DNA of 27,968 nt from a virus. A program made the position numbers and the translations under genes. Shown here piece after piece: positions 1 through 27,968 of the stretch (its first letter is position 1; each line of letters starts with the position of its first letter). The stretch covers positions 1 through 27,968 of IMG/VR virus record IMGVR_UViG_3300045738_001556. One strand, 5' to 3'. The notes beneath the pieces were generated by a model, which searched no databases, was not told where the DNA came from, and saw only the letters and a program-made list of their open reading frames with translations.

Positions 1-72
1 TCGTCGTTGGTTTCTGGCAGAAGGGGCGGCGTCGGCGCGGCGTCGGACGCGGCGCGGCGCGTCATCGGTCAT
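1..72 (-). CDS. Possible N-terminus of an Arg-rich protein, cut by the window edge
   Basis: A minus-strand reading frame opens at an ATG at 72 and runs without a stop to base 1. It encodes a short Arg/Ala-rich, low-complexity N-terminus (MTDDAPRRVRRR...). It is only 24 codons long, GC-rich, and lacks the CACC-type leader seen at neighbouring starts. It may be a chance open frame in GC-rich DNA. Sequence to the left of the window would decide. Confidence is low. Confidence 0.2.
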   Translation of the reverse strand, partial: MTDDAPRRVRRRADAAPSARNQRR

Positions 73-120
73 CGCAGCTTCTGCCTTGATGCGCACCCAC
101 CAGAGCACCACCTAACGAAC

Positions 121-138
121 CTAACGTCTGATGGGTAG
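121..138 (-). repeat. 18-bp CGTTAG-ended intergenic element, copy 1
   Basis: On the minus strand this reads CTACCCATCAGACGTTAG. It differs by one base from the copy at 3834-3851. It fits the consensus CT-N-(A/C)-CC-(A/C)-TC-NNN-CGTTAG shared by eight intergenic copies in the GC-rich arm. It lies about 145 bases beyond the stop of the 284-598 gene and points in that gene's direction of transcription. A second CTAACG sits immediately beside it at 112-117. Confidence 0.65.
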
Positions 139-210
139 CGACACCACTTCACTTCCTGCCTAACCCTCACGCCTCACGCCTCGTCATCATCCTCCTACTT
201 CCTGCCCTAC

Positions 211-229
211 GTATCCGCTCGACGGATAC
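211..229. other. Perfect 7-bp inverted repeat
   Basis: GTATCCG and CGGATAC (211-217 and 223-229) are separated by five bases. It sits just beyond the longer hairpin at 233-260, so minus-strand transcripts leaving the 284-598 gene would carry two stem-loops in a row. There is no T-run, so intrinsic termination is uncertain. A protein-binding site is an alternative. Confidence 0.5.
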
Positions 230-232
230 AGA

Positions 233-260
233 CGAGGACGAGCGGTGAGACTCGTCCTCG
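233..260 (-). terminator. 10-bp hairpin downstream of the 284-598 gene
   Basis: CGAGGACGAG (233-242) and CTCGTCCTCG (251-260) are perfect complements around an 8-base loop. The hairpin begins 23 bases after the stop codon of the minus-strand gene at 284-598, a usual terminator position. No U-tract follows, so this may be a Rho-independent-like terminator without its tail, or an mRNA 3'-end stabiliser. Confidence 0.4.
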
Positions 261-283
261 GACCTAACGGTGAACCCCTAAGC

Positions 284-598
284 CTAGATTTGGCCGTTTT
301 CGTCGAGGATGCCGCTGCTGTCATGCATCCCGAAGTCGGCTAGCTGCTCGGTGATCGAAGGCCACTTTTTGCTCTCGGTTGGTGTCGGTACAGGGATCAC
401 GGCGATGGAGCGGGCGATGGCGCGGTCGGTCTTACCCATGCCGAGGTTTAGCGAGACGAGTTGGTCGGTGAGGTCTCCTGCTCCGCCTTCGAATGGGTCT
501 TCGTCTAACGCCCGAAGGATAGCGAGCTTAGCGATCATGGCTTGATTAAGCTCTTGCATGGAAGAGAGGACGGCGAGTTTGATGGTGTCTGTGTGCAT
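284..598 (-). CDS. Hypothetical protein, 104 aa
   Basis: I do not recognise this protein. It is mostly helical in appearance: residues 1-35 form an Ala/Leu/Met-rich helix (MHTDTIKLAVLSSM...). A Gly-rich turn follows, then a Pro-rich stretch around residues 67-77. It has no signal peptide, membrane segment or catalytic motif. The start at 598 is preceded by an A/C-rich leader containing AAACCAAACCACAC rather than a Shine-Dalgarno. It is the last of the minus-strand genes in the GC-rich arm and is followed by a 10-bp hairpin. Its codons include CGTTAG hexamers like its neighbours. The overlapping plus-strand frame is taken as a shadow because the flanking genes, leader and terminator all agree with the minus strand. 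Confidence 0.6.
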   Translation of the reverse strand: MHTDTIKLAVLSSMQELNQAMIAKLAILRALDEDPFEGGAGDLTDQLVSLNLGMGKTDRAIARSIAVIPVPTPTESKKWPSITEQLADFGMHDSSGILDENGQI

Positions 599-622
599 AA
601 CGGTCGTGTGGTTTGGTTTAGT

Positions 623-640
623 CTAACGGATGAGGGTGAG
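623..640 (-). repeat. 18-bp CGTTAG-ended intergenic element, copy 2
   Basis: The minus strand reads CTCACCCTCATCCGTTAG. It lies between the stop of the 655-882 gene and the start of the 284-598 gene, oriented with transcription. A further CGTTAG (648-653) lies between it and the upstream stop codon. Confidence 0.65.
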
Positions 641-654
641 TGGTGATCTAACGC

Positions 655-882
655 CTACTTGTTCAGGCGGAGGTAAAGAGCGGTGAGCATACCACGGAGA
701 AAGATGTGGATCTCACGCTTGGTGCCTCGGTCGGAGAGCCAACGGTGGTCGTTCAACATGACGCGGACGCCTCCGTTGCTTTGGTCGAGGCTAACGTAGC
801 TAGCGCTAGCAAGCCCAATTTCGTCGTTGATGCGAGTGACGAGCGTCTTAAGCTCGGTGATGGTGATGGATGGTGTTCTCAT
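655..882 (-). CDS. Hypothetical protein, 75 aa
   Basis: A small protein of unknown function (MRTPSITITELKTLVTRIND...). An N-terminal helix is followed by a beta-like stretch (SYVSLDQSNGGVRVMLND) and a C-terminal hydrophobic/basic helix (REIHIFLRGMLTALYLRLNK). The pattern is reminiscent of small phage or plasmid accessory proteins, but I cannot assign a family. The start is well supported: the leader AAAAACCACCATC runs directly into ATG, one of the clearest CACC-type leaders in the window. The stop TAG lies 2 bases before a CGTTAG hexamer. It is probably co-transcribed with its minus-strand neighbours. Confidence 0.6.
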   Translation of the reverse strand: MRTPSITITELKTLVTRINDEIGLASASYVSLDQSNGGVRVMLNDHRWLSDRGTKREIHIFLRGMLTALYLRLNK

Positions 883-921
883 GATGGTGGTTTTTCTAAC
901 GGTTTAGTGGATAGTGGTGGA

Positions 922-939
922 CTAACGCCCGATGGTGAG
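922..939 (-). repeat. 18-bp CGTTAG-ended intergenic element, copy 3
   Basis: The minus strand reads CTCACCATCGGGCGTTAG, which matches the copy at 3787-3804 at 17 of 18 positions. It lies between the stop of the 949-2010 gene and the start of the 655-882 gene. A second CGTTAG (896-901) follows just before the next leader. Confidence 0.65.
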
Positions 940-948
940 TGGAAAGAC

Positions 949-2010
949 TTACGCCTTATGGGTGAGTGCGGTACTAAGGCGCATCATGACCGCTTGAGCT
1001 AAGATGCTCTGAAGCTCGATCGACTCGTCTTCGGTCATGGGTTGGCGTTGAGCCGCGTCTAGCTCGGTGAGATCCGTCTCGGTGATCATCATGATCAAAC
1101 GGTCGTCGAGTGAGTCGTACTCGTCAGAGAAGAGCAAAGCATCGGCGATGCGGGTCACATCGACATCGAGCTTGCCATTAGCGAAGACGAGCGAGGGTGA
1201 CTCGACCGTGGTCATGGCGTATGAGACGTCGACCTTCGGATGAATGGGTGTGGGTGCGGACGTGAGTTCTAACGGCGGACCACTCAGCAAATCGGCGCGG
1301 CGTCCCACCTCATCGAGGCATCGGTCGATGAAGAGGGCACGAGCATCACCCTCGATGTCTAACGCTTCAAAGTGAGCCATGAGAGCTGCTGCTGCCTCGA
1401 TCACGATGTGGGTGGGTGTACCCGACCGACGAGCCACGACGAGGACGAAAGCGAGCTGGGCGATGTCGGCCTCCTCTAACGGTGAGAAGCTTGGTGTTGG
1501 TCTAACGGCCACTGGCTTTGGTGGAAGACCTAACGCCTCACGGACTAGGGCGTCGTCGCTGCTGACGGCGGACGTCTCGGCGTAAGCCTCACGTCGTGGG
1601 ACCCGCATGTCGTCGGGTAGAAAGCCACCAGACCACTCGGCGAAGTCGGCTTTGATGACGGCGATGGCCGCATCGCGTCTAACGTGTGCTGGTGAGTCGA
1701 TGTTGACCTCGCCATCGTCGAGGTCGTGTGGTTCGTCGGCGTCGGCTGCTGCATGGACGTCGGCGTGGTCGTCGCCTTCCATGGCTGCGATCTCAGCCGA
1801 GCCATAAACCTCGGGGTCTGGTGACTCACTGGTCTGACGTGAGGTGATGCGGATCTTGCGATACCCCTCGTCTATCCAGTTTTCGCGCTCGGTCTCTAGC
1901 TCACTAACGCAGTCTGGGCGAGCAAATGAGCCATAGAGGACGACCTGCTCGTCGCAGCTGCCGTGTGTGGCGGTGATCTCGTGGTATGTGTGTGTGGTCG
2001 GTGTGGTCAT
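949..2010 (-). CDS. Hypothetical acidic protein, 353 aa, with a C-terminal module shared with two neighbours
   Basis: This is the largest gene of the GC-rich arm; its function is unknown. Residues 1-70 look like a compact domain (VVLYGSFARPDC, ENWIDEGYRKIRI, DPEVYGSAE) of a type I associate with small phage accessory proteins, but I cannot name it. Residues 75-125 are acidic and low complexity (DDHADVHAAADADEPHD). The middle is Ala-rich and helical. The last ~75 residues (from about LDVDVTRIADALL) align by eye with most of the 92-aa product at 3431-3709 and the C-terminus of the protein at 2220-3020. The start at 2010 follows an ACCACAACCACAC leader. Internal CGTTAG hexamers give it unusual TTA Leu codons for GC-rich DNA. 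Confidence 0.65.
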   Translation of the reverse strand: MTTPTTHTYHEITATHGSCDEQVVLYGSFARPDCVSELETERENWIDEGYRKIRITSRQTSESPDPEVYGSAEIAAMEGDDHADVHAAADADEPHDLDDGEVNIDSPAHVRRDAAIAVIKADFAEWSGGFLPDDMRVPRREAYAETSAVSSDDALVREALGLPPKPVAVRPTPSFSPLEEADIAQLAFVLVVARRSGTPTHIVIEAAAALMAHFEALDIEGDARALFIDRCLDEVGRRADLLSGPPLELTSAPTPIHPKVDVSYAMTTVESPSLVFANGKLDVDVTRIADALLFSDEYDSLDDRLIMMITETDLTELDAAQRQPMTEDESIELQSILAQAVMMRLSTALTHKA

Positions 2011-2034
2011 GGTGTGTATGTGTGTGGTTGTGGT

Positions 2035-2196
2035 CTAACGGTGGCTAGAGTAGCCAGAAAGGATTTGGGACATGCGCTGCTGATACGCGAGGGTCGCGAG
2101 TCGGTCGCGTCTCTGGGTGACCAGAAAGCTAACGGCAAAGTAGAGAGGAAGGCCGAAGCCGAGGAGGAACAAGAAGAGGTCGAGTAGAGTGGTCAT
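2035..2196 (-). CDS. Small membrane protein, 53 aa
   Basis: Residues 2-27 are a strongly hydrophobic helix (TTLLDLFLFLLGFGLPLYFAVSFL). It is followed by a basic, presumably cytoplasmic tail (TQRRDRLATLAYQQRMSQIL...). A single-pass inner-membrane protein is likely; the role is unknown, and phage membrane proteins of this size include lysis or superinfection-exclusion proteins. The longer open frame reaching 2805 is rejected because its upstream part is Arg-rich out-of-frame sequence. The ATG at 2196 follows the 2220-3020 gene by 23 bases. Its TAG stop (2035-2037) lies inside a CGTTAG hexamer. Confidence 0.55.
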   Translation of the reverse strand: MTTLLDLFLFLLGFGLPLYFAVSFLVTQRRDRLATLAYQQRMSQILSGYSSHR

Positions 2197-2201
2197 AGCG
2201 T

Positions 2202-2219
2202 CTAACGGTGGATGGTGAG
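2202..2219 (-). repeat. 18-bp CGTTAG-ended intergenic element, copy 4
   Basis: The minus strand reads CTCACCATCCACCGTTAG. It directly abuts the TAA stop of the 2220-3020 gene and fills nearly the whole 23-base gap before the next ATG. Confidence 0.65.
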
Positions 2220-3020
2220 TTAAGCGGATGCGAGGATGCGAGTGGCGCGGACGCGGATCTCGGCGAGAGCTGCGTCGTTGAGTGCGTTGCTGGTGTCGTC
2301 GTCGCTGTTGACTAACGCCCAAAAGTGAGCCACGTAGATCGGGGACGAGTCGCCGAGCGTCTCGGTGAGCCAGCAATCGTCGTCGAGCGTGGTGTCGCCA
2401 TCGGTCACACACTCGGCGAGGGTCTCGGCGACGTCGGTCATCTCGGCGTCGGCGTGGTCGGCGAGCCAACGCTCCTCTGGTGAGCGCTCGTCGGTGGTGA
2501 GCGAGTCTAGGCGAGCGAGGGCATGAGTCCAGATCTCGATCTGCGTCGCCTTCAGCTCGTATGGCTCGGATGCCTCGACCCACTCGGCTCCTAACGCCTC
2601 GGTGGCGAGGTCGACCCAAATGCGACTGAGGGTGGCGTATGGCTCGTCGGCGTCGAGGTCGGCATCGGCCATCGAGCGGAGGTCGGTGGCCATCGAGGTC
2701 AAACGGTCGAGGGGTGAGCGTAGAGGGTGACCGAACGAGGCGACGAGGCGAGTCTGGAGGACGCGGCATCGGGCGAGCCACTCGGCTCCCTCTAGTGTGG
2801 GCCACATTACCGAGTCGGCTGCGATGTCGGCGAGGTCAGCAGCTTCTGTGACTACGCCCGCAAGCGTTACATGGAAGGTCGGCTCGTCGCATTCGGTGAT
2901 GACCACGCGGCCATCGTCGGTGGCGGACGCGTGGTGGTGGTCAGGAAGGATGGCTTGGAGACGCGAGGCGAGGCACGTGGCTTGCTGGTGATCTGGGTGG
3001 CGTGTGGCTTGGTTGGTCAT
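2220..3020 (-). CDS. Hypothetical acidic protein, 266 aa
   Basis: I do not recognise this protein. The start is set at ATG 3020 (MTNQATRHPDHQ...) because the leader there contains CATCACCACCGAGACCACC, matching other starts, whereas an upstream in-frame ATG near 3104 lacks one. The N-terminus is His-rich (ILPDHHHASATDD). The body is acidic and helical with many Asp, Glu and Ala residues. The last ~70 residues (DVAETLAECVTDGDTTLDDD... IRVRATRILASA) follow the same pattern as the C-terminus of the 353-aa protein and the 92-aa protein: V-x3-A, D-x-(S/T)-L-(D/N), an S/T-D-D/E-D/E segment and a final I/M-x2-R helix. It is the first gene of the minus-strand block and is transcribed away from the divergent region. 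Confidence 0.6.
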   Translation of the reverse strand: MTNQATRHPDHQQATCLASRLQAILPDHHHASATDDGRVVITECDEPTFHVTLAGVVTEAADLADIAADSVMWPTLEGAEWLARCRVLQTRLVASFGHPLRSPLDRLTSMATDLRSMADADLDADEPYATLSRIWVDLATEALGAEWVEASEPYELKATQIEIWTHALARLDSLTTDERSPEERWLADHADAEMTDVAETLAECVTDGDTTLDDDCWLTETLGDSSPIYVAHFWALVNSDDDTSNALNDAALAEIRVRATRILASA

Positions 3021-3430
3021 GGTCTGGTGGTCTCGGTGGTGATGGCGGTCGATGCAGCGTGCTCGACCTACCCCAAAGAAACACCACGCGACCCATCGCC
3101 GCAAGAGTCGAGGCGATGCGGGCGATAGGCAGTAGCGTCGCTAATATGCCCCATAAGTCCCGCTTATGGAGATGGCTTACTCAAAAAGAAAACGCGCCCG
3201 CGTGCGCACGCGTGAAAATCAGCTCCAAGGGGTGACGTCAAGATAAGAGTCGCACTCGTGAAAAACAGTAGCGCCGCTTATAGCGAACCATCGAGGCATA
3301 AGCTCGTCTAATGGTTTAGCTCGATGGGTCTTGACCCTTGACTCTGCTTCGCGAGTATGGTGTGATAGGATGGGCGCACCCTGCGCCCGCCACGACCACC
3401 ATCGGTCATCTAACGCCAAAACACAAAGCC
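3021..3430. promoter_or_regulatory. Divergent intergenic region with palindromes
   Basis: No gene fits this ~410-base interval between divergent start codons. It holds several perfect dyads: CCATAAG/CTTATGG (3151-3157, 3163-3169), the 14-bp self-complementary CGCGTGCGCACGCG (3199-3212), and CCATCGAG/CTCGATGG (3288-3295, 3320-3327). These look like operators or structured leader elements flanking divergent promoters. The CACC-type leaders of both flanking genes lie at its ends. Confidence 0.5.
3338..3366 (+). promoter_or_regulatory. Candidate promoter for the 3431 gene
   Basis: TTGACT (3338-3343) is followed after 17 bases by TGTGAT (3361-3366). This matches the spacing of the TTGACA promoters at 4391, 5293 and 7820. 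A second TTGACC lies at 3331. The predicted transcript would begin shortly before the CACGACCACCATC leader of the 3431 gene. The -10 match is weak. Confidence 0.35.
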
Positions 3431-3709
3431 ATGAAGACACCCATCCACATCACCACCACCCACCGATCCGAACGTCTAACGTTCGATGATGAGTCACTCG
3501 ACGCCGAAATCACCCATGCGGCTAACGCCTTCATCGAATGCATCGAGGATAACGACTCGCTGAATAGCAAGCTCATCGAGATCATGAGCTACTGCGACTC
3601 GATCCAGAAAGCCCTAACGGGTCTGATTAGCGACGACGAGGTCAAAGCCGACGCTTTTCAATCGACCGTTTGGTCTGCGATCATGCAACGCATATCCGAC
3701 GATCGTTAG
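3431..3709 (+). CDS. Hypothetical protein, 92 aa, stand-alone copy of the shared C-terminal module
   Basis: This is the only plus-strand gene of the GC-rich arm. The start at 3431 (MKTPIHITTTHRSE) is preferred over an upstream in-frame ATG at 3338 because the CACC-rich leader (CACGACCACCATC) lies between them. From residue ~20 (LDAEITHAANAFIE...) to the end it aligns by eye with the C-termini of the proteins at 949-2010 and 2220-3020, including DSLN/DSLD and the final IMQR helix. It may be an independently expressed partner or antagonist of those proteins; this is inference. Its TAG stop lies inside a CGTTAG hexamer, and the tandem 18-bp array follows 77 bases downstream. Confidence 0.6.
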   Translation: MKTPIHITTTHRSERLTFDDESLDAEITHAANAFIECIEDNDSLNSKLIEIMSYCDSIQKALTGLISDDEVKADAFQSTVWSAIMQRISDDR

Positions 3710-3786
3710 CACTAACGCCAGAAGTCACAGCCATTCTTGACGGTGGCGGTCTGCTCGTGTAGGATGTGCGTATGGTCGGATTCATG

Positions 3787-3877
3787 CTTACCATCGGGCG
3801 TTAGTCGAGCGCTAACCATCTATCGTTAGCTCGCTACCCATCAGTCGTTAGGTCGGAGGCTTACCCTCGGACGTTAG
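3787..3877 (+). repeat. Iteron-like array: four direct copies of the 18-bp element
   Basis: Four direct copies start at 3787, 3812, 3834 and 3860, giving spacings of 25, 22 and 26 bases. Each fits CT-N-(A/C)-CC-(A/C)-TC-NNN-CGTTAG. The copies are CTTACCATCGGGCGTTAG, CTAACCATCTATCGTTAG, CTACCCATCAGTCGTTAG and CTTACCCTCGGACGTTAG. The array occupies the gene-free interval at the junction of the GC-rich and AT-rich parts of the genome and is followed at once by two stem-loops. Tandem direct repeats of this size are typical of replication or partition iterons and operator clusters. Which one applies here is inference. Confidence 0.6.
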
Positions 3878-3882
3878 GCTGG

Positions 3883-3925
3883 ATTAGTGCACAACCGAGC
3901 ACTAATGCACAGGTGATCATTGTGC
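3883..3925. other. Two consecutive stem-loops at the composition boundary
   Basis: ATTAGTGC (3883-3890) pairs with GCACTAAT (3899-3906) around 8 bases. It is followed directly by GCACA (3907-3911) pairing with TGTGC (3921-3925) around 9 bases. A run of eight T lies at 3942-3949, which is too far away for a classic terminator. The pair could be a terminator-like end for the 3431 transcript, or part of an origin with the adjacent array. Confidence 0.45.
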
Positions 3926-4013
3926 CACCTTGTCCCACCCCTTTTTTTTCACAATTTGGAAAGAACTTCAAGAATTTCCAGCTTCGCCCCTCTTCGAATC
4001 ATTCCGCGCAACT

Positions 4014-4313
4014 ATGAAAACACGCCTCCGAACTGACAAAGACAACACCTCCTTCCTAATGTTCATGCCAGTAGGATATGATTTTCCTATTGAGTTGCCA
4101 GTGATCACGGGGGGCAGTAGGGACGTGGCCAACGCGTGGACTTGGAATGGTTCTCTTGATGCTCCGACGCTGAAGCCAAGTGTTAGGACTAAACATGGAC
4201 GCAATAAACCAACGAGTCATCTCTGGTTAGGGGGAGGGATGTGCCGTTATTTGCCTGATTCTACAGATGGAAACGCTGGAAAAACCTTACCCCTCCAAAA
4301 CCTTCCCAGTTGA
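4014..4313 (+). CDS. DUF6527-like protein, 99 aa
   Basis: The sequence WTWNGSLDAPTLKPSV followed by GGGMCRYLPDSTDGNAGKTLPL resembles the small phage family DUF6527. That family has a pattern of W-x-(F/W)-N-G, PT-x-x-PS, then a D-S/C-T/x-H-x-x-AG-x-(T/V)-x-L ending; the family is known but its function is not. The usual Cys-His pair before the glycine is replaced by SHLW here. The ATG at 4014 is used; an upstream TTG at 3930 would add 28 residues unlike the family. There is no clear CACC leader. This is the first gene after the shift from GC-rich to AT-rich sequence. Confidence 0.55.
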   Translation: MKTRLRTDKDNTSFLMFMPVGYDFPIELPVITGGSRDVANAWTWNGSLDAPTLKPSVRTKHGRNKPTSHLWLGGGMCRYLPDSTDGNAGKTLPLQNLPS

Positions 4314-4390
4314 GCATGTTTCCCTACGGAGCCAATCAAATATACCCTCTAGTTTCGGAACAAATATAGTATATAAGTTGAAACAAACAC

Positions 4391-4419
4391 TTGACAAACC
4401 TTAATTTTTAGTCTTTCGT
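4391..4419 (+). promoter_or_regulatory. Early promoter P1 upstream of the deoxyribonucleotidase gene
   Basis: The -35 TTGACA is at 4391-4396. The -10 hexamer after 17 bases would be TTTCGT, a poor match, so the exact -10 is uncertain. The 19 bases 4381-4399 are identical at 18 positions to 5283-5301, the equivalent region of the next promoter, which argues for function. A CACCACC leader (4444-4450) and a start codon follow. Confidence 0.5.
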
Positions 4420-4462
4420 GTAACAAGAATACTAAACGCAAACCACCACCAAACCACTAAAT

Positions 4463-4498
4463 ATGAAACAGAAAACAATATACGCAATCACACAATGA
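4463..4498 (+). CDS. Candidate 11-aa leader peptide
   Basis: An ATG at 4463, directly after the CACCACC leader, opens an 11-codon frame (MKQKTIYAITQ). Its TGA overlaps the ATG of the deoxyribonucleotidase gene in an ATGA arrangement (4495-4498). The leader element is spaced for this short frame rather than for the main gene, so the main gene may be translated by re-initiation. It may instead be unused sequence. Confidence 0.35.
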   Translation: MKQKTIYAITQ

Positions 4499-5127
4499 AA
4501 AGTTTACTAAAATACGGTAGTATCAAATTAATTCTGCTCGACATGGATGGCGTAATTGCTGATTTTCATACTCACATGTTGAAACATATGAACTCTTATA
4601 CTGGGAAAAATTTCACGTTGGAAGATTTGAAAAACTACCCCTGCCTTGCCAAGCTTTATGAATTTGATGATAATGATCATTTTTTCAACGAATTGTTGGT
4701 CTGCCACCCCAATTTTTGGCATGACATGCCTGCATATCCTTGGGCTACAAACCTGATTGACTGGTTACAACAACTAGCACCATTGCGTATTTGCACTTGC
4801 CCCCAGTCCCATCCTGATTCTTGGTCGGGAAAGAGACACTGGTTGAAAAAATACCCTTTTCAATGGACGGAAACGATAATGATGAAGGAAAAAGATATGT
4901 TGGCTCGTCCCGATGTCCTATTGATCGACGACCATAGTGATAACGTTGACAAATTTAAGGCAGCTGGAGGACAGGCGATTAAGGTTTCATCATACTGGAA
5001 TACACCCAATTTATCATATAGCACAGTGCTAGGCGAAATCCGAGATGGTTTGATCAAAATTCACAACAAAACTAAGTCTAATAACCAACTAACAAAACAC
5101 CCCACATACGAGGACGGAGATAAATAA
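4495..5127 (+). CDS. 5'(3')-deoxyribonucleotidase, HAD superfamily
   Basis: At 210 aa this fits the cytosolic type C 5'-nucleotidase family (NT5C). The HAD motifs are in order: motif I LLDMDGVIADF (about residues 14-24, nucleophile and acid/base Asp in DMD), motif II near CTCP (~101-104), a Lys in MMKEKDM and motif IV LLIDD (~142-146). The family removes phosphate from dNMPs in the cytoplasm. In this phage it could drain unwanted dNMPs, such as dAMP if the genome uses base Z, or supply nucleosides; that substrate is inference. The ATG overlaps a short upstream frame, and only 2 bases separate its stop from the next gene. Confidence 0.8.
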   Translation: MKSLLKYGSIKLILLDMDGVIADFHTHMLKHMNSYTGKNFTLEDLKNYPCLAKLYEFDDNDHFFNELLVCHPNFWHDMPAYPWATNLIDWLQQLAPLRICTCPQSHPDSWSGKRHWLKKYPFQWTETIMMKEKDMLARPDVLLIDDHSDNVDKFKAAGGQAIKVSSYWNTPNLSYSTVLGEIRDGLIKIHNKTKSNNQLTKHPTYEDGDK

Positions 5128-5129
5128 TT

Positions 5130-5222
5130 ATGGAAACTATAATTCATTCACTTACATACTTTTATCTCGGCCTAACCTGTGGGTTTGGTTTGTTCTTCCT
5201 CATTAAACTTTATTACTCATAA
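5130..5222 (+). CDS. Small membrane protein, 30 aa
   Basis: A 30-codon frame (METIIHSLTYFYLGLTCGFG...) starts 2 bases after the preceding stop in a TAATTATG arrangement, the same junction found at 5824-5831. Residues 5-29 are one hydrophobic segment rich in Leu, Phe and Tyr, ending KLYYS. It is likely a single-pass membrane peptide co-translated with the deoxyribonucleotidase. The function is unknown. The junction and composition support it despite the size. Confidence 0.5.
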   Translation: METIIHSLTYFYLGLTCGFGLFFLIKLYYS

Positions 5223-5292
5223 TCGTGTCTAATTTTTAATAATACAAACTATAAGTCCTTCTACTACTTTTTTACTATATTAAAACAAACAA

Positions 5293-5321
5293 TTGACAAA
5301 CTTCCTAACTTAGTGTTGATT
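5293..5321 (+). promoter_or_regulatory. Early promoter P2
   Basis: TTGACA (5293-5298) is followed after 17 bases by TTGATT (5316-5321). The upstream AAACAAACAA context repeats that of P1. CACCACCAC (5341-5349) and ATG 5356 follow. Confidence 0.55.
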
Positions 5322-5355
5322 AATGATTCACCCTTAAACCACCACCACAATTATT

Positions 5356-5565
5356 ATGGCTAAAAAAGAAATCACAATCGCGCCAAACCAATACGGCACA
5401 ATATCAGTTCACGAGTTTGGCATTTGGCCAAAATCCTCAGTTCTATCTGGTCAAACTAAAAAGGTGTTCCTTGCAATGTTTGATACCATGGAACTAGCGA
5501 CCGAAGCTTACCCGAAGGCAACTATTGGGGAGCGTTCTGCCCACAACACATTCGACCACCTATAA
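5356..5565 (+). CDS. Hypothetical protein, 69 aa
   Basis: A small soluble protein (MAKKEITIAPNQYGTISVHEFG...), not recognised. It has a short beta-rich N-terminus and the segment FDTMELATEAYPKATIG, a pattern often seen in small phage proteins of unknown role. No cysteines or catalytic motifs are visible. The start is strongly supported by the leader AAACCACCACCACAATTATT directly before ATG and by promoter P2 upstream. It is the first gene of a tight run 5356-6557. Confidence 0.65.
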   Translation: MAKKEITIAPNQYGTISVHEFGIWPKSSVLSGQTKKVFLAMFDTMELATEAYPKATIGERSAHNTFDHL

Positions 5566-5586
5566 AACCCAAACCCACAACACATC

Positions 5587-5826
5587 ATGAAACATCCAAT
5601 TCTTACTCACAACAACATCAAAAATTCTGTATCTCGCGTATGGACAGACGCTCAAGTCGCTAAGACTATTGCTGCTCTTGAAGAAGCTGGTTACGATAAG
5701 GTTGTTCACAACAACATCACTCGGGTGGGCATCATCGAAACAGATCAAATATTCTTTGCTTCCATGGAAGATGGCAACACTAAATGCTTGGTCCGCTACA
5801 ACAAGGAAGTATTCAACGGAGAATAA
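5587..5826 (+). CDS. Hypothetical protein, 79 aa
   Basis: Not recognised. The N-terminal half is helical (SRVWTDAQVAKTIAALEEAGYDKV) and the C-terminal half looks like a beta sheet (ITRVGIIETDQIFFASMEDGNTKCLVRYN). The leader CCCAAACCCACAACACATC is a weak form of the CACC leader. It lies 21 bases after the previous gene and 2 bases before the next (TAA-TT-ATG), so translation of the three genes is probably coupled. Confidence 0.6.
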   Translation: MKHPILTHNNIKNSVSRVWTDAQVAKTIAALEEAGYDKVVHNNITRVGIIETDQIFFASMEDGNTKCLVRYNKEVFNGE

Positions 5827-5828
5827 TT

Positions 5829-6557
5829 ATGAAATCAAGAGAATCAATCCTTAGTAAAATTGAAAAGCTGATGAAGCTTGGCAAATCCGACAACCAACAC
5901 GAGGCAGAATTGGCAATGAGTCGCGCCAACGACCTGATGGAAACTTACCAGATTTCTTTTGGTGAGCTTGACATCGAAATGATTGAAAAAGGCATCAAGT
6001 CCGTAGCCAATGAAGACTACAATGTTGATTGCAAAATGACTTATGCTTGGATTAACACGTTAGGTTGTGCAGCAGCTGAATTGTTTGATGGGTTGTGCGT
6101 CAATAAAAAAACACTCCATGGCAATCGATTTACGTTTGTTGGTTTTCCTGAGGACGTTGTATTAATGAAAGCAACTTTTGAACATTTATTTGCAGCGTGG
6201 CAGGGGTTTGTTATTAAGGACTTGAAAGAGGCAAAACAAAACGCTTCTTATAAATTCGCACCGAAAGACACAATGAAATTTAAACTTGGTCATGGTCAAG
6301 GATATGCTGCCTCCCTTAGAACTCGAATTCAGGGTTTAGTTGCTGACAGAGAAGTTAACACATCTATGGGACATGGAACTTCAATCGTCTTGTTTAAAAA
6401 GGCCGAAGTCAAAAAGAGTTGTGAATCTTGGGTTACTTATTCACGAACACAACAGAGCACTGGTTGCATGTTAGGAAAACAAATGGGGTCACGAGCTGCC
6501 AACTCTGTCGCCTTAGGTGGAACATTACCACAAACCCAAGACTTGACAAAATCTTAA
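5829..6557 (+). CDS. DUF2786-family protein, 242 aa
   Basis: Residues 1-45 match the DUF2786 signature: a first helix KIEKLMKLGKSD, then HEAELAMSRANDLMETYQIS. The rest (WINTLGCAAAELFDG..., FVGFPEDVVLMKATFEHL, GHGQGYAASLRTRIQGLV) resembles the domain that commonly follows DUF2786 in phage proteins. The family is common in phages and its biochemical role is unknown. The start at 5829 is chosen because DUF2786 begins there and because the TAATTATG junction recurs; the longer frame from 5784 overlaps the previous gene. The last codons contain a TTGACA that may serve the next gene. Confidence 0.75.
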   Translation: MKSRESILSKIEKLMKLGKSDNQHEAELAMSRANDLMETYQISFGELDIEMIEKGIKSVANEDYNVDCKMTYAWINTLGCAAAELFDGLCVNKKTLHGNRFTFVGFPEDVVLMKATFEHLFAAWQGFVIKDLKEAKQNASYKFAPKDTMKFKLGHGQGYAASLRTRIQGLVADREVNTSMGHGTSIVLFKKAEVKKSCESWVTYSRTQQSTGCMLGKQMGSRAANSVALGGTLPQTQDLTKS

Positions 6558-6600
6558 AACTCTGATCTTTTAATTCTCACCACCACCACCACCACCACCC
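6543..6600 (+). promoter_or_regulatory. Possible promoter P4 and CAC microsatellite leader
   Basis: TTGACA (6543-6548) lies in the last codons of the DUF2786 gene. TTAATT (6570-6575) follows at a longer than ideal spacing. Then come seven consecutive CAC units (6578-6598), seven bases before the ATG at 6608. The tract is an extreme version of the CACCACC leader and, as a triplet repeat, could vary in length. Confidence 0.4.
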
Positions 6601-6607
6601 TCACATA

Positions 6608-6802
6608 ATGTCAATTGCAAAACTAAAAGGAATTTACCAAATCGTCGGCAGTAAACATAAATACTGCATGTTTTATTGGGCCGAAATTGGCCTTATCAAT
6701 CGAATTTTATCACACATTCGTTTTAAAAACAAAATTAAAGCAAAAAAATTTATCAGAGAATTGGACATTATACCAGTGGACTCTTTTCTTTTCAAAGACT
6801 AG
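6608..6802 (+). CDS. Hypothetical basic protein, 64 aa
   Basis: A small, Lys/Ile-rich protein (MSIAKLKGIYQIVGSKHKYC...), not recognised. It contains aromatic residues in the middle and a basic helix FKNKIKAKKFIREL, then a C-terminal VDSFLFKD. A nucleic-acid-binding role is possible from charge alone. Its start follows the seven-unit CAC leader. It is AT-rich and stands alone between two leader elements. Confidence 0.5.
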   Translation: MSIAKLKGIYQIVGSKHKYCMFYWAEIGLINRILSHIRFKNKIKAKKFIRELDIIPVDSFLFKD

Positions 6803-6842
6803 TAACATCAATAATAACCACAAATAGACAGGATACATCATC

Positions 6843-7736
6843 ATGAGCAAAATCATCATACTTAACAGCGACAATAACAGCGAAGACGCACTTAAGCTTT
6901 TTAAAAAGCAAATGCCCAAGGGAGCGGACTGCGTTGTTCTTATTGCGGATAAACGCCACAACTACCAAACCAAACGCAATCTCACAATGTTTGAAGGTTG
7001 TGAGGGCGAATTAATTTGTGGTAAGTCCTTGGCTACACCAGTCAAAAACAAAAAATTCGGCACTGGGATGTATGCTGGCGTTCCTAAGAAGAAATCCGAC
7101 TTCGAAGAAATGGAGTGGCGTGAAGAAGGTGTTCGTTCCACAAGCACTGGATACATCACCAAAATTGATGAAATTCTCAACACTGGTGTTTCTGACATCG
7201 AGGTTGACGGACATCTTCGTTCTCAATACACTGTTGAAGAAGCAATCAAGTTAATCCTTGTTGCTTTCCCTGACAAAGACCCTACTTCTGTTCGCAAGGT
7301 TCTTCGTGCTCGTCCTCGTGGAATTGAGAAGCAGAAGACGATTGTTATTGAACACGCTCCTCGTTGGGCCAAAGCAGTTGGCACTGGAGGTAGTGGTTTC
7401 ATGAATCTGATTGATGCACAATTGGAAGGCCGCAAGTTTTTCATGCTGGAAATCATTGAGGAAGTCCTTGAAAAATTCCCACTCGACCATGTTGGTGTCG
7501 TCCGCGACGAAAAGAAGCTTAACCGCTTGATTTCCAATCGCGCCCGCATCAACCGCAAGCAAGGACTTGATAGCGGAATCAAAGTGATTGTCCGCGTCAA
7601 GAAGGAAAAGCCAACAAAGAAGGTTGTTGCCAAAAAGCCTGCGAAGAAGGCTGCTAAAAAGGCTCCAGCTAAAAAGGCGACCAAGAAGGCCGCTAAAAAG
7701 ACAGCTGCCAAGAAGAACACAACGAAAGCCAAGTAA
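6843..7736 (+). CDS. Basic protein with a histone-H1-like C-terminal tail, 297 aa
   Basis: Residues 1-245 form a globular part that I do not recognise. Its features are an N-terminal KIIILNSDNNSEDALKLF, a VEEAIKLILVAFPDKDPTSVRKVLRAR segment that resembles a helical DNA-binding unit, and FMLEIIEEVLEKF near the end. Residues ~250-297 are almost only Lys, Ala, Thr and Pro in KKAAKKA-type repeats, as in histone H1 and bacterial H1-like proteins. DNA binding or nucleoid organisation is therefore likely; the specific role is unknown. The same kind of tail occurs in the SSB-like protein and the nuclease downstream. A strong terminator follows 17 bases after the stop, so the gene ends its transcript. 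Confidence 0.65.
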   Translation: MSKIIILNSDNNSEDALKLFKKQMPKGADCVVLIADKRHNYQTKRNLTMFEGCEGELICGKSLATPVKNKKFGTGMYAGVPKKKSDFEEMEWREEGVRSTSTGYITKIDEILNTGVSDIEVDGHLRSQYTVEEAIKLILVAFPDKDPTSVRKVLRARPRGIEKQKTIVIEHAPRWAKAVGTGGSGFMNLIDAQLEGRKFFMLEIIEEVLEKFPLDHVGVVRDEKKLNRLISNRARINRKQGLDSGIKVIVRVKKEKPTKKVVAKKPAKKAAKKAPAKKATKKAAKKTAAKKNTTKAK

Positions 7737-7753
7737 ACTGGGTTTCTTTATTC

Positions 7754-7786
7754 AAGCCCCCTTTCCACTTCGTGAGGGGGCTTTTT
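7754..7786 (+). terminator. Rho-independent terminator
   Basis: AAGCCCCCT (7754-7762) and AGGGGGCTT (7775-7783) form a perfect 9-bp stem with a 12-base loop, followed by a T-run through 7786. It lies 17 bases after the H1-tailed protein gene and separates it from the purine operon. Confidence 0.9.
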
Positions 7787-7819
7787 CTTACCCCTTAGCC
7801 CTATTCATTTAACGAACAC

Positions 7820-7848
7820 TTGACACGCTCCACGACGCCGTTTTAATT
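7820..7848 (+). promoter_or_regulatory. Promoter P3 for the lyase-PurZ-dUTPase operon
   Basis: TTGACA (7820-7825) and TTAATT (7843-7848) are 17 bases apart. An ACGCC/GGCGT dyad brackets the -10. CACCACCAC (7861-7869) and ATG 7875 follow. The preceding terminator supports a fresh transcription start here. Confidence 0.6.
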
Positions 7849-7874
7849 GGCGTTTTTAATCACCACCACAGATC

Positions 7875-9002
7875 ATGGACAATCAACTTTCTTTATCCTC
7901 AATAATAACTAACAACAAATCCAAAAATCAATTTGCAGTTTTTGATGAATTTTTTGAATCGCGAGCTTGGGCTTTCTGGTTCGAACATTTATCTTGGCTG
8001 GAAAAAATGGGGTTTAAACATTCTTACAAGAAACAATCCCCAACAATTGAAGAAATTTCTAACAAAAAACATCGTATTGTTGAATATTTGCAAAAATTCG
8101 TCTGTTCCACTCAATTTTGCAATGCACATTGGGGATTGACTAGTTCGGATGTTGAAGACAACATTTATTTATCATGGTTGTCTAGTTACAACAGTCTAAT
8201 TCGAAACAACTCAATGACTGAGTTATTTCACCAACTTTTAAACAAAGAAGGGCCAAAATATTTGATGGCTAGAACTCACGGAGTTCCAGCTGAACCAAAG
8301 TTTTTTAAAAACGTGATGAATTGTTATGCTGCTGCACTACAACATCATATTGATATTGGACCTGCAATTATTAGTGCTAAAAGCCTTGGCGGTCCAGTTG
8401 GGTCACTTTCTCTTGATATGAGAAACTTTGGCCTAGATTTTGATGAATCAAGGTTTAAATGGAGCAAGTTTGGTTTAGCAATCCCAATCAACAAATGTCC
8501 TATCCAGTCAACTGACTACGTGGAAGAAATGCAAATTATTTCGTGGATGTCTGGTCTTGCTTCCATCATTCATAAAATTGCCAACGATATGAGACTCCAT
8601 ATCATGCTTGGTCAAGCCAAAATTATTCGTCCTGCTGGATCTGCTGGATCTAGCTCAATGGCGCATAAACATAATCCTATTATTTTTGAACGTGCTTGTT
8701 CTCGTTGCAAATCAGTGATGAATCAGGCAAATTTGATTCCCCAGTTGGCAGCGAGTAATTGGATGGAAAGATCACTTGATACGTCATGGAGTGTAAGACG
8801 GGTTTATGTTGAAGTGCCTACACAATTAGCTAACGCAATTCAAGATTTACATGATGGGATGAAACAACTTAGTTTTAACCAAGAAGACTGTATTTTAGCA
8901 ATTTCCTCTTCTAATCACCAACATTTGATGAAAACCAGTTTTGATGGCGAGAGTCGGTGGGCTGAATATTCCAAACAACTAAACGACTCAGAAGAACTTT
9001 AA
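7875..9002 (+). CDS. purB: Adenylosuccinate lyase homologue (PurB-like)
   Basis: PurB splits fumarate from succinyl-purine nucleotides. In the base-Z pathway the same chemistry converts N6-succino-2-amino-dAMP to dZMP. Lyase/fumarase superfamily motifs are in order: HWGLTSSDVEDN (85-96), ARTHGVPAEP (132-141, His135 in the conserved RTHG), and the signature loop GSSSMAHKHNP (258-268) that carries the catalytic serine. The following NWMERSLDTSWSVRR (295-309) resembles PurB. At 375 aa it is shorter than cellular PurB (about 430-460), with a compact N-terminus and C-terminus. It starts after promoter P3 and a CACCACCAC leader, 30 bases before PurZ. Described Z-phages are, as I recall, thought to use the host PurB, so a phage copy is notable. 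Specificity for the dZ intermediate is inference from its neighbour. Confidence 0.85.
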   Translation: MDNQLSLSSIITNNKSKNQFAVFDEFFESRAWAFWFEHLSWLEKMGFKHSYKKQSPTIEEISNKKHRIVEYLQKFVCSTQFCNAHWGLTSSDVEDNIYLSWLSSYNSLIRNNSMTELFHQLLNKEGPKYLMARTHGVPAEPKFFKNVMNCYAAALQHHIDIGPAIISAKSLGGPVGSLSLDMRNFGLDFDESRFKWSKFGLAIPINKCPIQSTDYVEEMQIISWMSGLASIIHKIANDMRLHIMLGQAKIIRPAGSAGSSSMAHKHNPIIFERACSRCKSVMNQANLIPQLAASNWMERSLDTSWSVRRVYVEVPTQLANAIQDLHDGMKQLSFNQEDCILAISSSNHQHLMKTSFDGESRWAEYSKQLNDSEEL

Positions 9003-9032
9003 TCTCCAACACATACACATAATATATACATA

Positions 9033-10439
9033 ATGGAAAAAGGAACAATACATATCGTTCAAGGTGGACTCTGGGGCAGTGAGGGCAAAGGCCAAGTTAC
9101 TGCACTAGTAGCTCAAGAAAAAAACCTTAGTCATGCAGTCCGCACTGGGTCAATTAACGCTGGTCATAACGTCCATATCGTTGATCAATATGGCAACATG
9201 CAGAAGATTGCATTACAGCAGATTCCAACTGCGGTAGTTCATCCAGACATTAATCTTTATATTGGTGCTGCTGCCTACATTTCAGAACCAATCCTCCGCA
9301 AGGAAATTGAATTAATCAAATTGCTCACTGGTGAAGACATTCGTCATCGACTTTATGTTGATTCTCGATGTGGTGTCGTTTCAGATGGAGACGCAGCAAC
9401 TTCGAAAGCGGCTGATCGACATACTCTGATGGGAGCAACTGGTAAGGGTTGTTCCGAAGCTATTGTTACAAAAATGCGACTTCGTGGCACTTCTGAAGAA
9501 CATTTGGCTATTAATAATGAAGATATAAAACATCATTGTTTGAATTTTGTTGATACTGCTCACCTATTGTATGAAGTTTTAAACAACGGTGAAGACATCA
9601 TCCTTGAAGGGACGCAAGGGACGTTACTCGACTTCAATACTGGTGAGTATCCGTTTGTTACGTCGCGTGGAACTCTTCCTGCTCACTGGTTGGCAGAAGC
9701 TGGATTGCCAATGCCAAGCGCAACAAACGGGTTTAAGACTAATATTATTATTGTGCTTCGGACAATGCCAATTCGGGTAGCTGGGTTTTCGGGGTCAATG
9801 GGAAACAAAGAAGTTTCTTGGCATCAGTTTCTCCAGCGTTTGCATGAATTCTCGCCCGAAAGTGTTGACTTTGGAATGATAGATTTGCAAAATTACCAAA
9901 CCGCTCGCATTAACACTCTTAAACAAGGATATCCTGATGTAATAACAAGTATTGGAATGGATGCTTGCCTTAACCCAAGAAAATTATCACCAAGTATTGC
10001 CAAAGACGACCTCTCTGTTCGGGATTTCTTGAGTAATTTTGAAATGGAAGCATTAATAACTTTTAGTTCTCATTACTCTGAATCGTTCTCACGTTTAGCC
10101 CCCTATATTGAGAAGACAACCGTTACTCTCAAACCTCGTCGATTGGCTGATATGGATTTCGATTGGCTCAAACGTGGAATTGAATTGTCAGGGTGTGACG
10201 AAATTTGGCTTGGGTTTCTAAATTACCTCGACCCAACACTCGCTGAAGAACAAGATTCAACAAAGTTGGCTTTGATGATTGCTGACATGGCTGGAAATTT
10301 TTATGACAAAGAATCAGACGACGAACTTGGCAAGTTTATTTCTGATCTTGATTCACTAGTGGGAATTGGCAAGGTTTCTCACGTTTCTACAGGACCACTA
10401 CCTAAACACCATATCAAAATTATTCATGGCGCATTCTAA
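9033..10439 (+). CDS. purZ: PurZ-like N6-succino-2-amino-2'-deoxyadenylate synthase (adenylosuccinate synthetase family)
   Basis: PurZ joins aspartate to the 6-position of dGMP, the first step towards dZMP; PurA does the same with IMP. This is clearly the PurA/PurZ fold: P-loop-like GGLWGSEGKGQ (11-21), NAGHN (42-46), GATGKG (134-139), EGTQGTLLDF (192-201) and YPFVTSRGT. The PurA motif WGDEGKGK, whose Asp is the catalytic base, reads WGSEGKG here (Ser16). Asp-to-Ser at this site is, to my recollection, the hallmark separating phage PurZ from PurA. At 468 aa it is much longer than typical phage PurZ (about 340-350) and nearer PurA (about 430). It lies between the lyase and dUTPase genes with a 14-base overlap with the latter. 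A divergent PurA remains possible, but the Ser substitution and phage context favour PurZ. Confidence 0.8.
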   Translation: MEKGTIHIVQGGLWGSEGKGQVTALVAQEKNLSHAVRTGSINAGHNVHIVDQYGNMQKIALQQIPTAVVHPDINLYIGAAAYISEPILRKEIELIKLLTGEDIRHRLYVDSRCGVVSDGDAATSKAADRHTLMGATGKGCSEAIVTKMRLRGTSEEHLAINNEDIKHHCLNFVDTAHLLYEVLNNGEDIILEGTQGTLLDFNTGEYPFVTSRGTLPAHWLAEAGLPMPSATNGFKTNIIIVLRTMPIRVAGFSGSMGNKEVSWHQFLQRLHEFSPESVDFGMIDLQNYQTARINTLKQGYPDVITSIGMDACLNPRKLSPSIAKDDLSVRDFLSNFEMEALITFSSHYSESFSRLAPYIEKTTVTLKPRRLADMDFDWLKRGIELSGCDEIWLGFLNYLDPTLAEEQDSTKLALMIADMAGNFYDKESDDELGKFISDLDSLVGIGKVSHVSTGPLPKHHIKIIHGAF

Positions 10440-10950
10440 ACCAAAAGTTCCTCACAACAAAGACCCGAAGCACATGTCTAATTTGGCCAAAAAATCAAAT
10501 GCTAATCGCATTAAGCGCCACATTACGTGTGAAATTTTTGTTGATCCTAAACATGCTGGTCGTATTCCAAGTCGGACGCGTAAAACAGACGCGGGTTTTG
10601 ATTTGGCTGTTGTTGAAAATACAATTATTAAAGTCGGTGAAACAAAAACGCTTTATACTGGGATTTGTGTTAAATGTCCAGAAGGGTATTTTTACAAGCT
10701 TGAACATCGATCTAGCACTAACAAGCGGGAATTGATTATGTGTGGGGCAGTTATTGATGCCACTTATTCAGGTCCGCTTTATATCAAACTTCACAATCGT
10801 GGAAACAAAGTTCAACACATCGAAGCGGGCGACCGACTCGCCCAATTGGTGTTTTATCCTCAAATTCACGTAAACTTTCTAGTTGTTGACAAATTCAAAG
10901 TAACCAAGGGTGACCGAGGTGAAAATGGGTTTGGATCAACTGGCAAATAA
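10426..10950 (+). CDS. dut: dUTP diphosphatase
   Basis: The enzyme hydrolyses dUTP to dUMP and pyrophosphate, keeping U out of DNA and feeding dTMP synthesis. All five trimeric dUTPase motifs are present in order: DAGFDLA, RSST (in place of the usual RSG/RSS), GAVIDATYSGPL, AGDRLAQLVF and the C-terminal P-loop-like RGENGFGSTG. The length (174 aa) includes a basic N-terminal extension of about 40 residues (KKSNANRIKRH...) beyond the core. The start at 10426 overlaps the end of purZ by 14 bases; an ATG at 10474 is the alternative and would leave a 34-base gap. Its place in the purine operon fits joint control of dNTP pools. Confidence 0.9.
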   Translation: MAHSKPKVPHNKDPKHMSNLAKKSNANRIKRHITCEIFVDPKHAGRIPSRTRKTDAGFDLAVVENTIIKVGETKTLYTGICVKCPEGYFYKLEHRSSTNKRELIMCGAVIDATYSGPLYIKLHNRGNKVQHIEAGDRLAQLVFYPQIHVNFLVVDKFKVTKGDRGENGFGSTGK

Positions 10951-10954
10951 ACAT

Positions 10955-10973
10955 CTGTCTAACTCTTAGACAG
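10955..10973. terminator. 8-bp inverted repeat after the dUTPase gene
   Basis: CTGTCTAA (10955-10962) and TTAGACAG (10966-10973) are perfect complements around three bases, four bases after the dut stop. With no U-tract it may be an mRNA 3'-end hairpin or an operator for the next gene, whose CCACA-rich leader begins at once. Confidence 0.45.
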
Positions 10974-11017
10974 TAAGACCACAGAAACCACAAAAACCAC
11001 AAAATAATAAATATATC

Positions 11018-11683
11018 ATGGCTCAGTTAATTGCACCCTCTATCTCAGGAGTTCGTATCGAAGATCTTGCTCCCGAAGAAGATTTTATCGCAACATGCCT
11101 TGGCGTTTACGACCTCTTCGGGGTCGAACGTCAAGCATTCCAATCTGTCGAAATGGAAACCAAAGACGTTACTCGTTTCGTCTTCGGTGTTTATGACGAA
11201 GAAGGCAACATGTATCTCGTTCAAACATTTGAGTTCACAATCTCAGGTGCTTCAGGCTCCAATCTCGTGAAATTCCTCCGTCAATGGCTGGGTAAGGCTC
11301 CAGAAATGGGCTGGGATTATTGCGAAATGATTGGAGAAGGAGCTTCTATCTCGGTTGAGAACAAAAGCGCCAAACAATCAGGGAAGGTTTACTCAACTAT
11401 ATCTTCGATTTCTCCTGTTCATAAAAAGCTGCAAGAGGATGTCTGGCCGACCGAACACTTCCAAGAACTTCTTGCTGAGTGTGAAGGCGAAAATGGTGGT
11501 GGTTCTACTGCTGCTGCGTCTTCCACATCTGAAGAAGTCGAAGCTGAAGAGGAGGTCGAGGCAGAAAAGCCTAAACCAAAGCCACGTCCTGTAAAGAAAG
11601 CTGCTAAAAAGGCAGTGAAGAAGCCAATTAAGAAAGCTGCTGCTCCTGCCAACGAAGTCTTGGACGAAGACGTCCCGTTTTAA
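11018..11683 (+). CDS. Single-stranded DNA-binding protein-like, with Lys/Ala tail and acidic SSB tip
   Basis: The N-terminal ~145 residues look like a beta-rich OB-type phage ssDNA-binding domain: FIATCLGVYDLFGVERQAF, VTRFVFGVYDEEGN, KVYSTISSISP. An acidic linker follows (EEVEAEEEVEAEKP), then a Lys/Ala/Pro tail (KPKPKPRPVKKAAKKAVKK). The protein ends LDEDVPF, which closely matches the DDDIPF tip by which bacterial SSBs recruit partner proteins. The combination supports an SSB role in replication. An H1-like tail placed before the tip is unusual. The leader has three spaced CCACA repeats. A structured intergenic region and terminator follow, suggesting the gene can be transcribed separately from the replication operon. 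Confidence 0.7.
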   Translation: MAQLIAPSISGVRIEDLAPEEDFIATCLGVYDLFGVERQAFQSVEMETKDVTRFVFGVYDEEGNMYLVQTFEFTISGASGSNLVKFLRQWLGKAPEMGWDYCEMIGEGASISVENKSAKQSGKVYSTISSISPVHKKLQEDVWPTEHFQELLAECEGENGGGSTAAASSTSEEVEAEEEVEAEKPKPKPRPVKKAAKKAVKKPIKKAAAPANEVLDEDVPF

Positions 11684-11801
11684 TCGTTAGTTTGGCATAG
11701 GCTAACGAAATTGGGGTGAGGTAGTTTATTCCCATTCTACCATTAATCTGAAGCAATACAGTTAATAACCTATACTCAGGTGAAACTTACGCTCCCCAAT
11801 T
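11684..11801 (+). ncRNA. Candidate structured RNA between SSB and nuclease genes
   Basis: Starting at the SSB stop, hairpin P0 pairs TCGTTAG (11684-11690) with CTAACGA (11702-11708). A four-way junction follows. P1 AATTGGGG (11709-11716) pairs with CCCCAATT (11794-11801). It encloses P2 GGTAG/CTACC (11720-11724, 11737-11741), P3 ATTAA-t-CTG/CAG-TTAAT (11742-11750, 11759-11766) and P4 ACCT/AGGT (11768-11771, 11778-11781). GCTCCCC (11791-11797) can instead pair with GGGGAGC (11832-11838) next to the terminator's T-run. The layout resembles a riboswitch or attenuator, or a stand-alone small RNA. It is not a tRNA, because there is no T-loop or proper anticodon arm. The pairing is seen in the sequence; the function is inference. 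Confidence 0.45.
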
Positions 11802-11812
11802 GAATTTAGATC

Positions 11813-11843
11813 CTCTTCCTCCTTAATGGGAGGGGAGCTTTTT
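11813..11843 (+). terminator. Rho-independent terminator between SSB and nuclease genes
   Basis: CTCTTCCTCC (11813-11822) pairs with GGAGGGGAG (11829-11837) with one bulge, followed by C and five T (11839-11843). It lies 33 bases before the nuclease start. It can be disrupted by an alternative pairing with 11791-11797 (see the structured RNA). Confidence 0.75.
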
Positions 11844-11875
11844 CTTTCAAGTTTTAACATTTTATTATCAAGATC

Positions 11876-13171
11876 ATGGCAGTTTTAAAAGAAAGCAAAT
11901 ACGACGAGGAAGACAAATCACATTGGTATTGTTATATAACAGGCGATGCAGTGCATGAAGTCCCCTACGCTGATAAGAAGAGAAGAGAAGCAGGGGAAAC
12001 TCGGCCAACTACTCTGCGTGACGCCCGCAAGCTTAGACTTTGCAGATCCACCACTAATTTTTTAGGTCAATTACGTAAACCACAACTTGAAAAGTGGATT
12101 ATTGGCCAAGTAATCAAAGCAGCAGAGGCAAATCCTCGGAATCCGAACGAAGACGATTGGATGTATCAAAAACGAGTTACTCAAGCGAGTCGCACAATTG
12201 TTGAAGCTGCGTCATCTTATGGGACTTTTGTTCACAATTTAATCGCTGTAGTGTTAGAATCAGGGGGTTTTAATACTAAACCTTGGTTAGACGAATACGC
12301 GCCCGAAATTCATTCCTCCGCTGCCCCTATTTTGACTTGGCTAAAATCCAACAAAATTAACATCCGTAAGATCGAAAAAACTTACATTAACCAATTGCAA
12401 GGATACGGAGGGACGACTGACCTCATTTTTGACTCGGACGATATACGAGGAGTTTTTGATTTCAAGAGCAGACGCACAATACCTGACCAGCCTTTACAAG
12501 CCCGCGACGGCCAAGCGATGCAGCTCGCTTCATATGGTTCCTGCCACTACTGGGGAGGACGTCTCCCGACGAACATGGATCAAGTTCGAATCCTATCAAC
12601 AGGAAAATGGGCAATATGGGGGGCTAACCTTTACTTTTCAACTACCGAATTAGGCCGATTTGACATTGTGTGGTATCCTCCAAGTGTAATGGCTGCAGAG
12701 GGCATGGCTTATTATCATCTTTTGGAAATGCAAAAATTTCAAGATAAATGGGACCCTTGCGACCCTGATCGGTATAAGTTTATTGGCAAATCATCCTCGG
12801 TTAACGTTATTAAGTCTAATATGCCAGTAACTGATTTAGCTGCATCGCTCCGAGACTCTATGGAGGAAAAACTTAAAGGGTCTAAAGCTAAAGTTAAACC
12901 TATTAAAATCCTAACTCCTTCCGAACTAATCGAGCTTGGAAATAAAGCTAAAACTAAAGGAAAGAAGCCTAAACCCTCACCAATTAAGAAGACGACGACT
13001 AAAAAGGTTGTTACCTTACCTAAAACTTGGAAACCAGCAAAGAAGGCTGTCAAGAAATCTACGACTAAGAAGGTTCCGACTAAGAAGGTTGAGAAGAAAG
13101 AAAACCTTCTCTCACCAATGGAGAAAAGAATCGCTGCTAACCTCGCCAAAAAGAAAATTAAAAACTCATGA
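11876..13171 (+). CDS. PD-(D/E)XK nuclease, Cas4/RecB-like, with Lys-rich tail
   Basis: The core matches the RecB/Cas4-type fold: GTFVHNLI with His120, GGTTDLIFD with Asp182, VFDFKS with Asp195 and Lys197, and QAMQLASYG with Gln213/Gln216. That is the expected order of metal-binding Asp, D-x-K and the following Gln motif. There is no Cys cluster like that of true Cas4. Phage enzymes of this kind act as 5' or 3' exonucleases in recombination and replication. Residues ~340-420 form a Lys/Thr/Pro-rich H1-like tail (KKVVTLPKTWKPAKKAVKK), a long addition beyond the nuclease domain. The stop overlaps the next start (ATGA). The leader has no CACC element and no Shine-Dalgarno. Confidence 0.75.
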   Translation: MAVLKESKYDEEDKSHWYCYITGDAVHEVPYADKKRREAGETRPTTLRDARKLRLCRSTTNFLGQLRKPQLEKWIIGQVIKAAEANPRNPNEDDWMYQKRVTQASRTIVEAASSYGTFVHNLIAVVLESGGFNTKPWLDEYAPEIHSSAAPILTWLKSNKINIRKIEKTYINQLQGYGGTTDLIFDSDDIRGVFDFKSRRTIPDQPLQARDGQAMQLASYGSCHYWGGRLPTNMDQVRILSTGKWAIWGANLYFSTTELGRFDIVWYPPSVMAAEGMAYYHLLEMQKFQDKWDPCDPDRYKFIGKSSSVNVIKSNMPVTDLAASLRDSMEEKLKGSKAKVKPIKILTPSELIELGNKAKTKGKKPKPSPIKKTTTKKVVTLPKTWKPAKKAVKKSTTKKVPTKKVEKKENLLSPMEKRIAANLAKKKIKNS

Positions 13172-13878
13172 TTAACGAAATTAAATCCAAAACCGAGACT
13201 TATGTAATTGCGCTAGACTTAGCAACTACTTATGGATATTCAGTATTTAAAATTTCTCCTCCTTATGGAAAAATTGAACGAGTTATTTCGGGCAGAATTC
13301 GCCTTGATGCTCCACCAAAAAAGTCTCATTTGAAAGACAAACGTATGGAACTTTGCCGACGTTGCCAAAACCTTGAAGCTCATCTTGAGGAAATCATTTT
13401 TGAAGTTCCTATAGATTTTCAAATTGTTTTGGTTAAGGAAATGGGAGTTGCTGGAATGAAAGTAGGAGGTTGGACAAAAACGGTTCAAGCTGCCTTTGAT
13501 CAATCTTTCTTCATGACAGGGTTTTTGAACTTGGATAACTTATCTATTGCTGAATATTCGCCCGCGTCAATCAAAAAATGGGCAACTGGTAATGGGCAAC
13601 TGGCGAAGAACAAACCCGCAATGATTGAAGCTGCAAACCAAATGTGCAACAATCATAGTGTTTTGGACGACAATGAAGCCGACGCCGTATGCCTAGGCCA
13701 CTTAGTTGCAAGTTTCATTTCGTGTTGTATGATGCTTGGTTATAATTTTGAAACTGGTGATGACGAGAAATTTGCTAAGGTATTCACCAAATTCCGCAAA
13801 CTCTACACATACGATGACCCTTATGTTCATGGTGCATCTGATGAACTGATAAATCCAACTCAACTGAAGTTGTTATGA
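13168..13878 (+). CDS. RuvC-like Holliday junction resolvase
   Basis: At 236 aa this has an RNase H-fold resolvase pattern: a first beta-strand VIALDLATTYGYSVF with Asp17, a second acidic strand IVLVKEMGVAG, the PASIKKWATGNGQLAKNKPAMI helix, and DDNEADAVCLGH near the end of the core. These place the acidic residues as in RuvC, with G-(N/K)-G-x-A-x-K typical of the family. It would cut branched DNA during replication, recombination or packaging. The C-terminal ~45 residues are a non-conserved extension. Both ends overlap neighbours by 4 bases (ATGA), so nuclease, resolvase and polymerase are translationally coupled. Confidence 0.75.
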   Translation: MINEIKSKTETYVIALDLATTYGYSVFKISPPYGKIERVISGRIRLDAPPKKSHLKDKRMELCRRCQNLEAHLEEIIFEVPIDFQIVLVKEMGVAGMKVGGWTKTVQAAFDQSFFMTGFLNLDNLSIAEYSPASIKKWATGNGQLAKNKPAMIEAANQMCNNHSVLDDNEADAVCLGHLVASFISCCMMLGYNFETGDDEKFAKVFTKFRKLYTYDDPYVHGASDELINPTQLKLL

Positions 13879-15887
13879 TCCGTCAAGACGTCAGGAAAAA
13901 TCTACTTCTCTTCCCCATCAACGAGGTTGCTGATAACATCACATCAGACACCGAATGGCGACGAGTAGATGCACCAGTCAAATTCACCACCAAAATCAAG
14001 TATGATGTGGTGGGTGTTGATTTTGAAACGGTGTTTGATAAAGATTTGTCACTTCGGAAGATGTCTAATTGGGATTATGTTAGTAGTCCAGCATTTGAGT
14101 CTTACCTAGTGTCGCTAGTCTGGTATTGTCATGAAGATGGAAGTTTTTGGGTTTGGACAGGGAGACCAGAGGCCGCACCTTGGGGAGACATCATTGATAA
14201 AGTGTTTGTTAGTCACAATGCCAGTTTTGACGAGTTGGTCATGAGGAGGTTGTATAAAGATAAAATTGTATCACATCCTGTTCCTGATAAATGGGTTTGT
14301 TCGATAGATTTGGCTCGGTGGTTTCAAATGAAAGGTTCTCTTGATTATGTTGCTAAACAATTGTTAGGAATGGAGATGGATAAATCTGTTTTGAAAAGAA
14401 TGGCTGGGGGAACAGCAACTGAAGAAGAATCTAAGAATTACGTTTATCTCGATTCAATGGCGACTTGCTTAATTTGGATTTGTTATTATAGAGAATGGCC
14501 AGTCCAAGAAGTTTTCATTTCTATCCGCCAGCGCCGTGCTAATTACCGAGGGTTTGGATATGATATTGAGTTAAGTGCAAGTGGCAGAAAACAAATGGTT
14601 GGCCTTATGTTGAAGAACCTAAAAGAGATTCCATGGGGAGGGGTTAAACCTCCTACCAGTAAAAAAGAATTCAATATACACGTTTCAAAAGGTGGTATTC
14701 TTCCTCCCATTTCGGTTTCAATTGATGATCCTGAAACTAAAAATTGGATGAGAATGCACCCAAAATATACTCCTGTTTTAAATGCTATGAATGAATATTC
14801 TAAAGCGCAACAGGTGCACCAGACTTTAACCTCGTTAGAACCAAAAGTTCGATCTGATGGAACTATTCCGTTTGAAATGCGGTATTGCAAAGCCCCCCAT
14901 ACTGCTCGATTCCAGTCGGCTAAAGGGGTCCGCATGCAAAACTTGGATTCTAGGTCTTTCTATGATTTCAATTTAAGACATACTTATTTGCCAAGAAAAG
15001 GTAAAGTGTTTATAACTTATGACCTCGGCCAAATTGAACCACGAGTATTGGCGTGGGCAGCAGGTGATACAAAGTTTTTAAGTGAATGCGCACGAGGAAT
15101 CTCCCCCTACGAAGTGCATGCTAACTCTTATATGGGATATGTGTTTGATTCTGCAGTGAAATTGAAGAAGAAAAATCCTCAACTTTACGCGTTAGCTAAG
15201 GCAAGGACTTTGGCGTTAGGGTATCAAGCTTGGGCACCTCGGTTCTGTGAAATGGCGGAACAAATGGCAGGACTTAGACTAGATCCTGATCATAAAGTAG
15301 TTCAAATGAATAATGGAGACTTTATTACGTTTGACAGAGCTAAAACATTTTTAACCCCTAAAGAACTGGGTGAAGTTTACGTATTTCCTTCTGGCGTCGA
15401 ATCCTGCCTTGACTATCGTAGGAAAAATACTCTAGTCACTGATTTCTGGGAAGAACAAGAAACTGCAATTGCAGCTTGTGTTGGTGAAAACTACTTCGTC
15501 CCCCTTCCTGCTGGAGGTAATATTCGTTATTATAACGTTACTGAAGAAGGTGGCCACAATGGTAAACCTACAATGATGGCTTGGGTGGTTAAAGGATCTC
15601 AGAATCCTAAAGAATATAAAGATTTTTATGGGGGTAAGCTGACTGAGAATTACGTCCAGCGTGTTAGCCGTGACGTATTGGTTGACCGAATACGCGACAT
15701 TTTAGTTGAAATACCTCACATTGACCTTAGCTGGACGGTTCATGATGAAGTCTTGTTTGAATGTGACGAGGATGTTGCGGAAGAAACGGACAAATTAGTT
15801 AGACAAATTTTTACTACTAGCCCGAAATGGGCACCCGATCTGCCTCTTGATGCTGATGGCGGAATTCAACTTCACTACGACAAATAA
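13875..15887 (+). CDS. Family A DNA polymerase with 3'-5' exonuclease domain
   Basis: This 670-aa enzyme has an intact proofreading domain: ExoI VDFET (Asp49, Glu51), ExoII SHNASFDE (113-120) and ExoIII YLDSMA (191-196). The polymerase motifs are A TYDLGQIEPRVLAW (381-394), B AKARTLALGYQAW (441-453) and C VHDEVLFE (622-629). Aligned as K442-x3-L446-x3-Y450, the residue matching E. coli Pol I Phe762 is Leu. Motif A has Gly and Pro where Ser and Leu are usual. It is the likely replicative polymerase. In characterised Z-phages a PolA-type enzyme (DpoZ) copies Z-DNA, and this is the obvious candidate here. Whether it selects dZTP over dATP cannot be read from the sequence. Confidence 0.88.
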   Translation: MIRQDVRKNLLLFPINEVADNITSDTEWRRVDAPVKFTTKIKYDVVGVDFETVFDKDLSLRKMSNWDYVSSPAFESYLVSLVWYCHEDGSFWVWTGRPEAAPWGDIIDKVFVSHNASFDELVMRRLYKDKIVSHPVPDKWVCSIDLARWFQMKGSLDYVAKQLLGMEMDKSVLKRMAGGTATEEESKNYVYLDSMATCLIWICYYREWPVQEVFISIRQRRANYRGFGYDIELSASGRKQMVGLMLKNLKEIPWGGVKPPTSKKEFNIHVSKGGILPPISVSIDDPETKNWMRMHPKYTPVLNAMNEYSKAQQVHQTLTSLEPKVRSDGTIPFEMRYCKAPHTARFQSAKGVRMQNLDSRSFYDFNLRHTYLPRKGKVFITYDLGQIEPRVLAWAAGDTKFLSECARGISPYEVHANSYMGYVFDSAVKLKKKNPQLYALAKARTLALGYQAWAPRFCEMAEQMAGLRLDPDHKVVQMNNGDFITFDRAKTFLTPKELGEVYVFPSGVESCLDYRRKNTLVTDFWEEQETAIAACVGENYFVPLPAGGNIRYYNVTEEGGHNGKPTMMAWVVKGSQNPKEYKDFYGGKLTENYVQRVSRDVLVDRIRDILVEIPHIDLSWTVHDEVLFECDEDVAEETDKLVRQIFTTSPKWAPDLPLDADGGIQLHYDK

Positions 15888-15891
15888 CAAC

Positions 15892-15951
15892 ATGACCCCA
15901 AACAAAGAAGGTTCGGCGTGTGATAAATGTGGGTATCAATGGCCATTTTAA
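15892..15951 (+). CDS. Possible 19-aa peptide with a CxxC motif
   Basis: An ATG 4 bases after the polymerase stop opens a 19-codon frame with the motif CDKCGYQW, like half of a zinc ribbon. It may be a remnant of a longer zinc-binding protein or a chance frame. The 124 bases after it (15952-16075) carry no gene. They hold a CTGCA/TGCAG hairpin (16009-16032) and a GACGCC...TTTTAATT segment (16036-16051) similar to one at 7834-7848. Confidence 0.25.
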   Translation: MTPNKEGSACDKCGYQWPF

Positions 15952-16075
15952 TTTAACTTATGTCTTGGAACTATCACCCTTAGTAAAACCTGTTTTGGAG
16001 AAAACACCCTGCAATTCTTGGGGGTAGTGCAGCGAGACGCCAATTTTAATTCAACTACTTTTATTAACAACAACT

Positions 16076-16258
16076 ATGACACCAACAAAATTTAAATTTA
16101 CAACCGCCATTGCGTTCCTTTCTCAGTCTGATATAATAGACCGTCTCAGTTTAAAAGAAAAAGCTGAAATTATCAATATTGTTTCTACTCGCAAAATCAC
16201 TCGCAAACACAGAGTTTACATCAGCCGTCTAGCCAAAAAATATGAAAATTCTAAATAA
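16076..16258 (+). CDS. Hypothetical basic protein, 60 aa
   Basis: A small, helical, Lys/Ile-rich protein (MTPTKFKFTTAIAFLSQSDI...), not recognised. A hydrophobic N-terminal helix is followed by the basic C-terminal half RKITRKHRVYISRLAKKY, which could bind nucleic acid. The leader AACAACAACT precedes the ATG without a Shine-Dalgarno. Its end overlaps the next gene by 17 bases. It starts a run of small genes leading into the primase. Confidence 0.5.
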   Translation: MTPTKFKFTTAIAFLSQSDIIDRLSLKEKAEIINIVSTRKITRKHRVYISRLAKKYENSK

Positions 16259-16520
16259 AATCAAGACTTTTTATAAACAATTCATTGAAATTTTGTTTCT
16301 TTATTATAATGGTTGGTGTGCAAGTGAAAGCTTTGATTATATTGATCATAAAATCATTTGGAAGAAAGCTTTTATTGAACCAACTAAAATCAAACGTCAG
16401 ACGATTTATAAAAACAAAAAAGCTTCATACCGTACAGTATGGTATTATTTGCCTAGGTCGTCAGCAGTAACTTTTGAAATCAAGCAACAAGATAACCCTA
16501 GAGTTAAAAACGCCTACTAG
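16242..16520 (+). CDS. Hypothetical basic protein, 92 aa
   Basis: Not recognised. Residues 1-22 include a partly hydrophobic helix (TFYKQFIEILFLYYNGW). The rest is basic and beta-like (KIIWKKAFIEPTKIKRQTIY, YRTVWYYLPRSSAVTFEI). It overlaps the preceding gene by 17 bases and is separated from the next ATG by a single base, consistent with operon translation. The AT-rich codon use matches its neighbours. Confidence 0.5.
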   Translation: MKILNKIKTFYKQFIEILFLYYNGWCASESFDYIDHKIIWKKAFIEPTKIKRQTIYKNKKASYRTVWYYLPRSSAVTFEIKQQDNPRVKNAY

Positions 16521-16521
16521 T

Positions 16522-16707
16522 ATGGCCGCTCAACTCCTATTTAATCGAAAACAACCTGTCGCTAGGTATCGATATTTTTATCGTTGCACCTATTGTCCCA
16601 AGGAATTCGAAACTTTGACCGAACTCACAAATATGAAACATGTGCAATACCCAGATGGTTGCCATACTAAAAGTTTAAAACTTCTTAAGAAAGTTAAGTT
16701 ACTATGA
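16522..16707 (+). CDS. Small putative zinc-finger protein, 61 aa
   Basis: The sequence YRCTYCPKEFETLTELTNMKHVQYPDGCH has a C-x2-C followed by His and a C-H pair, plausible zinc ligands (inference). The C-terminus is basic (LKLLKKVKLL). The start at 16522 (MAAQLLFNRK), one base after the previous stop, is preferred over an in-frame ATG at 16474 inside the previous gene. The stop overlaps the primase start in an ATGA junction, which suggests a replication-related DNA-binding role; this is inference. Confidence 0.5.
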   Translation: MAAQLLFNRKQPVARYRYFYRCTYCPKEFETLTELTNMKHVQYPDGCHTKSLKLLKKVKLL

Positions 16708-17579
16708 AGTTAACTGACGCGTTTAACAATTGGTTGTCTGAAGACTCCAGCACCTGCGATTCTCTCCACCGAGACTTATTTACTGCTGCCAACTATTTAA
16801 TTGAAGAGGGACGACCAGACGAAGAAATTTTTGATTTTATGCGTCAGGCTTGCAATCGAGTAGGAGAAAGAAACGTATCAGATCGGGAAATTAAATCTTG
16901 TGTCAAATGCGCCCGCTCTTACAAGAAAGGAACTCAAGTGCTGGAGACTTGGCCAAAACCAGACCCTGTATTCCAAAACTCAGTAATTAACTATTACTCG
17001 GACGTTAATTTGCTAGAAATAGCTAGGTTGGAACAGGCCACCACTATTCAGGACTCAGCTCATTACATCAAAGAATTATATGACGAAGACGAGTTGGTTT
17101 GCCTCGGTCTGGAAATGAATCGTCCTGTTACGGTTTCTAGAAAAGAAGCAATTGAGTATGTAAGTGAGTTTGCCATTCCTTATATTGTGCCGTCTCCAAT
17201 GTCGGAAGTGTCAGGGTTGACCGAACAAGGAGATAAATCACCTAGAACTAAGGCCAATACAGGGGACCGACGATATTTAGTTATTGAATTTGATTATGCT
17301 GAAATGGAGCAACAACTAGCCTATCACCTTTGGTTAGATTCCGTTATCCCTTGCATGTTCATTGTATATTCTGGTGGTAAGTCTTTCCATGGATGGTATA
17401 ATGTAGAAAATTTAAGCGAAGCAGAATCGAAGGCATTTTTCACAAGTGCAGTTAAACTGGGAGCAGATAGAGTAACTTGGTCAAAGTGCCAATTATGCCG
17501 CTTGCCATCTGGAAACAATATTAAGTATAAAAAACAACAAACAGTAATAGGGAGAACTTTTTTCGATGCCACGGAATGA
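16704..17579 (+). CDS. Archaeo-eukaryotic-type (PrimPol-like) primase
   Basis: The C-terminal part has the AEP pattern: LVIEFDYA (192-199, Glu195/Asp197 as the first metal ligands), SGGKSFHGWY (223-232, the S-x-H nucleotide-binding motif) and CQLCRLPSGNN (262-272), which closely resembles the R-x-P region of phage primases. The N-terminal ~75 residues are a helical segment with C-x2-C in SCVKCARSYKK. It would make primers for the family A polymerase. It overlaps the helicase gene by 14 bases. The split into separate primase and helicase genes, rather than a fused primase-helicase, is notable but not unique. Confidence 0.7.
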   Translation: MKLTDAFNNWLSEDSSTCDSLHRDLFTAANYLIEEGRPDEEIFDFMRQACNRVGERNVSDREIKSCVKCARSYKKGTQVLETWPKPDPVFQNSVINYYSDVNLLEIARLEQATTIQDSAHYIKELYDEDELVCLGLEMNRPVTVSRKEAIEYVSEFAIPYIVPSPMSEVSGLTEQGDKSPRTKANTGDRRYLVIEFDYAEMEQQLAYHLWLDSVIPCMFIVYSGGKSFHGWYNVENLSEAESKAFFTSAVKLGADRVTWSKCQLCRLPSGNNIKYKKQQTVIGRTFFDATE

Positions 17580-18690
17580 CTTTAGAAACGGAATCAAGGA
17601 ATTAAGGGCTAACCACCCAGTTCCAACACCTATAGAAACGACGCCACGGAAGATACCCAAGAAAGGTTTTGAGTCTGAGGAGGTGCCAGTGTCCCTACCC
17701 CCTATCCTCTCGGCCAAGGAGATATCAAACGCTAAAAGGAAGACACCAGCTCTTCTTGTCAAAAACCTCCTCCACCGTGGATGTAAGATGTCAATATCTG
17801 GAGGATCAAAGTCTTTTAAATCTTGGGCTATGATTGACCTCGGCCTGAGTATCGCTACTGGGAAACCTTGGTGGGGGTTAGAATGCAAAAAGGGACGCGT
17901 TCTATATATTAATTTTGAGCTTATGGGAAGTTTCATGCGGGAGCGTATTGATGCTGTGTGTGAGGCAAAAAATATGGGGCTACCCGAAGATTTTCTTATT
18001 TGGAATCTTCGGAGTCAATGTTATTCACTCCCTGCATTGACTGCTGCCCTGCTCGAAAGAAAAGATCAACTGGGCGATTTAGATCTTATTATCATTGATC
18101 CAATCTATAAAGCTCTCGGTGATCTAGATGAAAATTCTAACTCCGACATCAATCAGTTGATGAAACAAATTGAAGATTTAGGCGAGGTATTTGATTCAAC
18201 TACAGTCTTTGGGAGTCACTTTGCCAAGGGTAATTCCGCACAAAAATCTTCCAAAGATCGTGCTGCTGGTGCTGGTGTTTTTAGCAGAGACCCTGATGTG
18301 CTAATTTCATTAAATGCACATGAGGATGATGATCATTATGTTATTGAATCGGATTTGCGTTATTTACCCCGTATTCCTCCGTTTGTGATGAAATGGGAGT
18401 TCCCTATTATGGTTCCTGCTGAAGGTAAAGACCCTAGGCGATTAAAGGGACTACTACCAGTTAAAAACGATAAGAAGGCCAGTCCCGAAAATGACGCGTT
18501 TAACTCGGACCAAGTGTTTGATTGTCTGCCGTTAGAAGGATGCAACGATGCCTATTGGAGAAAACTAGTTATTGATGCATTGGGGTCTGCTGGTGCTGCA
18601 TACTACCGTTGCAAACAACAATTGCTAGATGCTAAACGGATCGAACTAAGGGGCCATAAATTTTACCCTACCCGACTTAGTGCGGGTTAA
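17566..18690 (+). CDS. RepA-like (AAA_25) replicative helicase
   Basis: A RecA-fold NTPase of the RSF1010 RepA type, which forms hexameric helicases. Walker A is SGGSKSFKS (78-86) and Walker B is LDLIIIDP (172-179). Between them is YINFELMG (114-121), with the Glu typical of AAA_25. Further on come VFGSHFAKG (His218, motif similar to DnaB H4/sensor) and AAGAGVFSRDPDVLI. The C-terminal ~60 residues (YWRKLVIDALGSAGAAYYRC...) look like a small winged-helix-type domain. It pairs with the upstream primase. Its stop overlaps the stop of the convergent tail gene by 3-4 bases, ending the plus-strand replication block. An ACCCG/CGGGT dyad (18670-18687) spans the junction. Confidence 0.8.
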   Translation: MPRNDFRNGIKELRANHPVPTPIETTPRKIPKKGFESEEVPVSLPPILSAKEISNAKRKTPALLVKNLLHRGCKMSISGGSKSFKSWAMIDLGLSIATGKPWWGLECKKGRVLYINFELMGSFMRERIDAVCEAKNMGLPEDFLIWNLRSQCYSLPALTAALLERKDQLGDLDLIIIDPIYKALGDLDENSNSDINQLMKQIEDLGEVFDSTTVFGSHFAKGNSAQKSSKDRAAGAGVFSRDPDVLISLNAHEDDDHYVIESDLRYLPRIPPFVMKWEFPIMVPAEGKDPRRLKGLLPVKNDKKASPENDAFNSDQVFDCLPLEGCNDAYWRKLVIDALGSAGAAYYRCKQQLLDAKRIELRGHKFYPTRLSAG

Positions 18691-21419
18691 CCAACGTCCC
18701 AATCATCATGGTGCAGGTCAGGAAACCCTTGACTAATTCCATTTATATACCAGTTTGGAAAATCGGAAGTAATTCCAACTATCACACTATCTTGAAACCC
18801 AGATTGTTCAACATAAAATTCGTTGTGGTAATCAGTCCAAGTAGTTTCGTGTTGAAGGCGCGTATTTAAAGTATCCTGCCACCCAAAACCTGTCGTTTGT
18901 GACCAACTATTCCAACTACTCCAACCCCCTCCAGATTTAGATTTAGTTCTTCGTCTCCGCCATAAAGTAGCATTAGTTCCAAAGACTTGAACTCCAACAT
19001 AATCAGTTGAATACCCTAGATCATATTTCCAAATATAAGGTGGTGGGGCTTTATCAGGCATAATAAACTGGTTTGAATCAACATACCCAGCTTTGGTTCC
19101 ATAAGCTCTTTCATTTGAAGGTGTCCAGTTTGATGGTATATTATGTGCCCAGAAAAATTCCCCATTGTCCGCATCACTGTTAAGAATACTCCAAGAACTA
19201 CCCCCATTGATAGAATAATAAAGAATTACATTGTTAAAACCAGATATGCCATAAAATATTTGAACATGGTTATTGCCTGAGTTACTGGCTGCGTTGTTGA
19301 AACCCCAACGTTGAACTGGAGTTGGCACCAAATCTGTAGGAGCTTCATAAGTATATTCGTAGGTAACGACTTCTGAAGTTAATGACCCTGAGTTTTGAAA
19401 ACTTTTCAGTTTCAAAACTGTAGAGGACGTCCCAATTGCAACAGTTCCACCATTTACAACTGACGAAGCACTTTCTGTTGGTTCAGAACCATTGGTTGTA
19501 TATCTAACCGTAACTCCCGATTCATTATGAGAAACAGTGACGTTGAAACCAATATTAAAGGTTTGTGATGCTGGGGTTCCTGTTGGTGATGCTAGTCTAG
19601 CTAATGTCCATGCAAGAATTGAATCAGAAGGTGACTCAGGAACAGTGAGTTCTGTTTCTTCAGTTGATTCGTCCCAATCATAATCAGAACTAGCAACTTC
19701 CAATAATTCAAAATTGAGAGTTGGGGCAACATCAAGCACTAGGATAACAGACCTAACTTGATACACATATGATCCAAGGTCTGATTTTTCAGTGTTAAGT
19801 GAAATAACATCTCCAGACCGAATATTTAACAAAGTTAGTTTGGCGTCAAATTCAATAATTCTTACTGCCCGACTCCGAGTAACTGCAATTTTAGCAATTC
19901 TTTGAGCTGTGGCAGCACTAGTAACTAAAGGTTGAGCTAAATCAATCCATTTGGCTTCACCATCTATAGTTAGCCCAGATGCTAACTGATAAGGAGGATA
20001 ATCCTCTTCCTGCCAATTTAAATCTGGAGTGCGGTAAATACCTTTAGCCCCATTAAAACTATCGCGGAGATTTTTGTTGTTAAGCTTCAATGACGTCACA
20101 AAATCATCGTCCGAAGCAACCAAGCTAGTGAGCGCATAATTACCTGCATAAACAGCAAATACCCCACCCATATAACTAATGTTACCTGACATCGAGGTTA
20201 ACATTTTTCTTAAATTAACGCCTAGAGTGTCAGCTGTATCAATCCAACCATTAATGGTATAACGTTTTTCATCAGCAAGAGTTTTTCTAGCTACTAGGAA
20301 ATCACAGTCATTTGCTGCCACAGATAACTGTGAATCATCAACATCAACCGCATTAGTTGAAAACCCATATTCGTCATTAATTAAAAAATCTCTAATGGCA
20401 AGAGCTGGATTGCTATTAAAAACAGTATTTGTGGTTCTTGGATCATAAGTTTTCTTACCTTGGATTTTGGCCGACACCGAAGGGGCACTATTACCAAATA
20501 AATCTTCTGAATATAAAATTCTAAGATAAATATAAGTTATACCTCTTAGTCTGTAAGTTGAATCCCAAAAAGACGATCCAAGTTCAGTTTCAATTTCTGA
20601 TATATAAGCTTGAGTATCCAATCCTAGTTTTGAATAATAATCAACCACTCCCACAAATTCACCCGCTACAACACCAGAATCTAAAATTGGTCTGTCGTCT
20701 AAATAAACTTGATCAAAGGCTTCACACTCATGACCTGCAAACGCTACTACTAAATTAAGATACCGAGATCCAGAACCGCTAGTGTGAATCATTACAACAG
20801 ATCCTTCAACCTTGGTCGTTCCATAGATAGTTTTCTTAGAAAAGGGCTGGTCAGGCGTTTCGCCACGAGATAGGAAAAGAGATGCTTGAGCTGACCCCGC
20901 ATACTCTAGGCCGTTGTCACCAGCAAAGAGCTGGAGTTGGGATTGGTGAGTGTATCGTGAAGATTTTGGTTTTTGTAACTCAACTAATTTAGATTCAGCA
21001 CTGACAGTATGAGTATTATTGATTGTATTTTCAGACCCACTTATTTGAGATATGTTACCCGAAAAAATTTGGTAAGTTTTATTGGCAACTAAACCTCCTA
21101 CTGAGTCTAAAAACCCTATATAAATTTTGCAAATTTTCCCTCGATATTTTTCAGGATCAGTGATATCGATTGAATATTCGTAATTGGCGGATAACTCAAT
21201 GCTGATGTTGTCAGCCACTAGATTAATTGATTCTTTGATATTTGGCCAAGACAAAACTATACCTTCGCCCTTCCAAGTCTGAGAATCGTAACTTAAATCT
21301 CCTAACCCTGACCAAGCATAAAGGTCATAACTATCGAGGCCGAGATGCATCAAAAACACTGGACGAAGAGTATCAGACGCAATCTCTGCCTGAATTTCAG
21401 AAGTTAGGTTTCTTGGCAT
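18687..21419 (-). CDS. Tail tip / receptor-binding protein with gpJ-like core, 910 aa
   Basis: Residues 1-160 (FLMHLGLDSYDLYAWSGLGD..., ISIELSAN, YQIFSGNISQI) resemble the DUF2163-like N-terminal domain of phage tail-tip proteins. Residues ~200-580 carry a gpJ-like core: a NPALAIRDFLINDEYGF stretch and RIAKIAVTRSRAVRIIEFDA. Residues ~610-680 match a chitobiase/Fn3-associated domain (VRYTTNGSEPTESAS). The last 230 residues are Gly/Ser/Trp/Asn-rich and beta-like, probably the receptor-contacting part. It combines domains that are separate genes in many phages. It is last in the tail operon, the usual position for host-range genes. Its start overlaps the preceding stop (TAATG). Confidence 0.7.
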   Translation of the reverse strand: MPRNLTSEIQAEIASDTLRPVFLMHLGLDSYDLYAWSGLGDLSYDSQTWKGEGIVLSWPNIKESINLVADNISIELSANYEYSIDITDPEKYRGKICKIYIGFLDSVGGLVANKTYQIFSGNISQISGSENTINNTHTVSAESKLVELQKPKSSRYTHQSQLQLFAGDNGLEYAGSAQASLFLSRGETPDQPFSKKTIYGTTKVEGSVVMIHTSGSGSRYLNLVVAFAGHECEAFDQVYLDDRPILDSGVVAGEFVGVVDYYSKLGLDTQAYISEIETELGSSFWDSTYRLRGITYIYLRILYSEDLFGNSAPSVSAKIQGKKTYDPRTTNTVFNSNPALAIRDFLINDEYGFSTNAVDVDDSQLSVAANDCDFLVARKTLADEKRYTINGWIDTADTLGVNLRKMLTSMSGNISYMGGVFAVYAGNYALTSLVASDDDFVTSLKLNNKNLRDSFNGAKGIYRTPDLNWQEEDYPPYQLASGLTIDGEAKWIDLAQPLVTSAATAQRIAKIAVTRSRAVRIIEFDAKLTLLNIRSGDVISLNTEKSDLGSYVYQVRSVILVLDVAPTLNFELLEVASSDYDWDESTEETELTVPESPSDSILAWTLARLASPTGTPASQTFNIGFNVTVSHNESGVTVRYTTNGSEPTESASSVVNGGTVAIGTSSTVLKLKSFQNSGSLTSEVVTYEYTYEAPTDLVPTPVQRWGFNNAASNSGNNHVQIFYGISGFNNVILYYSINGGSSWSILNSDADNGEFFWAHNIPSNWTPSNERAYGTKAGYVDSNQFIMPDKAPPPYIWKYDLGYSTDYVGVQVFGTNATLWRRRRTKSKSGGGWSSWNSWSQTTGFGWQDTLNTRLQHETTWTDYHNEFYVEQSGFQDSVIVGITSDFPNWYINGISQGFPDLHHDDWDVG

Positions 21420-22000
21420 TATAAAACTTCTCTTGCTCCAATATTAATGTTGTAATGTTTAGCTAACGACATGTCCCACTTGAAAGATTCAAAAATTCTA
21501 AATCTTCCCTTAGGGGTAGTATATTCAACAGTGGATGTTGTTTCAACAATTTCAGCACGAGGCTTAGGCCAAACTTCAATAGTGGCTTCTCCTGCTACCG
21601 CCGTATCTCCTGTAGTAATCCTATAAAGACCATTTTCAATCTGAATCCAATCGCCCGCTGTGAAAGTTCCAGTCATTCCAGTTAAGTCGAGGTAATAATC
21701 GCTAATGGCGTCAACAACAATCGTGCCAGAAACCACAGCGATAGGAGAATCATCAGGAGGAGTCAAGTTAAAAAAACCTTCACGACCATTTAATCGAAGC
21801 ATGAACGCTGCCCACTCTGCTGATTGTGTTTTACTTAAAGGTGGTAGTTCAAAAGAAACTTCCCAAAACTGAGCTGGGTGAACGTAAACTTGTTCTTTTC
21901 CACTAAAAATTGAAGTGGAAACAGCAACTACAGATTTTGCTTCCATCGAAAATTCTCTGAATGATGGAGCAGCAGGAAGGTTTATTGGGAAAACTGGCAT
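21419..22000 (-). CDS. Minor tail protein, probably distal-tail-like, 193 aa
   Basis: It sits directly downstream of the tape measure gene, where distal tail or minor tail proteins are encoded. The N-terminal half (FWEVSFELPPLSKTQSAEWAAF, LRLNGREGFFNLTPPDDS) is typical of minor tail proteins of siphoviruses, with a beta-sandwich look. The middle (LTGTFTAGDWIQIENGLYRI) has an SH3/OB-like pattern, and the C-terminus is FRIFESFKWDMSLAKHY. I infer a hub role linking the tail tube to the tip protein. It is one base after the tape measure stop. Confidence 0.6.
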   Translation of the reverse strand: MPVFPINLPAAPSFREFSMEAKSVVAVSTSIFSGKEQVYVHPAQFWEVSFELPPLSKTQSAEWAAFMLRLNGREGFFNLTPPDDSPIAVVSGTIVVDAISDYYLDLTGMTGTFTAGDWIQIENGLYRITTGDTAVAGEATIEVWPKPRAEIVETTSTVEYTTPKGRFRIFESFKWDMSLAKHYNINIGAREVL

Positions 22001-22001
22001 G

Positions 22002-23780
22002 TTAAGCGGTTCTCAAGTTATGTTCGGTTACTGCTTCGATAGCAACTTTGGCGATCATTTGTTTCATGTTTTTAAGAGCCGACACAGTTTCCATATCAGT
22101 CCCAGCTGCAAAATTCATGGTGATGTTTGACCCTACACCCATTTTATTATTTGGAATAATAGTGCCAGAAGAATTTGGGACAAATAATTCGGGTCCAACC
22201 TCCCCAACAATGTAAGGTGTGTTGCCCATAACTGGTCCTCCAAGTGCTTTACCACTAATTTTGCTTCCAATCCATTCTCCAGTGCTTTTAAGAGGATTTA
22301 AATTTCCAACAGCGCTTGCAACTTTTTGAAAAAAAGCCCAAAGGCTTCTTAGTTTAGAAAACAATCGGTCTATTGTCGAAATCATTGAAGTTCTAATAAA
22401 ACTCCACACGTATCGAAAAGCACTAACTAATCCATTACGAAGTCCCCTTGTGACATCCGCTAAAGCGTCAGTCATGTCGTCCCACAAATGAATCATCCAA
22501 ACAAGAACGTCACCCAACTTTTCCCCTAACGCCCAAGCGGCGTCCCAAACCAACAGAAGAATCCCCATTGCTGTTAATACAACTCCCAACACTGGACCAA
22601 GGAAGGAAATCGCAGCTCCGATAGCAACAAACCCTGTAATTGCTACAGAAACCGCAGCAGCCATTAATCCTATTGCCAAAATAATAGGTCCAATCGCTGC
22701 TACTATTAACGCAATTATAACAGTAGTAGTTTGAGTGCTTTCATCTAACTCCCTAAATTTATTAACCCACGCAGTGATCTTAGTAGTGATTGCTTTAATT
22801 TGTGGACCAAAGTTGTCTTTTAACGCAATCATTGCCCCTTCAACTGCTGACTTTAACTTAAAAAACCCTCCAGTAAGGCCGCTATCCATAATTGCTTGCA
22901 TCATTTTAGCTGAACCTCCAGCCAAGTCAAGCACATCCGCCAACGCACTAATAGCATCAGTATTTTGAGATAAAATTGTAGAAACGTTAGCGCCACGTTT
23001 GCCAAAGAAATCAAAGGCCGTAGTCAGAGGATCTGTAGATTCTCGAATATCGGTCAATACTTGATTTAAATCTAACCCTTCTTTAGAAACGTCAAGAAGA
23101 ATATTTCTAAAAGCTGTTCCTGCTGTGGAAGCTTCAACATTTCTATCAACTAGTATGCCAAGGATGGCAGCGGTTTCCTCAATACTTACGCCATAAGTAA
23201 AAGCAGTTGCTCCTGAAGACGACATAGCAACTTTAAATTTCTCAAGCGTTAAAGCCGAAGAACCAAAAGATTTAGCCATTACGTCTGTAATCCTCCCCAT
23301 TTGGTTAGCCTCCATACCAAACGCTCGCAAAGTGCCAGCCGCAACATCTGCTGAATCTACTAAGTCTTCATCAGTTGCTTGGGCAAGAGCAAGAATAGAT
23401 TCAGTTGAATCAATAATTTGATCAGGTTTAAATCCCTTTTTAGAAAGAACAAGTTGTAATCCTGCCACTTGAGAAGCCGTAAATCTTGTTGTCGAACCCA
23501 AACGTTTTGCGTCTGCCTCTAATTTGTCAAACTCTGACCCAGTAGCACCCGAAATTGCTTTAACCTTCAACATTTGTTGTTCAAAATTAGCAAATGTTTT
23601 GATAGTAACAGCTCCCATCCCTAAAACAGGAGCTGTTAACCTAGTTGTCAAAGTCTTACCCATACGCTGAGCAGCTTTCCCAAACTTATCAAGTTTTTGA
23701 GTTGCCTTCAGTATATTTTTTTCAAAACCATCAATGCGAGCGATGATATCGACGTAAGTTGTGCCTAATGAAACAGCCAT
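22002..23780 (-). CDS. Tail tape measure protein, TP901 family
   Basis: This protein sets tail length and threads the tail tube. Residues 1-60 form a coiled coil-like start (DIIARIDGFEKNILKATQKLDKF). Residues ~60-250 match the TP901 tape measure core (FANFEQQMLKVKAISGATGS, LGSTTRFTASQVAGLQLVLS, DAVAAGTLRAFGME-type segments). Residues ~355-425 contain three hydrophobic membrane-like helices, as expected for the DNA-ejection role. The C-terminus has GPVMGNTPYIVGEVGPELFVP, a common tape measure ending. At 592 aa it is short, implying a tail of roughly 90 nm by the usual length rule (inference). Its ATG overlaps the stop of the chaperone frame (TAATG). Confidence 0.9.
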   Translation of the reverse strand: MAVSLGTTYVDIIARIDGFEKNILKATQKLDKFGKAAQRMGKTLTTRLTAPVLGMGAVTIKTFANFEQQMLKVKAISGATGSEFDKLEADAKRLGSTTRFTASQVAGLQLVLSKKGFKPDQIIDSTESILALAQATDEDLVDSADVAAGTLRAFGMEANQMGRITDVMAKSFGSSALTLEKFKVAMSSSGATAFTYGVSIEETAAILGILVDRNVEASTAGTAFRNILLDVSKEGLDLNQVLTDIRESTDPLTTAFDFFGKRGANVSTILSQNTDAISALADVLDLAGGSAKMMQAIMDSGLTGGFFKLKSAVEGAMIALKDNFGPQIKAITTKITAWVNKFRELDESTQTTTVIIALIVAAIGPIILAIGLMAAAVSVAITGFVAIGAAISFLGPVLGVVLTAMGILLLVWDAAWALGEKLGDVLVWMIHLWDDMTDALADVTRGLRNGLVSAFRYVWSFIRTSMISTIDRLFSKLRSLWAFFQKVASAVGNLNPLKSTGEWIGSKISGKALGGPVMGNTPYIVGEVGPELFVPNSSGTIIPNNKMGVGSNITMNFAAGTDMETVSALKNMKQMIAKVAIEAVTEHNLRTA

Positions 23781-24088
23781 TATTTACAGAGGTGTTTTAC
23801 CGCGTCGAGCATCTCTTCTGGAGACATCCGACGAGTAGATTTTTGTGGTTTATCGTATTTCGGCATGAAATCTTTGGGTTGATATTTCTTGTCGGTTTTT
23901 GACTGGCGACGTAGGTTTGCCATATGCGCCATCATGCGAGCTTGTCTCCAATCTTGCTTTTTCTCCGATAGAGCCAGCATTTCCATATATACGGTGACTT
24001 CGGAGGGGAGCAGAGACTCTGCTTCCCTCCTTGTCAACCCGCAATCGATCTGGAGAAGAACTACCCATTTTAACCACTGGCTTTGGTT
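23780..24088 (-). CDS. Tail assembly chaperone, T part, reached by -1 frameshift
   Basis: This frame is open from the slippery site (24088) to 23780, and a good ATG is absent from its start. It begins with sequence typical of GT extensions (QWLKWVVLLQIDCGLTRREAESLLPSEV), then EMLALSEKKQDWRQARMMAHM and a basic C-terminal part. Read after a -1 shift it extends the upstream frame to a ~200-aa fusion, as in lambda gpG/gpGT. The fusion would bind the tape measure during tail assembly. A TTG at 24037 could give independent translation, but the conserved segment starts upstream of it. Confidence 0.7.
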   Translation of the reverse strand, partial: NQSQWLKWVVLLQIDCGLTRREAESLLPSEVTVYMEMLALSEKKQDWRQARMMAHMANLRRQSKTDKKYQPKDFMPKYDKPQKSTRRMSPEEMLDAVKHLCK

Positions 24089-24381
24089 TTTCCCGACGGA
24101 GTTTTCCCCATATCTTTCATTCCGCTGTTTTCCATTGCAGACTCAAAAACTTCAGCAACTACGCCGAAGTTTGGCAACAAGTCAATCAAATCCTCGACGT
24201 TTTCGTCCTTAGTTTTGATAGCTTGGCAAATCAAGTCACACATTACAATAATTGGTGTTTCCTTGACATTAGTGAGTTTACCACCGTTTTTCTCAAATCT
24301 ATAGAGAACTCCAGTAGTAATGTTAACTTCACGAGGTGTTGTTTCGCCCCCAAGTTTGATTGTAGTTTTTGTTTTGCCCAT
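24070..24381 (-). CDS. Tail assembly chaperone, G part
   Basis: The 103-aa product (TIKLGGETTPREVNITTGVLYRFEK..., VMCDLICQAIKTKDENVEDLIDLLPNF) fits the tail assembly chaperone between the tail tube and tape measure genes. It probably coats the tape measure with its frameshifted form. The start at 24381 has a clear CACC leader (ACCATCACCACCACAAAAT), although it follows the tail tube gene by only 38 bases. It ends in a Lys-Thr-Ser-Gly segment over which the slippery sequence lies, 5 codons before the stop. Confidence 0.75.
   Translation of the reverse strand: MGKTKTTIKLGGETTPREVNITTGVLYRFEKNGGKLTNVKETPIIVMCDLICQAIKTKDENVEDLIDLLPNFGVVAEVFESAMENSGMKDMGKTPSGKTKASG
24088..24094 (-). promoter_or_regulatory. 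Programmed -1 frameshift site GGGAAAA
   Basis: On the minus strand the heptamer is G-GGA-AAA in the reading frame of the G part, the X-XXY-YYZ form (lambda uses GGGAAAG). It lies 5 codons before the zero-frame stop, and the -1 frame is open from here to 23780. Confidence 0.75.
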
Positions 24382-24419
24382 TATGGTATTATATTTTGTG
24401 GTGGTGATGGTTTATACTA

Positions 24420-24842
24420 CTATGCTACGTCAGCAAGAGTAGGTTTACCAGAGATTTTGATAGTAATGCTTGCTTCTTGTTTACCATCGAGAGGTGCTTC
24501 TGGCTCAAATGCAGTTACAATACCATTGATGGAAAAAATTGCAACAGTGCCGAATTGACATTTCATTTGAACAGGAGCGTCATCAGTTTCAAGGCTTTCA
24601 AGGAGCTTGATGTGGTTTTTTCCATCAGCTGCCAACAAATCAACTGAAACCGACGCGGAGATTTCACCTGCGTCACGCAACCCAGCAAGATATTCCTTGA
24701 ATTCATCTGCCGACTGCATGTGCGTAGTGTCAATAGTTTCCTTAGAATAACTGGGACCACCGATAGTAAGTAACTCGCCAATTTCGACAAACGCCGAACC
24801 AGAGAGGATTGAGAGGATTGAGCCGAAGCCTTTTTTAGCCAT
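24420..24842 (-). CDS. Major tail tube protein
   Basis: At 140 aa it resembles the tail tube subunit of lambda gpV-N/TP901 type: MAKKGFGSILSI, then VEIGELLTIGGPSYSKETIDTTHMQSADEFKEYLAGLRDAGEIS, the standard GGP...ID-x-T and EF-x-x-GL-x-DAG pattern, followed by beta strands VQMKCQF and FSINGIVTAFEPEAPLDGKQEASITIKISGKP. Hexameric rings of this protein form the tail tube. It lies between the tail terminator and chaperone genes, the usual order. No C-terminal Ig-like domain is present. Confidence 0.85.
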   Translation of the reverse strand: MAKKGFGSILSILSGSAFVEIGELLTIGGPSYSKETIDTTHMQSADEFKEYLAGLRDAGEISASVSVDLLAADGKNHIKLLESLETDDAPVQMKCQFGTVAIFSINGIVTAFEPEAPLDGKQEASITIKISGKPTLADVA

Positions 24843-24860
24843 AATATTTAGTATTGATTT

Positions 24861-25265
24861 TTATGTTAGAGAGACTTCATAATTGAACATGAAATCAAGA
24901 GAGGGTGAAAATGTATCCGCCTGATGGGTGAAACTGTCTTCGTCCGATAATAGTTGACCAACCCATAATTCAGTTGACCCAAAAGTTCCAGTTTGTCCAT
25001 GAATTAAAGCAACTAAACGATTCCGAATATCTTCAACGTTGGTGTAATTTTTTGAATAAATGTCAAATTGGATTCTAGCTTCTCGGTCATTAGATGCTCC
25101 CTTCATGTGAATCCCTATAGTTCCTGAAACTTTAAGAAACACAACATAAGGAAAAGAAGCAGTTTGGTCAGCCTTAACAGGATAGATTCTATCTCCTACT
25201 ATTGCGGTTAATCCAGCGTCTCCATTAAGAACTGCAAAAATCGAGCTTAATAATGTATCATTCAT
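24861..25265 (-). CDS. Tail terminator protein (DUF3168-like)
   Basis: This 134-aa protein begins with a helix (LLSSIFAVLNGDAGLTAIVGDRIYPVKADQ), then FPYVVFLKVSG, a typical DUF3168 pattern of head-tail joining/tail terminator proteins. It would cap the tail tube and join it to the head connector. It lies between the gp10-like and tail tube genes, and its ATG overlaps the preceding stop in an ATGA junction. Confidence 0.75.
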   Translation of the reverse strand: MNDTLLSSIFAVLNGDAGLTAIVGDRIYPVKADQTASFPYVVFLKVSGTIGIHMKGASNDREARIQFDIYSKNYTNVEDIRNRLVALIHGQTGTFGSTELWVGQLLSDEDSFTHQADTFSPSLDFMFNYEVSLT

Positions 25266-25702
25266 GATAGTTTAGCTACGAAAGTTCTCCCTTTTTTAAC
25301 AAATTCTGAAAATTGTTCGCCTCTAGTGTTATCTGTAGCTGGACGTAGAAAAGGAGTTGCTTTCTGGCTAATAGTTCCTTTTTCAAGAAGGTGAGAATAT
25401 CGCCTAGGATCAACATTTTTACCTCGGTATTGAACGTTAAATCCTCGTCTTGGCCCAACACCAGCCCAAACAGCCCGATTTCTGAAAGTTTTAACCTTGA
25501 CCCCAATTGATCTACGCAAAGCACCAGTTCTAATTAGTCCTTGTTGGTCAATTTTCCGACGAGCTTCAACCGTAATAGGCTTTGCTGCTGCTCGAACCGC
25601 TGGTCGCAATACTTGCTTCACCATTTTAATTGGCATACGCTTAAGGTTTGCCTTGAGTTCTTCAAGACCTGTTACCCTTACTTGTATGCTAAAATCGCTC
25701 AT
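25262..25702 (-). CDS. HK97 gp10-like head-tail component
   Basis: At 146 aa it fits the HK97 gp10 family: VTGLEELKANLKRMPIKMVKQVLRPAVRAAAKPITVEARRKI (split here as a helix after GLEEL), GLIRTGALRRSIGVKV and a late YSHLLEKGT-(x)-ATPFLRPA segment. The family belongs to the connector/tail completion set; its exact structural role is less clear. It overlaps both neighbours by 4 bases, showing tight translational coupling in the connector block. Confidence 0.8.
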   Translation of the reverse strand: MSDFSIQVRVTGLEELKANLKRMPIKMVKQVLRPAVRAAAKPITVEARRKIDQQGLIRTGALRRSIGVKVKTFRNRAVWAGVGPRRGFNVQYRGKNVDPRRYSHLLEKGTISQKATPFLRPATDNTRGEQFSEFVKKGRTFVAKLS

Positions 25703-26052
25703 TGGTTATCTGTGCTTCTAAATCGTAATATTATGTCTAGGTATTCACATTGTCTTATCTCTTGGAGATCAACTATTTCATAAACTAAACCTTTATACAA
25801 GACCCGATAGGTCGCCGTGTCAAGCACATCTCCCACTTCTTCATATCTTACACGAAAAGTAAGCAATTTAACATTGACAACTTGATTTGGTATATTTTCA
25901 CGAAAACGGTTTTCATCACCAGATTGTTTCATCAACCTAGCTGGCAAATCTGTAAAAATCGTAACCCAAGCATTTACAACACCTCCAAATCCGTCACGCG
26001 TTGACGAACGTTTTTGGATAGTTATAAATTTGTTTAATAACCCAGAGTTCAT
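25699..26052 (-). CDS. Head-tail joining (stopper) protein
   Basis: The 117-aa product matches the SPP1 gp16/Phage_H_T_join type: LNKFITIQKRSSTRDGFGGVVNAWVTIFT, then LPARLMKQSG, LTFRVRYEEVGDVLDTATYRVLYKGLVYEIVDLQEI and YLDIILRF. These proteins close the portal channel after packaging and join the tail. Its place after the gp6-like adaptor agrees. The ATG overlaps the previous stop by one base (TAATG). Confidence 0.8.
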   Translation of the reverse strand: MNSGLLNKFITIQKRSSTRDGFGGVVNAWVTIFTDLPARLMKQSGDENRFRENIPNQVVNVKLLTFRVRYEEVGDVLDTATYRVLYKGLVYEIVDLQEIRQCEYLDIILRFRSTDNQ

Positions 26053-26627
26053 TATCTATACCGTTTGAAAGACTTAATTAGAGTATTGAATGACATTGGC
26101 ACTGCAATAGGAACTGCACCTACTACCACTGGTGTGTTATTTTCATACCAGTGATTAACTAAAAACTTAATTGTTCTTCGAATATTGGCTTTCACACTAG
26201 ACGCAGAATCACCATATCCAGACTTAACAGTTATGAAAATCCGCTCATATTCGCTTGACAAATCAGAAGGCCATGAGGGATCAGATTTTTTATACAATTT
26301 TGGTTGGTATTCATCGTCCTCCAAATGATAAACACTGGGGTCAACTAACTGTAAATTCCCATCTGAATCCAGATATTTGATCGACACTACGCATTGAACT
26401 GGAGTGACTGGAAGAATTTCACGACGACTAGGGAAATGATCGGAGTTGATTTCAACAGTTCTAGTAATTGTATGTAAACCACAAACATCTTCAACATGAG
26501 TTTGTGCAGCCGCAATCAAGGACAACAATTTTGTATCAGCATATGATCCTTTAATCCTTAGATCAGATTTACACTCACTGAGACTAACGCAATTTACTGT
26601 TGGTTCTACTGTAACTTTGTATCTCAT
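26052..26627 (-). CDS. Head-tail adaptor, gp6-like
   Basis: At 191 aa it belongs to the HK97 gp6/phage connector type: VSLSECKSDLRI, DTKLLSLIAAAQTHVEDVCGL and later VKANIRRTIKFLVNHWYENN, the usual helical pattern of adaptors that dock on the portal. The central part (VVSIKYLDSDGNLQLVDPSVYHL) is the conserved beta segment. It is the first connector gene in the window; the capsid, portal and terminase genes should lie to the right. A 28-base gap separates it from the lipoprotein gene. Confidence 0.75.
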   Translation of the reverse strand: MRYKVTVEPTVNCVSLSECKSDLRIKGSYADTKLLSLIAAAQTHVEDVCGLHTITRTVEINSDHFPSRREILPVTPVQCVVSIKYLDSDGNLQLVDPSVYHLEDDEYQPKLYKKSDPSWPSDLSSEYERIFITVKSGYGDSASSVKANIRRTIKFLVNHWYENNTPVVVGAVPIAVPMSFNTLIKSFKRYR

Positions 26628-26655
26628 AAAATTGTTGTCCTTGGGACTGGGTTAA

Positions 26656-27363
26656 CTAGTTAGAACTATTAGCGTTTTCAGCTGACAGGGATGTGATGTA
26701 AGGAGAATCAATTTTTTGTAAAATGATATTCACCTCATTAATAACGTTTGCAGACTTATGAGCAGCACGGAGCAAATTAACAATTCCATTTTCGATATTT
26801 TCACCAACTTCTTGATCTGGAATTAATTTAGCACTAGACCTTATATCATTGATTGCTTGAAATGTAGCTTCAACAATAAGGCCAGAATTTTGCAACAAAT
26901 CTTCGGATTTTGACAATTTGCGTTTGGTATTATAACGACTCCATCCAACTAGCAAATTAGTGAATAACAATCCTGCTGCTGCCCCCCAAGGTCCGCCAAC
27001 TGTAGCAATTAAACCCCCTCCAATTTGGGCAATGCCTTCAATATTGTTCACTTCGACTTGATAAGTAACTGGAGTTGGGTTTAAATCTTCAACCGCTTGA
27101 ACCTCTTCTTCTGAGGATCGATTAAACCGAGCAATGAGGTCTTGTTCATCAACTGGAGTGCCAGATTCAACGACGATACCAGAAAGAGGTTCTCCGATCT
27201 CGTAGGTAGTAATCGCCCTAGGTGCGCCCCCAGATGTTGGGAGCACCATGTCCTGTGAGAAGACGACCCCAGAACGCTGTTCGGTCGTCTTAAGACAGGC
27301 CGTTGAAGCGAAAAGAGATATTGCAAGAATGAATCCGAGTGTAATATATTTTGTTTTGTTCAT
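26656..27363 (-). CDS. Putative lipoprotein, 235 aa
   Basis: A short basic N-terminus, a hydrophobic core (ITLGFILAISLFAS) and STAC with Cys23 form a lipoprotein-type signal; Ser at -3 is not the most usual residue, so signal peptidase I cleavage is possible. A second hydrophobic Gly/Ala-rich stretch (IGGGLIATVGGPWGAAAGLLFTNLLVGW, split by Gly) lies at ~115-142. The rest is helical and charged. The function is unknown: outer spanin-like, superinfection exclusion or virion lipoprotein are options. The start has a CACCACC leader squeezed into the 13 bases after the previous stop. The position between the holin-like gene and connector genes is unusual. Confidence 0.65.
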   Translation of the reverse strand: MNKTKYITLGFILAISLFASTACLKTTEQRSGVVFSQDMVLPTSGGAPRAITTYEIGEPLSGIVVESGTPVDEQDLIARFNRSSEEEVQAVEDLNPTPVTYQVEVNNIEGIAQIGGGLIATVGGPWGAAAGLLFTNLLVGWSRYNTKRKLSKSEDLLQNSGLIVEATFQAINDIRSSAKLIPDQEVGENIENGIVNLLRAAHKSANVINEVNIILQKIDSPYITSLSAENANSSN

Positions 27364-27376
27364 AATAATGGTGGTG

Positions 27377-27685
27377 TTAGCCTTTATCTTTATTTATACG
27401 ATGGTTATTGTCCAGAATTGGACAAATTCTGTCTTGCCTAAACAACTCCTGCCACCTCTCTTCTCTTTTGTCATGTTTACTTACGATGTGGCGGATAGTT
27501 TCCTCATGAGCTTGATTCCGCTTCTCCATCTTGTCAAGCATCATAGGAAAAAACTTCATGAGAATTAGTGCAATGATTCCTGTCAAGCCGACTGGTGCCC
27601 AAGACGGAACGTTTGTCCCGAACTGAGCTAGAAGCGCAACGCCTGCTGAAAGAGTGCTTATAATGTATGGGATTGTGTTGGTCAT
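27377..27685 (-). CDS. Holin-like membrane protein, 102 aa
   Basis: Two hydrophobic segments, YIISTLSAGVALLAQF (~7-22) and WAPVGLTGIIALILMKFF (~29-46), are followed by a highly charged tail (DKMEKRNQAHEETIRH, KHDKREERWQELFRQ). This is the layout of class II holins and related small phage membrane proteins. No endolysin lies beside it in the window, so a lysis role is inference. It is 8 bases after the preceding gene and 13 bases before the lipoprotein, suggesting a membrane-directed pair. Confidence 0.55.
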   Translation of the reverse strand: MTNTIPYIISTLSAGVALLAQFGTNVPSWAPVGLTGIIALILMKFFPMMLDKMEKRNQAHEETIRHIVSKHDKREERWQELFRQDRICPILDNNHRINKDKG

Positions 27686-27693
27686 GCTATATT

Positions 27694-27968
27694 CTAATCA
27701 ATTGTTACAGTCCCATCCTCGTTGTGAGTGGTAGTAGGCATATCGGCGAGCTTGGCTTGGATACGCGCCCAGTCGTCATCGAGACGAGCAGGGAGCACTG
27801 CGGCCATCAGGCTGACAGTGGCATTAGATAGATCGAACGCCTCAACTGCATCAGTGCCAAGTTCAGCAAGAACTTCGGCTGGCGTAGCGCGAGGGTTGTT
27901 CCAAATAATGTCGAAGCCTTGTTCCCATGACTGGATGATTGTTTGGCCGAGCTGTGCTGTGCTGCGTT
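27694..27968 (-). CDS. C-terminal part of a hypothetical protein, cut by the window edge
   Basis: The minus strand is open from the edge to a TAG at 27694-27696, giving 90 residues (RSTAQLGQTIIQSWEQGFDI... ending HNEDGTVTID). The segment IWNNPRATPAEVLAELGTDAVEAFDLS resembles small phage proteins of unknown function encoded near capsid or tail genes. The codons are GC-rich, unlike the AT-rich genes to its left, so composition changes at about 27,690. The start lies outside the window. Confidence 0.65.
   Translation of the reverse strand, partial: RSTAQLGQTIIQSWEQGFDIIWNNPRATPAEVLAELGTDAVEAFDLSNATVSLMAAVLPARLDDDWARIQAKLADMPTTTHNEDGTVTID

Follow-up and report, generated by a model that had tools for sequence, protein, structure and literature searches.

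A probable operon for 2-aminoadenine DNA in an uncultured phage, with a synthetase outside the two published phage clades

Introduction

Only rarely is one base of a genome replaced completely; Z-DNA, in which 2-aminoadenine (Z) stands in place of adenine, is such a case. In the accounts of Z synthesis consulted here, the lyase step is the task of the host. A survey of NCBI viruses divided phage PurZ into two clades that differ in the genes used to clean the nucleotide pool (PMC12884076). Here, we asked whether a phage cluster joining a PurZ-type synthetase to its own PurB-like lyase and a dUTPase homologue forms an operon for Z-DNA, and how dATP might then be excluded. The cluster lies in a 27,968-base IMG/VR virus record (IMGVR_UViG_3300045738_001556), analysed at full length and hereafter termed the window, which may be a fragment.

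Gene layout of the purB-purZ-dut locus

The sequence-only reading of this locus had described three ORFs, encoding a PurB-like lyase, a PurA/PurZ synthetase and a dUTPase, near a family A polymerase. Family matches confirmed all three ORFs in their places as well as the polymerase (Table 1), in which 3'-5' exonuclease motifs (DFET, HNASFD, YVYLD) are present and the polymerase motifs retained. The dut gene itself stood, but the start at 10366 was that of the longest frame; ATG 10426, giving a 14-nt overlap with the purZ stop, or ATG 10474, leaving a 34-nt gap, is likelier. The genes run head to tail, with 30 nt between purB and purZ. A shared promoter, also proposed from the sequence, is plausible but was unconfirmed. 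A terminator-like hairpin stands before purB, and the next well-formed terminator-like site comes after the gene that follows dut. The TTGACA hexamer at 7820 is not paired with a convincing -10 element, and promoter-like matches in the window were at chance level (34 versus 32.1), so co-transcription of purB-purZ-dut is likely only.

Table 1 Features of the window that bear on the proposed pathway.
Feature	Coordinates	Strand	Basis or remark
NT5C-type 5'-deoxynucleotidase	4495..5127	+	HAD fold, DMDGV motif; PF06941 E=1.7e-15, phrog_2643
Terminator-like hairpin with T-run, 5' of purB (upstream edge of unit)	7759..7780	+	consensus match only
purB-like adenylosuccinate-lyase family protein, 375 aa	7875..9002	+	PF00206, TIGR00928, conserved residues
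PurZ-type synthetase, 468 aa	9033..10439	+	PF00709, phrog_1211, NCBIfam PurZ, active-site residues, trees
Trimeric-type dUTPase homologue	10426 or 10474..10950	+	PF00692
Replication-initiation NGO0469-family-like protein	11018..11683	+	adjoins dut in L018 too (57% over 130 aa)
Terminator-like hairpin with T-run, possible downstream edge of unit	11811..11837	+	consensus match only
Phage exonuclease	11876..13171	+	phrog_298
RuvC-like resolvase	13168..13878	+	phrog_159
Family A DNA polymerase with 3'-5' exonuclease	13875..15887	+	family match, motifs
Two ORFs for primase and helicase (16704-17579, 17566-18690)	16704..18690	+	phrog_2597

Searches of the window found no tRNA genes, and PADLOC returned nothing relevant. 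Positions 6843-7736 encode a Lys/Ala-rich protein with a KKAAKK tail and a weak likeness to L018:4711-5454, which occupies the same relative place in the closest relative (L018, below).

The synthetase falls in an apparent third Ser-type phage clade

In a 70-row tree, the window synthetase and those of 12 IMG/VR contigs formed a clade of their own (support 100/99), separate from PurZ (phiVC8, S-2L, SH-Ab, PMBT28, ZP6) and from PurZ0 (Ghobes, Wayne, Hiyaa, Goodman). Four contigs from a later scan brought the clade to the window plus 16 uncultured phage contigs; the synthetase of one later-added member (L176) is identical to that of L043. When archaeal Asp-type PurA was added, all Ser-type sequences came together (99/95) and the window clade was recovered at 100/100. 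The synthetase thus stood apart from both the bacterial and the archaeal Asp-type PurA; a place among these would have spoken for an ordinary IMP-using enzyme. The PurZ0 sequences grouped by themselves at 100/100, and the window was not among them. In AU tests run on a 39-row set, forcing the window clade beside PurZ was marginally rejected (p=0.043), while forcing it beside PurZ0 was unrejected (p=0.27). As the survey names two phage clades (PMC12884076), the window clade appears to be a third, its members here known from metagenomes only. These trees also contained further Ser-type groups outside both published phage clades.

Relatives in viral contigs were retrieved with three kinds of query: a single-sequence PurZ query returned one, and two-sequence and clade alignments returned the clade. 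In a search of 50,697 phage genomes, 198 records matched, every one of them below 60%; of the records listed, none was more than about 33% identical to the synthetase across half of the enzyme. Ser-type PurZ-like proteins, some of 530-560 aa, were also encoded on bacteria-assigned contigs (L114, L117-L128; Rhizobium, Mycoplana, Streptosporangiaceae, Prevotella, Lachnospiraceae and others), and could be prophage or cellular; in the two genomes checked (L114, L120), a second, full-length synthetase match occurs elsewhere. Three Nanoarchaeota/Woesearchaeota-type contigs (L113, L115, L116) carry Ser-type synthetases; in the 70-row tree these joined the PurZ side as its sister group, with modest support (84/90).

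Active site and predicted chemistry of the synthetase

The synthetase matched PF00709 (E=1.1e-32), phrog_1211 '2-aminooxy adenylosuccinate synthetase' (E=5.9e-51) and the NCBIfam PurZ model NF038379. Its score against the latter, 165 bits, is below the curated cut-off of 300 bits, so NCBIfam does not name the protein PurZ; the archaeal PurA model scored 161 bits. The Ser substitution that had been noted in the PurA homologue is present: in the motif WGSEGKG, S16 occupies the position of the PurA catalytic Asp, and this position is Ser in 13/13 clade members aligned. With S-2L PurZ as the reference for residue mapping (reference residues from PMC8342488), N42, A43, T136, Q195, R248, V249 and the T362-T365 loop of the synthetase all match. 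The latter is the TTVT aspartate loop, including its PurZ-specific first Thr. From these residues, the enzyme would convert dGMP, aspartate and ATP to dSMP.

The nucleotide pocket has the F-x-N form (F395, N397) of the ATP-using phiVC8 type, where PurA has K-x-D, and on this basis ATP use is predicted for the window synthetase. PurZ0 reportedly uses GTP. One clade member (L019) has Asp in place of Asn in this pocket (D395), which suggests that ATP/GTP preference may have changed within the clade. In its dutZ/dmtZ section, PMC12884076 assigns ATP to PurZ0 and GTP to PurZ, at odds with the introduction of the same paper (PurZ uses ATP); the two were probably swapped.

A structural search had been suggested as a way of placing the homologue with PurZ or PurA. 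An AlphaFold2 model built from 13 clade sequences (pLDDT 78.9, pTM 0.84) found both among its best matches, which span PurA (Pyrococcus 5k7x), PurZ0 (7vf6) and phiVC8 PurZ (6fko).

A lyase encoded by the phage

The 375-aa lyase matched PF00206 (E=4.8e-15) and TIGR00928 purB, the latter at 100.5 bits against a curated cut-off of 326 bits that it did not reach. Conserved with respect to E. coli PurB are TSSD, ARTHG (H135), GSSSM..KHNP and R299/R308, so that the catalytic His and signature-loop Ser/Lys/Asn are retained (H66, H135, GSSSM, K265, N267), while most of the C-terminal domain is apparently absent. We infer that the lyase may act on dSMP. Branches in the PurB tree were long and its deeper joins were not used. 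Annotated PurB-like lyases also occur in the genomes of Ghobes and Hiyaa, and our literature search found no paper testing such a lyase. Flavobacterium phage MaF61 carries PurB with no PurZ seen nearby.

Gene neighbourhood among relatives and known Z-DNA systems

The closest relative, L018, is a 37-kb record, possibly a fragment, whose purB, purZ and dut proteins are ~34-43% identical to those of the window (39-46% for the synthetase alone, depending on the columns used). Its gene order is that of the window (NT5C, purB, purZ, dut, NGO0469-like, exonuclease, RuvC-like, polA, primase, helicase; 25-57% protein identity), and the part without a parallel holds what look like structural genes. L174, on another branch of the clade, has the order dut-purB-purZ, with purB overlapping purZ. 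No DatZ (PF12917) match was obtained in the window, L018 or L174, which have Dut and PurB instead. For the window this bears out the reported lack of visible DatZ or MazZ: neither PF12917 nor DUF5664 (PF18909) matched anywhere in the record, fragment though it may be. DatZ was also absent from L024 and L173, both short contigs. Nine clade records do carry DatZ (L003, L019, L020, L021, L022, L023, L041, L042, L175), with a family A polymerase nearby and in some cases DUF5664. Unlike the window, these nine have no PurB beside purZ. NT5C was detected in the window and L018 (a weak match there, 25 bits) but in none of the 12 other clade records searched.

Across 143 viral PurZ loci, PurB occurred in 22, and these had Dut in 16/22 cases and DatZ in 0/22. 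Dut and DatZ occurred together in only three of the 143 loci, against about 13 expected; Fisher values for this ignore kinship, and the exclusion was insignificant once kinship was considered, in a test that had too few independent pairs. Mapped on the tree, PurB beside PurZ changed six times or more, and a PurZ0-like IMG/VR subgroup (L060, L064, L068, L069, L098) has the genes adjacent in a differing order, purZ-purB-dut. From these changes and the differing order, the set apparently came together on more than one occasion. In a 103-kb phage contig (L190; locus at 8438-11086), purB ends 64 nt before a Ser-type purZ, with no Dut or DatZ seen within 10 kb.

Two known systems resemble the window. 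The genomes of the Gordonia phage Ghobes and the Streptomyces phage Hiyaa likewise each encode a Ser-type synthetase and a PurB-like lyase, together with a protein of dUTPase fold and a family A polymerase. However, the window synthetase lies outside the PurZ0 clade, its pocket has Asn (N397) where PurZ0 has Asp as in PurA, the three window genes are directly adjacent and the window polymerase has Tyr rather than Phe in helix O; no DmtZ was found. With the PurZ/DatZ/MazZ cluster of S-2L, phiVC8 and SH-Ab 15497 it shares Ser at the catalytic base, the TTVT loop and the ATP-type pocket, but the window record has no DatZ or MazZ match and has its own PurB and Dut. Because PurB, PurZ0 and Dut already occur together in Ghobes and Hiyaa, the window set is a variant of a Z-DNA system already known. 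The cluster itself is confirmed, and its interpretation as a further version of that system, rather than a new kind, is supported as far as sequence can show.

A dUTPase homologue possibly in place of DatZ

The third gene matched PF00692 (E=5.5e-26), retains dUTPase motifs, and has as its best solved-structure match an entry deposited as a dUTPase. The best-studied precedent is DutZ of the PurZ0 phages Ghobes and Wayne, which has the dUTPase fold yet hydrolyses dATP and dGTP, and also cleaves dUTP (PMC12884076). As this precedent 'dUTPase' is itself a dATP/dGTP hydrolase, the third gene may supply the missing DatZ/MazZ function, and we propose by analogy that Dut is a DutZ-like dATP/dGTP diphosphohydrolase. 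The sequence-only guess that another gene set excludes dATP is supported by sequence, phylogeny and neighbourhood. In the Dut tree, which included 11 reference dUTPases, the window and L018 grouped with the PurZ-linked Duts (91/74) and were the first to branch there, a placement compatible with DutZ kinship at only moderate support. The Dut motifs of the window are not diagnostic for DutZ. Two candidate DutZ marks, a shortened base-recognition hairpin and RSS for RSG, were rejected since some ordinary dUTPases share each of them. A single-sequence Dut search found no relatives. The Dut of L174 (8193-8915) has an extra ~90-aa N-terminal domain that resembles, by eye, DUF5664-type helical pyrophosphohydrolases.

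The strongest alternative, which we consider unlikely, is that Z is made as proposed while dut encodes an ordinary dUTPase, dATP being excluded by a gene outside the contig, an unrecognised gene of the window or the polymerase alone. The motifs and structural match of Dut, the cleavage of dUTP by known DutZ and the possibly fragmentary 28-kb record all fit this. Against it, the longer L018 also has no DatZ match, with apparently structural genes in its non-parallel part; Dut directly adjoins purZ in L018 and purB-purZ in L174; and Dut and DatZ seldom co-occur.

A polymerase outside the DpoZ types

At the steric-gate position of helix O, the polymerases of the window and L018 have Tyr where DpoZ has Phe. 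As Phe at this position is the only mark common to both DpoZ groups (PMC8599892), the window polymerase is not classifiable as DpoZ; either it became Z-selective in another way or the choice of Z is made by the nucleotide pools. Use of Z could then be partial or regulatory, with dZMP made and adenine replaced only in part by a polymerase that is not Z-selective. We judge this rather improbable: the polymerase has no DpoZ Phe, and that of S-2L is unselective and relies on DatZ (PMC8599892), but in S-2L an unselective polymerase plus a dATP-removing enzyme suffices for full replacement, and Dut with NT5C could do likewise.

Proposed pathway

Taken as a gene set leading from dGMP to dZMP, as first suggested, the cluster is supported by sequence, phylogeny and gene neighbourhood, and we consider it probable that it is a phage operon for Z-DNA working as follows. 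Dut would hydrolyse dGTP to dGMP and dATP to dAMP, as published DutZ does. PurZ would join dGMP to aspartate, with ATP, to give dSMP, as its active-site residues imply, and the phage PurB would split dSMP into dZMP and fumarate, making the phage independent of host PurB. NT5C, the weakest step, may drain dAMP to dA. Host kinases would then supply dZTP, which the phage polymerase would copy opposite T, and Z would be expected in virion DNA. Counting against this are the polymerase Tyr, though Phe is not known to be required; the possibility that the window, and perhaps L018, is a fragment, with DatZ or MazZ elsewhere; the moderate Dut tree; the unreached NCBIfam PurZ and purB cut-offs; and a Dut/DatZ exclusion that is insignificant with kinship.

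It is very improbable that the two enzymes merely salvage purines (IMP to AMP) in the ordinary way, raising host nucleotide supply with DNA bases unchanged. In favour of this, the lyase is homologous to PurB in general, the archaeal PurA and PurZ models score nearly equally and MaF61 has PurB with no PurZ seen nearby. Against it, the Asp required for IMP activation is Ser throughout the aligned clade, both the aspartate loop and the nucleotide pocket resemble those of PurZ, the clade is placed outside Asp-type PurA and nine other members carry DatZ.

More tentatively, and with slightly less than even confidence, the Z-DNA operon may represent a third, independently assembled system, in which one operon (Dut, PurZ, PurB) leads from dGTP to dZMP, Dut and NT5C replace DatZ, the polymerase is of neither known Z-selective type and the ATP-type pocket arose separately from that of PurZ. 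A third clade with compact gene sets offers natural replicates for asking which of PurB, DatZ/Dut and a Z-selective polymerase adenine replacement needs, and such a short operon, which includes a lyase, may be useful as a cassette for Z-DNA production in laboratory bacteria.

Translation leaders of the window

A Shine-Dalgarno-like motif was present in only 4/31 inspected gene leaders of the window (gene starts such as 6608, 7875, 9033 and 24381), and several leaders are CACCACCACA-rich just 5' of the ATG. Together, these leaders suggest a host with non-SD initiation.
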